Positions 1 to 64,000 of a DNA stretch of 64,000 nucleotides are shown in pieces. Origin of the DNA: Pirellula sp. (lineage in GTDB: Bacteria > Planctomycetota > Planctomycetia > Pirellulales > PNKZ01); NCBI GenBank assembly GCA_013822735.1, contig PNKZ01000002.1, forward strand, positions 496,001-560,000, written 5' to 3'. The stretch's first letter is position 1, and each line of letters opens with the position of its first letter. A program made the translations under genes and the position numbers. The notes beneath the pieces are model-generated. The model saw only the letters and a list, made by a program, of their open reading frames with translations, was not told where the DNA came from and did no database searches.

Positions 1-414
1 GGCGTCGAAATGTTCAACAAGTCGCTCAACGAAGGCATCGCCGGCGACAACGTCGGTTGCTTGCTCCGCGGTTTGAAGCGTGAAGATATCGAACGCGGCC
101 AAGTGCTCGCGAAGCCGGGTTCGATCACGCCGCACACGAAGTTCGAAGCGGAAATCTACGTCTTGTCGAAGGAAGAAGGCGGCCGTGCCACGCCGTTCTT
201 CGCAGGCTACCGTCCGCAGTTCTACTTCCGTACGACCGACGTGACCGGCAGCGTGAGCTTGATGGGCGGCGCCGAAATGTGCATGCCCGGCGACAACGCG
301 AAGGTCACCGTCGAGTTGATCTCGCCGATCGCCATGGACGAGAAGGTGCGTTTCGCGATTCGTGAAGGCGGCAAGACCGTCGGCTCGGGCGTCGTGACGA
401 AGATTCTCGAGTAA
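1..414 (+). CDS. tuf: Elongation factor Tu, C-terminal part (5' end cut by window)
   Basis: The reading frame is open from base 1, and the visible 137 residues are domains 2 and 3 of EF-Tu, the GTPase that delivers aminoacyl-tRNA to the ribosome. Domain 2 is recognised by the segment [10 protein letters not shown] followed by [14 protein letters not shown]. Domain 3 is recognised by [18 protein letters not shown] and the end [16 protein letters not shown]. The GTP-binding domain lies to the left of the window. The gene ends 92 bp before tRNA-Trp, the common tuf-trnW-secE-nusG order. There is no second tuf between the str-type EF-G gene and rpsJ in this window. Confidence 0.98.
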
Positions 415-432
415 ATGTTGCAATCAAGTTCG

Positions 433-492
433 GGTTCAGGGTTCGAGGTTGAGGGCTCCGATTGCGGAACCCTGAACCGAGAACCCTGAACC
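433..492. repeat. Inverted repeat made of a 12-nt word
   Basis: The word GGTTCAGGGTTC at 433-444 has perfect reverse complements GAACCCTGAACC at 467-478 and again at 481-492. RNA from this spacer can therefore form a 12-bp hairpin in two alternative pairings, directly after the tuf stop codon and before tRNA-Trp. There is no U-tract, so it is not a classical terminator. It could serve as a processing or stabilising structure between mRNA and tRNA, which is inference. Confidence 0.6.
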
Positions 493-506
493 TGCGAACT
501 TTGCAC

Positions 507-579
507 AGGGGTGTAGCTCAATTGGCAGAGCAGCCGTCTCCAAAGCGGCAGGTTGGGGGTTCAACTCCCTCCGCCCCTG
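507..579 (+). tRNA. trnW: tRNA-Trp (anticodon CCA)
   Basis: The cloverleaf folds completely. The acceptor stem is 507-513 with 572-578 (one G-U pair), the D stem 516-519 with 528-531, the anticodon stem 533-537 with 545-549, and the T stem 555-559 with 567-571. The seven-base anticodon loop 538-544 reads CUCCAAA with CCA at 540-542, giving tryptophan. Base 579 (G) is the discriminator and the 3' CCA is not encoded. The position between tuf and secE is conserved in many bacteria. Confidence 0.96.
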
Positions 580-704
580 CTGGAACGAGCGGTCGTGTGT
601 CGGGATGAGGTTCGTGATTTAGGCGGGATTACTGGAGAGCGTCGGGGTCGGCTTCGTTGCTTTGTGAACGAATGCGGATCCGGCGCGGCGTGAGGGAACG
701 CTGT

Positions 705-1136
705 ATGTCCAAAGATGGCGATGTTGCCGCGACCACCGTGCGGCATTCGATGCTCAGCACCGAGCTTTACAAACGCAGCCAGGGGCGCATTACGCGCCAG
801 GCGACGTTTGGGGCGATGGCGTTGGTGATCGCGATGGGCGTTTGGTCGTTTCACCGTTACTTCGCTGAGATCGAGCCGAACACCCGTTACGCGATTGACG
901 CCGCGCTGCTGCTGGGCGGCTGGTGGCTGAGTTTTCGGTTGGTGAACATGCCGCGTTTCGCGGACTTCCTCATCTCCGTGGAAGCGGAAATGACGAAGGT
1001 CTCCTGGCCGACGCGCACCGACCTGGTGCATACGTCCAGCGTGGTGATGTTCGTGATCTTCGGTTTGGCGATCATCTTGTATGCCTACGACTTGGTGTGG
1101 CAGGTGCTGCTGCAGTTCTTGGGCGTGCTGGGTTAA
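705..1136 (+). CDS. secE: Preprotein translocase subunit SecE
   Basis: SecE is the small clamp-like subunit of the SecYEG channel in the inner membrane. This 143-residue protein has three predicted membrane segments, at about residues 35-57, 65-85 and 108-137. The conserved amphipathic SecE motif EMTKVSWPTRTDL lies just before the last one. One-helix SecE proteins are near 60 residues, so this is the long form. I chose the ATG at 705 because GAGGGA lies 7 nt upstream. An in-frame start at 657 would add 16 residues without an obvious ribosome site. It is followed by nusG, as is usual. Confidence 0.9.
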   Translation: MSKDGDVAATTVRHSMLSTELYKRSQGRITRQATFGAMALVIAMGVWSFHRYFAEIEPNTRYAIDAALLLGGWWLSFRLVNMPRFADFLISVEAEMTKVSWPTRTDLVHTSSVVMFVIFGLAIILYAYDLVWQVLLQFLGVLG

Positions 1137-1221
1137 TCGACTTGCGAAAGTCGGCGTAAGCATTTAGCCGCGGAGCTTGCCTCCGCGTGATGTTCGGGAA
1201 AGAAATAGGACGAATTGCGAA

Positions 1222-1971
1222 ATGGACGACATGCAGCAACCGGGCGACGAGCTACCGCAAGACGCACTCGCGTCCGGCGGGGAAGCTGTCGGCACGACCG
1301 ACGGGGCGGAAGCTCCCGCCGACGACGCGGATATTTCCGCGCCTGCCAATGCCGTGCCCGGCAAGCCGTCGAAAAGCACGCTCGAGTCGTGGATGGAAGC
1401 CGCCGCCGCCGCCGAAAAGAAGAAGCCGGTGCCGACGGGCGAACGCAAGTGGTACATCCTCAAGGTGCAGAGCAACCGCGAAGATTCGATTCGCGACGCC
1501 CTGCAACGCCGCATCCGCATTCAAGGGCTCGACGGCTTCTTCGGCGACATCGTCGTGCCGATCGAAAAGATCACGGAATTTAAGAACGGCAAGAAGCGGG
1601 TCGTGAAGCGCAAGCTCTATCCGGGCTACATCGTCGTCAATATGGAATTGAACGACGACACGTGGTTCCTGATTCGCGAAACCGGCGGCATCGGCGACTT
1701 CACGGGCTCCGGCGGCAAGCCGGTGCCGATGGCTGACGCCGAGCTGAAGAAGATCATTCAGAAGCCGGAAGATGCGGCGGAAGAACAGCCGAAGTTCACC
1801 TTCAAGCATAAGAAGGGTGACAAAGTCAAAATCACCGAAGGCATGTTCGAAAACTACGAAGGCGAAGTTGACGCCGTCGATATGTCGAACGGTCGCGTGA
1901 CGGTGATGATTAACATTTTTGGTCGCTCCGTTCCGGTGGAGTTGGAGCACGGTCAACTAGAAGAAGTTTAG
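1222..1971 (+). CDS. nusG: Transcription termination/antitermination protein NusG
   Basis: NusG binds the RNA polymerase clamp through its NGN domain and links it to ribosomes or Rho through a KOW domain. The NGN domain starts at ERKWYILKVQSNRED, with the typical KRKLYPGYIVVNM strand. The KOW motif is near the C-terminus (KKGDKVKITEGMFENYEGEV). The protein is about 249 residues against 181 in E. coli. The extra length is an acidic, Ala/Pro-rich N-terminal tail of about 70 residues plus a charged linker. The ATG at 1222 follows AGGA by 11 nt; a TTG at 1177 in the same frame is less likely. Confidence 0.95.
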   Translation: MDDMQQPGDELPQDALASGGEAVGTTDGAEAPADDADISAPANAVPGKPSKSTLESWMEAAAAAEKKKPVPTGERKWYILKVQSNREDSIRDALQRRIRIQGLDGFFGDIVVPIEKITEFKNGKKRVVKRKLYPGYIVVNMELNDDTWFLIRETGGIGDFTGSGGKPVPMADAELKKIIQKPEDAAEEQPKFTFKHKKGDKVKITEGMFENYEGEVDAVDMSNGRVTVMINIFGRSVPVELEHGQLEEV

Positions 1972-2088
1972 AAATCGGCGATCGTGCCGGCCGCTTACGC
2001 GGAGGCCGATCGTTCTCGACCCCGCATCGCGGCGGTCGCTCGATACAAAAATTCGCAGGCAAGTAACAGCAGAAAATAAAGCAGATCC

Positions 2089-2514
2089 ATGGCAAAGCAA
2101 CTCGTCGCATCCGTCAAGTTTCAAGTTCCCGGCGGTCAGGCTACGCCTGCTCCCCCGGTCGGTACCTCGCTCGGTAAGTTCGGCGTGAACCTCGGTCAGT
2201 TCGTGATGCAGTTCAACGAACGCACGCGCGACGCCGGCGGCATGCCGATTCCGGTCGTCGTCAACGTCTACAACGATCGTTCGTTCGACTTCGCCACCAA
2301 GAGCCCGCCCGCCGCGGCCCTCTTGAAGAAGGCGGCGGGCCTCGCCAAGGGCTCCGGCGTTCCGAATAAGGACAAGGTCGGCAAGGTCACCGGCGCGCAG
2401 GTCATGGACATCGTGAAGATGAAGATGGCCGACCTAAACGCTCGCGACGCCGAACATGCCCGGAGCATGGTCGAAGGCACCGCCCGCAGCATGGGCATCA
2501 CCGTCGAGGGGTAA
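2089..2514 (+). CDS. rplK: 50S ribosomal protein L11
   Basis: L11 binds the GTPase-associated region of 23S rRNA and forms the base of the L7/L12 stalk. The 141-residue protein matches the normal length (142 in E. coli). It starts with the typical [16 protein letters not shown] (E. coli: K.Q...G.A.P.PPVG), where the PP hinge between the two domains is intact. The C-terminal rRNA-binding domain contains the expected [16 protein letters not shown] helix. It lies 117 bp downstream of nusG and 135 bp upstream of rplA. Confidence 0.98.
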
Positions 2515-2521
2515 GAGCATC

Positions 2522-2636
2522 GTCCGTGGTCGGTTGTCCGTGGTCTGCGGCTGATGTGGCCCGGCCGCCGGAACAAACCGCCCGGTGAAGCTCTCCTCTT
2601 AAAAATACAACTGACAACAAACAACTGACCACTGAC
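2522..2636. repeat. Imperfect inverted repeat in the rplK-rplA spacer
   Basis: GTCCGTGGTCGGTTGT at 2522-2537 pairs with ACAACTGACCACTGAC at 2621-2636 with two mismatches. Both arms sit in runs of related short words (CCGTGGTC; CAACTGAC). The arrangement resembles the spacers after tuf and rpsL. No U-tract follows, so a terminator role is not supported. Confidence 0.45.
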
Positions 2637-2649
2637 CCCCGACCGTACC

Positions 2650-3336
2650 ATGCCTACGCAAAGCAAACGTTTCAAAGCCCTCGCGGTCAAGAATCCGACC
2701 CCCGCGAAGAACCCGCTCCCGATCGACCAAGCGGTCACGATGTTGAAGGAATTCGCCAACACGAAGTTCGATCAATCGATCGAAATCGCCGTTCGCTTGG
2801 GCATCGACCCGAAGCAGGCCGATCAGCTCGTGCGCGGTTCGCTCGTGTTGCCGAACGGCATCGGCAAGAGCCTCCGCGTCGTGGTGTTCGCCAAGGGGGA
2901 CATGGCCGAACAAGCCAAGGCCGCCGGTGCCGATGAAGTGGGCGCCGAAGAATTGTCTAAGAAGATCAAGGACGGCTGGACCGACTTCGACGTCTGCATC
3001 GCCGCTCCCGACATGATGGGCTTAGTCGGTCCGCTCGGTAAGGTGCTCGGCCCGCGCGGCTTGATGCCTTCGCCGCGCGCCGGCACCGTCACCCCGGAAA
3101 TCGCCAAGACGGTCAAGGAATACAAGGCCGGTAAGGTCGAGTTCCGCAACGACGATTACGGCATCGTGCACGCCGTCATCGGCAAGATCAGCTTCCCGCC
3201 GGAGAAGATCGCCGAGAACTACAAGGCGTTCGTCGAGTTCATCCACCACATCAAGCCGAACGCGGTCCGCGGACAGTACGTCAAGACGATCTCGATCAGC
3301 GCCACGATGAGCCCGGGCATTCGCATTTCCGCCTAG
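2650..3336 (+). CDS. rplA: 50S ribosomal protein L1
   Basis: L1 forms the mobile stalk at the ribosomal E site and in many bacteria represses its own operon. The 228-residue sequence has the whole two-domain fold. This includes [20 protein letters not shown], which binds rRNA, and the C-terminal [19 protein letters not shown] strand. E. coli L1 has 234 residues. The ATG at 2650 is the first codon of a normal N-terminus ([11 protein letters not shown]). Confidence 0.98.
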
Positions 3337-3351
3337 TCTCCGCCTCATTAG

Positions 3352-3390
3352 TTTTGCTTGCCGCTCGCTCCGTCGTCGTCGCAAGCAAAA
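3352..3390 (+). promoter_or_regulatory. Hairpin between rplA and rplJ, candidate L10 leader element
   Basis: TTTTGCTTGC at 3352-3361 pairs perfectly with GCAAGCAAAA at 3381-3390, with a 19-nt loop rich in CGTCGTC. The hairpin sits 63 nt before the rplJ start. In other bacteria the L10-(L7/L12)4 complex binds this leader to repress rplJL translation. No U-tract follows, so it is not a terminator. I did not identify the conserved kink-turn of the known L10 leader, so the function is inferred from position. Confidence 0.4.
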
Positions 3391-3453
3391 GAAATCACCG
3401 AACCTGAATCACCGAATACACGCAGTTAGCGAAATTCCCCGCAAAGGGTTGCC

Positions 3454-4026
3454 ATGAGTAAGTACGTTAAAAACCTGTTGATTAGCGATGTCCGCAAGAA
3501 GCTTGCGGGCGTCAACGATGCGCTGCTCGTCAGCGTCTCCGGCCTCGACGCCGTGAAGAACCAATCGCTCCGCGCCAAGTTGCGGGGCAAGGGCATCAAC
3601 CTGATGGTCGTGAAGAACAGTTTGGCTCGTCAAGCGACCGGCGGCTCGCCGCTGAACGTCGCCTTCGACCAAGCCGAAGGTTCGCTCGCCGTCGTTTGGG
3701 GCTCGACCGATATCGTCAACCTCGCCAAGGAAATCGTGGCGATCGCCGAAGACAAGGCGATGGTGCCGTTTGAAACGCGCGGCGGCGTGGTCGACGGTCA
3801 AAAGATCAACGCCAAGGAAGTCAAAGACGTCAGCAAGTGGCCCTCCCGCGAAGAAGTGCTCGGCAAGATCGTCGGGCAGATTCTCGGTCCGGGAGCCCAA
3901 CTCGCGGCCTTGTTGCTCGGCCCCGGCGGCAAGCTCGCCGGCCAGCTCAAGACCAAGTCGGAAGGTGCGGAAGGGGACGCGGCCGAATCGTCGGCAGATG
4001 GCGCCCCGGCCGAGGCCGCTGGTTAG
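3454..4026 (+). CDS. rplJ: 50S ribosomal protein L10
   Basis: L10 anchors L7/L12 dimers to the ribosome. The N-terminal globular domain is recognised by LRGKGINLMVVKNSLARQA, and the C-terminal helix that carries L7/L12 follows GPGAQLAALLLGPGGKLAGQL. At 190 residues it is longer than E. coli L10 (165). The excess is a low-complexity Ala/Glu/Asp tail. It starts at the ATG at 3454, downstream of the rplA-rplJ hairpin. Confidence 0.96.
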   Translation: MSKYVKNLLISDVRKKLAGVNDALLVSVSGLDAVKNQSLRAKLRGKGINLMVVKNSLARQATGGSPLNVAFDQAEGSLAVVWGSTDIVNLAKEIVAIAEDKAMVPFETRGGVVDGQKINAKEVKDVSKWPSREEVLGKIVGQILGPGAQLAALLLGPGGKLAGQLKTKSEGAEGDAAESSADGAPAEAAG

Positions 4027-4229
4027 TCGCTCGTTCTGTCAGCTTGAAAAACCATCTGTTTGCCCAACTTAACAACACCATTAGCGACCGTGTCCTGCTT
4101 CTCCGTGTCGCTAGCCGGTTTTGTGATACTTGCCCTAACTCGAAACTAAGTCATTAATTAACCCCCGACGTGCCGTGCGTGCGATAGTCCGCCGCGCGGC
4201 GTGTCAGTAGTTCTGAAAGGAACGTTTCC

Positions 4230-4631
4230 ATGTCCGAAGCTGCCACCTACTCTGATACCACCAAGAGCCTGGGCGACCAAATCGTCGCTCTGACGCTGAA
4301 GCAAGCCAAGGAATTGGCTGACTACCTCGAAAACGAACACGGCATCAAGGCTGCCGCCGGCGGCGCCGTGATGATGGCCGGCCCGGCTGCTGCCGGCCCT
4401 GCCGCTCCGGTCGAAGCTCAAACCGAGTTCGACGTCGTTCTCGAAGCGTTCGGCGAAAACAAGATCGGCGTCATCAAGGTCGTCCGCGCTGCCACGGGCC
4501 TCGGCCTGAAGGAAGCCAAGGACCTCGTCGAAGGCGTCCCCAGCAAGATCAAGAGCGGCGTTTCCAAGGAAGATGCCGCCAAGCTCAAGAAAGAGCTCGA
4601 CGACGCCGGCGCCAAGGTTGTCATCAAGTAG
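4230..4631 (+). CDS. rplL: 50S ribosomal protein L7/L12
   Basis: L7/L12 recruits translational GTPases to the ribosome as stalk dimers. The 133 residues show the three usual parts. There is an N-terminal dimerisation helix ([17 protein letters not shown]), an Ala/Gly/Pro hinge around residues 45-65, and a C-terminal domain with [25 protein letters not shown] good ribosome site, GAAAGGAA, lies upstream of the ATG at 4230. The rplJ-rplL spacer is long for this pair at 203 bp. Confidence 0.98.
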
Positions 4632-5191
4632 TTGTCGCTTCGCTCGGTCGACCCCCAGGGTTCGCCCGGCGAAACGTTCAGCCACAGATGCAATCACGGA
4701 CGCCGTGGTTGGTTCGGTTCACATCAGTCTTGCGCGAGCTGCGTGCTCCGCAAGGCTGCGTCGGCAGGCCGTGAAGTCCGCAAGACTTCCGGCGTGTCGT
4801 GGTGGCGAATATCGAGGTCGACGAGACGCGTATTTCGTGGAACCACGTTCTTCCAGCGGTTGCGAACTCACAAGCGGCACGATCCGCCCACATCGCTTTG
4901 CTTGCCTTAACGGCAGTGCTTGTCCTGGTATCAGGGCATGCGAGGTGCGGCGGCGTTCGTGTTTTGTCGCGTTGAGTTTGCGCAGTTGCGAAGCGCGTGA
5001 TGCCTTCCGCGCCACGGCGCCGGTTCGTTCGGCTTCGATCCGAGTTTCGTCTACGACACTTGCCCGACGGCAGCAGCGATAGACCAGATTTTTCCGTCGG
5101 TCCGGCGATCCCCGCAATCGTCCGCGCCGCCGAGCTTTGCGACTTCCGATCTTTAAGCGCTTATCATCAGCGCGTAGGAGCACGATTCCTC
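4632..5191. other. rplL-rpoB spacer, 560 bp
   Basis: No supported gene was found here. An open frame continues upstream of rpoB to 4997, but its translation is unlike any RpoB N-terminus. I saw no clear sigma70 promoter and no hairpin with a U-tract. In other bacteria this spacer carries an attenuator and RNase III site that set the ratio of stalk protein to RNA polymerase. A similar role here is unproven. Confidence 0.5.
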
Positions 5192-8905
<3,714 letters not shown>

Positions 8906-8962
8906 AGATGGCGAAGTTCGTTCCGGGAATCTCGTCATTTAGCTAACACGAAGGATAAATAC

Positions 8963-13297
<4,335 letters not shown>

Positions 13298-13305
13298 GTA
13301 CAAAG

Positions 13306-13371
13306 TTGGGCGTCGACCAAGTCGCCCAAGAATCTTTCGGCCGGGCTCGGCTTAACGGCAATTCGTTAAGC
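13306..13371 (+). promoter_or_regulatory. Two tandem hairpins after rpoC
   Basis: TTGGGCG at 13306-13312 pairs with CGCCCAA at 13323-13329. GCTTAACG at 13350-13357 pairs perfectly with CGTTAAGC at 13364-13371 across a 6-nt loop. They begin 9 nt after the rpoC stop codon. Only a weak T-rich stretch (ATCTTTC) follows the first one. They could be a weak terminator or an mRNA-end stabiliser separating rpoBC from rpsL. The function is inference. Confidence 0.45.
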
Positions 13372-13506
13372 TGGGCAAGCCGAAGGAAATGTGCGGTCAA
13401 ATTGCCGATTTGGGCGACTTGTCCGCGACGCTATGAGATGAGATTTGGAGTTGCGACTCGCGTCGCGGCAGCCTGCAGAGCCCGGAATCGGGACTCCTAG
13501 GCTCCC

Positions 13507-13534
13507 TTGACAGAGCCCGCCGCTCGGGTAGTCT
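13507..13534 (+). promoter_or_regulatory. Candidate promoter for rpsL
   Basis: A perfect -35 box TTGACA at 13507-13512 is followed after 16 nt by TAGTCT at 13529-13534, four of six matches to the -10 consensus. It sits 124 bp upstream of the rpsL ATG in a 360-bp gap between rpoC and rpsL. A short GC hairpin with a T-rich loop (13539-13557) would be at the very start of the transcript. The rest of the gap holds no gene. Confidence 0.5.
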
Positions 13535-13657
13535 AAAAGGCTCGATTTTTTGGAGCCCACGGCTATCGCAGTTCGATATCAACGCGATCCCGCACCGACG
13601 CGCCTGAGCGCTTCGAAACCGACCATTTTCCCGTAAGAACGAACGGACACGACCGGC

Positions 13658-14026
<369 letters not shown>

Positions 14027-14036
14027 TAGCACACAA

Positions 14037-14101
14037 CCGAATGACGAATACCGAATGACGAATTCGGATCGTTCGACATTCGAGCTTCGACATTCGTCAT
14101 T
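14037..14101. repeat. Inverted short-word repeat in the rpsL-rpsG spacer
   Basis: AATGACGAAT occurs at 14040-14049 and 14054-14063, and its reverse complement ATTCGTCATT at 14092-14101. Between them are further related words (TTCGACATTCG). The spacer can therefore fold into alternative hairpins. It fills almost the whole rpsL-rpsG gap and is built like the spacers after tuf and rplK, although the word differs. Confidence 0.55.
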
Positions 14102-14142
14102 TCTCAAATCAAGTTAAGAAACGCTGAAAGACTGGAATTCGC

Positions 14143-14613
14143 ATGGGCCGTATTACCGCCAGCCGCAAAATGCTCGCTCCCGACGCGCGATATAACTCGC
14201 TGCTGGTGAGCAAGTTCATCAACTGTCTTATGAGCGACGGCAAGAAGAACCGCGCCACGCGCGTCTTCTACGATGCCATGGACATCGTCGGCCAGAAGAT
14301 CACCGACGCCGACGCCGGCGAAATCTTCCAACGCGCTATCGACAACGTGAAGCCGGAAGTCGAAGTCCGGTCGAAGCGCGTCGGCGGTGCGGCCTACCAA
14401 GTGCCGATGCAAGTCAATAAGAACCGTCAGCAATCGCTCGCGATTCGCTGGGTGCTGATGGCCGTTCGCGAGAAGAAGGGCCGCGCCACCCACGAGAAGC
14501 TCGCCGATGAAATCATGGCCGCCTACAAGCGGGAAGGCGCCGCCGTCACCAAGCGTGACAACGTCCACCGCATGGCCGACGCCAACAAGGCGTTCGCGCA
14601 CTTCGCCTGGTAG
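14143..14613 (+). CDS. rpsG: 30S ribosomal protein S7
   Basis: S7 nucleates assembly of the 30S head and contacts E-site tRNA. The 156 residues equal the usual short bacterial form. Recognisable segments are NCLMSDGKKNRATRVFYDAM, VKPEVEVRSKRVGGAAYQVP and the end HRMADANKAFAHFAW. It begins MGRITASRKMLAPD at the ATG at 14143 and is followed after 165 bp by an EF-G paralogue. Confidence 0.98.
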   Translation: MGRITASRKMLAPDARYNSLLVSKFINCLMSDGKKNRATRVFYDAMDIVGQKITDADAGEIFQRAIDNVKPEVEVRSKRVGGAAYQVPMQVNKNRQQSLAIRWVLMAVREKKGRATHEKLADEIMAAYKREGAAVTKRDNVHRMADANKAFAHFAW

Positions 14614-14778
14614 TTCGGTACGGGCCCGTACCAATAGGTGCGTGCCCGGTGCCGCGGCGAACGTCTAAAGAACGATGACTGTCGAAGGACGAAGGCGATC
14701 TTTAGAATCGCCGTCGTCCTTCTTCGTTTTCGGATCCGTTACCTTCCGACGTTCGCCCCACGCTCCCGAGCAATCGCC

Positions 14779-16920
14779 ATGGCCGCCCGTAACCTCGCCG
14801 ACATTCGCAACCTCGGCATCATCGCCCACATCGACGCCGGCAAGACCACGCTCACCGAGCGCATGCTCTTTTACGCCGGCTCCATCCATCGGATGGGCGA
14901 CGTCGATAAGGGGACGACCACCACCGACTTCGATCCCGAAGAGCAAGAACGCGGCATCACCATCTACGCCGCGTGCGTCACGTTTCCCTGGCGCGATTGC
15001 ATCGTCAACCTGATCGACACGCCGGGCCACGTCGATTTCACGGCCGAAGTGGAACGCAGCCTCCGCGTGTTGGATGGCGCCGTGGTCGTGTTCAGCGCTC
15101 GCGAAGGGGTGGAGGCGCAGAGCGAAACGGTTTGGCGTCAGGCCGACAAGCACAAAGTGCCGCGCATGGCGTTTATCAACAAGATGGACCGTGAAGGGGC
15201 CGACTTCTACGGCACGTTCGAAGAGATTCGCAACCGTCTCGAATCGAATCCCGTGGCGCTGCAGATCCCGGTCGGCGTCGGTCCGCCGCACATGCCCGAC
15301 CGCTTCCGCGGCATGATTGATCTCGTCCGCATGAAGCTCATGACTTTCTCCGCCGATACGCAAGGCCGCGAAGAAACTCTCAGCGACATCCCGGAAGAAC
15401 TCGCCGATCAGGCCGAGGAATGGCGCAACCATCTGCTGGAAGCGCTCTACGACCAGAGCCAGGAACTCATGGAACTCGGCCTTAGTGAAGCGCCGATTCC
15501 GGAAGAGCTGCTGCACAAGGTGATTCGCGAAGCGACGATCGCCCGCAAGATCGTGCCGGTGCTTTGCGGCACGGCCCTCGATCGCGTCGGCGTTCCGCCG
15601 GTGCTCGATTCCGTCGCCCGCTATTTGCCGAGCCCGCTCGACGTGCCGCCCGTCGAAGGCGTCGACCCGAAAAAGCTGGACAAAAAGCTGAAGCGCGGCC
15701 CCGATCCCGAAGCCCCGTTTTGCGGGCTGGTGTTTAAAATTCTCGCCGGCAATCACGGCGACCTCGCGTTTGTGCGCGTCTATTCCGGCACGCTCAAGGC
15801 CAACAGTCGCGTCTACAATCCCGGCAAAGACGAGAAGGAAAACGTCAGCCAGCTCTGGCACATTCAAGCCGACGATCGCAAGCAAGTGCCGAGCGTCGAA
15901 GCGGGCGACATCATCGGCATCGTCGGCCTGCGGCACTCGATTACGGGCGATACGCTCTGCGAAGTCAAAGACCCGATCTTGCTGGAAACGATCCAGTTTC
16001 CCGAGACGGTCATCTCCATGGCGATCGAGCCGGAAACTTCGGCCGATCGCAAGAAGCTTGAGCAGACGCTCGAAATGCTCAAGCGGCAAGATCCGACGTT
16101 CCGCGCCGGCGATAGCAGCGAAACCGGCCAGACGCTCATCTCCGGTATGGGCGAGCTCCATCTCGAAGTGATTAAGCATCGCCTGCTTCGCGATTTCAAA
16201 CTCAACGTCAAGGTGCACAAGCCCCGCGTCAGCTATCGCGAATCGGTCGGCAAGGCGGTCACCGTCGAAGGGGAATGCCGCCAGCAAATCGCCGGTCAGA
16301 ATCTCTTTGCGAAAGTGCGCATTAAGGTCGAGCCGACCGGCGCGACGTCGATTCTCGATATCCTGCCCGCTGCCGCAAAAAAGGCCGCGGTCGCCGCTGG
16401 TGCCAAAGAAAAGACGACGTCGGTCATGAATCTCGTGTCGGACGAAACGTTTCCGCAAGATTTCCAAACGGCCGCCATGGAAGTGCTGCAGCAGCAATGC
16501 GAAGGATCCGGCGTCATCGGGTTTCCGTTGATGAAAGTGCGCGTGTCGCTGCTGGCGGGCGAGGCCCACGAAACCGACAGCAACGAATTGGCGTTCCGCC
16601 GCGCCGCGGCCGACGCGTTTCAAGAGGCGCTGAAAGCGGCCGGCCCGGCCTTGCTTGAGCCGATTATGCTCATGGAAATTACCACACCGGAAGAAAACCT
16701 CGGTGATATCGTGGCCGACCTCCAGCAGCGCCGGGCCACGATTACCGACACGGCCATTCGGGGTCGCTCGACGATCGTCAAAGCCCTCTGTCCGCTCGCC
16801 ACGCTCTTCGGCTATGCCGGAGCCATCCGCAGCCTCAGTCAAGGTCGAGCGAGTTGTGCGATGGAACCCGCCGCCTACGGGCCGGCACCGAAGGAAGTGG
16901 TCGACACGTTCCTACTGTAA
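14779..16920 (+). CDS. fusA: EF-G paralogue of the GFM2 (spdEFG2) type in the str operon
   Basis: This is a translational GTPase with all G motifs: AHIDAGKTT (G1), RGITI (G2), DTPGHVDF (G3) and NKMD (G4), plus domains II-V. Its switch region reads GDVDKGTTTTDF and it carries VTFPW and VWRQADKH. These match the human mitochondrial recycling factor GFM2 better than the canonical translocase as I recall those sequences. Members of that type are known to split ribosomes with RRF. It nevertheless occupies the str-operon fusA position. I chose the ATG at 14779 (713 aa) because the N-terminus then reads MAARNLADIRNLGIIAH; a GTG at 14638 would add 47 atypical residues. The GFM1-like partner is at 37940-40051. 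Confidence 0.88.
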   Translation: MAARNLADIRNLGIIAHIDAGKTTLTERMLFYAGSIHRMGDVDKGTTTTDFDPEEQERGITIYAACVTFPWRDCIVNLIDTPGHVDFTAEVERSLRVLDGAVVVFSAREGVEAQSETVWRQADKHKVPRMAFINKMDREGADFYGTFEEIRNRLESNPVALQIPVGVGPPHMPDRFRGMIDLVRMKLMTFSADTQGREETLSDIPEELADQAEEWRNHLLEALYDQSQELMELGLSEAPIPEELLHKVIREATIARKIVPVLCGTALDRVGVPPVLDSVARYLPSPLDVPPVEGVDPKKLDKKLKRGPDPEAPFCGLVFKILAGNHGDLAFVRVYSGTLKANSRVYNPGKDEKENVSQLWHIQADDRKQVPSVEAGDIIGIVGLRHSITGDTLCEVKDPILLETIQFPETVISMAIEPETSADRKKLEQTLEMLKRQDPTFRAGDSSETGQTLISGMGELHLEVIKHRLLRDFKLNVKVHKPRVSYRESVGKAVTVEGECRQQIAGQNLFAKVRIKVEPTGATSILDILPAAAKKAAVAAGAKEKTTSVMNLVSDETFPQDFQTAAMEVLQQQCEGSGVIGFPLMKVRVSLLAGEAHETDSNELAFRRAAADAFQEALKAAGPALLEPIMLMEITTPEENLGDIVADLQQRRATITDTAIRGRSTIVKALCPLATLFGYAGAIRSLSQGRASCAMEPAAYGPAPKEVVDTFLL

Positions 16921-17175
16921 AGGCGTATTTCCGCCACCGAATTGCGGCTGCAAACGAATCTTGGCCACTGCCTGCACCGTGACGGGGCGCGAACAATGAC
17001 GGGCCGAGGCAATGCGCAGTTTCGATGCTTCTCAGCCCGGTAGGTTTGCGCATCTTGCGTAGTCTCGCCGTACAACAGGTCGCTTGACTGCTTGGCAATC
17101 CCCTATCGCAAAGATTTTTCCCCATGCGTCTCAGGCCTGTCGCAGAAAATGCCGAATTCTTTGGGGTTCGAGCCG

Positions 17176-17204
17176 TTGACAGCAGGGGACGGCTCCAATA
17201 TTAT
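17176..17204 (+). promoter_or_regulatory. Near-consensus sigma70 promoter ahead of rpsJ
   Basis: TTGACA at 17176-17181 and TATTAT at 17199-17204 are separated by exactly 17 nt, one base off the full sigma70 consensus. It lies in the 486-bp gap between the EF-G paralogue and rpsJ and should drive the S10 operon with a leader of about 200 nt. The remaining part of the gap (16921-17175) shows no gene and no clear terminator. Confidence 0.8.
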
Positions 17205-17406
17205 CACACCTTCCCACTTGGCGGGCGGCTTGCGGTAGTGCGAGTCGGGCCGAGCCGAGTCGGGTGTTAGAGGCGGGGTTGTCGCGGAATGATCCCGCAC
17301 CGCGTTGCTCTCAACGTGGTATTCCAGTCAGTTTGGTATTTCCCGGCGGTTTTGTTTTCCAAGCATTGTGGAGCTGTCTGCTTACGGAAACGTGCAGGCA
17401 ACGGTC

Positions 17407-17736
17407 GTGGCAGGTACATCGAACGAAATCATTCGCATCCGCATGGAAGCCTACGATCACTCCGTGCTCGATCAGAGCGCGGCGGAAATCGTCGATACGG
17501 CCAAGCGCACCGGTTCCGAAGTGCACGGGCCCATCCCGTTGCCGACCCGCATCGAGCGCTACACCGTGCTCGCCGGTCCGCATATTGATAAGAAGGCTCG
17601 TCAGCAATACGAAATTCGCACGCACAAGCGTTTGATCGACATCGTTCGGTCGACCGCCAAGACGATTGAAGCCTTGAACAAGCTGAGCCTTCCGGCCGGC
17701 GTGGATATCAAGATCAAGGCTTCGGCCCGTCACTAG
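17407..17736 (+). CDS. rpsJ: 30S ribosomal protein S10
   Basis: S10 is part of the 30S head and is also the NusE antitermination partner. The conserved body runs from [20 protein letters not shown] through [16 protein letters not shown] to [16 protein letters not shown]. No ATG lies near the expected N-terminus. I chose the GTG at 17407 (109 aa), with AGG 8 nt upstream; a GTG at 17392 is an alternative, but its purine tract is too close. It is the first gene of the S10 operon and lies downstream of the strong promoter. Confidence 0.93.
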
Positions 17737-17879
17737 TTTTTAAGTTTCGCAGTTGGAAGTCACGGATTTATACGCATCGGCAAACGATGAAATCGGAAGC
17801 CGGAGGGTAATCGGCGACGCGGAAGCAATTCCAGTTCGTGCGAAACCCTGAAGGCAACAGATCACGCAAGGCAACGACG

Positions 17880-18566
17880 ATGGCTATTGGATTACTCGGC
17901 CGCAAGGTCGGGATGACGCAAGTATTTGGTGAGCGCGGAGAAGCGATCTCCGTGACGGTCCTCGAAGCAGGGCCCTGCCACGTGCTGCAATTGCGTTCTT
18001 TGGAACGCGACGGCTATGCGGCGGTTCAATTGGGTTTCTCGGATAAGCCTCGTCGTTTGGCTCCTCGGAGCGAGCGTGGTCATGTTGCGAAGCTGGAGAG
18101 CAAGCGTTCGAAGCGGCTCTCGGCGGGTGGCGCGGAAGCGGCCCCCAAGGCAGATTGCGAACCGCAGCGTTTTGTGCGCGAGTTCGATCTCGATGGCGAA
18201 CATAAGGTCGGCGATAAGCTGACGGTCGCCGTTTTCGACGGTGTTAAGGCCGTCGACGTCACGGGCATCACCAAGGGGCGCGGTACCCAGGGTGTGATGG
18301 TTCGTCACAACTTCAAGGGGCAGCGCGCCACGCACGGCGTGAAGAAGGTTCACCGTCACGGCGGTTCGACCGGCTGCAATACCTGGCCTGCTCGTACGTT
18401 CAAAGGTCGCCGCATGGCCGGCCGTTACGGCAATGAGCAAAGCACGATGCGCAACATCAAGGTGGTGCGCGTCGACACGGAAAACAATTTGTTGCTGGTT
18501 CACGGCGCCGTGCCGGGTCCGGTCAACGGCTTTGTGCTGATTCGCGGCACCAACATGGTTCGCTAG
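17880..18566 (+). CDS. rplC: 50S ribosomal protein L3
   Basis: L3 reaches toward the peptidyl-transferase centre and helps start 50S assembly. The N-terminus MAIGLLGRKVGMTQVF fixes the ATG at 17880. The central KGRGTQGVMVRHNFKG and the tip region GRRMAGRYGNEQ are typical. At 228 residues it exceeds E. coli L3 (209) because of a charged insertion around residues 55-85 (SKRSKRLSAGGAEAAPK). rplD follows after 65 bp. Confidence 0.97.
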   Translation: MAIGLLGRKVGMTQVFGERGEAISVTVLEAGPCHVLQLRSLERDGYAAVQLGFSDKPRRLAPRSERGHVAKLESKRSKRLSAGGAEAAPKADCEPQRFVREFDLDGEHKVGDKLTVAVFDGVKAVDVTGITKGRGTQGVMVRHNFKGQRATHGVKKVHRHGGSTGCNTWPARTFKGRRMAGRYGNEQSTMRNIKVVRVDTENNLLLVHGAVPGPVNGFVLIRGTNMVR

Positions 18567-18631
18567 TTTTTACGAACTCGGTTTGTGAGAAGTAGCGAAC
18601 GGCAACGGAATCAACGTTAGAGAACGCAGTC

Positions 18632-19267
18632 ATGGCAAGTCTTCCCATCTACAATCGCACGGGCCAGCAAGTCGGTAGCTACGACATTGATCCGGCCGCG
18701 ATTGCTCCGAATATCAACAAGCAGTTGCTTCACGACGTCGTCGTGATGTATCAGTCGAATCAGCGCGTCGGCACCGCGAAGTCGAAGAGCCGCGCGGAGG
18801 TCGCCGGTTCGACGAAGAAGATGTATCGCCAAAAGGGAACGGGCAACGCTCGTGCCGGCGGTCGTCGTAGTCCGGTGCGTCGCGGCGGCGGTCACGCGTT
18901 CGCCAAGCGTCCGCGCGATTGGTACTTTCGCTTGCCTAAGAAGGCTGTGCAGCTCGCGACTCGGATGGCTCTTGCTTCGAAGATCATCAGCGAGCAAATC
19001 GTGGTGATCGACGAGCTGAAGTTTGCCGCTCCGAAGACGAAGGAAATGAACGGCATTCTCAAGGCTCTGAAGATCGACGGCATGAGCTTGCTGCTGGCCA
19101 CGGCCGGTTACGACAAGACGGTGTACCTGAGTGCTCGCAACATTGATCGCGTGTCGGTTTCCCCGGTGGCGGATTTAAACGCTCTGGAAATCTTGATGCC
19201 GAAGCGGTTGCTGGTGACCCGGGAAGCGTTGGATGCGATCAAGCAAAAGTCGTCGGCCGGGGCTTAG
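18632..19267 (+). CDS. rplD: 50S ribosomal protein L4
   Basis: L4 lines the exit tunnel with a long loop, seen here as KMYRQKGTGNARAGGRRSP followed by RRGGGHAFAKRPRDW. E. coli L4 also represses its own operon; whether that occurs here cannot be read from the sequence. The length of 211 residues is normal. The ATG at 18632 gives MASLPIYNRTGQQVG. It is co-directional with rplC and rplW, with short spacers. Confidence 0.97.
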   Translation: MASLPIYNRTGQQVGSYDIDPAAIAPNINKQLLHDVVVMYQSNQRVGTAKSKSRAEVAGSTKKMYRQKGTGNARAGGRRSPVRRGGGHAFAKRPRDWYFRLPKKAVQLATRMALASKIISEQIVVIDELKFAAPKTKEMNGILKALKIDGMSLLLATAGYDKTVYLSARNIDRVSVSPVADLNALEILMPKRLLVTREALDAIKQKSSAGA

Positions 19268-19326
19268 TGCGGTAGTTTTGCGGCGGTCAGCGGAATCAAC
19301 GAACAGTATTGCGACGAGTGGTAGTC

Positions 19327-19638
19327 ATGGCTGAAAACACGACGGAAAAAGCGAGCGTCTTACGGGCCGACCAGGTCATCCTGCGTCCGCTGGTAACGGA
19401 GAAGGGCGTGCATCGCTCTTCCCGCTACAACGCCTACGCGTTTGAAGTGGCTCCGAGTGCGACCAAGATCGACATTCGCCGCGCGGTCGAGGAGTTGTTC
19501 AACGTTAAGGTGGTTCGCGTGCACACGCAGAATCGCAAGGGTAAGCCGCGTCGCACTCGCTTTAAGGCGACGCACACGCGTGATTGGAAAAAGGCCATCG
19601 TGAAGCTCGATGCCGAACACCGGATCGAGTTGTTCTAG
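19327..19638 (+). CDS. rplW: 50S ribosomal protein L23
   Basis: L23 sits at the tunnel exit and docks trigger factor and SRP. The core ILRPLVTEKGVHRS and the following YAFEVAPSATKIDIRRAVE are diagnostic. The C-terminal KGKPRRTRFKATHTRDWKKA segment matches the extended loop. The ATG at 19327 gives 103 residues. A TTG at 19309 in frame would add six residues and is not needed. Confidence 0.96.
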   Translation: MAENTTEKASVLRADQVILRPLVTEKGVHRSSRYNAYAFEVAPSATKIDIRRAVEELFNVKVVRVHTQNRKGKPRRTRFKATHTRDWKKAIVKLDAEHRIELF

Positions 19639-19713
19639 TCGGCCTGGGATCGGCGGCTCGCGAGTCGCACGCCAATACGAAACACGAAGTAGTCGGAACG
19701 AAAGTAAATTGCC

Positions 19714-20571
19714 ATGGGAATTCGAATCTACAAGCCGGTCACCGCAGGGCGCCGCAATGCGAGCGTGAGCGACTTCGCGGAATTGACGAAGGGCGCCAAG
19801 CGTGAGCCGAAGCTGCTTGTCCGTGCCAAGAAGACCGGCGGCCGCAACAATCAGGGCGTGATCACTACGCGTCATCGTGGCGGTGGTCACAAGCAGCAGA
19901 TTCGCATGATCGACTTCCGTCGCAACAAAGACGGCGTCGCGGCAAAGGTTGATTCCATTCAATACGATCCGGGCCGTTCGGCTCGCGTTGCCTTGCTCTT
20001 CTATGTCGACGGCGACAAGCGTTACATCGTCGCCCCGGAAGGGCTCAAGGCCGGCGACATGTTGATGAGCGGTCCGGAGGCTCCTCCGACCGTCGGCAAC
20101 TGTCTCCCCCTTAAGAACATCCCGATCGGCATGAAGATCCACTCGATCGAATTGCTGCCGGGCCGCGGCGGCGTGTTGTGTCGTTCGGCCGGTTCGAGCG
20201 CCGTGCTTGCCGCACGTGAAGCCGATTGGGCCCAGATCAACCTGCCGAGCGGCGAAATTCGCCGTGTTCCGGCCGCCTGCCGCGCCACGATCGGCGCGGT
20301 CGGCAACTCAGATCACATGAACGTCGTCATCGGCAAGGCCGGTCGTAATCGTTGGAAGGGCATCCGCCCGACGGTTCGCGGTACTGCGATGAACCCGATC
20401 GACCATCCGCACGGTGGTGGTGAAGGCCGCACCAAGGGTGGTCGCCATCCGGTGAGCCCGACGGGCAAGTTGGCCAAGGGCGGTCGCACGCGTAAGCCGC
20501 GTAAGTTCTCGAGCACGGCGATCGTTCGTCGTCGTCGCTCGCGTCGCTACGGCCAGTTGAAGATTACCTAG
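19714..20571 (+). CDS. rplB: 50S ribosomal protein L2
   Basis: L2 is a core 23S rRNA-binding protein needed for subunit joining and peptidyl transfer. The 285 residues include the N-terminal [18 protein letters not shown], the central [20 protein letters not shown], and the catalytic-region motif [13 protein letters not shown] with its conserved histidine. E. coli L2 has 273 residues. The gene starts at the ATG at 19714 with a purine-rich leader (AACGAAAG). Confidence 0.98.
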
Positions 20572-20657
20572 TTGGGGCCGCGGCGGATGAATGCCGCGCC
20601 GGTTTGAGTCGGTCGGGTTACACGATAGGTTTGAGTTAAAGCTAGCGAGATTGCACG

Positions 20658-20936
20658 ATGGGACGTTCGAGTAAAAAGGGTCCGTTTGTCGACCCGAAGT
20701 TGTTCTTCAAGGTCGAGAAGCTCAACGAGCGCGGCTTGAAGGAACCTTTGAAGACCTGGGCTCGCCGTTGCACGATTGTGCCGGAGTTCGTCGGTCACAC
20801 GTTCATGGTGCATAACGGCAAGCAACACATCAAAGTGTTCGTCAGCGAAGAAATGGTCGGTCACAAGCTCGGTGAATTCTCCCCCACGCGGACCTTCCGC
20901 GGGCACGGCGGCGTGAAGAAGGCGGATCCTAAGTAA
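20658..20936 (+). CDS. rpsS: 30S ribosomal protein S19
   Basis: S19 sits in the 30S head next to S13. All 92 residues align with the family, from [20 protein letters not shown] through [19 protein letters not shown] to the end [16 protein letters not shown]. The size equals E. coli S19. The ATG at 20658 is 86 bp after rplB. Confidence 0.98.
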
Positions 20937-21002
20937 GGTTGTGAACGCGGCTTCGAGTCGAAGCGACTCGGCTACTATCGCTCGCAACTAAGGAATTGAA
21001 TC

Positions 21003-21335
21003 ATGGCATACACGGCAACTCACAAGCACGCCCGCATCAGCGCCCGCAAGGTGCGTTCGATGGCGAACTTGATTCGCGGCAAGCATGCGGACGAAGCTCT
21101 CGATATTTTGAAGTACATGCCGCACCGCGGTGCTCGGATGCTGGAGAAGGTGCTGAAGAGCGCCCTCGGCAATGCCGAAGATCGCCGTGCCGCGTCGGTC
21201 CAAAACCTCGTCGTGGTCGATGCTCGCGTCGACGGCGGCCCGATGTTCAAGCGAATCAAGCCGGTCTCGCGCGGTCAGGCCTACATGATCAAGCGTCGTA
21301 CGGCTCATATCAAGGTGTCGCTGGACGTCGTATAG
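21003..21335 (+). CDS. rplV: 50S ribosomal protein L22
   Basis: L22 lines the exit tunnel through a beta-hairpin. The sequence shows HKHARISARKVRSMANLIRG at the N-terminus, and KRIKPVSRGQAYMIKRRTAH in the tunnel hairpin region. The 110-residue length equals E. coli L22. The ATG at 21003 follows AAGGAA by 7 nt. Confidence 0.97.
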   Translation: MAYTATHKHARISARKVRSMANLIRGKHADEALDILKYMPHRGARMLEKVLKSALGNAEDRRAASVQNLVVVDARVDGGPMFKRIKPVSRGQAYMIKRRTAHIKVSLDVV

Positions 21336-21422
21336 TCTGCCCGGTTTATAAGTCACTGCTCGGTTCGCCCGCCGCGAACAACACGAAACAACTCCCAACA
21401 CTCGCAGATTTCGGAATCGGTT

Positions 21423-22118
21423 ATGGGTCAAAAGGTCAATCCCGTCGGCTTCCGCACCGGTATCTTTATCGGCTGGAAGAGCCGTTGGTACGCCTCGAAG
21501 AAGGAATTCGGCGAGCTGCTCCTGGAAGACTTCAAGATTCGGAAGTTCATCAAGGAGAAGTTCAAGAGCGCCGCCATTCCGAAGGTTGAGATCGAACGCA
21601 CCCGCGACGAAGTGAAGGTTATTCTCTTCTCCGCACGTCCGGGCGTGATCATCGGCCGCAAGGGTCAAGAAGTCGAGCGTCTGCAGGCCGAGCTCCAAGC
21701 GTTGGTCGGTCGCCGCATCAACATCAAGATTGAAGAAGTTAGCCGTCCTGAAATTCAGGCGCAGCTGGTCGCCGAAGACATCGCCGAACAATTGGCGAAG
21801 CGTTCGAGCTTCCGCCGCACCATGAAGCGCTCCACCGATCAAACGATGGAAGCGGGCGCCAAGGGCATCAAGATTCAATTAGCCGGCCGACTGGGCGGCT
21901 CCGAAATGGCTCGTCGCGAAAAGCAGATTGCAGGCGCCATGCCGCTCTCGACGCTGCGAGCAAAGATCGACTACGGCTTCACGGAAGCCAGCACGCCGCA
22001 AGGTAATATCGGCGTGCAAGTATGGATTAACCAAGGTATGTACGAGGACGACGCCAATGGCGATGATGCCCAAGCGGGTCAAACATCGAAAAAGCCAAAG
22101 AGGACGTATAAAAGGTAA
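21423..22118 (+). CDS. rpsC: 30S ribosomal protein S3
   Basis: S3 lines the mRNA entry site and has helicase activity. The N-terminus MGQKVNPVGFRTGIFIGWKS fixes the start. A type II KH domain is seen as ARPGVIIGRKGQEVERLQ, and the C-terminal domain contains KGIKIQLAGRLGGSEMARRE. At 231 residues it is the usual size. Its last 62 bp, encoding a charged tail that ends KKPKRTYKR, overlap the start of rplP in another frame. Confidence 0.97.
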   Translation: MGQKVNPVGFRTGIFIGWKSRWYASKKEFGELLLEDFKIRKFIKEKFKSAAIPKVEIERTRDEVKVILFSARPGVIIGRKGQEVERLQAELQALVGRRINIKIEEVSRPEIQAQLVAEDIAEQLAKRSSFRRTMKRSTDQTMEAGAKGIKIQLAGRLGGSEMARREKQIAGAMPLSTLRAKIDYGFTEASTPQGNIGVQVWINQGMYEDDANGDDAQAGQTSKKPKRTYKR

Positions 22119-22473
22119 CGCGACTCGGGGTAACCGGGTGGTGTTCGGCGACTTCGGGCTCCAGGCGACGCAGGGTGGCTGGATTAGCGCGCAAACGATC
22201 GAAGCCGGTCGTGTGAGCGCTCAACAGTACCTTCGCGGCGAAGGGCGTTTGTATGTTCGCATTTTCCCGCACAAGTCGATCACGTCGATCCCGCTCGAAA
22301 CCCGCATGGGTAAGGGTAAGGGAGAGCCGGATTACTGGGCGGCCGTAGTGAAGCCGGGAACGGTCCTATACGAAATCTCGGGTGTGCCGGAAGCGGCCGC
22401 GAAGCTTTGCTTCCGTCGCTTGGCGCACAAGATGCCCGTATCGGTCTGCTTCATCAAGCGGCGCCCGATGTAG
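22057..22473 (+). CDS. rplP: 50S ribosomal protein L16
   Basis: L16 helps to position tRNA in the A site. It is recognised by MPKRVKHRKSQRGRIKGNA, FGDFGLQATQGGWISAQTIEA and ETRMGKGKGEPDYWAAVVKPG. The start at 22057 (138 aa, MAMMPKRVK) has GAGGA 8 nt upstream. ATGs at 22063 and 22066 would also work. In every case the gene begins inside rpsC, overlapping it by 53-62 bp. This is longer than the usual few bases and suggests translational coupling. Confidence 0.95.
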   Translation: MAMMPKRVKHRKSQRGRIKGNATRGNRVVFGDFGLQATQGGWISAQTIEAGRVSAQQYLRGEGRLYVRIFPHKSITSIPLETRMGKGKGEPDYWAAVVKPGTVLYEISGVPEAAAKLCFRRLAHKMPVSVCFIKRRPM

Positions 22474-22561
22474 GTCGGTCGGTGGTTCGTTGCTCGATGG
22501 TCGTTTGTCCGTCGAGCGATGGTTTGTGTCAGCGAAACCTCAATAGTTTGAGAAGCGTACG

Positions 22562-22765
22562 ATGAAGGCCGCCGAATTGCATGAAATGAGCGACGAACAG
22601 CTCACGTTGACCTTGAAGGAAACGACCGAAACCCTGTTTCGGTTGAAGATCAAGGCTCAAACCGAGAAGCTCGAAGCCCCCAGCGAACTCCGGAAGAACC
22701 GCCGTACGGCGGCTCGGATTCACACCGTACTTCGTCAACGCGAGTTGAAGAAGGCCGGCGGCTAG
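22562..22765 (+). CDS. rpmC: 50S ribosomal protein L29
   Basis: L29 is a two-helix protein at the tunnel exit next to L23. The sequence MKAAELHEMSDEQL starts helix 1 and the motif LRKNRRTAARIHTVLRQRE marks helix 2. It has 67 residues against 63 in E. coli. It is preceded by an 88-bp spacer and followed by rpsQ after 92 bp. Confidence 0.95.
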   Translation: MKAAELHEMSDEQLTLTLKETTETLFRLKIKAQTEKLEAPSELRKNRRTAARIHTVLRQRELKKAGG

Positions 22766-22857
22766 CGAATTTGCGGCGACGTCGCAAGACCGTCGCCGCA
22801 CGCGGGCCGATCGATTATCGAACAAGAACAGAAGCAAGTTTAGAACTGAAGTTAGCC

Positions 22858-23181
22858 ATGCCTAAGCGAGTCGCCACCGGCGTCGTCCAGACCGACAAGA
22901 TGAGCAAGAGCCGTCGCGTGGAAATTCCGCGCCTCGTGCACCATGCCAAGTACGGCAAGATCTTGCACCGCAAGACCGTTTGCCACGTGCATGACGAAAA
23001 CAACGAGTCGCACGTGGGCGACACGGTGGAGATCGTCGAATGCCCGCCGATGTCGAAGCTGAAGCGCTGGAGGTTGGTTCGCATCGTTCGCAAGAGCACG
23101 ATCGTCGACTTGGTCGCGCTGCGTGCCGCCGAGAAGTCGGTCGACGAACAGCAAGCGGCCGCGGCGGCCGGCAAGGTCTAA
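22858..23181 (+). CDS. rpsQ: 30S ribosomal protein S17
   Basis: S17 is an early-assembly 30S protein with an OB fold. The core reads GVVQTDKMSKSRRVEI and VCHVHDENNESHVGDTVEI, with the conserved ECPPMSKLKRWRLVRIV end. It has 107 residues against 84 in E. coli. The extra part is an Ala/Glu-rich tail. The ATG at 22858 begins MPKRVATGV; an upstream in-frame start at 22771 would add 29 unrelated residues. Confidence 0.95.
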   Translation: MPKRVATGVVQTDKMSKSRRVEIPRLVHHAKYGKILHRKTVCHVHDENNESHVGDTVEIVECPPMSKLKRWRLVRIVRKSTIVDLVALRAAEKSVDEQQAAAAAGKV

Positions 23182-23314
23182 GGCTTTCGGGGGCCTAGGG
23201 GCCTCGCCCGCGACGAGCAATCGAAGTCGGTTTGAGACTACGGAACACAAGAATACACAACACGTCGCTTGCTGAACGAAGCGAGCCATTCGTACGCAGG
23301 TTTGGGTTTCCACT

Positions 23315-23683
23315 ATGATTCAAATGCAAACGCGCCTGACCGTCGCCGACAACACCGGCGCTAAAGAGGTCATGTGCATCAAGGTCCTCGGGGGCACGCG
23401 GCGTCGCGTCGCAAGCATCGGCGACGTCGTCGTCTGCAGCGTCAAGAGCGTGATCCCGGGCAGCGAAATCAAGAAGGGCCAGGTCGTTAAGGGCGTGGTC
23501 GTTCGTGTCAAGGCTCCTCTTCGTCGCATCGACGGCAGCTATGTCCGTTTCGATTCCAACGCACTGGTGCTGATCGACAACGATAAGAACCCGCGCGGCA
23601 CTCGTATCTTCGGCGCCGTCGCTCGCGAACTCCGCGATAAGAACTTTATGAAGATCGTCAGCCTCGCGGCGGAGGTGGTGTAA
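23315..23683 (+). CDS. rplN: 50S ribosomal protein L14
   Basis: L14 forms bridges to 16S rRNA. The whole 122-residue sequence is typical: [19 protein letters not shown] at the start, [16 protein letters not shown], and near the end [20 protein letters not shown]. It starts the spc group. Its TAA stop shares a base with the rplX start (TAATG), so the two are translationally coupled. Confidence 0.98.
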
Positions 23684-24036
23684 TGCGTATTAAAGTTGGT
23701 GACACGGTCAAGGTCGTCGCAGGCGACGACAAAGGTCAGACGGGCAAGGTCGTTCGCGTGATTCGCGATAAGGACCGCGTGGTCGTCGAAGGCGTGAGCA
23801 AGGTGCACAAGCACGTCAAGCGCAGCCAGAAGAACCCGCAAGGGGGCCGGCTGTCGATGGAGACGCCGATCCACGTCTCGAACGTGATGTTGGTCGCGCC
23901 CAACGGCGAAACGACCCGCATCGGTGTTCGCAAGACGGCCGACGGCGGCAAAGAGCGCTTCGCCCGCAACGGCGGCGCCTCGCTGGGTGCGATTGCTCCT
24001 CCGAAGAAGAAGAAAGCCGCGGCTGCCAAGAAGTAG
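23683..24036 (+). CDS. rplX: 50S ribosomal protein L24
   Basis: L24 starts 50S assembly by binding the 5' end of 23S rRNA. It has a KOW motif near the N-terminus (VGDTVKVVAGDDKGQTGKVV). The core continues with KHVKRSQKNPQGGRLSMETP. At 117 residues it exceeds E. coli L24 (104) owing to an Ala/Lys-rich tail. Its ATG overlaps the rplN stop by one base. Confidence 0.97.
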   Translation: MRIKVGDTVKVVAGDDKGQTGKVVRVIRDKDRVVVEGVSKVHKHVKRSQKNPQGGRLSMETPIHVSNVMLVAPNGETTRIGVRKTADGGKERFARNGGASLGAIAPPKKKKAAAAKK

Positions 24037-24131
24037 TCGCCTCCGCATCACGCACGGTCGCTCCCGCGATCTGCGATGCGAGTTTGAAAACACAACGCTA
24101 GGTCGAAAATTCAGTAAGTAGGTTGTCCGCC

Positions 24132-24773
24132 ATGGCCGCCAAGAGCACGAAAAAAGACGCCAAGCAAGCCGACGCGGCAAACGCCGTCGAGCTTCCCGCG
24201 ATCCCGCGGTTGCAAGAGAAGTACATCAAGGAAGTTTTGCCGCACCTTAAGGAAAAGCTGCAGCGAACCAATCCGCACGCTCTGCCGAAGCTCACCAAGA
24301 TCGTGGTCAGCATGGGCGTGGGCAGCGCGGTGACCGAGAAGAAGCATATGGAAGAGGCGCTTTCGGCGCTCCAGCAGATCACCGGCCAAAAGCCGGCGCC
24401 CTGCAAGAGTCGGGTCGCCATCTCCAATTTCAAGCTCCGCGAAGGGCTTGATATCGGAGCGAAGGTCACGTTGCGCGGACCGCGCATGTGGGAATTCATG
24501 GACCGTTTGGTGTCGATCGCTCTCCCGCGAGTGCGCGACTTCCGCGGCCTGAACCCCAAGGCGTTCGACGGGTCCGGCAATTACAGTCTCGGGTTGACCG
24601 AGCAAGTGGTGTTTCCGGAAATCAATCCTGACAAGTTCTCGCGGACGCAAGGTATGAACATCGCGTTCATCACCACGGCGAACAACAACGACGAAGGTCG
24701 TGAGTTGCTGCGAGCGTTGGGAATGCCGTTTCGCGTAGACGAGGTCGACGGCAAGAAGGCCGCTGCCAACTAA
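24132..24773 (+). CDS. rplE: 50S ribosomal protein L5
   Basis: L5 binds 5S rRNA with L18. Diagnostic stretches are PKLTKIVVSMGVGSAV, PCKSRVAISNFKLREGLDIG and the end region DEGRELLRALGMPFR. The protein has about 213 residues against 179 in E. coli. The extra part is an N-terminal Lys/Ala tail of about 30 residues. The ATG at 24132 has AGTAGG 9 nt upstream; a TTG three codons earlier is less likely. Confidence 0.96.
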   Translation: MAAKSTKKDAKQADAANAVELPAIPRLQEKYIKEVLPHLKEKLQRTNPHALPKLTKIVVSMGVGSAVTEKKHMEEALSALQQITGQKPAPCKSRVAISNFKLREGLDIGAKVTLRGPRMWEFMDRLVSIALPRVRDFRGLNPKAFDGSGNYSLGLTEQVVFPEINPDKFSRTQGMNIAFITTANNNDEGRELLRALGMPFRVDEVDGKKAAAN

Positions 24774-24830
24774 CGCTTAAGGCGTCGGTTGAGAGCGCGA
24801 GTCGAGTAAGTTTTAACGACGGATATTTGC

Positions 24831-25016
24831 ATGGCTAGTAAATCAAAAATTGCGAAGGCCAATCGAACGCCGAAATTTTCAAGTCGGCGTGAATCGCGTT
24901 GCAAGCTGTGCGGGCGTCCCCGTGCGGTGTATCGCAAGTTTGGCCTTTGCCGCATTCACTTCCGAGAATTGGCCGACCGTGGCTTGATTCCGGGGTTGCG
25001 CAAGGCGAGCTGGTAA
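24831..25016 (+). CDS. rpsZ: 30S ribosomal protein S14, zinc-binding short type
   Basis: S14 is in the 30S head near S3 and S10. The 61-residue length and [20 protein letters not shown] identify the zinc-ribbon type. The expected four ligands fall at Cys24, Cys27, Cys40 and His43. The last is a cysteine in the usual family consensus (LCRICFRELA). A Cys3His site can still bind zinc, so function is probably kept. The gene sits between rplE and rpsH as usual. Confidence 0.96.
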
Positions 25017-25032
25017 GAGGGAATAGACGCAG

Positions 25033-25428
25033 ATGATGACCGACCCTATCGCCGATATGTTGACGCGCATCCGTAATGCGGTTCGCGTGGAGCACCCGCA
25101 CGTCGAGCTCCCCCTCTCCAAAGTGAAGAAGGGGATGGCCGAAGTGCTCAAGCGCGAAGGCTACATTTGGGACTTTGAGGAAGTCGGAGACGAGCCGCAA
25201 CGGCAACTCCGCCTGCACTTGAAGTACGGCCCGAACGGCGAGCGCGTGATTCGCTTTATCAAGCGCATCAGCACTCCCGGCCGACGTGTTTACAGTGCCG
25301 CCCGTGAGCTGCGTCCGGTTCTCAATGGTCAGGGCATCCGCATCCTGAGCACGAGCCGCGGTGTAGTGAGCGACCGTGAAGCACGCCAACGCCAAGTCGG
25401 CGGTGAAGTGCTCTGCGAGCTCTACTAG
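25033..25428 (+). CDS. rpsH: 30S ribosomal protein S8
   Basis: S8 is a primary 16S rRNA-binding protein and in E. coli represses the spc operon. The N-terminus MTDPIADMLTRIRNAV and the C-terminal ILSTSRGVVSDREARQR block are typical. The length of 131 residues matches the family (130). It follows rpsZ after only 16 bp. Confidence 0.98.
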   Translation: MMTDPIADMLTRIRNAVRVEHPHVELPLSKVKKGMAEVLKREGYIWDFEEVGDEPQRQLRLHLKYGPNGERVIRFIKRISTPGRRVYSAARELRPVLNGQGIRILSTSRGVVSDREARQRQVGGEVLCELY

Positions 25429-25585
25429 TCCGACGCATCCGTAAGTCGTCCGAGGCCCGCGCCTCCGGCGCAACAAGACAAGTCAGATCAGAACAATAGA
25501 ACCAAGATTCGCACCCGCCCCAGCCGTCGGACGTTGACGAAAACGTTCGCCGATCAAGCTAGAGCGGAGGCAAGGTGAAGGAACG

Positions 25586-26125
25586 ATGTCCCGAATCGGC
25601 AAGAAACCCGCGAAGATTCCGGCCGGCGTCAAAGTCGCCGTCGACGGCAATTTCGTGCAAGTGGAAGGTCCGAAAGGCAAGCTCCGTCAAGAGCTCCGCC
25701 CCGAAGTGAAGTTGGCGATCGAAGCGGGCGACGTCACCGTCAGCCGCACCGAAGAAACGCGCCAAGGTCGGGCCATGCACGGCCTGTATCGCGCGTTGCT
25801 GGTCAACATGCTCAAGGGCGTGAGCGAAGGTTACGAGAAGAAGCTGGAAATCGTCGGCGTCGGTTACTTGGCCGCCATTGCCGGAAAAGTCCTGCAAGTG
25901 CGTGCCGGTTTCGCCAATGAAGTCCATATGCCGATTCCCGAAGGCCTGAAGGTCACCTGCCCGGATCAAAACCATATCGTGATCCAAGGGATCGACAAAC
26001 AGATGGTCGGCCAATTCGCCGCCGAAGTTCGTTCGATTCGCAAGCCGGAGCCGTACAAAGGCAAGGGCATTCGTTATGATGGCGAAGTCGTACGCCGCAA
26101 GGCCGGTAAGGCCGTCACGAAGTAA
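25586..26125 (+). CDS. rplF: 50S ribosomal protein L6
   Basis: L6 lies near the factor-binding site at the base of the stalk. It begins MSRIGKKPAKIPAGVKV. The C-terminal motif KPEPYKGKGIRYDGE VVRRKAGK is diagnostic of L6. The 179-residue length is normal (177 in E. coli). A purine-rich ribosome site (GGAGGCAAGG) lies 9-18 nt ahead of the ATG at 25586. The gap to rpsH, 157 bp, is wide for this operon. Confidence 0.98.
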   Translation: MSRIGKKPAKIPAGVKVAVDGNFVQVEGPKGKLRQELRPEVKLAIEAGDVTVSRTEETRQGRAMHGLYRALLVNMLKGVSEGYEKKLEIVGVGYLAAIAGKVLQVRAGFANEVHMPIPEGLKVTCPDQNHIVIQGIDKQMVGQFAAEVRSIRKPEPYKGKGIRYDGEVVRRKAGKAVTK

Positions 26126-26243
26126 AGTCGCAGTAAAACAGTAGTTGTAAGTCGTACATGAGCTTCGGTCGCCGCTTCTCCGAGTGCGGCCGGGCGCCGA
26201 GCAGTCGGCGAGTGTCGCAGGAAATTTTCGACGAGTAGTAGCC

Positions 26244-26606
26244 GTGAGCCAAACCAAGACGATCAATGTTCGCCGTAAGCGGCGCGGTTTCCGTGTTCGT
26301 AATCGCATTAAGCGCGATTCGACCCGTCCGCGTTTGTCCGTGTTCCGCAGCCGCGCCAACATGTCTGCCCAAATCATCGACGATGAGTCGGGCAAGACTT
26401 TGGCCTCGGCATCGACGTTGGAGAAGGCCTTCGGCGACGGTTACGGCGGCAACAAAGACGCCGCCAAGGCCATCGGCAAGTTGCTCGCCGAGCGGGCCGT
26501 TGCCGCGGGAATCAAAGAAGTCGCGTTCGATCGCGGCAACTACAAGTACCACGGCCGCGTTGCTTCGCTGGCTGAAGGTGCTCGTGAAGGCGGATTGTCG
26601 TTCTAG
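26244..26606 (+). CDS. rplR: 50S ribosomal protein L18
   Basis: L18 binds 5S rRNA. The core [20 protein letters not shown] and the end segment [21 protein letters not shown] are diagnostic. No ATG is available at the right place. The GTG at 26244 gives 120 residues (117 in E. coli) starting [15 protein letters not shown]. An upstream in-frame start at 26184 would add 20 unrelated residues. Confidence 0.93.
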
Positions 26607-26696
26607 TTCGGGTCGGCTCGTAAGGCCGATCGGCTAGTATTTGCGGTTTTCAGTAGTTCGCAGGTTTTCGCAGTTAAATAGCAAAGTGATTCGATC

Positions 26697-27284
26697 ATGA
26701 GCCAGGGTAGCGGCGGCCGGCGTTCTTCCGGCGACAATCGCGGCGGACAAGGTGGAGACGACAAGCGTCGTCGTGGCGGCGGTGATCGCGGCCAAAATCA
26801 AGGCGGCGATCGCAATCGTTCCGACCTTATCGATAAGCTCGTCAAGATCCGTCGTTGCGCATGCGTGGTGAAGGGCGGTCGTCGCTTTAGCTTCACCGCC
26901 ATGGTCGTCGTCGGCAACGGCAAGGGCAAAGTCGGCGTCGGCTATGCCAAAGCCAACGAAGTACCGCCCGCCGTCGAGAAGGCGACCCGTGAAGGGGGCC
27001 GTACCTTGATGGACGTCAACATGACGGGCCACACGATCCCGCACTTGGTCGAAGGGCACTTCGGCGCCGCCCATGTCGTGTTGCTTCCGGCCAGCGCCGG
27101 TACCGGCGTAATTGCCGGAGCCGCCGTCCGTGCCGTTTGCGAAGCCGCCGGCATCCACAACATTCTTACGAAGAGCTTCGGCTCGACGAACCCGCACAAC
27201 TTAGTGAAGGCGACCCTCGACGCCCTGCGCCAACTTCGGTCGCGCCAAGACGTCGAACGTCTCCGTGGAGTGAGCTTGTCATGA
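26697..27284 (+). CDS. rpsE: 30S ribosomal protein S5
   Basis: S5 contributes to decoding accuracy and mRNA helicase activity. The body contains VVKGGRRFSFTAMVVVGNGK and the C-terminal domain ends with SFGSTNPHNLVKATLDAL. The protein has 195 residues against 167 in E. coli. The extra is a disordered N-terminal tail of about 40 residues rich in Gly, Arg and Asp (GGDDKRRRGGGDRGQNQGG). Its stop overlaps the rplO start by ATGA. rpmD, which normally lies between the two genes, is missing. Confidence 0.97.
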   Translation: MSQGSGGRRSSGDNRGGQGGDDKRRRGGGDRGQNQGGDRNRSDLIDKLVKIRRCACVVKGGRRFSFTAMVVVGNGKGKVGVGYAKANEVPPAVEKATREGGRTLMDVNMTGHTIPHLVEGHFGAAHVVLLPASAGTGVIAGAAVRAVCEAAGIHNILTKSFGSTNPHNLVKATLDALRQLRSRQDVERLRGVSLS

Positions 27285-27802
27285 ATTTGCACGACGTCAA
27301 CGAAGGCATCAAGAAGCACAAGAAGCTGACGCGCGTCGGCCGCGGCTCGGGCTCGGGGCACGGCAAGACCTCGGGGCGTGGCCATAAGGGTCAAGGCCAG
27401 CTCGCCGGTTGGACGCTGCATCCGGCGTTTGAAGGCGGTCAGATGCCCCTTTATCGCCGTATTCCGAAGCGCGGCTTCAACAACCGCTGGGCGAAGTTCG
27501 TGCGCACGGTTAACGTCGGCGAATTGAACGAAACGTTCGACGCCGGTGCCGACATCACCCCGGAAACGCTGCAAGGCGCCATCAAGGGTCGCTACGACAT
27601 CCTGAAGATTCTCGGCGACGGCGACGTTACCAAGAAGCTCAAGGTCTCGGCTCACCAATTCAGCAAGTCGGCGGAAGAGAAAATCAAGGCCGCCGGCGGC
27701 GAAGTCGTGATCATCGCCGGTCCGGCTCCCGTGAAGAAGGGCGAGAAGCGGGCCAAGAAGAAGTCGGCTCCCGTCGCCAAGGCCAAGACGTCCGGCAAGT
27801 AA
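27281..27802 (+). CDS. rplO: 50S ribosomal protein L15
   Basis: L15 is a late-assembly 50S protein. It shows the Gly/Lys/Arg-rich N-terminal part RVGRGSGSGHGKTSGRGHKG and the downstream GGQMPLYRRIPKRGFNN. The 173 residues exceed E. coli L15 (144) because of a Lys/Ala-rich tail. The ATG at 27281 overlaps the rpsE TGA, so translation is probably coupled. Confidence 0.97.
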   Translation: MNLHDVNEGIKKHKKLTRVGRGSGSGHGKTSGRGHKGQGQLAGWTLHPAFEGGQMPLYRRIPKRGFNNRWAKFVRTVNVGELNETFDAGADITPETLQGAIKGRYDILKILGDGDVTKKLKVSAHQFSKSAEEKIKAAGGEVVIIAGPAPVKKGEKRAKKKSAPVAKAKTSGK

Positions 27803-27900
27803 CGGCCGCCGTCTCCGCGGCCCTCGCCCGATCGTTTTGCGGTCGCGCGAGGGGGAAAGTTCGCCTTGTCGGGGCGTTCGAGTAGGGCGATACTAGCGAC

Positions 27901-27934
27901 GCGGCGTCTCGTACGAGGCGTCGCGGTTTCGTTT
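27901..27934 (+). terminator. Possible weak intrinsic terminator between rplO and secY
   Basis: GCGGCGTCTC at 27901-27910 can pair with the complementary half ending at 27924 (two G-U pairs), followed by GGTTTCGTTT. A second GC hairpin, CCCTCGC/GCGAGGG at 27821-27853, lies upstream. The tail is only partly T-rich, so read-through into secY is likely. It may set the dosage between ribosomal proteins and SecY, which is inference. Confidence 0.35.
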
Positions 27935-28078
27935 AGTCGGATATCTAACGCAGGTCGGCAGACGTTTGGTAGGTTGCTCCGCTCGCTCGCTTAGTTATTC
28001 GCTCCTCGCCTCGCTTGTCGTTGAACTCGCTTCGCTCGTCGCACCCCTTCAAGCCCTCCAAGACGGATCGCATTCGCC

Positions 28079-29431
28079 ATGTGGGAAAAGCTTCGCGTCG
28101 TCTTCACCATTCCGGAACTGCGTCAGAAAATCTTTCTGACGTTGGGCCTGCTCGCCGTTTATCGCATCGGCTTCTGGATCCCGCTGCCGATCTTCGATAC
28201 GACGAAGATGGCCAACATTCTCAACTCGACGGCTAACGAAGGGTTGCAGAAGGTTCTGACGCAAGTCGCTATGTTCAGCGGCTCGCAAATCAGCCAAGCG
28301 ACGATCTTCGGCCTCGGCATCATGCCGTATATCTCGGCGTCGATTATCTTCCAATTGCTCGCCAGCGTCTGGAAGCCGCTCGAAGAGTTGCAGAAGGAAG
28401 GGGAATCGGGCCGGAAGAAAATTAACGAGTACACGCGCTACGCGACGGTCGTGCTCTGCTTGTTCCAAAGCTGGTTCTACGTCCGCTATCTCGTCGGCGA
28501 TCCGACGCAAGAAAACGGCTCGTACGTTTTAAAATCGATGCTCGTCGACGGGCACCTGCCGTTTAGTTGGTACATGATCACCGTGCTCACCATGACGTGC
28601 GGCACCATCTTCCTGATGTGGCTTGGCGAGCAAATCGACGAGTACGGCATCGGCAACGGCATCAGCCTGCTGATCATGGCGAACATTCTGGCTCGTATGC
28701 CCGAAGCGTTGCGTAAGTTGCTCGGCCCGCTCTTTAGCGGCACCGTCGCCTTGGACGACGCCAACCAACTGATTCTCCTCACCGGCTTGTTCGTCGTCGT
28801 CGTGTTCGGCGTCGTCTTTATCTTCAAAGGCCAACGCCGCATTCCGATGCAAAGCGCCAAGCACGTGCGCGGCCGCCGCGTTTACGGCGGCAATCGTCAG
28901 TACTTGCCGCTGAAGGTGAATCAAGCGGGCGTGATGCCGATCATCTTCGCGAGCAGCTTGCTGCTGTTCCCCGCATTGTTCTTCGGTTGGCTGGCCAAGA
29001 CGTTTGAAAACTCCCGCTTGCAAAGCATTAGCGATGCCCTGTCGCAGAACGACGCGTTCACGCACAATTTGCTGTTCGTGCTCTTGATCTACTTCTTCTG
29101 CTATTTCTGGACGGCCGTTACCTTCAACCCGAAGGACATGGCCGAAAACTTGAAGAGTTGGGGATCGTTCATTCCGGGCTATCGTCCGGGACGTCGCACG
29201 GCGGACTACCTCGAAAAAGTGATGACGCGCATTACATACGTGGGCGCCGCGTTCTTGGCCGTCGTCGCCGTGGCGCCGACCATCGTGGCGTCTTTCGCGC
29301 ATATCGATGCGACCTTGGCCAGCTTCTACGGCGGTACGAGCTTGCTCATCGCCGTGAGCGTGGCGGTCGACTTGGTACAGAAGATCGATAGCCACCTCGT
29401 GATGCGAAACTATAAGGGCCTGACGGAATAG
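28079..29431 (+). CDS. secY: Preprotein translocase subunit SecY
   Basis: SecY is the channel of the Sec translocon. The 450 residues contain about ten membrane helices. The plug/TM2 region appears as IFGLGIMPYISASIIFQLL, and the cytoplasmic loop GEQIDEYGIGNGISLLI is diagnostic. The conserved SecA/ribosome-binding loops carry KGQRRIPMQSAK and GSFIPGYRPGRRTADYL. E. coli SecY has 443 residues. adk, often next to secY, is absent, and map follows directly after 62 bp. Confidence 0.98.
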   Translation: MWEKLRVVFTIPELRQKIFLTLGLLAVYRIGFWIPLPIFDTTKMANILNSTANEGLQKVLTQVAMFSGSQISQATIFGLGIMPYISASIIFQLLASVWKPLEELQKEGESGRKKINEYTRYATVVLCLFQSWFYVRYLVGDPTQENGSYVLKSMLVDGHLPFSWYMITVLTMTCGTIFLMWLGEQIDEYGIGNGISLLIMANILARMPEALRKLLGPLFSGTVALDDANQLILLTGLFVVVVFGVVFIFKGQRRIPMQSAKHVRGRRVYGGNRQYLPLKVNQAGVMPIIFASSLLLFPALFFGWLAKTFENSRLQSISDALSQNDAFTHNLLFVLLIYFFCYFWTAVTFNPKDMAENLKSWGSFIPGYRPGRRTADYLEKVMTRITYVGAAFLAVVAVAPTIVASFAHIDATLASFYGGTSLLIAVSVAVDLVQKIDSHLVMRNYKGLTE

Positions 29432-29493
29432 TATCGAGTCGGGCCGTGGCGGAAGATTTTCGGTTGGATGTAAGAAAGTAGCGAGACGCAGAC

Positions 29494-30309
29494 GTGTTGA
29501 CTCTTCGATCTCCCCGCGAAATCGGCCTGATGAGACAGGCCGGGCTTTGCGTGTGGGGAGCCAATCAGGTGGCCGCCGCGCTTATCAAGCCTGGCGTCAC
29601 CACGGGAGAGATCGATGCGGCGGTGGAAAAGTTCTTTGACGAGCAGGGTGCGATCTCGCTCTTCAAAGGGTATCCGGGAAAGGTTCCGTTTCCTGCCGTC
29701 ACTTGCATCTCGGTGAATGAAGAAGTGGTGCATGGGCTGCCTGGTCCGCGGAAGCTGAAGGAAGGGGACATCATCACCGTCGACACCGGCTGCAAGGTGA
29801 ACGGTTGGTGCGCCGACTCCGCTTTCACGTATCCGGTCGGAAAGATCAGCGCGGAAGCGCGGAAGTTGCTCGAGGTGACGCAGGGGACGTTGGATTTGGC
29901 GATCGAACTCATGGCGGTGAAGAGCCGCTGGAGCGAAGTCGCGTTGGAAATGGAGCGCTACGTGCGCGACGCCGGGTTCTACGTCGTCGAGTCGTTCGTG
30001 GGGCACGGCATCGGCCGCGAGCTTCACGAAGATCCGCAGGTGCCGAATTTCGTCAGCTCGCAGCTTAAGCGCGGCGGCGATTTCGATCTGCGGCCGGGGC
30101 TCGTGATTGCGGTTGAACCGATGGTGAACGTGGGTACGAAGCGGGTGAAGGCGCTTGCCGATCATTGGACGCAAGTCACTTACGACGGGAAGCCGAGCGC
30201 ACACTTCGAACACACGATTGCCATGACGAAAGACGGCCCGTTCCTGCTGACGGCCGGACCCGATCATGTGGGGCCGACTCCGAAAGGCGAAGGGGCGGCG
30301 AAGGCTTGA
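29494..30309 (+). CDS. map: Methionine aminopeptidase, type I
   Basis: This enzyme removes N-terminal methionine from nascent proteins using a dinuclear metal site. The metal and substrate residues are visible: His80 in EEVVHGLPG, Asp97 in [16 protein letters not shown] with Asp108, the [12 protein letters not shown] histidine, and a glutamate in [10 protein letters not shown] (written IAVEPM here). The 271 residues fit the short type I form (264 in E. coli). The start is GTG at 29494. infA does not follow, but rpmJ does. Confidence 0.97.
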
Positions 30310-30547
30310 GTTCGTAGCGGGAGGGCAGGGGGCGGATACGGGAAGTTTTAGCCTTCGGTAGTTTGGGAAAGGTCGGCAGGCATTGCCGGCAGTTTGTCGC
30401 CCGTGAGGGCCGTTCTCGCAGGGTCGGCATTGGCCGCGGCGTCAACGGTGTGAGGAAAAACTTGGCGATCCGGCCCCTTGTGGGGAGCGGTGGTTTCGCC
30501 ATATACTGTTGTGCTTTGAATCAGTCGGAAGACGAAAAGAGAGCGTC

Positions 30548-30661
30548 ATGAAAGTTCGTGCCAGCGTGAAGCGCATTTGCGATAAGTGCAAGCTTGTCAA
30601 ACGCCGCGGCGTGTTGTTCGTGGTTTGCGAAAATCCGCGTCATAAACAGCGTCAGGGTTAG
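30548..30661 (+). CDS. rpmJ: 50S ribosomal protein L36
   Basis: L36 is the smallest 50S protein. Thirty-seven residues start [15 protein letters not shown] and end NPRHKQRQG. The zinc ligands Cys11, Cys14, Cys27 and His32 are all present, so this is the zinc-binding form. The spacer from map (238 bp) carries no infA. rpsM follows after 89 bp. Confidence 0.97.
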
Positions 30662-30750
30662 TCTTTAAGCTCTAGCCTTCAAATTTATTGTGCCGTTGCA
30701 TCGAGGCGAGCTGACAAAAGTTCGCCGGTGCGCTTTGGGAGTAGTTTGAT

Positions 30751-31134
30751 ATGCCTCGTTTGCTCGGTGTGGACATTCCGAACGACAAGCCGACCTGGAT
30801 CTCGCTCACGTACATTTACGGTGTCGGGAATAAGGTCTCGCTCGAGTTGTGCCGCAAGGCGGGCGTCAACCCGCAAGCGCATGCTCGTGAATTGCACGAA
30901 GACGAGCTCGCGCGGATTTCCGCTCTGCTCGACAAGGACTACGTCTGCGAAGGCCAGCTGCGCCGCCAGATCTCGCAGAACGTCGCCCGTTTGAAAGACA
31001 TCGCCTGCTACCGCGGCATTCGGCATCGCCGCGGCTTGCCGGTTCGCGGTCAACGCACACGTACGAACGCTCGCACGCGAAAGGGTCCGAAGAAGACCGT
31101 CGCGGGCAAGAAGGGCGTCAAGGATATGAAGTAA
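30751..31134 (+). CDS. rpsM: 30S ribosomal protein S13
   Basis: S13 contacts P-site tRNA and bridges to 50S. It begins MPRLLGVDIPNDKPTWISL. The C-terminal RHRRGLPVRGQRTRTNARTRKG tail, which reaches the tRNA, is complete (written here in two overlapping motifs RGLPVRGQRT and NARTRKGPKKT). The 127 residues exceed E. coli S13 (118) by a Lys-rich end. It starts the rpsM-rpsK-rpsD-rpoA-rplQ alpha operon. Confidence 0.97.
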   Translation: MPRLLGVDIPNDKPTWISLTYIYGVGNKVSLELCRKAGVNPQAHARELHEDELARISALLDKDYVCEGQLRRQISQNVARLKDIACYRGIRHRRGLPVRGQRTRTNARTRKGPKKTVAGKKGVKDMK

Positions 31135-31246
31135 CGCGACGAGCACCGCAGCATCGCTGTGGTGCGGTCGCGTGCCGGCGGAGCGATGAGTCGTTTCGCG
31201 GCATAAGTTTCAATGCAATGCAACGTCAGTTATTAAGGGTCGGGAT

Positions 31247-31666
<420 letters not shown>

Positions 31667-31806
31667 TCGCTGCGTCTCGTCGGTTGTCGACGGTCCCGCG
31701 GCCTGCCAAGATCGCGTCGAATCGTCGCCGCGATGTTTGCGACGTCCGTTAGTTCGCATCCGTTTGACTCACCTACAATCGTCTTAGCTCAGATCATCGA
31801 AATACC

Positions 31807-32430
31807 ATGGCTCGTACGACTGGATCCGTTTGCCGTCTCTGCCGCCGCGAAGGCCTTAAGCTGTTTTTGAAGGGCTCGCGTTGCGATACGCCGAAGTGCG
31901 CCATTGAGCGCCGTGATGCGGTGCCGGGCATGCATATGCGCCGCGGCAAGCTCACCGACTACGGCATTCACTTGCGTGAAAAGCAGAAGGTCAAGCATTA
32001 CTACGGCGTGCTCGAGCGCCAATTTCGCACCTATTACTCGGAAGCCGCGCGTTCGAGCGGCAACACCGGCGACTCGCTGATGACGTTGCTGGAGCGCCGC
32101 CTCGACAACGTCGTGCATCGCCTCGGCTTCGGCGCCAGCCGCTCGCAAGCGCGTCAGCTGGTTTGCCACGGGCACATCACCGTCAACGGCCGTCGGCTTG
32201 ATATCCCGAGCTACTTGGTCAAGGTCGGCGACGTGATCCGCGTCAAGAATCGCAAGAAGAGCCTGCAGGCCGTGCAATCGATCTTGGTCGAAAACACGCG
32301 TCAGATTCCCGACTTCCTCTCGCTGCTGCAAGGTCCGATCCCCGAAGGTCGCGTCGCTCGGTTGCCGGAACAATTCGATGTTTCGATTCCGGTGCAGACG
32401 CAGTTGATCGTCGAATTGTGCTCGAAGTAG
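31807..32430 (+). CDS. rpsD: 30S ribosomal protein S4, zinc-binding form
   Basis: S4 nucleates 30S assembly and affects decoding accuracy. The N-terminal zinc site has Cys9, Cys12, Cys26 and Cys31. The S4 RNA-binding domain is visible as RLDNVVHRLGFGASRSQARQ followed by VCHGHITVNGRRLDIPSY. The 207 residues match the family (206). rpoA follows, as in most alpha operons. Confidence 0.98.
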   Translation: MARTTGSVCRLCRREGLKLFLKGSRCDTPKCAIERRDAVPGMHMRRGKLTDYGIHLREKQKVKHYYGVLERQFRTYYSEAARSSGNTGDSLMTLLERRLDNVVHRLGFGASRSQARQLVCHGHITVNGRRLDIPSYLVKVGDVIRVKNRKKSLQAVQSILVENTRQIPDFLSLLQGPIPEGRVARLPEQFDVSIPVQTQLIVELCSK

Positions 32431-32617
32431 TCGCGAGCAGTTTAGTCGTGGACTGCATATCCGTGGTTTGCCTATTCGCGGTTTAGGAAGAGTTCGGCGG
32501 CACGTTTGATGGGAAGTCGCCGAGGGTTGCGTCCGGTAGTTGTTTGCTGTTGTCCGTGTTTGCTTTTGCCTGTGTTCGCTGTTGCATTGTGCCGAAATTG
32601 TTTGCGGGGGAAAAACT

Positions 32618-33607
32618 ATGCGTATTCGTTGGCGCGGCTTTGAATTACCGAGCACGGTCACGTGCGAACGAGAAAGCTTGACGTCGACCTACGGCAAGTT
32701 CGTCGCCGAGCCGTTTGAGCGCGGCTTCGGCGTGACCGTCGGCAACGCGCTGCGGCGCGTGCTGTTGTCGAGCCTCGAAGGAAGCTCCATCAAGCACGTC
32801 AAGATTCAAGGCGCTCAGCATGAGTTCACCACGATTCCGGGCGTCGTCGAAGACGTCACCGACGTGATCTTGAACATCAAGTCGATCGTCGTGAAGAACT
32901 TCAGCGAGAACGAGAAGGTCATCCGGATCGAGAAGAATACGAAGGGGCCGGTAACCGGCGCCGACGTCATCACCGACGGCACCGTCGAAGTGATCAACAA
33001 GAACCTGCACATCTGCACGCTCACCGCGGATGTGCCGTTTCACGTCGAAATGGTCGTCGACAACGGTCGCGGCTACGTGCCCGCCACGGAGCACAGCCCG
33101 AACGTCGAAATCGGCATCATCCCGGTCGACGCCGTTTACAGCCCGGTCGTTCGCGTGCGTTACGAAATCGAAGAAACGCGCGTCGGACAAAAGACGAACT
33201 ACGATAAGCTCACGCTTGAGATTTGGACCAACGGTTCGATCGGCCCGGAAATGGCGCTGACGGAAGCCGCCAAGATCATGCGTAAGCATCTCAACCCGTT
33301 CGTGCAATACAGCGAATTGGGCGCTCAAGTGTTCGCCGAAAGTCGCTCGGGCGCTCCGGTCATGACCGACGCGGCCGGCGAAGCGAAGCTGGGCATGAGC
33401 CTCGCGGAACTTAATCTCTCCGTGCGGGCGATGAATTGTTTGGAGTCGGAAAATATTCACACGGTTCGCGACCTCGTGCAGAAGTCGCAAGATCAGCTCT
33501 TGGAAGTGCGTAACTTCGGCGATACCACGCTGAAGGAAGTCACCGAAAAGCTGACTTCGATGGGGTTGCGGCTCAACATGCGCGTCCCGGTCGGCGGTGG
33601 TTTCTAG
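32618..33607 (+). CDS. rpoA: DNA-directed RNA polymerase subunit alpha
   Basis: Alpha dimers start polymerase assembly and contact upstream promoter DNA. The ATG at 32618 has GCGGGGG upstream and gives 329 residues, the same as E. coli. The N-terminal domain contains [19 protein letters not shown]. The C-terminal domain has [20 protein letters not shown] and [15 protein letters not shown]. An earlier in-frame start at 32540 would add 26 unrelated residues. Confidence 0.98.
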
Positions 33608-33652
33608 TCGATCGCGTGTTCACGCGTTGTCATTTGTTTAAGAAGTGCTGTT

Positions 33653-34246
33653 ATGCGTCATCGTAGAAAAGGTCGTGTTTTAGGCCGTAGCCCGAGCCAC
33701 CAGCGAGCGCTGTTGCGCAACCTGGCCAGTGCGCTGTTCCTCACGGAACAGGATTCCGAAGATTACCTCGACCCGGCGCAAGCGCCGAAGGTTAAGGGTC
33801 GGATCATCACGACGCTGGAAAAGGCGAAGGAAGTTCGTCCGCTCGTCGAACGCTGCATCACGCTCGCCCGTCGCTCCAACGAGCAACGTCGCGCCGCCGA
33901 GCAGTTCGGCACCAAGGCCGCTCGCAATAGCGAAGAGTGGAAGGCCTGGCGGAAGAGCGATCGCTATAAGGATTGGGTCAAGGGGGTCGCTCCTTCGGTC
34001 GTGCTTCGTCGTCGCCTCAACGTGATGTTGGGCGACAAGAAGGCGGTGGCGGTGCTGATCGACTCGGTCGCCTCGCGTTTCGACGGCCGTCCGGGCGGTT
34101 ACACGCGGATCATGCGTTTGGCCAAGCCTCGCCTCGGCGATGCCGGCACGCGGGCCGTGTTGGAATTCGTCGGTGTTCGCGATCGTACGGAAAAGGCGGC
34201 CGCGGCTCCTTCGTTCGAAGGCGGCGACGACGCAGCGAAGAAGTAG
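33653..34246 (+). CDS. rplQ: 50S ribosomal protein L17 with insertions
   Basis: L17 surrounds the exit tunnel. The N-terminus MRHRRKGRVLGRSPSHQRAL and the later SRFDGRPGGYTRIMRLAKPR identify it. At 197 residues it is far longer than E. coli L17 (127). Two stretches have no counterpart in that protein: about residues 31-50 (TEQDSEDYLDPAQAPKVKG) and about 77-117 (Trp- and Lys-rich). A short charged tail ends the protein. It is the last gene before the terminator at 34306-34337. Confidence 0.95.
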   Translation: MRHRRKGRVLGRSPSHQRALLRNLASALFLTEQDSEDYLDPAQAPKVKGRIITTLEKAKEVRPLVERCITLARRSNEQRRAAEQFGTKAARNSEEWKAWRKSDRYKDWVKGVAPSVVLRRRLNVMLGDKKAVAVLIDSVASRFDGRPGGYTRIMRLAKPRLGDAGTRAVLEFVGVRDRTEKAAAAPSFEGGDDAAKK

Positions 34247-34305
34247 TACATACGCCGGCTCGCAGCGAGCTAAAGCTTCGCGGCGCCGGATATTGGTCAA
34301 ATGAG

Positions 34306-34337
34306 AAGGGCGGACGTTTACGACGTCCGCCCTTTTT
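34306..34337 (+). terminator. Intrinsic terminator of the ribosomal supercluster
   Basis: GGGCGGACGT at 34308-34317 pairs perfectly with ACGTCCGCCC at 34323-34332 across a 5-nt loop. Five T residues (34333-34337) follow and the stem is extended by two A-T pairs. It lies 60 bp after rplQ and is the first complete hairpin-plus-U-tract structure in the cluster. Confidence 0.93.
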
Positions 34338-34403
34338 CGTATCTTCGCAGCAGGGAGTGTGGCGAGGAGTTTGCGCGGCGACCAAGGCAAGGATGCGTGC
34401 GGC

Positions 34404-35072
34404 ATGTCTCAACGACGTCCGACATTCGGTTCGCAGGCTCCGCGGAGTGCGCCGGCCGCGGGCATCAATCTCACCGATCGCGTGCACGCGCTCTGCGCGC
34501 ATTTGAGCGAAACGCAGGCGGACTTTCGGCATATCGACATGGCGCGCACCGCCGTGCGCGTCTGCCAAACGCGTCGCCGCGGTCCTTACGGCGTGCAGGC
34601 CACGATGACGCCGTTGCGGTTTCCGGGGGGCCTGACGACGACGCTACGCCGCGGCCGTAAATGGGCCATTTGCCCGATGCCGCGCGACGAGCACGGGCGC
34701 GACTATTTGTATCTCTTCAGCTTGTACGTGCCGCGGTTCTTAGACCTGAGTCATGCCGAGAAGGTCGCCGTGGTGTTCCACGAGCTTTGGCACATGTCGC
34801 CGGAATTCGACGGCGACCTGCGTCGATTTCCCGGCCGCTACCATGCACATGGCGCCAGCTGCGAGAAGTTCCATCTCGATATGCGGCGGAAGGCCTCGCA
34901 GTGGCTCGCGAGCGGTCCGGATCCGTCGCTCCACGATTTCTTGAACGGCGATTTCGACGAACTGCGGGCCCGTTTTGGTCGTGTTTACGGACGCCGTATC
35001 GCGACGCCCCGGCTGCGTCGACTCGATAGCTTGGGCCGGAGCGGTCTCGGCGATGCGGCGTGCGACGTCTAG
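34404..35072 (+). CDS. Putative zinc metallopeptidase with HELWH motif
   Basis: The 222-residue protein carries HELWH at residues 126-130, a perfect HExxH zinc-metalloprotease motif. It is followed by MSPEFDGDLRRFPGRYHAHG and EKFHLDM, where further histidines could complete the metal site. This block resembles a small family annotated as putative phage metallopeptidases, as I recall it; the substrate is unknown. There is no signal peptide or membrane segment, so it should be cytoplasmic. The ATG at 34404 has GGA 10 nt upstream; an in-frame start at 34359 is possible. It lies just behind the rplQ terminator. Confidence 0.7.
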   Translation: MSQRRPTFGSQAPRSAPAAGINLTDRVHALCAHLSETQADFRHIDMARTAVRVCQTRRRGPYGVQATMTPLRFPGGLTTTLRRGRKWAICPMPRDEHGRDYLYLFSLYVPRFLDLSHAEKVAVVFHELWHMSPEFDGDLRRFPGRYHAHGASCEKFHLDMRRKASQWLASGPDPSLHDFLNGDFDELRARFGRVYGRRIATPRLRRLDSLGRSGLGDAACDV

Positions 35073-35147
35073 CGTCGGCCGTGCCAGGTGCCCGCGCTGC
35101 CGGCACTGCATTGAGAGGTAGAACGCGACCGTCGATCAATCGGCGGT

Positions 35148-36194
35148 ATGCAACGCGTTGACCGCGCCGGCAGAGAACGGTATTGTACCGCCCCTTCGCC
35201 GCGGTCGGCGCCGACGTCGACCTTCACCACTCGAACATCGATTGCCGCAACTACCTTGATTCACGCGCGTCTCGGCATTCTCGCGACGACCGTTTACGCC
35301 TTGCTCCTGTGCGGCTGTACGCCGATGCAGCCGGTTCGCAATTTGCCGCTGACGATGCCGACGTTGGCCAAGGATTCCGTCACGCTCGACGTGCTCTTCG
35401 TGCGCTATCCGGCCGACGACCAAGACTTCACCGGGCCGGTGTGGGACGAGATCGACGAGTTGCACTTTTCGCAAGAAGCGCGGCTTCGATTGACCGGCAA
35501 CGGCATCCGGGCCGGAATCCTCAGCGGTCCGCTGCCGATGGCGATCGAGAAGCAGATCAGTTTGGCGGAAAAGCCTACGGAAAAGGATGAGTCGGCGCCG
35601 GAATCGGTCGAGCTCGACAAGCAACCTCGCATGAAGCGCCGCTTGCTGCGGCTCCAAGCCGGACGTCGCTCAAACATTCTGACGATGGGCGAAACCCAGC
35701 GCGTGCCGGAGATGTCGCTGCTCATGCTCGGCGTCGACGGCCAGCCGAAGGGGCGCACCTATCGCGAAGTGTTGGGACTCTTCGCGGCTCGCGCCTTTCT
35801 CAACGGCGACGGCGGAGCGAGGATCGAGCTGATCCCGGAGTTGGAACACGGCATCGCCCAGAAGCGCTTTGTGCCGGGCGAAGGAATGTTCAAAGTCGAA
35901 TTCGGTCCGCCGCACGAAGTGTTCACCGAACTTAGGATCGCCGCCGATCTCACGCAGGGGCAGTTTCTCGTGGTCGGCGCCGTTCCGAGCCGGCCCGGCA
36001 GCCTAGGTTACCGGTTCTTCACGGAAGAGAAGGGGGACGTGCCGATGCACAAGCTCTTGCTCATTCGTCTCGCGCAGTCCGAGCTCGATGATCGGTTCTC
36101 GGAAGTCGACGCCGGCGACGGCTCGAAAGAGCAAATCAAGACGCTCGACGTGATGGTGAACACGCACGAGAATTCCCCCGGGCGCAAACGCTAG
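35148..36194 (+). CDS. Hypothetical lipoprotein
   Basis: I do not recognise the family. Residues 43-57 read GILATTVYALLLCGC, a signal peptide ending in a lipobox-like LLLCGC. This suggests a lipid-anchored exported protein of about 290 mature residues. The signal peptide would sit at the N-terminus if translation began at the TTG at 35256 rather than the ATG at 35148. The mature part has no transmembrane segment and looks like mixed alpha/beta with a conserved-looking VTLDVLFVRYPADDQ start. It follows the HELWH gene by 75 bp. Confidence 0.65.
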   Translation: MQRVDRAGRERYCTAPSPRSAPTSTFTTRTSIAATTLIHARLGILATTVYALLLCGCTPMQPVRNLPLTMPTLAKDSVTLDVLFVRYPADDQDFTGPVWDEIDELHFSQEARLRLTGNGIRAGILSGPLPMAIEKQISLAEKPTEKDESAPESVELDKQPRMKRRLLRLQAGRRSNILTMGETQRVPEMSLLMLGVDGQPKGRTYREVLGLFAARAFLNGDGGARIELIPELEHGIAQKRFVPGEGMFKVEFGPPHEVFTELRIAADLTQGQFLVVGAVPSRPGSLGYRFFTEEKGDVPMHKLLLIRLAQSELDDRFSEVDAGDGSKEQIKTLDVMVNTHENSPGRKR

Positions 36195-36242
36195 CGATTT
36201 TGGTCGCTCCGGCGCTGCGGTGTAAGGATGCGCGGCAAGGCA

Positions 36243-36283
36243 AACAAAAACGCCACGGCCCCGTCGTACGACGAAGCCGTGGC
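36243..36283 (-). terminator. Intrinsic terminator of the Cys-rich gene pair
   Basis: On the minus strand GCCACGGC (36283-36276) pairs with GCCGTGGC (36259-36252), and the interior CGTCGTACGACG is itself palindromic. The stem is followed by GTTTTTGTTT. It lies 30 bp beyond the stop of the 82-residue Cys-rich gene, so it should end that transcript. The A-run on the plus strand precedes the hairpin, so it would not terminate the opposite direction well. Confidence 0.8.
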
Positions 36284-36314
36284 TCGATGCATCAGGTAAA
36301 GACAACCTGTGACG

Positions 36315-36563
36315 TTACGCTTGCTTAGCCGAACAGCAGCCGGCCTTGGCCGGGGCTACTTCCGCCTTCGAGGCACAGCCGCACGTGCCGCACTTGCAGG
36401 TCTCGCAAGTGCAGAATTCACCGTTGCAATTCGGGCAACGGCACTCGGTGCAACCACAGGCCGAGACTGCCGCTTTCGGCGAGTCTTGCTGAGCCGCAAA
36501 GGCCCCGACCAAGGTCAACAACGGCAGGGCAAACAGCGACGCGATAAACGCAAAACGTTTCAT
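36315..36563 (-). CDS. Small secreted Cys-rich protein, metallothionein-like
   Basis: The 82-residue protein starts with a signal peptide (MKRFAFIASLFALPLLTLVG). A 29-residue run then holds 11 cysteines in CxC and CxxC pairs (CGCTECRCPNC, then FCTCETCKCGTCGC), and two more cysteines (CC) are near the end. Such spacing is typical of metal-thiolate clusters, so binding of Cu, Zn or Cd outside the cytoplasm is plausible; no close family is recognised. The ATG at 36563 is preferred because the longer frame adds 29 unlike residues. It lies 74 bp downstream of another Cys-rich exported protein, and its own terminator is at 36243-36283. Confidence 0.75.
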   Translation of the reverse strand: MKRFAFIASLFALPLLTLVGAFAAQQDSPKAAVSACGCTECRCPNCNGEFCTCETCKCGTCGCASKAEVAPAKAGCCSAKQA

Positions 36564-36637
36564 ATCTAGATTCCTTAAGTCAGTGACAATCGAAAAAATC
36601 AAATTCGAACCAACAAGAATGTTGCGATCGAGCTCGA

Positions 36638-37150
36638 TTAATTCCGCCACACACCATAAAGAATCGAGTACGCCGGGTGCGAAGAATATGCGAGTTCGGC
36701 CGGCGAGCCGAACCGCAGTGCCGAGAGAAGAGGCGCGACGTCGGAGCTTGCCGACGCGACACCGATGTATGTCAAAGCGTGACTCGCCGACAAATCAACC
36801 GATGCAACGGTGCCGGCAGGCGTCGCCGATTCCGGCACCTTTGCGGAGCAGCAGCAGTCGCCGACCGCGTGCGAGATATTGCGGAGCGAGCAACTCGACG
36901 AATGCGACCGAGGGCCGTTTTCGGGAATGGTGATGCCAAGTCCGTCGGCGTGCTCGTTGCGTGCCGCGCAGCATGACTGCAGCGTTGCCGAAGGGATCGC
37001 TTCAGCGACTTTTCCAACCGCCGGTTCATCGTGAGAGTTCGCCGCGGCGTCGGGAACGTGGCAAGCGCATGGTTTCGCCAGAAGGACGATCGGCTGTGTA
37101 GCCAACGTCGCAACGGCGACTATCACCAGAAGCTTGTTGAGGATCCGCAT
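36638..37150 (-). CDS. Hypothetical exported Cys-rich protein
   Basis: The family is not recognised. The 170-residue product begins with a hydrophobic signal sequence (MRILNKLLVIVAVATLATQP). PCACH follows immediately after it, and later come SCC, SC and CCC, eight cysteines in all. The rest is Ala/Ser-rich, with a hydrophobic C-terminal half. Together with the downstream metallothionein-like gene it probably forms a two-gene unit. A role in handling metals or in the cell envelope is possible but unproven. A candidate minus-strand -10 box lies at 37271-37276. Confidence 0.6.
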   Translation of the reverse strand: MRILNKLLVIVAVATLATQPIVLLAKPCACHVPDAAANSHDEPAVGKVAEAIPSATLQSCCAARNEHADGLGITIPENGPRSHSSSCSLRNISHAVGDCCCSAKVPESATPAGTVASVDLSASHALTYIGVASASSDVAPLLSALRFGSPAELAYSSHPAYSILYGVWRN

Positions 37151-37270
37151 TGTATTCGACGTTGCCAGAAATCCGCGTGGCACGGTAAACAATCGAAGTA
37201 CGACAGTTGGTGCCGGCGACCGATGTGCGACGCGATTGTTCGCTCTAATGCGACTCGCCGTCGGTGATTG

Positions 37271-37276
37271 ATTATA
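37271..37276 (-). promoter_or_regulatory. Candidate promoter -10 for the Cys-rich pair
   Basis: The minus strand reads TATAAT at 37276-37271, a perfect -10 box. The best -35 match is TAGAAC, 18 nt upstream, which is weak. It would leave a leader of about 115 nt before the ATG at 37150. Confidence 0.4.
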
Positions 37277-37939
37277 CGGACGAGGTCGAAAAGAGTTCTA
37301 CGAAGAAGGGCTTGCGAACCTAGTCACCGCCGTAAGGTGCTGGTAAAAAAGGACTTGGGTGCTGTGCTGCCGATTCGTTTTCCTCCACGCTCGCAATTTA
37401 AGCCCCTTCCTGAAGCGGTTGTCTCTTGCCTGGCGGCATCCCGTCGCCCTGCGTTCCGCTGATTTGACCTTTGCCGCCGGACGGAATTGTTTACCATAAC
37501 AGCAATCGGCTCCTCCACCTCGCATCGCCCTGGGAGGGGCCCGCGATTGACGTAGGCACGGACGCCGTAGCAAGTTACGACCAGCATCGCGGAACGCCAC
37601 GGACGGCCGGGCCTCGGAAAAACGTTGCGGATTGCCGGAAGTTTCGGCGCATCCCAATGGAGGCTTTGTTCGAGAGGGCCCGACGCAAACCATCGCGTCG
37701 GACGAGGGTTCGGTTTGGTTTGGGTTCGGCAGAGTCAATTTCGGAACGGCCTTCACGGCTCACCGAAGCGAACTATTTGCCGGCCACCCTCGTAGTAACT
37801 TAGCGCATTCCAACAGTGCTGACGGCACGGTGCTCTTCGCACCCTGCAGCCGGCGCGGTTGAGTTTGGTTCGTTGTCCGACGTGTTCGTTCCCATCTGTT
37901 TCCCCCCAAGGGCGTTTCGTTTCCAGACGAGAGTAAATC
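37277..37939. other. Gene-free region ahead of the second EF-G gene
   Basis: No frame here has a recognisable product or good coding character. TTGACC at 37464-37469 is a fair -35 box but is followed only by a poor -10 (TTGTTT at 37487). A promoter or a long leader for the downstream EF-G gene is expected here but cannot be placed with confidence. Confidence 0.5.
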
Positions 37940-40051
37940 ATGGACCTCGCCAACTATCGCAACATCGGCATTTCGGCCCACATCGACTCGGGTAAGACCA
38001 CCTTGAGCGAGCGGATCCTTTTCTATGCCGGCCGCATTCACAAGATCAACGAAGTGAAGGGGGACGGCGATGGCGCAACCATGGACTACATGGATCTCGA
38101 GCGCGAACGCGGTATCACCATTACCAGCGCCGCGACCTCGGTCGAATGGGTCAATGAAAAACTCGGCATCGAGCCGCACAAGATCAACCTGATCGATACC
38201 CCCGGACACGTGGACTTCACGGTCGAAGTCGAGCGCTCGCTCCGCGTGCTCGACGGCGCCGTGCTCGTGCTCTGCTCCGTCGGCGGCGTGCAAAGCCAGT
38301 CGATGACCGTTGATCGTCAAATGAAGCGCTATCGCGTGCCGCGCTTGGCGTTCATCAACAAGATGGACCGCACGGGGGCGAACTACGCCCGCGTCGTTTC
38401 GCAACTTCGCGAAAAGCTCGACACCAACGCGGTGTTGATGCAGCTGCCCATCGGCAAGGAAGACAAGTTTGAAGGCGTGATCGATCTGTTCCGCCGCAAG
38501 GCCCTCTACTTCGACGGCCCCAAGGGGGAAGACGTTCGTGAAGAAGAAGTGCCGGAAGCGATGAAGGAAGAAGTCGCCGAAGCCCGACAAAACACCCTCG
38601 AATCGTTGGCGATGTTCAGCGACGAGATGATGGAATTGTTGCTGGCCGAGGAGGAAGTGCCGCTCGAATTGATCTACAAGACCATTCGCACGGCCACGCA
38701 CGCGCAAGAGTTGACGCCGGTCTTCATGGGCTCGGCGTTCAAGAACAAGGGCGTACAGCCGTTGCTCGACGCGGTGACGCGTTTCTTGCCGTCGCCGCTG
38801 GATCGTGAAGTGCGCGCTAAGCAATGGGACAACCCGACCGAGCCGTTCCCGCTCGAGCCGGACCCGAGCAAGCCCTTGGTCGCCATGGCGTTCAAGATCG
38901 TGGAAGATCCGTACGGTCAGCTCACCTTCATGCGTATCTACCAAGGCACGATGAAGAAAGGCGAAACGTACGTCAACCAACGTACGACCAAGAAGGAACG
39001 TTTCAGCCGCATCGTGCGGATGCACGCCGATAAGCGAGAAGAAATCGATTCGGCGGGCGCCGGCGATATCATCGCGGTCATGGGCGTCGACTGCGCGTCG
39101 GGCGATACGTTTGCCGCCGATCAGAAGTACTGCTCGTTGGAAAACATGTTCGTTCCGGAACCGGTCATCAAGATGTCCGTGGCTCCGGCCAATCGCGACG
39201 GCGGCGACAAGCTCACGAAGGCGCTCCAGCGCTTCATGAAGGAAGATCCGACGTTCCGCGTTTCGAGCGATGAAGAAACTTCGGAAACCCTCATCGCGGG
39301 CATGGGCGAGTTGCACCTCGATATTTACGTCGAACGCATCAAGCGCGAGTACAAGGTGGAAGTGATCGTCGGTGCGCCGAAGGTCAGCTACCGCGAAGCC
39401 CCGACGCAAAACGTCGACTTCGATCACAAGCGCAAGAAGCAAACCGGCGGTTCCGGCCAATACGGCCATATCAAGGGCACGCTCGAAGTGTTGCCGGAAG
39501 ACGCCACGGAGACGTTCATCTTCGTCGACGACGTCGTCCAGGGTCGCATTCCGCGCGAGTACATCCCGTCGGTCGAGAAGGGCTTCAAGGCCTGTATGAA
39601 TAAGGGTCCGGTCGCCGGCTTCCCGCTCGTCGGGTTGCAGGTCGTCCTGAAAGACGGTTCGTACCACGACGTCGACTCGTCCGACATGGCGTTCCAACTC
39701 ACGGCGCAAGAATGCTTCCGCGAGTACTTCCTGAAGATGAAGCCGGTGTTGCTTGAGCCGGTCATGAAGCTCGAAGTCGAAGTGCCGACGAATTTCCAAG
39801 GTACGGTCGCCGGTGAACTCACCAGCCGCCGCGGCTTGATCATCGGTACGGAAATGAACAGCACGACGGCCGTGATCGAAGCCGAAGTTCCGCTCGCGGA
39901 ACTCTTCGGCTACTCGACCGACCTGCGCAGCATGACCCAAGGCCAAGGGACCTTCTCGATGGAGTTCAGCAAGTACCGTCGGGTACCTGCGAGCATCCAA
40001 GAAGAAGTCGTGGCCGCGAAGAAGAAGGCCGACCTGGTCGGCGCCAAGTAA
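37940..40051 (+). CDS. fusA: EF-G of the GFM1 (spdEFG1) type, probable translocase
   Basis: This 703-residue translational GTPase has the G motifs [27 protein letters not shown] and NKMD, and the five EF-G domains. [27 protein letters not shown] and [21 protein letters not shown] match human mitochondrial GFM1, the translocation factor, as I recall it. The related bacterial type is called spdEFG1. It is outside the str operon and has its own terminator (40121-40156). With the GFM2-like paralogue at 14779-16920 it suggests divided translocation and recycling roles. The ATG at 37940 gives [18 protein letters not shown]. Confidence 0.92.
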
Positions 40052-40120
40052 CCCAAGTAACCATTGCGAAGGCGAGCCGGGAGCGTCAGCGACCGGAGCC
40101 CGATTCGTAACGATACGAGA

Positions 40121-40156
40121 AGAGCGGGAGCCCCAAACGGCTCCCGCTCTTTTTTT
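40121..40156 (+). terminator. Intrinsic terminator after the GFM1-type EF-G gene
   Basis: AGAGCGGGAGCC at 40121-40132 pairs perfectly with GGCTCCCGCTCT at 40139-40150 over a 6-nt loop, and six T residues follow. This 12-bp GC-rich stem with a U-tract is a textbook terminator located 70 bp after the stop codon. It separates the EF-G gene from the kinase gene at 40189. Confidence 0.95.
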
Positions 40157-40188
40157 GTTTCCGTACCTCGCCTGCTAGAATTCGGCGT

Positions 40189-41778
40189 ATGACTTCCTCC
40201 GCCGACCATCCGCCCATACCGACCAATGAACCAGACGAACTGACGGAGTTTCTGCTTCGTCGTGAATCCTATCCGGATGCGACGTCGCGCGTGGAACTTG
40301 TCGAAACGCACATCTCGCGCGTGTTCCTTACAGATCGTTTCGTCTACAAACTGAAGAAGCCGGTCCGGTTCGAGTTTCTCGACTTTTCGACGCTCGCGGC
40401 CCGAAAACAATCGTGCGACGACGAGGTCCGGCTCAATCGCCGCATGGCGCACGATGCGTATCTCGGCGTCTTGCCGATCGCTCGCGGCGCCGACGGTCGC
40501 CTGAGTTTGGAAGGCCCCGGCGAACCGATCGAATGGGTCGTGAAGATGCGTCGGCTCGATGCGAGCCGAATGCTCGATCGGCTGATACGCGAAGATCGTC
40601 TTAATGACGACGATATCGCGCCGCTTGCCCATCATTTGGCGAATTACTACGCGTCGGCCCCCGCTCTTCGGGTAAACGCCGATGATTATCATCGATCCAT
40701 CGTCCGCCATGTGAGGGCCAATCGCGACGACTTGCTCGCATCTTGCCCAGACGACTTGCATGAATCGGTGCGCCGTATTCATGCCGAACAGCTTGAGGAA
40801 CTCTTCTGCAATCGCGAAATGTTTGACGAGCGCGTCGCCGAGGGGAAGGTGATCGACGGTCACGGCGACCTACGACCGGAACATATCTGCTTGGAGACCC
40901 CGCCCGTCGTTTACGACTGCGTAGAATTCAGCGCCGACTTCCGCCGCATTGATATCGCCGACGAATTGTGTTTCCTGCAGATGGAATGCGAACTCCTCGG
41001 CCGTGCGGACGTCGGTCGGGCCATTCTCGACGCCTACCGACGACGCGCCGGAGAGTATCTACCCGACGACTTGCAAGAGTTCTACAAGAGCTATCGGGCA
41101 TGCGTGCGCGGCAAAGTCGCCGCGCTCCGAGCTCGCCAACAGTCGGACGCATCACAGGAGGCGAGCCGGAACGAGTTGCGACGATATCTTCACTTCGCCG
41201 GGCGACGTGTGCCGCCTGTTTGGACGTCGTGGACCCTCTACGTGATGCGCGGCCTGATGGGAACGGGGAAATCGACGCTTGCCGCGGCGCTGGCTTTGGA
41301 AACGGCGAGCGAGAGAATCCGCACGGACGACGTACGACGCGAATTGTTCGATGATCTTCCGCCTGAAGCGTCATTCGGCGGCGGCAAGTACGGGCCGGAA
41401 CAAAAGCGACTCGTCTACGAGGAGGTGTTGCGTCGCTGCGAGCGGCGGCTTTGCGACGGCCAATCCGTCATTGCCGACGGCATGTTTCTCGACGACGAAG
41501 CACTGCGGAAAGCGGCGGAAGTCGCGGCGACGACCGGCGCTCAGATAGTCGTGGTCGAATGCCGTTGCTCCGCGGAACTTGCCAAGCAACGCATCGCCGT
41601 TCGCCTCGCCCGGGCCGCCGACAGTTCCGAGGCGCGCCCCGAACTGTACGACATTCAAGCCGGGTCCATGTGCGCAGTACCGGCGACGCTGCGATGCATA
41701 ACCGTTGATACGGAACTTCCCGCCGAGGAACAGCTCGCGCTCTTCTGGGAAGGTTTGCAACGTCCGAGGAAGCCGTAG
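40189..41778 (+). CDS. Fused phosphotransferase-like and P-loop kinase protein
   Basis: The 529-residue protein has two modules. Residues about 30-340 resemble an aminoglycoside/choline phosphotransferase fold, with the catalytic-loop motif HGDLRPEHI at 225-233 and a following VYDCVEF. Residues about 350-525 form a P-loop kinase with GLMGTGKS at 355-362. Similar fusions are known as AAA-family or zeta-like ATPases of unknown substrate (COG2187 plus COG0645 by my recollection). No substrate can be read from the sequence. The gene runs convergent with cphA; only 8 bp separate their ends. Confidence 0.8.
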   Translation: MTSSADHPPIPTNEPDELTEFLLRRESYPDATSRVELVETHISRVFLTDRFVYKLKKPVRFEFLDFSTLAARKQSCDDEVRLNRRMAHDAYLGVLPIARGADGRLSLEGPGEPIEWVVKMRRLDASRMLDRLIREDRLNDDDIAPLAHHLANYYASAPALRVNADDYHRSIVRHVRANRDDLLASCPDDLHESVRRIHAEQLEELFCNREMFDERVAEGKVIDGHGDLRPEHICLETPPVVYDCVEFSADFRRIDIADELCFLQMECELLGRADVGRAILDAYRRRAGEYLPDDLQEFYKSYRACVRGKVAALRARQQSDASQEASRNELRRYLHFAGRRVPPVWTSWTLYVMRGLMGTGKSTLAAALALETASERIRTDDVRRELFDDLPPEASFGGGKYGPEQKRLVYEEVLRRCERRLCDGQSVIADGMFLDDEALRKAAEVAATTGAQIVVVECRCSAELAKQRIAVRLARAADSSEARPELYDIQAGSMCAVPATLRCITVDTELPAEEQLALFWEGLQRPRKP

Positions 41779-41786
41779 TCAGCCGG

Positions 41787-44498
41787 CTACTTCACCGCGC
41801 CTGCGCTCATCGGCAGTGATTGGAGCATCTCGAGCATCGAGAGGTCCAAGCTGGTCGTGCCGAGCAGTTCTTGGGCGCCCACTTCGCGACCGTCGGTGCC
41901 GGCCTTGAGGTGCTGCTTGATGTAGTCGACCGTCTCGTCGACGCAGTCGGCCTGCAGCAGCAGCAGATCGCCGGGGCGAGCCTTGCGAAGCGCCAGTTGC
42001 AACGAGGCGAGCGCCCCTTGCACTTCGTGCACTTCTTCGGCCCGCGGAGCGTTCACGAGCCCTTGGCGGAAGAGGCCCATAATCTCGCCCGGCTGCCGGC
42101 CGCGGAGGTAATGGTCTTCGTACACGATGACCGTGTCGAAGGCTTCGCCCAGCAGTTGGCCTTGGCGGATCATGTCGCAATCGCGGCGATCGCCGGCGGT
42201 CGAGTAGACCGCGATCCGGCGCTCGTGCGGGAATTGTTCGAGAGCCTCGATCAAGGCGACGAGCGCGGAAGGGTTGTGTCCGTAATCGACGACCACCGTG
42301 GCTCCGGCGATCTCCATTAGGTTGAACCGGCCCGGCGAGTGCTTCAAGTCGGCGGCGAAGGTGCTCAGGCCGCGACGAACCGATTCCACCGCGATGCCGA
42401 GTCCCCAAGCTCCGGCCGTAGCGGCCAGCGAGTTCTCGATTTGGAAGCCGATTCGGCCGCCGTGCGTGAGCGGCACTTGGTCGAGCGAAATCACCAAGGT
42501 TTCGGTGGTTCCTTCGGCGGCGACGATCGTCCCTTGGCGGACGAATACGGCCCGTTTGCCCTTCTTTAAATGTTCGGCGACCACGGGGTCGGTTTCGCTG
42601 AGGGCAAAGTAAATCACGCCGCCCGGGCACTTCTCGGCCATGGCGACGCAGAGCGGATCGCCGGCTTTAAGCACGGCGTAGCCCGAGGGTTGCACGACGT
42701 CGACGATGGTCCGCTTCACCTTCGCGACTTGCTCCGGCGTATCGATGCCGGCCGAGCCGAGGTGGTCTCCTTCGGCAATGTTGGTGACGATGGCGACGTC
42801 GCACTTGTCGAAGCCGAGCCCTTCGCGAAGGATGCCGCCGCGGGCCGTTTCCAGCACCGCCGCTTCCACCGAAGGATTCGCCAACACGTTGCGGGCGCTC
42901 TTCGGGCCGCTGCAATCGCCGTTGTCGATGCGCCGGCCGCCGATGTAGATGCCGTCGGTGCAGGTCATGCCGAGGTTCAACCCCGAGCCGGCGACGATGT
43001 GACCGAGCAAGCGCGTGGTGGTCGTCTTGCCGTTGGTACCGGTGATCGCGGCGACCGGGATGCGGCCGATTTGTCCCTCTGGGAACATCATCTCGACGAT
43101 CGCGTCTCCCACTTGCCGCGGCTTGCCCGCCGACGGTTCGATGTGCATTCGCAGGCCCGGGGCGGCGTTCACTTCGACGATGACGCCCCCCTGCTCTTCC
43201 AGCGAACGTCCGATATCGCGAGCGACGACGTCGATGCCGGCGATGTCCAAGCCGATCACGCGGGCCGCTTCGATGGCGCGGGCCGTCACTTCCGGGTGGA
43301 CGAAATCAGTGACGTCTTCGGCCGTGCCGCCGGTGCTCAGATTGGCGTTGCGGCGAATGATCACGACTTCGCCCGCCGCGGGAACGGTTTCCGGCGTGTA
43401 GCCGTGTTCGTTGAGGACGTTCAGGGCCACGGCGTCGAGCTTGATCTTGCTCAGCGGCAGCGCGTGGTCGTCGCCGCGGCGCGGGTCCTTGTTCACTTCT
43501 TCGACAAGTTGTGCAATGGTCGAAACGCCGTCGCCGCGGACTTGGGCGGGAATGCGGTGCGACGCGGCGGCCAACTTACCGCCGACGATCAGCAGACGGT
43601 AATCGCCGCCGGGAGCGAACTTCTCGACGACGATATGCCGGCTCTCGTCACGGGCTGCCACATAAGCGGCGACCACTTGTTCGCGCGTCGTCAGGTTCAC
43701 GGCGACGCCGCGCCCTTGGTTTCCGAATTGCGGCTTCACGACGACCGGTCCGCCGATATCTTCAGCGGCCTCCCAAGCGTCGTCGGCGTCGGTCACGGGG
43801 CGCCCTTCCGGCACCGGCACGCCCGCGGCGGCCAGGAATTCACGCGTCAGTTCTTTGTCTTGCGCGATCTCTTCGGCCACGGCGGCCGTGCGATCGGTTT
43901 GGGCGGCGATAATGCGGCGTTGCTTGGCCCCCTGCCCCAGTTGGATCAGGCTCCCTTCGTTCAGCCGACGCCACGGAATGTCGCGCGCCACGGCGGCGCG
44001 CACGATCGACTTCGTGCTCGGGCCGAGGCAGTTCTTTTGGTAGATGGCGCGGAGCTTGGCGACTTCGCCATGGATGTCGAAGTCGCGCCCTTCCACGGCA
44101 GCCATGCAGAGTTCGCGGCCTGCGATAAACGCGGCCCGAGCGAGCTCTTCCACTTCGTATTCGATCGCGACCTTGTAGTAGCCTTCGCCGAGCGACTCAC
44201 GAGCCCGGCCGAAACCGACTTCGCATCCGGCGAGCGTTTGCAACTCGAGCGAGACGTGCTCGAGGATGTGCGCCAAGTAGGTGCCGCGGCGGAGTCGTTC
44301 GAAAAAGCCGCCCCGTTCGCCGACGCTGCAGCGATGCTCGATCATCGAGGGCAGCCATCCCATCACCCGTTCGTTGAAGCCGGGCATGGAGTCCGACGGG
44401 GAATCTTTGAGCGCTCCTAAATCGACCCAGGCTTCAAGCACCGGGAAATTGGCCCAGATATTTGGACCGCGAAGCGCAAGAACTTTACGGAATTCCAT
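41787..44498 (-). CDS. cphA: Cyanophycin synthetase
   Basis: CphA joins aspartate and arginine into the nitrogen-storage polymer cyanophycin. The 903 residues show an N-terminal domain (about 1-160) and an ATP-grasp domain with KPQFGNQGRGV at 255-265 and VEVNAAPGLRMH at 441-452. A Mur-ligase-like domain follows with the P-loop GTNGKTTT at 487-494. The usual length is near 870-900. No cyanophycinase (cphB) gene is in the window. The divergent ABC exporter and DUF1854 genes at 45122-47935 are known companions. The start MEFRKVLALRGPNIWANFPV is typical. Confidence 0.95.
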   Translation of the reverse strand: MEFRKVLALRGPNIWANFPVLEAWVDLGALKDSPSDSMPGFNERVMGWLPSMIEHRCSVGERGGFFERLRRGTYLAHILEHVSLELQTLAGCEVGFGRARESLGEGYYKVAIEYEVEELARAAFIAGRELCMAAVEGRDFDIHGEVAKLRAIYQKNCLGPSTKSIVRAAVARDIPWRRLNEGSLIQLGQGAKQRRIIAAQTDRTAAVAEEIAQDKELTREFLAAAGVPVPEGRPVTDADDAWEAAEDIGGPVVVKPQFGNQGRGVAVNLTTREQVVAAYVAARDESRHIVVEKFAPGGDYRLLIVGGKLAAASHRIPAQVRGDGVSTIAQLVEEVNKDPRRGDDHALPLSKIKLDAVALNVLNEHGYTPETVPAAGEVVIIRRNANLSTGGTAEDVTDFVHPEVTARAIEAARVIGLDIAGIDVVARDIGRSLEEQGGVIVEVNAAPGLRMHIEPSAGKPRQVGDAIVEMMFPEGQIGRIPVAAITGTNGKTTTTRLLGHIVAGSGLNLGMTCTDGIYIGGRRIDNGDCSGPKSARNVLANPSVEAAVLETARGGILREGLGFDKCDVAIVTNIAEGDHLGSAGIDTPEQVAKVKRTIVDVVQPSGYAVLKAGDPLCVAMAEKCPGGVIYFALSETDPVVAEHLKKGKRAVFVRQGTIVAAEGTTETLVISLDQVPLTHGGRIGFQIENSLAATAGAWGLGIAVESVRRGLSTFAADLKHSPGRFNLMEIAGATVVVDYGHNPSALVALIEALEQFPHERRIAVYSTAGDRRDCDMIRQGQLLGEAFDTVIVYEDHYLRGRQPGEIMGLFRQGLVNAPRAEEVHEVQGALASLQLALRKARPGDLLLLQADCVDETVDYIKQHLKAGTDGREVGAQELLGTTSLDLSMLEMLQSLPMSAGAVK

Positions 44499-44735
44499 GT
44501 TGGTCGTGACCCGACGCGAAGATGAGATGAGAGAGGTGTACTAAGAGTTCGTTCGAGATTTCGGAAAGTTACGAATTTTTCTTTCAGGTGCCGCTTTCAC
44601 GGATCGGCGGTAAACCGAAGCCATGCCTACGGGGGAGCGATTCGAAAAAGGGCCCGACACTAGGGCAAGGTGGATGCACTGAATAGTGTTTGCCGTGTCG
44701 GAAAAAAATCGCTGAAGAAGTTGGAGGTCATAAGC

Positions 44736-44822
44736 ATGTTACGCACTCGAAAGTTGAAAGTTCTCATCGTCCAATGCGAAGCGCCGATTGACGAATTGCG
44801 CGCGCCACGCTTTCTTCGATAA
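44736..44822 (+). CDS. Possible 28-residue small protein in the cphA-ABC gap
   Basis: An ATG at 44736 is preceded by GGAGGT at 44723-44728 with a 7-nt spacing, a much stronger ribosome site than most genes here have. The frame encodes 28 residues (MLRTRKLKVLIVQCEAPIDE followed by LRAPRFLR) and stops at TAA. No similarity is recognised. It may be a leader peptide, a small protein or chance. The surrounding 623-bp gap (44499-45121) otherwise has no gene. Confidence 0.3.
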   Translation: MLRTRKLKVLIVQCEAPIDELRAPRFLR

Positions 44823-44971
44823 GAACGGATTTCCGGCCTAGGTAAAAGGCGCAAGCGCGAAGTCGAAGAATTGCCGCACCCGAGGTGCGACTCGTTTCGT
44901 ACGACGAGAAGAATGGGAGACCGGCCATGCGCCGAACGGCGCTCGGATAGATGAGGGAAATCACGGTCAAT

Positions 44972-45002
44972 GCGACACGTGACTTGGTCTACGAGGTATA
45001 AT
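44972..45002 (+). promoter_or_regulatory. Candidate promoter for the ABC transporter
   Basis: A perfect TATAAT box at 44997-45002 lies 120 bp ahead of the ABC transporter start. The best -35 candidate is GCGACA at 44972-44977, 19 nt upstream, so spacing and match are only fair. The box faces away from cphA, consistent with a divergent arrangement. Confidence 0.45.
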
Positions 45003-45121
45003 CAAAATTTCCGCCGGCACAAGCTTTTGCCGAAGGAATCGACGGATGGATAAGTCGTCGCCATTGGATTTGCCGACCGTTAACTAACATTCCGCACATC
45101 ATTAGCGACACTGATTTCACG

Positions 45122-47440
45122 ATGTCGAATCAACGGACTAGCGAGCTGCACCCCGCCGCGGCCACGCTGCCCGAACCTTGGGCCGGCCATGGCCCCCGGC
45201 TTGCGGCCAACGAGCACGTGCGGGCCGTCGCGGAGATCGACCTCGCGGAAGACCTGCGATTCCAGCGGCGTCTGCTCATGCTCACAGGAGAGAACCTGTG
45301 GACGTCGCCCCCCGAAGGTTCCCCTCGGGGTGATTGGGAGCCGCTGCCGACGTCGGACCGTGCGACGCTTGCCGTCCACGAAAACGGAGGCATCGGTGTT
45401 CTTCGATGCGTTAAAAAGTCCGGCGGCCAGCGGCATTGGCGCTTTACCACGGCGCGAGCTGCGGAAATCCGCCGACTGGTCGATTCCGCCAATCGGCAAC
45501 TCGCCGGCGGCGGGGACGACGCCGAAGCCTTGGAAGCCGTGTGCCCGAGCTGCGGTGCGCCGTTGCCTTCGGCGGGCGCCGTGTGCGCCTCCTGTGCGCC
45601 GAAAGACGACGACTCCGCCGCCACGTCGACCTTGTGGCGTTTGCGTCAATTCGCTCAGCCCTATGCCGGACGCGTAGCGCTGGCTTTTTTACTGACCGTG
45701 GCGACGACGCTCGCGTCCCTAGTGCCGCCGTACCTCACGATGCCGCTGATGGATCGCGTGCTCGTGCCGATGCAAGAAGGACGCGACGTCGGCTTCGGGT
45801 TGGTGTGGTGGTATCTCTCGGGACTCGCCGTGGCGGCGGTCGCCGCGATGTTTCTCGGCTGGGCGCGGACTTACGTCGTCGCTTGGGTCAGCGAGCGCAT
45901 TAGCGCCGACATGCGGACGCGAACCTACGCACATTTGCAGAAGCTCTCGCTGGAATTTTTCGGCGGCAAACGGACCGGCGACTTGATGACGCGCATCGGG
46001 AGCGACACCGATAACCTCTGCACGTTTCTCTCGCTTCACGCGCTCGACTTTGCCAACGACTTGCTGATGATCGTGCTCACGGCGTGCATCTTGATATCGA
46101 TCGACCCGATGCTGGCGCTGGCGACTCTGCTGCCGTTTCCGGTGATCGCCGTGCTGGTGAACTCGGTGCGCGGCAAGCTGCGTCGCGGGTTCGATCAATC
46201 GCGCCGGGCGTGGTCGCGCATGACGAGCGTCTTGGCCGATACGATACCCGGCATTCGGGTCGTGAAAGCGTTTGCCCAAGAGCAGCGCGAAATCGACCGC
46301 TTCCGTAAAACCAACGATCAGATTCTGCACGTCAACGATCGAGTCAATCGCACTTGGTCGTACTTCGGGCCGGTCGTCGTATTGTTGACGGAAGTCGGTT
46401 TGCTCGTGATTTGGGCCTTCGGGGCCTGGCAGGTCTCTAAGCACGAGATAACGGTCGGCGTGCTGACCGCGTTTCTCACCTACATCAGCCGCTTCTATTC
46501 GCGGCTCGATTCGATGAGTCGCATCGTCAGCGTGACGCAACGTGCGGCGGCCGGGGCGCAACGCGTGTTTGAGATTCTTGATCGCGTGCCGAGCGTGCCG
46601 GAGCCGGTGAATCCGGTACATCCGGGACGTGTGCGGGGAGAAGTGGAATTTCGCGACGTCGGCTTTCGCTACGGCAGCCGGCAGGTGGTCGGCGGCGTAA
46701 GCTTCGTCGTGCGGCCGGGCGAGATGATCGGGCTCGTCGGCTCCAGCGGCGCGGGGAAAAGTACGCTGGTAAATCTGGCGTGCAGATTTTACGACGTAGG
46801 CGAAGGGGGCATCCTCGTCGACGGCACCGACATTCGCTCGTTTCCCGTGCAGGAATATCGCCGCAACATCGGCATCGTGCTGCAGGAGCCGTTTCTCTTC
46901 TTCGGCACCATCGCCGAGAACATCGCGTACGGCAAACCTGACGCCACGCGCGAGGAAATTGTCGCCGCGGCGCGAGCGGCCAAGGCGCACGAGTTTATTC
47001 TGAAACTCTCCGAAGGATACGACTCGCTAGTCGGCGAGCGCGGGCAAATGCTTTCCGGCGGCGAGCGGCAGCGCATTTCGATCGCCCGCGCACTCTTGAT
47101 CGACCCGCGGATTTTGATTCTCGACGAAGCGACGTCGAGTGTGGATACCGAGACGGAGCGCGAGATCCAAGAAGCGCTGGATAACCTCATTCGCGGGCGG
47201 ACGACGATTGCGATCGCCCACCGGTTGAGTACGTTGCGCAAAGCGAATCGGTTGGCGGTAATGGAACGCGGGCGACTTGTGGAACTGGGGCCGGAAGCGG
47301 AATTGCTCGCCGCCGGCGGGGCCTACGCGCGGCTCTACGAGGCGCAGCGCAAGCTCGCGGCCGATGAAGGTGTGCCGGTCAGCGCCGAGTCGTCGGCGCC
47401 GGCGGAAACATTCGTACTTGCCGGGCCGCAAGCACGCTAG
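45122..47440 (+). CDS. ABC exporter with N-terminal zinc-ribbon extension, cyanophycin-associated
   Basis: This 772-residue half-transporter fuses six membrane helices (about residues 180-460) with an ATPase domain. Walker A is GSSGAGKST at 540-548, the signature LSGGERQ at 644-650 and Walker B ILILDEA at 664-670. The first 170 residues are unusual: a small domain followed by a CPSC...CASC zinc ribbon (Cys141, 144, 155, 158). By memory such exporters recur beside cphA genes and carry the name cyanophycin metabolism-associated ABC transporter. The DUF1854 gene follows after 12 bp. The transported substrate is unknown. Confidence 0.88.
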   Translation: MSNQRTSELHPAAATLPEPWAGHGPRLAANEHVRAVAEIDLAEDLRFQRRLLMLTGENLWTSPPEGSPRGDWEPLPTSDRATLAVHENGGIGVLRCVKKSGGQRHWRFTTARAAEIRRLVDSANRQLAGGGDDAEALEAVCPSCGAPLPSAGAVCASCAPKDDDSAATSTLWRLRQFAQPYAGRVALAFLLTVATTLASLVPPYLTMPLMDRVLVPMQEGRDVGFGLVWWYLSGLAVAAVAAMFLGWARTYVVAWVSERISADMRTRTYAHLQKLSLEFFGGKRTGDLMTRIGSDTDNLCTFLSLHALDFANDLLMIVLTACILISIDPMLALATLLPFPVIAVLVNSVRGKLRRGFDQSRRAWSRMTSVLADTIPGIRVVKAFAQEQREIDRFRKTNDQILHVNDRVNRTWSYFGPVVVLLTEVGLLVIWAFGAWQVSKHEITVGVLTAFLTYISRFYSRLDSMSRIVSVTQRAAAGAQRVFEILDRVPSVPEPVNPVHPGRVRGEVEFRDVGFRYGSRQVVGGVSFVVRPGEMIGLVGSSGAGKSTLVNLACRFYDVGEGGILVDGTDIRSFPVQEYRRNIGIVLQEPFLFFGTIAENIAYGKPDATREEIVAAARAAKAHEFILKLSEGYDSLVGERGQMLSGGERQRISIARALLIDPRILILDEATSSVDTETEREIQEALDNLIRGRTTIAIAHRLSTLRKANRLAVMERGRLVELGPEAELLAAGGAYARLYEAQRKLAADEGVPVSAESSAPAETFVLAGPQAR

Positions 47441-47452
47441 AAAGGCAAAACC

Positions 47453-47935
47453 GTGGGCGCATCCGTCAATCCGTCGTCGATCGAACTCAAGCTGGATGAT
47501 CAGGCCGCGCTCACGTTAGTGCTGCCCGACGGCGTCGAGCACCACGACGTCCAAACGATTCGCTGCTTTCCGCTCACCGACCCCGACCGCTACCTGTCGA
47601 TTTGCGATGGTCACGGGCGTGAGTTGATCTGCGTCGTGGAACCGTCGCAACTTACGGAAACGTCGCGCCTGGTGCTGGCCGAGCATCGCAAGCAGCGGGA
47701 GTTTCAGCCGATCGTGGAAAAAATCCATCGTATCGAGCACGGCCCGAACGCCGTCACGTGGACGGTCGACACCGATCGCGGCCCGCATACGATCGTCGTG
47801 AAATCCGACGACGACGTCCGGCGGCTCGCTGATCGCCAGTTCCTCGTCATCGATGCGCACGGCATCCGTTTCCGCATTCCGGATTCTTCGCGGCTCGATG
47901 CGGCCGGGCGGCACTTGCTCGAGCGCTATTTGTAG
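47453..47935 (+). CDS. DUF1854 protein, cyanophycin-associated
   Basis: The 160-residue protein belongs to the DUF1854 family as I recognise it (GVEHHDVQTIRCFPLTDPDR, then YLSICDGHGRELICV). Proteins of this family are found next to cyanophycin genes and the exporter type just upstream; their role is unknown. It has no signal peptide or membrane segment, so it is probably a soluble accessory protein. The start is GTG at 47453 with AAAGG 7 nt upstream. The 12-bp spacer implies co-transcription with the exporter. Confidence 0.85.
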   Translation: MGASVNPSSIELKLDDQAALTLVLPDGVEHHDVQTIRCFPLTDPDRYLSICDGHGRELICVVEPSQLTETSRLVLAEHRKQREFQPIVEKIHRIEHGPNAVTWTVDTDRGPHTIVVKSDDDVRRLADRQFLVIDAHGIRFRIPDSSRLDAAGRHLLERYL

Positions 47936-48079
47936 CGAACCGTCTTGGGGCGGCAACGGCTTCTTGCGGCATTGCGGGGGCTACGAAAAACCGCGCCCGG
48001 CGGGTAAAATTCCCAGTTCGAAGGTGCGCAGAATTTTGCGTATAGCCGTTCCCCCTCTGGAAAGTCGAGCCGGTCGCTG

Positions 48080-49753
48080 ATGGGCAAGCAGTTCATTTAT
48101 CAAATCCAGAATCTCACGAAGAAGTTCGGTCAGCGTGAAGTGCTGAAGGAAGTTTCGCTCGCGTTCTACCCCGGCGCCAAAATCGGCGTGCTCGGGCGCA
48201 ACGGTTCCGGCAAAAGCACGCTCATGAAAATCATGGCGGGCATCGAGAAGGAATTTGACGGCGAGGCGAAGCTCACGCCCGGCTTTACCGTCGGCTATAT
48301 CTCGCAAGAGCCGCATCTCAATCCGGAAAAAGACGTTTGGGGCAACGTGCAGGAAGCGGTGCAATCCACTCGCGACGTGCTGAACCGCTACGACGAAATT
48401 AACGCCAAGCTCTGCGAGCCGATGGAGCCCGAGGCGATGGAGAAACTGCTCGACGAGCAGGCCAAGGTTCAAGACAAGATCGACGCGTTGAACGCGTGGG
48501 AGCTTGATCGTCAGGTGGAGATCGCGATGGACGCGATGAACCTGCCGCCGGGCGATGCCGAGGTGACGAAACTCTCCGGCGGTGAGCGGCGTCGCGTGGC
48601 CCTGTGCAAGATGCTGCTTTGGAAGCCCGACCTGCTGCTGCTCGACGAACCGACGAACCATCTCGACGCCGAGAGCGTCAACTGGCTCGAACGTCACTTG
48701 GCCGAGTACCCCGGCACGGTCGTCGCCGTGACGCACGATCGTTACTTCTTGGACAACGTTGCCCAATGGATCTTGGAAATCGATCGCGGCCGCGGCTTCC
48801 CGTTTGAAGGGAACTACACGAGCTGGCTCGTACAGAAACAAGCCCGGCTGCAGTTGGAAGAAAAGGCCGCTTCGGCGCGATCGAAGACGCTGGCTCGCGA
48901 ATTGGAGTGGATTCGCATGGGGGCCAAGGCCCGTCAGGCGAAGAGCAAGGCGCGGATCAGCGCCTATGAGAAGATGGCGGCCGAGCAGTTTCAAGACAAA
49001 GACGAAGAGTTTGAATTGCAAATTCCGCCGGGCAAGCCGCTCGGCGATCTGGTGATCGAAGCCAAGGGCATTTCGAAGTCGTACGACGATCGTCTGCTCA
49101 TCGACAATCTGAGCTTCCGCTTGCCGCCGGGCGGTATCGTCGGCGTCATCGGACCGAACGGCGCCGGCAAGACGACGCTCTTCCGCATGCTCGTCGGAAT
49201 GGAAAAGCCCGACACGGGGGAGTTGAAGATGGGCCCGGCCGTCGAGCTTGGCTACGTCGATCAAAACCGCGACGCGCTCGATCCGCAAAAGACCGTGTGG
49301 GAAGAAATCTCCGGCGGCCACGACAACGTCGAAATGGGAGGCCGCAAGGTTAACTCGCGCGCTTATGTCGCTCGTTTCAACTTCTCCGGCACCGATCAAC
49401 AGAAGCTCGTCGGCCAGCTCTCCGGCGGCGAACGCAACCGCGTGCATCTCGCGAAGCTGCTCCGTCGCGGCTCCAACGTGCTGCTGCTCGACGAACCGTC
49501 GAACGATCTCGACGTCGATACTTTACGGGCCCTCGAAGAAGGCATCGCCAACTACGCGGGCTGCGTCGTCGTCATCTCCCACGATCGCTGGTTCCTCGAT
49601 CGCCTCGCCACGCACATTCTCGCCTTCGAGGGAGACGGCTACATCCACTGGTGCGAAGGGAACTTCCAAACGTACGAAGAACAACGGAAGCGCCGACTCG
49701 GCATCAGCGACGACCAGCCGCAACGCTTCAAGTACAAAAAGCTGCAACACTAA
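48080..49753 (+). CDS. ettA: ABC-F ATPase, EttA type (energy-dependent translational throttle)
   Basis: EttA binds the ribosomal E site and gates the first elongation step according to ATP level. The 557 residues contain two ABC domains. The first Walker A is GRNGSGKST at 39-47 and the second GPNGAGKTT; signatures are LSGGERRRV and LSGGERNRV. The linker between them has the EttA-type charged P-site motif ([17 protein letters not shown]). There are no membrane segments. The length matches E. coli EttA (555). A small Lys-rich gene follows after 22 bp. Confidence 0.93.
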
Positions 49754-49775
49754 CTCTTACCAAGGAGCTCCCACG

Positions 49776-49946
49776 ATGACCGTGCTCAATACGGGTTCGA
49801 CCAAAGCCTTCTCCGCCGGTTGGAGCAATATATTCTCCGGCAAGAAGTCGTCCGGCGCAGCCGCCAAGAGCGCGAGCGCTACGAAGAAGTCGGCAAAGAA
49901 GAAGCCTGCCAAGTCGGCCAAGGCCAAGAAGAAAAGCAAGAAGTAG
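49776..49946 (+). CDS. Small Lys/Ala-rich basic protein
   Basis: The ATG at 49776 has AAGGAG 8 nt upstream, a strong ribosome site. The product has 56 residues: a short uncharged N-terminus (MTVLNTGSTKAFSAGWSNIF) and a tail of Lys, Ala and Ser in KKPAK-like repeats. The tail resembles the C-terminal tail of histone H1 and of bacterial AlgP/HU-type extensions, so nucleic acid or ribosome binding is plausible. No defined family is recognised. It is 22 bp downstream of ettA and probably co-transcribed. Confidence 0.7.
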   Translation: MTVLNTGSTKAFSAGWSNIFSGKKSSGAAAKSASATKKSAKKKPAKSAKAKKKSKK

Positions 49947-49952
49947 CGAGCC

Positions 49953-50038
49953 GGGCGGCTGGGGCAGAACAACGTGATGCCCCAGTTTCTCGCGAGCTCA
50001 TGACCTGGGGCTTCGCTTCAGCTCAGCCCCGGCCACCC
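49953..50038. repeat. Palindromic repeat pair, family with CTGGGGC arms
   Basis: Two hairpins lie side by side: CTGGGGC/GCCCCAG at 49959-49985 and CTGGGGC/GCCCCGG at 50005-50032. GGGCGGC leads in, and GCCACCC (reverse complement GGGTGGC) leads out. A 27-bp inverted relative of the first hairpin lies at 56656-56682. The element fills the gap between the convergent small basic gene and the methyltransferase gene and could act as a bidirectional 3'-end structure. Confidence 0.7.
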
Positions 50039-50043
50039 TTGGA

Positions 50044-50664
50044 CTACCGTCGCGTCATCACCAGCTTCCACGCCAGCGGGCCGGGCTTGCCGCCGAGGTC
50101 TTCAAAGCGGTGCGCCGCGAGGCTTTCGATGCGGCAGAGCTTCTGAAAGTCGCCGCACAGGTCGGCGGCTGAAACCTTGGGCGGCCCTCCCTCCTGCGTA
50201 TCGTCGCTGTTGCCGGCGAGAATTACGATGCGCGCGCCGCTCGTGAGCAAGCGCCCGACGGCCGCTTGATAGGCCGCGAGTAGTCCTGCGCGGCGCATGC
50301 AGTGGTAGCAGCCGCGATCGAAGAGCAATTCAAACGGTTCCGCCGGCGCTGCGAACTCCGCCAAGTCGCCGGCTTGCCAAGCGATTGCGACGCCGGCCGC
50401 CGCAGCCTTGTGGCGGGCCTGCTCGATCGCCAGCTGCGAATAGTCGACGCCCGTCACCGCGAAGCCGTGCTGCGCAAGATACACGGCGTTCGTCCCCGTA
50501 CCGCAGCCGAATTCAATCGCGCGGCACGGCTTCAAGCAGCCCGCTTCCACCAATTCGCGTAACGCCGGGTCGACCATGCCGGTGTCCCACGGCGTGTCGC
50601 CATCCACGTAACGTTCTTCCCAATCGGCGGCCGTTCGTCTCAGTTTTGGTTCTTCCGGCGCCAT
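50044..50664 (-). CDS. SAM-dependent methyltransferase, TPMT/TehB-like
   Basis: The 206-residue protein has a Rossmann methyltransferase fold. The motif I glycine loop is EFGCGTGTNA at about residues 51-60, with VTGVDYSQLAIEQAR as motif II. The N-terminal WEERYVDGDTPWDTGM segment is typical of thiopurine methyltransferase-like and tellurite-resistance TehB-like enzymes, which often methylate S, Se or Te. The true substrate cannot be assigned. The ATG at 50664 has GAGG 6 nt upstream on the minus strand. It is divergent from the TolC-like gene. Confidence 0.8.
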   Translation of the reverse strand: MAPEEPKLRRTAADWEERYVDGDTPWDTGMVDPALRELVEAGCLKPCRAIEFGCGTGTNAVYLAQHGFAVTGVDYSQLAIEQARHKAAAAGVAIAWQAGDLAEFAAPAEPFELLFDRGCYHCMRRAGLLAAYQAAVGRLLTSGARIVILAGNSDDTQEGGPPKVSAADLCGDFQKLCRIESLAAHRFEDLGGKPGPLAWKLVMTRR

Positions 50665-50780
50665 GAGATGCCTCGCAAGAATGGGGTTTGAGACGTTGCG
50701 TAAGCGCCGGCGGTGCAAGCGGCGTCAAAGTCGGCGGAACCGTTAAAGTTTGCGCATTTTCTCGGTCGAATCTAGGGGCG

Positions 50781-53700
50781 ATGAACCGCATCTGCCCTAC
50801 TACCGGTCCGTACACGCCGCGCGACGCCGTGAGCGTCGCTGCGGCGATGCATTGGGCGCTCTTATGGGCGATCTCCACCGCGTTCATTCTAACGAACTCC
50901 GGCTGCACGCGCACGCAATATCATCGCCAGGCCGATCGCGAAGTCACGACGATTCTCAACCAGAAGAATATGCCCGGACGCTGGGGGCTTCCCGGCTTCC
51001 GGCTCGAATACGACCCGCGCAGCCGGTACTTCGACCCGACGAATCCCGATCATCCGCCGATGCCGCCGGACGATCCGTACTCGCACGTCTTCATGCACTA
51101 CGTCGACGGCATGCACGGCGCGCGCAACTACCACGTCGACGGCGACCTCAAGAGCCTCCCCAATCCCGCCTGGCGCACGCAGCTCGCGTCTTACAACACC
51201 TTCGACGCAGACGGCGCGCTCCATCTCACGCTCGACGACGCCGTGCAGTTGGCCGTGATCCACGAGCCCGACTGGCGCACGCAGATCGAAGAGTTGTACT
51301 TCTCGGCGCTCGACGTCAGCACGGAGCGGTTTCGCTTCGACACGCAATTCTTCGGCGGCTTCACGAACTTCCAGTATACGCATCTCAGCCGCGAAGCGCC
51401 CGGTGCCGGCGGCATCTCGCGCGACATTCTCACCTCCCCCGGCTACCTGCAGGCGCAGCGCAGATTTGCGGCCGGCGGCCAACTCCTCGTCGGCTTCGCC
51501 AATACGATCGTCTGGCAATTCGCCGGACCCGATACCAACGCCAACACGTCGCTCATCAACTTCAGCTTCATTCAGCCGCTCTTGCGCGCCGGCGGTCGAC
51601 GCTTCATTCTCGAACAGCTCACCATCGTCGAACGGGCCATGCTCTCGAACCTCCGGGCCTTCGAGCGCTATCGGCAAGGCTTCTATACCAACCTCGCGGT
51701 CGGCGACGGCGGCACGACCGGCGCCCAGCGTCGCGGCGGCTTCTTCGGCGGCACCGGCCTCACCGGCTTTAGCGGCCAAGGGTCCACCGGCTTCGGCGGC
51801 GTCGGCGATGCCACAGGCTTCGGCCGTGCGGGCGGCGCGGCGGCCGGCAACGGCGGGGCCGTCACGGGAGGCTTTGCCGGCGGCGGCGCCGGAACGCTCG
51901 GCGGCTACGTCGGGCTGCTGCAAACCACGCAACAAATCCGCAACACGCAACAGAACCTCAACGCGCAACTCCGCACGCTCAAGCTGCTGCAGGCCAACCT
52001 CGAAGCCGGCACGATCGATATCGCGCAGGTCGACCAATTCCGCCAAAACATCGAAACGGCCCGCGCGACGCTCCTGCAAAGCCGCATCGGGCTGGCAAAC
52101 ACGTTTGAGACCTACAAGCGCACGCAGATCGGCTTGCCTCCCGATCTTGAAATGTCGCTCGACGACGACATGATCGAACAGTTTCAGTTCATCGATCCCG
52201 AGACGAACGCCTTCTATGAGCAGCTCGAAGAGTTTGTCGAAGAACTCGGCAATCTGCCGGCGGAGCCCGACCTCGACGTGCTGAAGATGGCCCTCGATCG
52301 CTTGGACGCTTACCGCGACGACGCCGCCGACAACCTCGCCGAGATCCGGCGCGATCTGGAGTTGCTCGATTCGCGCATTCCGACGCGCAAGCTGACCATC
52401 TCCGCGGAAGAGGCGGCGCTGCTCGACAACGACGTCAAATTGCTCAAGGAGAGCTTCACCGACTTGGAGCAATTGTTCCAAGCGGGCGAAGCGCATGCCG
52501 CCGCGTTGCGCCAAGAACTCGGCCCGACGACGCGCAAGAAGTCGATCGAAAGCCTCGTCGTCACCGCCAAAGAACTCGCGCTGCTGGTCCAAGAAGCGTC
52601 GCTCGTGCAGGTCCGAGCCCGGTTGGAAAGCGTGACGTTGAGTCCCGTGTCGCTCGATCCGAAGCTCGCGCTCGCCGTCGCGCGGGCCAACCGCTACGAC
52701 TGGATGAACAACCGTGCGGCGCTCGTCGATTCTTGGCGCCTCATCGCTTACAACGCCCGCTCGTTGTTGGCGACGCTCAACGTTACGATCGACGGCAGCC
52801 TCGGCACGCGGGGCGACAACCCCGTGAAGTTCCAATCCGAAACCGGCACGCTGCGCGCCGGCCTACAGTTCGACGCGCCGTTCACGCGCTTGGTCGAGCG
52901 CAACAATTACGTGTCCGCGTTGATCGAGTATCAACGCGACCGCCGGCAGCTCATTCAATTTGAAGACGGCGTGAACCAAACCTTGCGTCAGTCGCTCCGC
53001 TCGCTGGAGCAACTCGAAGTGAATTTGGAAATCCAACGTCGCGCCGTGACCATCGCAACGCGACGCGTCGATCAGACGCGCGAAGTGTTGAGCAAGCCGC
53101 CGGAACCGACGGTGCCGGGCCAAGCCGCGGCCGGCCTCGGCCCCACGGCCGCGCTCAATCTGCTCACGGCCTTAAACGACTTGCAGGCCTCGCAAAATAA
53201 TTTCATGAGCGTTTGGCTCAACCACTACGCGGCCCGCATGGTGTTCATGCGCGAGCTCGGGCTCATGAAGCTGGACGATCGCAACCTGTGGATCGACGAA
53301 CCGCTCGACCAAGCGCTGGCCACGGCCGAGGTTTGCTTCGAAGACGAGCTGCCGCCGGACGTCCCGCGCGAATGGTTCGATGCGCTCGAACAATTGCCGC
53401 CGCCGAAAGAAGAGGGCTTGCCGCGGGCCGACCAAGATCAAATCGATGCTCTGCCGGTACCCGTGCCGCCCACCCCGGGTTTCGTACCGGGCGAGGTCGA
53501 CGAGAAGTCGGGCATCCCGATTCCGCAGATGTCGCCGATGCCGACCTTGAAGCCGGTGCCGCAATCGGAGACGCCGCCGATGCCGATGCCGCCCAACCTT
53601 CCAACGGAGCCCCGCCTGGTGCCGCCGACCAACGGCGGTTCAACGGTGCCGCAAGGTGCGCGGCGACGGCCCGCGCCCGGCAATCGCACCGCGGCCTCTG

Positions 53701-53906
53701 AGTCGCAACCCTCGCCGTTCGAGCAATTCGGTCGGAAGATGTTGGGGAACTCTCCCGTGCGACAAGCGTCGCATACGGCGCCGTTGCCGCAGACGAAGAT
53801 GCCGCAACCTCCGGCACTGCTCCCGGAAGTTTCCGAAGTCGATCGACTCCCGGCCGGCAACGGCGCCGTCGCGCGAGAACTCTTCGGAACGCCTCCGACG
53901 CCGTAG
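50781..53906 (+). CDS. TolC-like outer-membrane efflux protein with Gly-rich and Pro-rich inserts
   Basis: The 1041-residue protein begins with a signal sequence that ends ILTNSGC, a weak lipobox. It carries two outer-membrane-efflux repeats (LTLDDAVQLAVIHEPDWRTQ; later AVARANRYDWMNNRAALVDS), with long coiled helices rich in Gln, Leu and Arg. TolC itself has about 490 residues. The excess comes from a Gly-rich insert (about residues 308-378), a helical middle part and a Pro-rich C-terminal tail of about 160 residues. The start is the ATG at 50781, after AGGGG. The likely partners HlyD (57019) and MacB-like (58964) lie 3.1 kb downstream across a repeat-bracketed island. Confidence 0.85.
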   Translation: MNRICPTTGPYTPRDAVSVAAAMHWALLWAISTAFILTNSGCTRTQYHRQADREVTTILNQKNMPGRWGLPGFRLEYDPRSRYFDPTNPDHPPMPPDDPYSHVFMHYVDGMHGARNYHVDGDLKSLPNPAWRTQLASYNTFDADGALHLTLDDAVQLAVIHEPDWRTQIEELYFSALDVSTERFRFDTQFFGGFTNFQYTHLSREAPGAGGISRDILTSPGYLQAQRRFAAGGQLLVGFANTIVWQFAGPDTNANTSLINFSFIQPLLRAGGRRFILEQLTIVERAMLSNLRAFERYRQGFYTNLAVGDGGTTGAQRRGGFFGGTGLTGFSGQGSTGFGGVGDATGFGRAGGAAAGNGGAVTGGFAGGGAGTLGGYVGLLQTTQQIRNTQQNLNAQLRTLKLLQANLEAGTIDIAQVDQFRQNIETARATLLQSRIGLANTFETYKRTQIGLPPDLEMSLDDDMIEQFQFIDPETNAFYEQLEEFVEELGNLPAEPDLDVLKMALDRLDAYRDDAADNLAEIRRDLELLDSRIPTRKLTISAEEAALLDNDVKLLKESFTDLEQLFQAGEAHAAALRQELGPTTRKKSIESLVVTAKELALLVQEASLVQVRARLESVTLSPVSLDPKLALAVARANRYDWMNNRAALVDSWRLIAYNARSLLATLNVTIDGSLGTRGDNPVKFQSETGTLRAGLQFDAPFTRLVERNNYVSALIEYQRDRRQLIQFEDGVNQTLRQSLRSLEQLEVNLEIQRRAVTIATRRVDQTREVLSKPPEPTVPGQAAAGLGPTAALNLLTALNDLQASQNNFMSVWLNHYAARMVFMRELGLMKLDDRNLWIDEPLDQALATAEVCFEDELPPDVPREWFDALEQLPPPKEEGLPRADQDQIDALPVPVPPTPGFVPGEVDEKSGIPIPQMSPMPTLKPVPQSETPPMPMPPNLPTEPRLVPPTNGGSTVPQGARRRPAPGNRTAASESQPSPFEQFGRKMLGNSPVRQASHTAPLPQTKMPQPPALLPEVSEVDRLPAGNGAVARELFGTPPTP

Positions 53907-53948
53907 TGTCCCCGTCGTGTGCGTTCGTTGGGGTCGGCGTCAACAACT

Positions 53949-53967
53949 CCTCTCCCACTGGGAGAGG
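53949..53967. repeat. Palindromic repeat CCTCTCCC/GGGAGAGG
   Basis: CCTCTCCC at 53949-53956 and GGGAGAGG at 53960-53967 form a perfect 8-bp stem with a 3-nt loop, followed by ATGCCCGCAGGGCAGGTGAG. This wording recurs as a dispersed palindrome in many bacterial genomes. It lies just after the TolC-like gene and may serve as its 3' structure. The rest of 53907-54051 has no gene. Confidence 0.6.
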
Positions 53968-54051
53968 ATGCCCGCAGGGCAGGTGAGGGCCGCGCGGAAT
54001 TGCGTTTGGTATCGCGTGCGCACGGACTTGAGCTTCGCGGCTCAATGGTGT

Positions 54052-54300
54052 CACGGGTGGCCCAGGTTGCTCCGCAACCTGGGTTCACAAGAGGCCCGAG
54101 GGCATTAGCTCCCGCCAATGGATCACAGCTCCGACTGAGCACCTGACACGGATCGCTGATCGCCAAAGCCGTAATTCGTCGGTATCGATTGCACGGGTGC
54201 GAGCATTGTGCAGGACTTCCGGTGCGGCAACAATTGGTTGAACAAAACCAGCGTCAGCCTCCGGTAAACCCAGGTTGCGGAGCAACCTGGGCCACCCGTG
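54052..54300. mobile_element. 249-bp MITE/BIME-like element, copy 1
   Basis: The element has terminal inverted repeats of about 37 bp with one mismatch (CACGGGTGGCCCAGGTTGCT at the left end). Each terminal repeat contains a perfect 10-bp hairpin, CCCAGGTTGC/GCAACCTGGG, with a 3-nt loop (54061-54083 and 54269-54291). GTGG sits at the outer base of each stem, as in REP sequences moved by RAYT transposases. No protein is encoded inside. A second copy lies at 56369-56621. Clear target duplications were not found. The rest of the TolC-SUKH gap (54301-54485) shows no gene. Confidence 0.75.
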
Positions 54301-54485
54301 CGCTAGACGGACGAAGCGTGTTTTTTGCGTACATTGCCGAATCCGTCTGCCCACCACGCAATCAGGCGCCGACCTACAAATCGTAACGCCAAGCAAATTC
54401 TTGACTTCCGACTCGCGCGCGAATTAAGCTCCGGAGCTATACAGACGAATCCTGTCCAATAACTAGTTAGCCGGCAGAGGTGCGC

Positions 54486-54914
54486 GTGACACTCGACGAG
54501 GCATTCGCGGAACTCCGTCGCAGGAACGAGCCCGTTCTAAAGCCGCCCCGGTTGCCGACCGAGGATGAGGTGAACGTCGCCGAAGGGAAGCTTGGCGTCC
54601 CTTTTCATTCTGACTACCGTCGGTTCTTGCTGGAGGCGAGCGACATCAGTTTCAGCGTCTTGGAGCCGGCTACGATCACAATCCCTGGGGCGCATACCGA
54701 TTTATTCCGCATCGCGCAACGGGCGCGAGGTACGTGGAAAGTGCCCGTGGAGTTGGTGCCGATCTGCGAGGACAACGCGGACATTTACTGTATGACACCT
54801 GACGGTCGAGTGATCTTCTGGTCGCACGACATGCAGGCACCGAGCGGTGCGGAGTGGCCCAATCTGGCCGCTTGGATTGAGGATGTCTGGATGTTCGACT
54901 ATGAGGCCGGCTAA
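54486..54914 (+). CDS. SMI1/KNR4 (SUKH) family protein
   Basis: The 142-residue protein carries the SUKH core: LPTEDEVNVAEGKLGVPFHS followed by DYRRFLLEASD, then PICEDNADIYCMTPDGRVIFWSHD in two overlapping pieces. Bacterial SUKH proteins are mostly immunity proteins against polymorphic toxins, but a toxin gene is not seen nearby. The GTG at 54486 is preceded by AGAGG 5 nt upstream. The gene lies in the island between the two 250-bp elements, next to another small unknown gene. Confidence 0.82.
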   Translation: MTLDEAFAELRRRNEPVLKPPRLPTEDEVNVAEGKLGVPFHSDYRRFLLEASDISFSVLEPATITIPGAHTDLFRIAQRARGTWKVPVELVPICEDNADIYCMTPDGRVIFWSHDMQAPSGAEWPNLAAWIEDVWMFDYEAG

Positions 54915-55024
54915 CCAGTCGCTCCACCTGACACGGCGACTTATACTCAATTCAAATTCAACGTCTCGCCTGCCGCCGTGCAGGTGACCTATTACGTTCG
55001 GCGGCGGATTGAGTGGAGGGGCGA

Positions 55025-55522
55025 ATGTCGCGGCTGACGTGGGCAGACTTGCTGATAGATGACGTTAGCCCCGAGCAGTTCCGCGCTTGGCTCGCCCCGT
55101 GGGCCGGAACGGTGAACGGCCGGGTTGCCCCTGCGTTCCTAAGCAAATTCGGCTTCTGGTTCCTTCGTCGCCCGGAGGGGCACGTCGAGATGCTGGACGT
55201 GTTCACCGGCCAGTTGCATCGGGCCGCCCACAGCTACGACGAGTTCATGCGTGAGGTCAACGAGCAGTGGTGGCAGGAGGTGTACCTTTTGTCTGAGTTG
55301 GTGTTCCAACTTCACGCGGCGGGCAAAGTGCCGGGGCCCGGCCAGTGCTACGCGCTTGCCCCGCATCCGGCGCTCGGCGGCCCCAACCCGGCTAATGGAG
55401 ACGCCGTCGATCCACGGTTCGTAGTTGTCACCGATGTGGTAGTTTGGCAGTCGATCTGTGCGCAATCATTGGGGGTAGGCCAAGACGCCGAACCAGGCGC
55501 TCCAGCAGACGGCGGGGCATAA
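55025..55522 (+). CDS. Unknown small protein, possible immunity-type
   Basis: The 165-residue product is not assigned. It is Trp-rich and soluble, with FGFWFLRRPEGHVEMLDVFT and FVVVTDVVVWQSICAQSLG as the clearest stretches. The overall look (a domain read as FG...LD..TG and a C-terminal D.VVWQSI) recalls Tdi1-like immunity proteins, but this is a weak impression. GGAGGG lies 4 nt ahead of the ATG at 55025, a strong ribosome site. It follows the SUKH gene after 110 bp in the repeat-bracketed island. Confidence 0.55.
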   Translation: MSRLTWADLLIDDVSPEQFRAWLAPWAGTVNGRVAPAFLSKFGFWFLRRPEGHVEMLDVFTGQLHRAAHSYDEFMREVNEQWWQEVYLLSELVFQLHAAGKVPGPGQCYALAPHPALGGPNPANGDAVDPRFVVVTDVVVWQSICAQSLGVGQDAEPGAPADGGA

Positions 55523-55630
55523 TTCGTTCCTTTACTTCAAGCTCATCAGCCCGCCGCTGCTGAGCTGCAACGTTAGCCTATGAAGCAGAAACGCCTGACG
55601 TATCCGGAAGAAAAAAGGCGGAAGAAAAAA

Positions 55631-55668
55631 GGGGACATTCTGGTTTATTTAAAAAGTAGAATGTCCCC
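55631..55668. repeat. Long palindrome with GGGGACATTCT arms
   Basis: GGGGACATTCT at 55631-55641 pairs perfectly with AGAATGTCCCC at 55658-55668 across a 16-nt AT-rich loop. A-rich sequence comes before it and TTGTCTTTT after it. It can act as a bidirectional terminator for the upstream gene. Palindromes with this wording are common in planctomycete genomes and often sit near tyrosine-type REP transposases (recollection). No transposase is present here. Confidence 0.65.
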
Positions 55669-55701
55669 TTGTCTTTTCCGGGCAGTAGGCCCGCGGCTTA
55701 C

Positions 55702-56322
55702 ATGAATTCTTTTGGAAGCCCAATACGCATGAATGCATGGCTTGCGACAATTGATTCAAGAGCGCACACCCGATGGGTGTTGACCGCGGCGGCGTTGTCC
55801 GTCTTCTGTATGGTCGGTATGGTGGTCGCGGTGCCCGATATCGACAGACATCCGGTCACATTCGCTCTCTCGATATCTTGGGTGGTTGGCGGTTTTGTCG
55901 GACTCTTCACGCGAAACTACTTGCTCGGAATTAATCCTTGGCGATTTCGTTTTGCTCTTTGGGAACGTGAAGGTCGGGTATATCGCTACTTGGGAGTAGA
56001 AGCGTTCCGCTGGGTGCTGCGGCAAACTCCCTTCGGCTGGCTCAATCCGGCCGTGAGGATGACGGCCCGCAAATCGGATCTCGAACCATTACTCCGACAG
56101 ATGAACTTTGCCGAAGGTGCGCATCTGATTGGAGGCGCCATCACCCTCTGCTTGGCGATCGGATACGCGATCACCGGTCACAGGAACGTCGGACTCTCGT
56201 TTGCGGTCATCGCCCTCTTGGTTCATTTCTACCCGATGATCACGCAGCGCTGGAACCGAGGCCGCGTCGCACGAGTCGTCCGACGTATCACGCCGGGCTC
56301 TGCACCGAGCGGAAATGTCTGA
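55702..56322 (+). CDS. Membrane protein, possibly CrtO-like acyltransferase
   Basis: The protein has about 206 residues and four predicted membrane segments. FRFALWEREGRVYRYLGVEA and, later, HFYPMITQRWNRGRVARV resemble the WER.G..Y+.lgv and YP...QR.NR.R signatures of glycosyl-diaponeurosporenoate acyltransferase-like (CrtO) proteins. That family acylates glycolipids in carotenoid paths, but wider uses are likely. The match is moderate and the substrate is unknown. Starts at 55702 and 55729 are both possible. It ends 46 bp before the second 250-bp element. Confidence 0.5.
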   Translation: MNSFGSPIRMNAWLATIDSRAHTRWVLTAAALSVFCMVGMVVAVPDIDRHPVTFALSISWVVGGFVGLFTRNYLLGINPWRFRFALWEREGRVYRYLGVEAFRWVLRQTPFGWLNPAVRMTARKSDLEPLLRQMNFAEGAHLIGGAITLCLAIGYAITGHRNVGLSFAVIALLVHFYPMITQRWNRGRVARVVRRITPGSAPSGNV

Positions 56323-56368
56323 GCATGCGTGGAATTAGGCTTCTGAACCCCTTGAACTAATTGCGGCG

Positions 56369-56621
56369 CACGGGTGGCCCAGGTTGCTTTGCAACCTGGG
56401 TTTACAAGAGGCCGAGGGATTTTGCTCCCGCCGATCCATCACCTCTCCGACTGGGTGATGGAGTGTCTGACGCAGATTGCTATTCTCCGGTCCTTGAATC
56501 GCTGGTGCCGATCGCACTTGAACGATCACTGTTCGGGATGACCTGTGCACTAACTGGTTGTGACAGGATCGGCTTGAGCCTCTCGTCGACCCAGGTTGCG
56601 GAGCAACCTGGGCCACCCATG
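56369..56621. mobile_element. 253-bp MITE/BIME-like element, copy 2
   Basis: The left end repeats copy 1 over about 80 bp (GGGTGGCCCAGGTTGC, then AACCTGGGTT, AACGAGG-like and CTCCCGCC blocks), including the same 10-bp palindrome. The right end carries CCCAGGTTGC/GCAACCTGGG and GGCCACCCATG. The interior differs more from copy 1. Same order and orientation as copy 1 support an intact element of fixed length rather than chance palindromes. Confidence 0.72.
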
Positions 56622-56655
56622 TTCTGGCGCGTGCAGATGCGAAGCACCAAGCCGC

Positions 56656-56763
56656 CTGGGGCATCACCTCGTTCTGCCCCAGCCACCCGCGACGACGTAA
56701 GGTCGGGACAAAACCAAAGACGGCCTCTCGTAGACCCAGGTTGCGGAGCAACCTGGGCCACCC
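56656..56763. repeat. Two further palindrome copies beside element 2
   Basis: CTGGGGC/GCCCCAG at 56656-56682 is the inverted relative of the hairpin at 49959-49985. CCCAGGTTGC/GCAACCTGGG at 56735-56757 repeats the end palindrome of the 250-bp elements without a matching left end, so it looks like a truncated copy. Both are followed by CCACCC. The remaining spacer to 57018 holds only short GC hairpins, such as CCGCGG/CCGCGG at 56810-56825, and no gene. Confidence 0.68.
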
Positions 56764-57018
56764 CGGGGGCGTTAGAACCGGCGTTTTCTTACCGCTGCGG
56801 TAGGTCATTCCGCGGAAATCCGCGGTAGATAGCCCGACTGCAGAATTGCCATTTGCTTGGCGGCTGCGGACAATGGTACGGCTGGTCGCATTGTCGGCCT
56901 GCGGCGGCGCAACCCCCTTGTACCGTCGAAACTTCCGCTCGCCGTCGGGGTTCCTAACGCAGGGAAGGGTTCCAGCCCCCCACGCCGTCGGCCCGCACGC
57001 CTTACGAAAGCCTCGCCC

Positions 57019-58944
57019 ATGAATTCCTTCGGGCCCCCCGAATCGGAATCGCCGCTGCCGCTCCCTGCCACGCCCGCGCCGGCCGGCCTTACCGCGTCGC
57101 CGGAAGCCGATCCCCGCAAGGCGGCTCAGATCGCGGCCTTGTTTCGCAACGACGGTAGTGAAACCGATCGCCAGGCCCTGCCTCGTTCCGGCGCTATGGG
57201 TCGGATCTTCGGTCGCGTGATCGTGTTCGCGGTGTTGCTGTCGATCGTGGTCGGCGGCAGTTGGGCCGCGGCGAAGTACTCGGGCCTGTTCGACGAGAAG
57301 GCCGCCGTGAAGCAGATGACCCATAAAGTGGAACGGGGCGATCTCGTGATCACCGTAACGCAGAAGGGGAACGTCGAGAGCGCGGCCAACATTGAAATTC
57401 GTTGCTTGGTGGCCGGCGGCGGCATCATCAAAGATATCGTGACCGACGGCACGATCGTGAAAGAGGGAGATCAACTCGTCGAACTCGATTCGGCGGCGAT
57501 CGACGAACAGATTCTGCAACAACGCATCGGCTACGAGAAGGCCCGGGCCATTCGCGACCAGGCCAAGAACGATTTGGAAGCGGCGAAGATTGCGCTGCGC
57601 GAATACGTCGAAGGGACCTTTAAGAAGGAAGTGCAAATCGTCGACGGCCAGATCACGATCGCCGAAGAGAATTTGCGCAGCGCGCAGAACACGCTCCTCT
57701 ACACGGAGCGGATGTTTCGCAAGGCGTACGTAACGCCGCTGCAACTTGAGGCGCAGCAGTTTGCCGTGAAGCGTGCGCAATTAGAACTCGATACCGCGAA
57801 GACCGCGAAGCGCGTGCTCGAAGAGTTCACGTATCTGAAGATGAAGAACGACCTGGAGACGCAGGTTGCCACGGCCGGCGCCAAGGCCTCGAGCGAGCAG
57901 ACGGCTTTTGAATTGGAAGAATCGAAGCTCAAACGGCTGGAGACGCAAAAGCTCAACTGCCTCATCGCCGCGCCGCAAAACGGCATGGTGGTGTACGCCA
58001 ACGATAGCGGCGGCAGTCGATTCGGCGGCAGCAGCGATCGGCCGAAGATCGAGGAAGGGGCCACGGTGCGCGAAGGGCAGGTCATTTTGCGCGTGCCCGA
58101 CCTCAGGCAGATGCAGGTGCGCGTGACGGTGCACGAATCGAAAGTGGAAAGCTTGAAGGCGGGAATGCCGGCTTCGATTCGCATTCAAAACCGGAAGTTG
58201 ACCGGCTACGTGACTTTCATTGCGAATCAGCCGGAATCGACGAGCATGTTTTCGGCCAACGTGAAGGAATATGCCGCGTTTGTCCGTGTCGACGGCGAGC
58301 AGCACGATTTGAAGCCGGGCATGACGGCCGAAGTGGAAATTTTGGTCGACGAGAAGAAGGGGGTGCTGACCGTGCCGGTGCAGTGCATCGTCGAGCAGGC
58401 CGGCCGGCTTTACGCTTGGCGCGAGACGCCGCAAGGCTTTGAGAAAACGGAGATCAAGCTCGGCACCGGCGACGATCGCAAGGTGGAAGTGATCTCGGGA
58501 CTCAGCGAGAACGACGTCGTGTTGCAGAACCCGCCGGAGCGCTCGGAAGGAAACTTCGCGACGTCGCCGGGCTCGCGTTCGCAATTTGGCGCAGGGCCGC
58601 GCGGCACGAAGCCGAGCGGGGAAGCGCCTAGTGGTGGAGCGCCGAGCGACGGTGCGCCGGCGGCCAATGGCGCGACGCCAGGAAGCGGAGCAGGGCAGGG
58701 GGGACCGGCCGGGAGTCGACCCTCGGGCGGCCGCTCGATGGATGTGATGTCGTTTGATAAAGACGGCGACGGCAAGGTGAGCCGCGCCGAAGCGCCGGAA
58801 CAGATGCAGGCCTTCTTCGATCGCATGGACGGCGACGCCGACGGCTTCATCTCCGCGGCAGAAGCCGCGGCAGCCCGCGCTCGACGCGCGTCGCAGGGTG
58901 GTGCGCCGGGCGGCGTACCCGGCGGCGGCGGACCCGGAACCTAA
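57019..58944 (+). CDS. HlyD-type membrane fusion protein with C-terminal EF-hand pair
   Basis: This is a periplasmic adaptor of a tripartite exporter: a membrane helix near residues 62-85, a barrel-sandwich start (ERGDLVITVTQKGNVESAAN), long coiled-coil hairpins, and a beta-barrel part (TVHESKVESLKAGMPASIRI). After a low-complexity Gly/Ala/Pro linker, two canonical calcium-binding loops end the protein: DKDGDGKVSRAE at 580-591 and DGDADGFISAAE at 604-615. Each has Asp at 1, 3 and 5 and Glu at 12. EF-hands are not part of the usual MFP fold. The protein has 641 residues; the ATG at 57019 gives MNSFGPPESESPLPLPA. A permease gene follows after 19 bp. Confidence 0.85.
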   Translation: MNSFGPPESESPLPLPATPAPAGLTASPEADPRKAAQIAALFRNDGSETDRQALPRSGAMGRIFGRVIVFAVLLSIVVGGSWAAAKYSGLFDEKAAVKQMTHKVERGDLVITVTQKGNVESAANIEIRCLVAGGGIIKDIVTDGTIVKEGDQLVELDSAAIDEQILQQRIGYEKARAIRDQAKNDLEAAKIALREYVEGTFKKEVQIVDGQITIAEENLRSAQNTLLYTERMFRKAYVTPLQLEAQQFAVKRAQLELDTAKTAKRVLEEFTYLKMKNDLETQVATAGAKASSEQTAFELEESKLKRLETQKLNCLIAAPQNGMVVYANDSGGSRFGGSSDRPKIEEGATVREGQVILRVPDLRQMQVRVTVHESKVESLKAGMPASIRIQNRKLTGYVTFIANQPESTSMFSANVKEYAAFVRVDGEQHDLKPGMTAEVEILVDEKKGVLTVPVQCIVEQAGRLYAWRETPQGFEKTEIKLGTGDDRKVEVISGLSENDVVLQNPPERSEGNFATSPGSRSQFGAGPRGTKPSGEAPSGGAPSDGAPAANGATPGSGAGQGGPAGSRPSGGRSMDVMSFDKDGDGKVSRAEAPEQMQAFFDRMDGDADGFISAAEAAAARARRASQGGAPGGVPGGGGPGT

Positions 58945-58963
58945 CGCCGGAGCCCCGCGCGAC

Positions 58964-60298
58964 GTGTTCGTCACCAAACTACTGCAGACGTTTCGTCTCG
59001 GCGTGAAGAGCTTGCTCTTGCACAAGCTGCGCTCGGCGCTGGCCGTGTTGGGGATTTTGATCGGCGTCACGGCCGTGATCTGGCTCGTGGCGATGGGCGA
59101 AGGCGTGAGTCATCAGGCCCAGCAGCAGATCAAAGACCTGGGGGCGACGAACATCATTGTGCGCAGCGTGAAGCCGACGATGAGTTCGTCGGCCGCGGCG
59201 GCGGGGAGTTTCTTCGTCGAATATGGGCTGAAAGGGGACGATTTGGCCCGGTTTCGCTCGATTCCGTCGGTGATCGGCACGGTGCCGCTGCGCGAGTTGA
59301 ACCAGAAGGATGCTCGTTATCTCGATCGGCAACTGGATGTGCGCATCGTCGGCTGCCGCGCGCAGTATGCGGAGCTCAACCAGCTTCGCATCGCGTCCGG
59401 ACGCTTCATCGCCGACGAAGACGAACGGAACGTCGAGAACGTTTGCGTGCTGGGTTCGGAAACGGCCCGCACGTTGTTTCGTTACGAAGATCCGCTCGGC
59501 AGGTCGATCTTGCTCGACGACAAGATCTATGTGGTCGTGGGCGTGACGGAGTTTCGCGACGCGACGGGAAGCATCGGCGGGAGCTTCAGCGGCCAAGACT
59601 ACAATCGCGACGTTTACATTCCGCTGGAAACGCTCAAGGCCCGGATCGGCACGATGGTGCTCACCGCGAAGGCCGGCGGGCGCGAGGGAGAGATCGTCGA
59701 CCTGAGCCAGATCACGGTGACGGTGCGCGATATTGAAGACGTGGATGAAACGTCGTCGATCATTCGCCGGCTGTTGGAGAGATTTCATCCGAACAACGAT
59801 TACGCGCTCGTGGTGCCGAAGGAGCTGCTGCGGCAAGCGGAGGTGACGCGGATGATGTTCAACGCGCTCTTGATCGTGGTGGCGGGGATCTCGCTCTTGG
59901 TCGGCGGCATCGGCATCATGAACATCATGCTGGCGACCGTGACGGAGCGCACGCGCGAGATCGGCATCCGCCGCGCGCTGGGAGCGAAGCAGCGCGATAT
60001 CGTGTACCAGTTTCTCTCCGAGACGTTGGTGCTCTCGGCGACCGGCGGATTGCTCGGCGTGTTGCTAGGGTTCTCGGTGCCGTATGTCGTAATGAGCGCG
60101 CGGTGGTTCGTCGGCGAATTCTTCCCGGCGGCGATGGCGTCGATCCCGCCGAACATCCGCGACATTGCGCCGCGGATCGCGCCGTGGAGCGTGATCGCGG
60201 CGTTCTTCATTTCGATCTTCGTGGGGGTGGTGTTCGGCATGTACCCGGCGCGGCGTGCGTCGCAGATGGACCCCATCGACGCCCTGCGGCACGAATAG
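58964..60298 (+). CDS. MacB-type ABC permease without an ATPase domain
   Basis: The 444-residue protein has a first membrane helix near the start (LRSALAVLGILIGVTAVIWL), a large periplasmic domain of the MacB_PCD type, and three C-terminal helices of the FtsX fold. These include GGIGIMNIMLATVTERTREI followed by GIRRALGAKQRDI. MacB proteins normally carry an N-terminal ATPase or have a separate ATPase gene beside them. Neither is seen here. The GTG at 58964 has GGAG 11 nt upstream. It is 19 bp behind the HlyD gene, so the two likely form one operon. Confidence 0.88.
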   Translation: MFVTKLLQTFRLGVKSLLLHKLRSALAVLGILIGVTAVIWLVAMGEGVSHQAQQQIKDLGATNIIVRSVKPTMSSSAAAAGSFFVEYGLKGDDLARFRSIPSVIGTVPLRELNQKDARYLDRQLDVRIVGCRAQYAELNQLRIASGRFIADEDERNVENVCVLGSETARTLFRYEDPLGRSILLDDKIYVVVGVTEFRDATGSIGGSFSGQDYNRDVYIPLETLKARIGTMVLTAKAGGREGEIVDLSQITVTVRDIEDVDETSSIIRRLLERFHPNNDYALVVPKELLRQAEVTRMMFNALLIVVAGISLLVGGIGIMNIMLATVTERTREIGIRRALGAKQRDIVYQFLSETLVLSATGGLLGVLLGFSVPYVVMSARWFVGEFFPAAMASIPPNIRDIAPRIAPWSVIAAFFISIFVGVVFGMYPARRASQMDPIDALRHE

Positions 60299-60391
60299 CC
60301 GGATGGGGGCGAGATCGCCGGGATTCTGGGCGGTTTGGCGCGACGAGCTGACGGATATCAGGTTAGGGGCGGAACGCCGCATTTCCCGCCC

Positions 60392-60421
60392 CTGACGAGC
60401 CCTTGGCGGGTTCGCTACAAT
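60392..60421 (+). promoter_or_regulatory. Candidate promoter for thyX
   Basis: CTGACG at 60392-60397 and TACAAT at 60416-60421 are 18 nt apart. The -10 box has five matches of six and the -35 four of six. A GC hairpin, AGGGGCGG/CCGCCCCT (60365-60392), directly precedes it and may end the upstream permease transcript. The thyX ATG is 68 bp downstream. Confidence 0.5.
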
Positions 60422-60488
60422 GGCCCGTTTCCCTGCCGGCGACGGATGCGTCAGGGGCGGTTTACGCTACTTTTAGGCCGATTGATCC

Positions 60489-61391
60489 ATGCCCACCAAC
60501 GCCGCACAGGTTGAAGAACTTCGCTGGAAGAAGATGCCGGTCCTCGACGACGGGTTTGTCTGCCTCGTCGACGTGATGGGGGACGATCAATCGATCGTGC
60601 AAGCGGCCCGAGTGAGCTACGGCGAGGGGACGCGCAAGGTGTCGGACGACCGCGGCCTGATCCGCTACTTGATGCGGCATCGGCACAGCACGCCGTTTGA
60701 GATGGTGGAGATCAAGTTTCTCTGCCGCGTGCCGATGGATACCTGGCGTCAATGGATTCGGCACCGCACGGCGAATGTGAACGAATACTCGACCCGGTAT
60801 TCGCTAGCCATCGACGCGGCCCAACAGACGCCGCCGGACCTGTGGCGCGGCCAGGCCGCCACGAATCGCCAAGGTAGCGGCGACTACCTCCCGCCGGAAC
60901 TCGGCGCGGAACTCACGGCTTCGGAAGCGCAGCTGCAGGAACAGGCTCGCAAGCTCTACGAGCGGCGCATCGAGTTGGGCGTGGCACGCGAGCAGGCTCG
61001 GAAGGATCTGCCCCTGTCGACCTACACCGAGGCTTACTGGAAGGTCGACCTGCACAACCTGCTGCATTTCCTCTCGCTGCGGATGGATTCGCACGCCCAG
61101 CTTGAGATTCGCGAATATGCGACGGCGATGGGGGAGAAGATCGTGCAGCCGCTGTTCCCGCTGGTGTGGGAGGCGTTTCGCGACTACCGGCAAGGGGCGA
61201 TGTTTCTCACCCGCCTCGATACGGAACTGATCGCCCGGCTCATGGCTCGGCTCGCGGCGGCCGGACGGACGACCGGCGGGGACGACGACTTCATGGCCGT
61301 GCAAGACCCGACGTGGGTCGACATGGCCCGCAACCGCGAGCGGGACGAATGCCGCGAGAAGCTGGTGCGGTTGGGGATTTTGAAAGTTTAG
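60489..61391 (+). CDS. thyX: FAD-dependent thymidylate synthase ThyX
   Basis: ThyX makes dTMP from dUMP using methylene-tetrahydrofolate and reduced FAD. The signature RHRX7S is seen at residues 91-101 (RHRTANVNEYS), with STRYS after it. The upstream LMRHRHSTPFEMVEIKF motif is also typical. At 300 residues the protein is longer than the usual 220-250, mostly through N-terminal and C-terminal additions. No thyA is in the window. The ATG at 60489 is 68 bp after a candidate promoter. Confidence 0.95.
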   Translation: MPTNAAQVEELRWKKMPVLDDGFVCLVDVMGDDQSIVQAARVSYGEGTRKVSDDRGLIRYLMRHRHSTPFEMVEIKFLCRVPMDTWRQWIRHRTANVNEYSTRYSLAIDAAQQTPPDLWRGQAATNRQGSGDYLPPELGAELTASEAQLQEQARKLYERRIELGVAREQARKDLPLSTYTEAYWKVDLHNLLHFLSLRMDSHAQLEIREYATAMGEKIVQPLFPLVWEAFRDYRQGAMFLTRLDTELIARLMARLAAAGRTTGGDDDFMAVQDPTWVDMARNRERDECREKLVRLGILKV

Positions 61392-61492
61392 CGCGGCGCC
61401 ACCGCGTGGACGCGGCGGCTAAGCCCGAGATTCACTTTGTTCGGCAATTCATAACTCATAACTCTAAACTCATCATTTTCCGGAATCCCGCC

Positions 61493-61894
61493 ATGGCCGA
61501 CGCCGCACAAGAATTGCTTTCCCTCAATCAAAAGCTTCTGGTCGCCATTGTCGGCGGCGATTGGAAAGGGTACGCCGACCTATGCGATCCGACGCTCACC
61601 TGCTTCGAACCGGAAGCCCGCGGACATGTCGTCGAAGGGATGCCGTTCCACAAGTTCTACTTCGATCTCGGCGCGGGAAGTCCGAAGCCGGCCGTCGGCA
61701 CGCAGGTGACGATGGCGTCGCCCCACGTGCGATTGATGGGTGCCGACGCCGCGGTGTTGAGCTATATCCGCTTGAATCAGAAACTGAATTCAGCGGGCGA
61801 GCCGGTGACCGTCGCCGTAGAAGAAACACGGGTCTGGCAGCGAATCGGCGGCGCTTGGAAACACGTGCATTTCCACCGTTCGATGCCGAGCTAG
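61493..61894 (+). CDS. Stand-alone CaMKII association-domain-like protein
   Basis: The 133-residue protein matches the CaMKII association domain (SnoaL/NTF2-like fold): LLSLNQKLLVAIVGGDWKGY, then LTCFEPEARGHVVEGMPFHK and FYF. In bacteria such proteins form ring-shaped oligomers of unclear function, and no kinase domain is attached here. There is no signal peptide. It follows thyX after 101 bp; the spacer carries tandem ATAACTC-like words (61451-61472). Start at the ATG at 61493. Confidence 0.82.
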   Translation: MADAAQELLSLNQKLLVAIVGGDWKGYADLCDPTLTCFEPEARGHVVEGMPFHKFYFDLGAGSPKPAVGTQVTMASPHVRLMGADAAVLSYIRLNQKLNSAGEPVTVAVEETRVWQRIGGAWKHVHFHRSMPS

Positions 61895-62084
61895 CGAAGA
61901 TTCGGCAAGCCATTGGGTAGGGCAAACGTAGTTTCCAGCGGCGTCGGCAGAAGTTAGACTAGGCGTAAGCGATTTGATCGCTCCCGCCTCGCAGATACTT
62001 GGCTGCAGATCTAAGGTTCACTGCCTAAGATTTACTGCGGCTTCCCTCCGTGTCGCTCCTTCCCGCCGAACGAGGATTTGCCCG

Positions 62085-64000
62085 ATGCCGCATCGTGCCG
62101 TCCGGCCGACGTTGCCCCTGCGCACCTTCTTGGTGTGCTTGCTGCTCTCCGGAAATCTCGATCCTGCGTGCGCCAATGACGACGCAGGCGTCGAACTGTA
62201 CGAGAAGAAGGTCCGGCCCGCCCTCGTCGAACATTGCGTGAAATGTCATGGCCCTGAGAAGCAAGAAGGGGGCCTGCAGGTTGATAGCGTCGCGGCGATG
62301 TTGCGCGGGGGCGATCAAGGGCCCGCGCTCATGCCCGGCGACCCCGATGCGAGCCTGTTGATACAAGGCATTCGTTACGACGACATCAACTTCCAGATGC
62401 CGCCCAAAGGGAAGATGCCGAGCGACGTCGTGAAGGCGCTCGAAGAGTGGGTTCGCGCAGGGGCACCGGCTCCCTCATCCGAGCAGAAAACGCCGGGCGC
62501 GTCGGCTGTGAAGAAGTTCGACCTTGCCGAACGGGCCAAGCATTGGTGCTTCCAACCCCTCGCAAAGACGAAGCCGCCGGTAGTCGGCAACCGTGCGTGG
62601 CCGCGCGGCGATGTTGATCGTTTCGTGCTACAGAAGCTCGAAGAAGCAAAGCTGCGCCCGGCGCCGCAGGCCGAACCGCATGAAATCATTCGCCGCCTTT
62701 CGTTCGACCTAATCGGGCTACCGCCGACGGCGGCCGATGTCGCGTCGTTTGTCGCAGAGTTTACTGCGGCTAAAGACGATACGGCACGTGACAAGGTCTA
62801 CGGAGCGTTGGTCGATCGGTTGCTCGCCTCGCCGCACTTCGGCGAGCGTTGGGCCCGGCATTGGCTCGACTTGGTGCGCTACGCCGAATCGCGCGGCCAC
62901 GAGTTCGACTATTTGATTCCCAACGCCTTTCAGTATCGCGACTATGTGATTCGGGCGCTGAATGCCGACGTGCCGTACGATCGGTTCGTCGTCGAGCATC
63001 TGGCCGGCGATCTACTGGCCGAGCCCCGCCGACATCCGCAGACCGGGGGCAATGAATCAATTCTCGGTACCGGCTTTTGGTTTCTCGGCGAAGAATGTCA
63101 TTCGCCCGTGGATATTCGCCAAGACGAAACGGATCGGATCGACAATAAGATCGACGTGATGTCGAAGACGTTCCTCGGGCTGACTTTGGCCTGCGCCCGT
63201 TGCCACGATCACAAGTTCGACGCCCTCTCGACAAAAGACTATTACGCCATGTCGGGCTTCGTACTCGGCATGAGCTATCGACAGTCGGCGTTCGAGGTTG
63301 CGGAGCATAACCGCCGTATCGCAGAGCAAATTCGCATTCTTGACGCCCGACACGAAGCCGCGGTTCGGCAGGCGCAATGGGAGCTTTGGCAGCCGACGCT
63401 CGCGATCGTCGATCGCTACCTGTTGGCGGCGCGCGAAGTCCATATCAAGTCGAGTCGGGACGATACCGCATCTGCAAAGGTGTCGGCGGTACGTGCAGCG
63501 GCGCTAAAGCACGGCCTCGAAGAATCGCGATTGCAGGCTTGGATCGACTATCTGCAATCTCCGGCGACCCAAGATGATGTTTTTGCGCGCTGGCGCGAGT
63601 TTATGCGTAGCGGCAAGATCCCCGAGGCTAAGGAGCTCGAGTCCAGCGCGGCCTCCAGGACCTTCGCGCCGCGCATCATCGTTGACTATGGAAATATTTC
63701 GGCTCGCGACTGGTTGGAAGAGGGCCTAGTGTTCGGCGGTCGAGCGCGGCGTGCTGGTGAATTGTGCATTGGCGACGATCTGCAACGTCCGCTTAGCCGC
63801 GTGGAGACGGACTCTGCGGCGGTCGCCGACCTTCGGATGGATCCGCCCTCCGATCATCCGAGCGAAGGTGAACCAGGCAAAATTCAGTGGCGCCAAGCCG
63901 GCCGCACATTGAAGACTCCCACATTCACGCTGAATACCGGCAAACTTCGGTATCTCATTCGCGGCAGCGGGCACATATTCGCTTCGGTTGCTTCTCATCG
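62085..64000 (+). CDS. Planctomycete cytochrome c / DUF1549 protein, 3' end cut by window
   Basis: The frame opens at the ATG at 62085 (AGGA 9 nt upstream) and runs without a stop to the end of the window, 638 residues. A signal peptide is followed by a PSCyt1 cytochrome domain with the heme motif CVKCH (about residue 52). The DUF1549 domain follows from about residue 177, with LVDRLLASPHFGERWARHWLD, and contains a second CxxCH (CARCH). PSCyt1 and DUF1549 (plus DUF1553, expected beyond the window) form a family that is very large in planctomycetes. It is probably an exported protein linked to polysaccharide use or redox chemistry; the exact role is unknown. Confidence 0.92.
   Translation, partial: MPHRAVRPTLPLRTFLVCLLLSGNLDPACANDDAGVELYEKKVRPALVEHCVKCHGPEKQEGGLQVDSVAAMLRGGDQGPALMPGDPDASLLIQGIRYDDINFQMPPKGKMPSDVVKALEEWVRAGAPAPSSEQKTPGASAVKKFDLAERAKHWCFQPLAKTKPPVVGNRAWPRGDVDRFVLQKLEEAKLRPAPQAEPHEIIRRLSFDLIGLPPTAADVASFVAEFTAAKDDTARDKVYGALVDRLLASPHFGERWARHWLDLVRYAESRGHEFDYLIPNAFQYRDYVIRALNADVPYDRFVVEHLAGDLLAEPRRHPQTGGNESILGTGFWFLGEECHSPVDIRQDETDRIDNKIDVMSKTFLGLTLACARCHDHKFDALSTKDYYAMSGFVLGMSYRQSAFEVAEHNRRIAEQIRILDARHEAAVRQAQWELWQPTLAIVDRYLLAAREVHIKSSRDDTASAKVSAVRAAALKHGLEESRLQAWIDYLQSPATQDDVFARWREFMRSGKIPEAKELESSAASRTFAPRIIVDYGNISARDWLEEGLVFGGRARRAGELCIGDDLQRPLSRVETDSAAVADLRMDPPSDHPSEGEPGKIQWRQAGRTLKTPTFTLNTGKLRYLIRGSGHIFASVASH

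Follow-up and report, generated by a model that had tools for sequence, protein, structure and literature searches.

Clusters of attC sites lacking an integron-integrase are termed CALINs in the IntegronFinder definition and have been proposed to be degraded integrons (PMC9024848), which is how integrase-less cassette clusters are usually treated. For the sedentary chromosomal integrons of Planctomycetes, attC models exist (PMC8352920) and intI has been reported (PMC2426708), and attG sites have been listed with attI and attC among the substrates of the integrase (PMC12901181). REPINs have been described as well (PMC3116915), and folded single strands are recognised by both TnpAREP and IntI (PMC8266576). 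Moreover, an IS200/IS605 element lies beside a CALIN in Halorhodospira halochloris (PMC7923331). Within the literature library searched, PMC8266576 was the sole paper to treat integron attachment sites and transposase-associated REP sequences side by side, and no report of the association described below was found. The block considered here is very probably an attI-headed, integrase-less integron remnant comprising two cassettes, an acquired CrtO-like gene and hairpin repeats, inserted between the TolC and HlyD genes of an exporter locus.

The window (the whole 64-kb stretch analysed, G000:C2:496001-560000) belongs to a genome of 6.88 Mb in 38 contigs, G000, and the principal comparisons are with two congeners, G001 and G003, and a relative in the same family, G006. 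On the + strand, a TolC-type outer membrane efflux protein gene (50781-53906; PF02321, 4.4e-9) forms the left flank of the block, which is followed by a HlyD/MacA-type adaptor gene (57019-58944; HlyD_D23, 9.3e-9; HlyD_3, 3.5e-8) and by a MacB-type permease gene with MacB_PCD (1.3e-35) and FtsX (3.7e-21) domains and without an ATPase domain (58964-60298). The C-terminus of the adaptor includes an EF-hand-like segment (58750-58870). A sequence-only reading of this DNA had named these three genes together with a SUKH gene, a CrtO-like gene and a gene of unknown kind between them, and had proposed that mobile material entered an ancestral efflux operon. Profile matches recover all six genes at the same positions, all on the + strand. 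In G003, G001 and G006 the TolC orthologues adjoin HlyD directly, without cargo, with 345, 327 and 191 bp between the matches, respectively. These empty sites in three relatives indicate that roughly 2.8 kb entered this lineage, and comparison with them sets the limits of the insert at about 53907-53944 on the left and 56764-56845 on the right; no target-site duplication was seen by eye when the window was compared with the empty sites. Furthermore, none of the genomes found carried the same three cargo genes without the repeats. The earlier interpretation is thus partly supported: insertion of mobile material is right in outline, whereas the nature of the inserted DNA had been misidentified. 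An attI-like head followed by integron cassettes makes up much of the cargo, the 250-bp repeats resemble REPINs rather than established transposon ends, and two attC sites and the head itself had gone unnoticed.

That the material entered an operon is too strong a statement, since an intact HlyD-MacB promoter-like sequence lies downstream of the insert (56846-56874, + strand) and TolC and HlyD are found apart in two other genomes. The promoter-like sequence, TTGCCA-N17-GACAAT, is sigma-70-like and conserved before HlyD in five genomes (the window, G001, where it ends in GAGAAT, G002, G003, and G006), and it persists where no TolC gene adjoins HlyD. In G002 the two genes are placed on different contigs with other neighbours, and in G005 they are on different contigs too, so their linkage is not strictly kept. 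Between this sequence and the HlyD start codon, the leader (56875-57018) contains complementary segments resembling AACCCC...GGGGTT, similar in the relatives, and may be structured. To judge from these motifs, transcription of HlyD-MacB is probably unaffected by the insertion, which would have been tolerated because these two genes still have their own promoter.

The exporter does lack an ATPase, as had been noted earlier, although the insertion cannot be blamed for it. No ABC ATPase is present at the exporter locus in the window, G003 or G006, in all of which ThyX follows HlyD-MacB, and its absence from the uninterrupted loci of G003 and G006 led to rejection of the insertion as the cause of the loss. 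The ATPase is located after MacB in G020, and the G000 protein closest to it (61%) belongs to a complete paralogous exporter cluster, TolC-HlyD-ATPase-MacB, on contig C9 (128443-135204; L066); this ATPase might conceivably serve the window exporter in trans. An open reading frame with a CaMKII association domain (61166-61894; PF08332, 3.8e-39) follows ThyX in the window. Since the promoter-like sequence is intact downstream and the ATPase was already absent earlier, the exporter appears to have been bypassed and not broken, and the lesson for annotation is that a seemingly broken exporter operon may be functionally intact.

Within the insert, two integron gene cassettes occupy adjacent positions on the + strand. 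Cassette 1 (54467-54996) carries an immunity-type gene of the SUKH_5 family in the SMI1/KNR4 superfamily (54480-54914; PF14567, 9e-31), whose stop codon is contained in attC1 (54909-55002). Cassette 2 (54997-55572) carries the gene formerly described as unknown (55013-55522, start probably at 55025), which has a weak match to the immunity-type family T6SS_Tdi1_C (PF08906, 2e-5; 24.8 bits, just below the Pfam cut-off of 27.4), and its end is overlapped by attC2 (55487-55578). The Tdi1-like protein has one distant match, at 38.6% identity, in a plasmid collection, and an NCBIfam search of the three cargo proteins gave no match. Judging by their families, the products of both cassettes probably have immunity functions.

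The lead to the attC sites was a stretch behind the SUKH gene that matches a second locus, L072, and shows attC architecture. In a structural scan of the 64-kb window, attC1 and attC2 were the only sites above threshold. Both lie where a small gene terminates, as is usual in cassettes, and present R'', L'', L', and R' boxes together with an extrahelical C and A in the canonical places on the top strand. A covariance model built from nine attC sites, which include these two and in part sites first noticed near the repeat element C described below, assigns them 79.2 and 67 bits (model R1). A second model, R2, built without attC1, attC2 and the site most similar to them, nevertheless ranks attC2 first (35.8 bits, 2.9e-8) and attC1 second (25.9 bits, 2.6e-5) in the 64 kb, with the next match at 13.7 bits. 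Moreover, the R'' box of each site pairs with the start of its own cassette at 7/7 positions: cassette 1 starts at TTAGCC and its R'' GGCTAAC exactly complements its own start GTTAGCC, while the start GTTCGGC of cassette 2 pairs with its R'' GCCGAAC, a rule that holds for many other cassettes too. It could be argued that the region is the product of ordinary intergenic expansion, with unrelated small genes and repeats brought in by recombination and attC-like sites that are chance hairpins. The region is indeed repeat-rich, and in simple folding energy attC1 and attC2 surpass shuffled sequences by a small margin only (z-scores of -0.8 to -1.8). However, the matches to the held-out R2 model, the exact own-start pairing, the two extrahelical bases in both sites and the existence of a dozen similar clusters, two of them with integrase remnants alongside, leave this explanation with almost no credibility. 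In an Rfam scan, the sole match was a weak one to Hammerhead_HH9, which was discarded as sub-threshold (22.1 bits against 52).

Cassette 1 is preceded by approximately 160 bp whose homologue stands in front of the first cassette of another cluster in the same genome, L194. This attI-like head (54303-54466, + strand) ends at the crossover G|TT (CCAATAACTA|GTTAGCC), and the homology stops there too: the two heads share CTGTCCAATAACTA as far as the crossover, after which the window has GTTAGCC and L194 has GTTCGCC, a shared sequence followed by divergence that is expected if different cassettes joined the same attachment site. Both heads also contain a promoter-like TTGACT-N18-TAAGCT/TATGCT directed into the cassettes (TTGACT at 54401-54406 and TAAGCT at 54425-54430 in the window), which could express the window cassettes today. 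Direct, attI-independent integration of single cassettes by IntI at a secondary site of attG type in the TolC-HlyD interval would agree with the exact crossover points at each cassette and with the place given to attG sites among integrase substrates (PMC12901181). This route is nonetheless very unlikely, for the head sequence is common to another cluster up to the crossover, which a random target would not be, and the empty sites of the relatives show no head-like sequence.

Other head types are shared by L195 and L201, by L193, L199 and L072, and, in congeners, are found at L208 and L205. The L195 and L201 heads carry N-terminal remnants of intI, divergent from the cassettes, which match 69 aa (8e-23) and 34 aa (8e-10), respectively, of the IntI of G003, a congener in which intI is whole (TIGR02249, 372 bits). 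As far as its contig reaches, the DNA beside this intact gene aligns with both heads and, together with the stubs, identifies them as attI regions of decayed integrons. At L195 (G000:C6:181000-187000) the reading frame appears to continue from the intI stub into a copy of element C; the L201 locus corresponds to G000:C5:167000-173000. Adjacency to an intI stub is seen only with this type of head, whereas the window and L194 heads share the core and the homology, and no intI remnant is recognisable in the window head. By analogy, the window head may be regarded as an attI region, on account of its position, its core motif and its homology to one other cluster.

Searches and retrieved stretches, on which the genome-wide counts rest, place about 25 attC sites of G000 in 12 dispersed clusters, the window cluster included, with sites below approximately 20 bits being uncertain. 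The cassettes of the other clusters encode SUKH (L201), Imm32-like (L199, below cut-off), DUF1963 (L197) or ankyrin (L198) proteins, or nothing recognised. No TIGR02249 match over the cut-off was found in the 38-contig assembly, where intI could sit in a gap, and the arrangement of a complete integron, with a functional intI beside attI, is represented in G000 solely by the stubs at L195 and L201. In the integron-remnant reading, approximately 2.8 kb of mobile material would have entered, in this lineage, a gap of some 100 bp between the TolC stop codon and the HlyD-MacB promoter. The integron integrase of the genus, while present, would have captured the cassettes by recombining their attC sites, folded from the bottom strand, at the head. 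Later loss of the integrase gene would have left this and about eleven other clusters fixed, and REP-type hairpin elements would have accumulated within the cluster and at its edges.

The third cargo gene is of a different kind. The CrtO-like gene (55702-56322, + strand; PF18927, 3.1e-18) is absent from the other six family genomes searched, relatives giving one distant match only, and appears to have been acquired. Neither R1 nor R2 matches an attC between 55835 and the HlyD gene, so no attC stands behind the CrtO-like gene as it would in a third cassette. The last gene before the second REPIN likewise has no attC at L072 (G000:C2:625000-631000), a second REPIN-bracketed cassette cluster located about 76 kb away. 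The order there is an attI-like head, a 130-aa cassette, an attC that element C interrupts, another attC and a DUF6714 gene without attC.

The two 250-bp elements with matching ends that had been noticed earlier are real. REPIN-A1 (54052-54300) and REPIN-A2 (56369-56621), to which no strand is assigned, as for the other hairpin units below, are 72% identical overall, and their 44-bp inverted ends are 93% and 86% complementary, respectively. In REPIN-A1 the two inverted REP hairpins lie at 54061-54083 and 54269-54291. Each REP-A unit has a 10-bp stem, a 3-base loop and an inward-facing GTAA/GTAG-like foot, and a third copy, a single unit with a GTAG foot, is found at 56708-56763. With at most 2 mismatches allowed, the 6.88-Mb genome has 14 occurrences of the core palindrome CCAGGTTGCNNNGCAACCTGG versus 0 for a reversed-pattern control, and hence CCAGGTTGCNNNGCAACCTGG is not a chance repeat. 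Altogether, 11 doublets or parts thereof occupy 8 places, with the inverted REP pairs that characterise REPINs. The other palindromes mentioned earlier also exist and represent two further repeat families, elements B and C. Element B (53945-54040, + strand) is the left half of an inverted-repeat element of about 200 bp and shares 91% identity with the corresponding half of a complete copy at L073; the family has 73 matches in the genome, with copies often grouped locally. Its right half is missing and does not appear on the far side of the insert either, so that the insert did not simply split the element. Element C (55619-55680; GGGGACATTCT...AGAATGTCCCC) is a RAYT-associated hairpin element, having the same ends as the repeats that flank, in inverted orientation, the RAYT gene of locus L080 (1468-2139; repeats at 1415 and 2138).

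This architecture raises the question, implied already by the sequence-only reading, of whether the cargo travelled as a composite, REPIN-bracketed unit mobilised by the inverted REP doublets or by RAYT enzymes acting on these. Bracketing of cassette clusters by REPIN-A recurs in the window, at L072 of the same genome and at L208 of the congener G001, where a three-attC cluster lies between two REPINs; the homology of the attI-like head begins where the REPIN ends, both in the window and at L072; and cassette clusters are enriched in element C, the repeat found on either side of a RAYT gene. We nevertheless regard such a composite unit as unlikely. None of the 8 Y1_Tnp matches has REP-A within about 1.5 kb on each side, and thus no RAYT gene found carries it at its ends; no target duplication or precise boundary has been identified; the window REPINs, only 72% alike, are not the fresh ends of one unit; and REPINs occur without cassettes too. 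A conventional composite transposon made of the two 250-bp elements was rejected on similar grounds, as there is no transposase gene among the insert ORFs, no duplication was seen, and the elements are only 72% alike.

Quantitatively, 7 of the 9 other copies of element C lie within 1 kb of a cassette cluster, or 5 of 9 when only clusters listed by the genome-wide model search are counted, and 5 of the 11 REP-A doublets lie within 2.5 kb of one. The binomial values (7e-15 for element C and 7e-8 for REP-A) carry no correction for the intergenic location of both kinds of element, which by itself would produce some co-occurrence; in addition, some clusters were first noticed via element C, so that both values show association and not mechanism. 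A mechanistic link in this genus between RAYT-type hairpin elements and integron clusters is an unlikely reading; under it, REP-type elements would insert at, or help to spread, short attI-headed cassette clusters, which were thereby copied widely and persist without a resident integrase. The recurrence of single-strand hairpin elements in these clusters does open the question of whether there is interaction between two systems that each work on folded single-stranded DNA.

Compared with known systems, the outer membrane, adaptor and permease genes of the locus are of the families that form the MacA-MacB-TolC tripartite exporter, from which the locus differs in having no ATPase in the family relatives examined. 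The repeats resemble REPINs and RAYT-associated REP elements (PMC3116915, PMC8266576) in their inverted, hairpin-forming REP doublets and in the ends that element C shares with a RAYT locus, although REP-A has few copies and long spacers, of about 160 bp between the two REPs of a doublet in the window, and no RAYT gene was seen next to it. A CALIN in a genome without intI is likewise adjoined by an element from a single-strand hairpin family, with an HUH transposase, in Halorhodospira halochloris (PMC7923331); however, a complete insertion sequence and group II introns are involved there, whereas here small non-coding hairpin elements occur at several clusters. Sedentary chromosomal integrons share with the clusters of G000 the attC architecture, the small cassette genes and a divergent intI whose 5' end adjoins attI (L195 and L201), while differing in that here no intact intI was found and many short dispersed clusters take the place of one long array. 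Finally, the window cluster is a CALIN as defined (PMC9024848), its two attC sites with cassettes and its lack of a neighbouring integron-integrase agreeing with the definition of at least two such sites. Unlike typical CALINs, several clusters here keep attI-like heads and some have REPIN-type frames. Thus, of the dozen small clusters in this one genome, several have attI-like heads and two still bear the first codons of the lost integrase, a gene that survives complete in a congener, so that the way in which a chromosomal integron decays and disperses can be followed step by step.

Follow-up and report, generated by a model that had tools for sequence, protein, structure and literature searches.

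A MacA-type export adaptor of a planctomycete with a tethered pair of EF hands at its C-terminus

The window (the whole stretch of DNA analysed: 64,000 nucleotides of a Pirellula sp., contig PNKZ01000002.1, positions 496,001 to 560,000) encodes on its forward strand a periplasmic adaptor of the MacA type that ends in two EF-hand loops. The open reading frame (57019..58944) starts with ATG at 57019, stops at 58944 and specifies 641 amino acids. Pfam matches the whole protein to HlyD_D23 (E 9.3e-9) and HlyD_3 (E 3.5e-8); the NCBIfam model TIGR01730 matches at E 2.5e-25, marginally below its cut-off, and the NCBIfam MacA equivalog at 59.5 bits, where its cut-off is 342. The likeness to MacA is found by profile and by fold: MacA heads the PDB profile search with the adaptor core (4dk0, E 9e-35; 5nik, E 8.9e-28), Foldseek matches the adaptor model to the MacA fold of 9qgy_G and 5nik_D, and VIA-align gives Z 18.7 over 323 aligned residues (rmsd 17.9) for 9qgy_G and Z 18.7 (rmsd 10.0) for 4dk0. 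Judged by its sequence, the adaptor is kin of MacA without being of the E. coli orthologue type. AlphaFold2 predicts a membrane helix near the N-terminus (amino acids 61-87; 57199..57279, forward strand), which would place the remainder of the protein in the periplasm, and a long α-hairpin at amino acids 159-312 (57493..57954, forward strand; pLDDT 96-98). Beyond the core, which is modelled with high confidence as far as residue 505 or so, the chain runs through a disordered linker into an EF module that is again ordered.

The next gene specifies a MacB-like permease without a fused ATPase (58964..60298, forward strand; Pfam MacB_PCD, E 1.4e-35, and FtsX, E 4.1e-21). Its GTG start, 19 nucleotides past the adaptor's stop, was picked by eye; the listed open reading frame begins at 58898. 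With this permease directly after the adaptor, and with MacA ranking first among the adaptor's PDB matches in sequence and fold alike, the assignment to a MacB-type exporter made in the first-pass annotation stands. A TolC-like outer membrane factor (Pfam OEP, E 6.5e-9) is encoded upstream on the same strand by an open reading frame of 1072 amino acids (50688..53906, its start approximate), which contains an insert rich in Gly and extends at its C-terminus into a Pro-rich stretch; the homologues in relatives are mostly 800-1100 amino acids long or more. Many relatives have the TolC-like gene directly 5' of the adaptor; in the window three unrelated-looking genes lie between the two. (That interval holds, at 54480-55519, a SUKH-type gene and a gene that weakly matches the type VI secretion immunity protein Tdi1, and a palindromic sequence around CCCAGGTTGCGGAGCAACCTGGG occurs in five intergenic copies, in both orientations, at 54052-54303 and 56366-56770. 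Downstream, at 61508-61891, a stretch of 128 amino acids matches the CaMKII association domain, of the SnoaL-like fold family, at E 1.9e-39. Rfam finds no RNA between 50000 and 64000.) The adaptor thus shares with MacA its N-terminal membrane helix and the nearby genes for a MacB-like permease and a TolC-like protein; the difference from the MacA system is that the ATPase is neither fused to the permease nor encoded by a linked gene in the window.

What MacA lacks is the part of the adaptor that follows the membrane-proximal domain: a linker and a pair of EF hands. The linker, approximately amino acids 506-578 (58534..58752, forward strand), is flexible and rich in Gly, Ala and Pro, as pLDDT (below 50 at amino acids 528-572 in AlphaFold2), composition (20% G, 13% A and 11% P across 59 tails) and dN values (given below) all indicate; among tails its length ranges from 15 to 116 residues. 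Then come, on the same strand, EF loop 1 (DKDGDGKVSRAE, amino acids 580-591; 58756..58791), a segment of 12 residues with Pro at its second position, defined by alignment and helical in the models (APEQMQAFFDRM; 58792..58827), EF loop 2 (DGDADGFISAAE, amino acids 604-615; 58828..58863), and an exiting helix, in AlphaFold2, that reaches amino acid 626 and gives way to a Gly/Pro-rich end (58864..58941). The first-pass annotation had read here a HlyD-type adaptor with a low-complexity linker and two C-terminal EF loops, acidic at positions 1, 3, 5 and 12: translation and Pfam bear out the architecture, and both loops have the acidic residues in question. They also have everything else that defines an EF-hand loop: 12 residues, ligands at 1, 3, 5 and 12, Gly at position 6 and a hydrophobic residue at position 8. 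The profile search that the annotation called for depends on how much protein is presented. In the whole adaptor EF-hand_1 scores 25.1 bits (E 1.1e-5) against a cut-off of 25.4 and a second EF-hand match 24.1 against 25.9, each just under; the isolated 136-residue tail scores above both cut-offs (EF-hand_5, 30.5 bits against 25.9; EF-hand_1, 29.7 against 25.4), and EF-hand families are its only Pfam matches. A chance origin of the loops is ruled out by shuffling: 100,000 shuffles of the window's tail gave no loop pair, and shuffling the tails of 84 adaptors gave a pair in 0.005 rows on average and in one at most, where 59 are observed.

The EF module is predicted to be a compact, calmodulin-like helix-loop-helix lobe. 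Its pLDDT is 93-94 across amino acids 581-620 in the full AlphaFold2 model and about 83-88 in a second model; in both, DSSP pairs strands 586-588 and 610-612 within one chain, with flanking helices. The nearest folds are EF lobes such as calmodulin, at Z 6-7 (Foldseek with the EF-only model returns weak E-values, the best 0.056). Leaving the membrane-proximal domain as it does, the tail should lie in the periplasm, close to the permease, if the topology is as predicted.

How widely is the tail held? Of 277 relatives from a scan of named genomes the best 80, all from Planctomycetota, were retained; with the window's adaptor, its paralogue in the same genome and two second adaptors they make up 84 rows. 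A loop pair, its members 23-30 residues apart, is present in 59 of the 84, a frequency biased upward, since the query or alignment against which relatives were ranked contained the tail; 19 rows have no loop, 3 have a single loop and in 3 the contig ends too early to tell. Frame or sequencing errors do not mask tails: the other frames of the tail-less rows hide no pair. An independent Pfam scan matched EF-hand_1 and EF-hand_6 in 61 of 81 tails at E<=0.001. Six rows (L046, L052, L117, L058, L055 and L065) carry two pairs, that is four loops, in one chain. Counted over 65 pairs, the loop starts are 24 apart (12 residues between loops) in 53, and 47 of these 53 have Pro at the second inter-loop position. 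The survey of homologues upholds the acidic positions: D580, D604 and E615 are invariant in the 24 rows of alignment A1 and throughout A2, whose 48 rows were selected for carrying a pair and exclude truncated rows and tails of at least 175 residues. (Of the 59 paired rows 47 entered A2; 48 loci with a spacing of 24 only entered A4.)

Other samples set the bounds. In a first set of relatives, 25 of 29 readable loci end in a pair by reading; the exceptions are L011, L023 and L025, which have no pair, and L021, where a stop follows loop 1. (L011 and L044 are one gene on a short contig that is possibly misassembled.) A sample of the phylum, again of 29 readable loci, has the pair in both loci of the same class and in none of the 27 outside it, 2 of which are cut before their end; a sample of the class has it in 10 of the 28 loci read, and one family of that class (f69) in none of 14. 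The first set and the class sample were likewise ranked with the tail in the query, which inflates their share of tailed loci. The window's own genome has no pair in 29 other HlyD_3 loci (30 of 39 matches were examined, one other being cut at its end), and the adaptor's paralogue in that genome has no EF tail. As far as these sequences tell, the EF tail is not a local accident and is often kept by relatives across one bacterial class.

The dN values of the window's adaptor against L043, L010 and L045 are, respectively, 0.12, 0.20 and 0.24 for the EF module, 0.13, 0.16 and 0.19 for the core, and 0.55, 0.50 and 0.71 for the linker; dS is near or above 1 in these comparisons, which makes ratios rough. 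They suggest an EF module about as constrained as the core (slightly less so against L010 and L045) and a linker that drifts. A core tree of the quick type separates two old clades, one of 44 rows with the window among them and one of 40, most rows of either being tailed; it calls for at least 15 changes between the tailed and the tail-less state, gain and loss being indistinguishable on it.

The two clades also differ in the place of the ATPase gene. Among loci with a linked permease and at least 1.5 kb beyond it, 12 of the 25 in the first clade carry an ATPase gene 3' of the permease and the other 13, the window being one, carry no linked one; in all 19 of the second clade the ATPase gene sits between those for adaptor and permease. 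The closest thing in the window's genome to a first-clade ATPase is G000:C9:133079-133756 (67% identity), which adjoins the tail-less paralogue; our guess would be that the two pumps share it. Inspection of the clusters common to at least 5 loci revealed no conserved gene for a cargo or partner beside the operon: the forward-strand clusters that recur in many loci correspond to adaptor, permease/ATPase and TolC, those on the minus strand resemble shadow open reading frames, and further small clusters occur in 5-7 loci. A linked cargo gene was rejected on these grounds, the widely shared forward-strand clusters being pump genes only. None of 58 permease rows and none of 35 TolC rows has EF loops. 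(One locus, L076, encodes at 10388-11635, 3' of the permease, a separate EF-hand protein with loops closely resembling those of the adaptor tail.)

In most f69 adaptors the place where the EF pair would be is taken by a different thing, a helical module on a Gly-rich tether (for example ISPEDRQKLRDASDEERKAIMKKAGFTDAEIQQMDQMR; loci L188-L193, L196-L200 and L203-L205, nine of them aligned), for which a Pfam scan gave no convincing match. That this place can hold a different module points to a general slot for tails. (Some adaptors outside the class, L158, L159, L163, L169 and L175, have a C-terminal helical motif of the type MTPEQREEMLRNLTPEQREAL; in the four adaptors scanned Pfam gave no convincing match to it.)

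What, then, might a pair of EF hands do at the end of an export adaptor? From the loops we infer that the tail binds metal, Ca2+ being the likeliest ion. The reading that we favour, tentatively and at somewhat less than an even chance, is that this is the adaptor of a MacAB-TolC-like exporter and that its tethered EF pair is an accessory, constitutively loaded docking arm. The pair would most likely be unfolded in the calcium-poor cytoplasm and would fold around two Ca2+ ions once exported into the calcium-rich periplasm; the loaded lobe could then tether a partner or cargo in the periplasm beside the entrance of the pump. Should the adaptor form hexamers as MacA does, every pump would present six such lobes. 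Pumps of the MacB family take their substrates from the periplasm, according to the accessible text of PMC8277102. The adaptor's operon partners are kept in relatives. A constrained tail on a loose linker, absent from some operons that are otherwise intact, its position being occupied in f69 by a different module, favours an accessory arm over an obligatory gate. Against the docking arm stands the lack of a conserved cargo or partner gene that could be its target.

Two other proposals strike us as unlikely. One is that the adaptor's C-terminus is a dedicated socket for interchangeable small periplasmic modules, the EF version of which would make cargo capture or pump assembly metal-dependent, possibly with a lanmodulin-like rather than a calmodulin-like response to metal. 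The other, of similar standing, is that metal-loaded lobes of neighbouring protomers associate and so stabilise the adaptor hexamer. EF hands commonly pair, a MacA-like ring would bring six copies together, and the six rows with four loops in two pairs could achieve the pairing within one chain; Hans-LanM, for its part, dimerises in a metal-sensitive way (accessible text of PMC10232371). Yet AlphaFold already pairs the two loops inside one chain, and linkers of 15-116 residues are loose for such a task.

Calcium gating, in which Ca2+ on the EF pair would switch the exporter on or off, had been suggested in the first-pass annotation and does not survive well; we regard it as distinctly improbable. 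The EF loops are real, and they sit on an adaptor that adjoins a mechanically driven permease. Relatives should not be able to do without an obligatory gate, however, and this tail is missing from 19 of the 84 rows and from the paralogue, with another module in its stead in f69. A disordered linker would also be a poor transmitter of force. The periplasm usually has about as much Ca2+ as the medium, and ordinary EF sites would accordingly stay full.

Might the tail instead be neutral decoration, a mobile, Gly-rich EF appendage common on exported planctomycete proteins and without function in the pump? Other EF-tailed or tandem EF-hand proteins of the same genome have the same kind of loop pair in Gly-rich surroundings (that of L001 reads DKNGDGKLSKEE, 12 residues, DANGDGQADEKE) and, unlike the adaptor, are by sequence not pump components; L002, L003 and L007 have EF pairs near their C-termini, two of these proteins being sulfatase-like by eye. 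With EF tails on unrelated proteins of the genome, the one on the adaptor could be a general-purpose appendage, and the 15 or more changes of state on the tree point the same way. Against this, the module's dN is low where the linker's is high, its ligand residues are invariant across two old clades, and none of the genome's 29 other HlyD_3 loci examined has the pair. Neutral decoration accordingly seems to us no likelier than gating.

There remains the identity of the metal. By the accessible text of PMC10232371, lanmodulin has three hallmarks: it has four EF hands, these are spaced by 12-13 residues, and one or more of them has Pro at position 2. A PDB sequence search with the 59-residue EF module puts lanmodulin 6mi5 on top (E 4e-8, gapless), because 12 residues separate the loops in both. 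In that spacing the window's pair is lanmodulin-like; it differs in having two EF hands instead of four (most rows have one pair), in Pro at loop position 2, found in 0 of 130 loops of the adaptor family, and in being tethered to a pump adaptor. Membership among the lanmodulins is rejected, four EF hands and Pro2 both being missing. A metallochaperone, or a binder of a lanthanide or transition metal, comparable with the tail of SilB, is very improbable: the 6mi5 match, the hallmark spacing and Asp at position 9 in 39 of 65 second loops would fit it, but Pro2 is absent, most rows have two EF hands, the permease is MacB-like and not a heavy-metal RND pump, and by fold lanmodulin 8fns (Z 6.0) does no better than, and is undistinguished among, the calmodulin rows.

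SilB, the adaptor of a heavy-metal RND pump, ends in a CusF-like, metal-binding metallochaperone domain (accessible text of PMC4446572). The window's adaptor likewise has an extra C-terminal domain of a metal-binding type; it is an EF-hand pair and not a CusF-like barrel (Pfam finds only EF-hand families in the tail, and no CusF-like domain), and its partner is an ABC permease of the MacB type and not a heavy-metal RND pump. Additional domains that bind metal were already known on the adaptors of heavy-metal pumps, as SilB shows, and are a precedent for the arm proposed here. A literature search mostly confined to papers free of subscription, in the parts accessible, turned up no description of an EF-hand tail on an adaptor of the present kind. 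The present adaptor extends the list to ABC exporters of the MacB type: what it bears is a pair of EF hands, retained across one bacterial class. A tail slot of this sort would escape surveys of adaptor sequences that focus on the core; as a short, isolated domain, the EF-hand pair makes a link between calcium and tripartite export testable.
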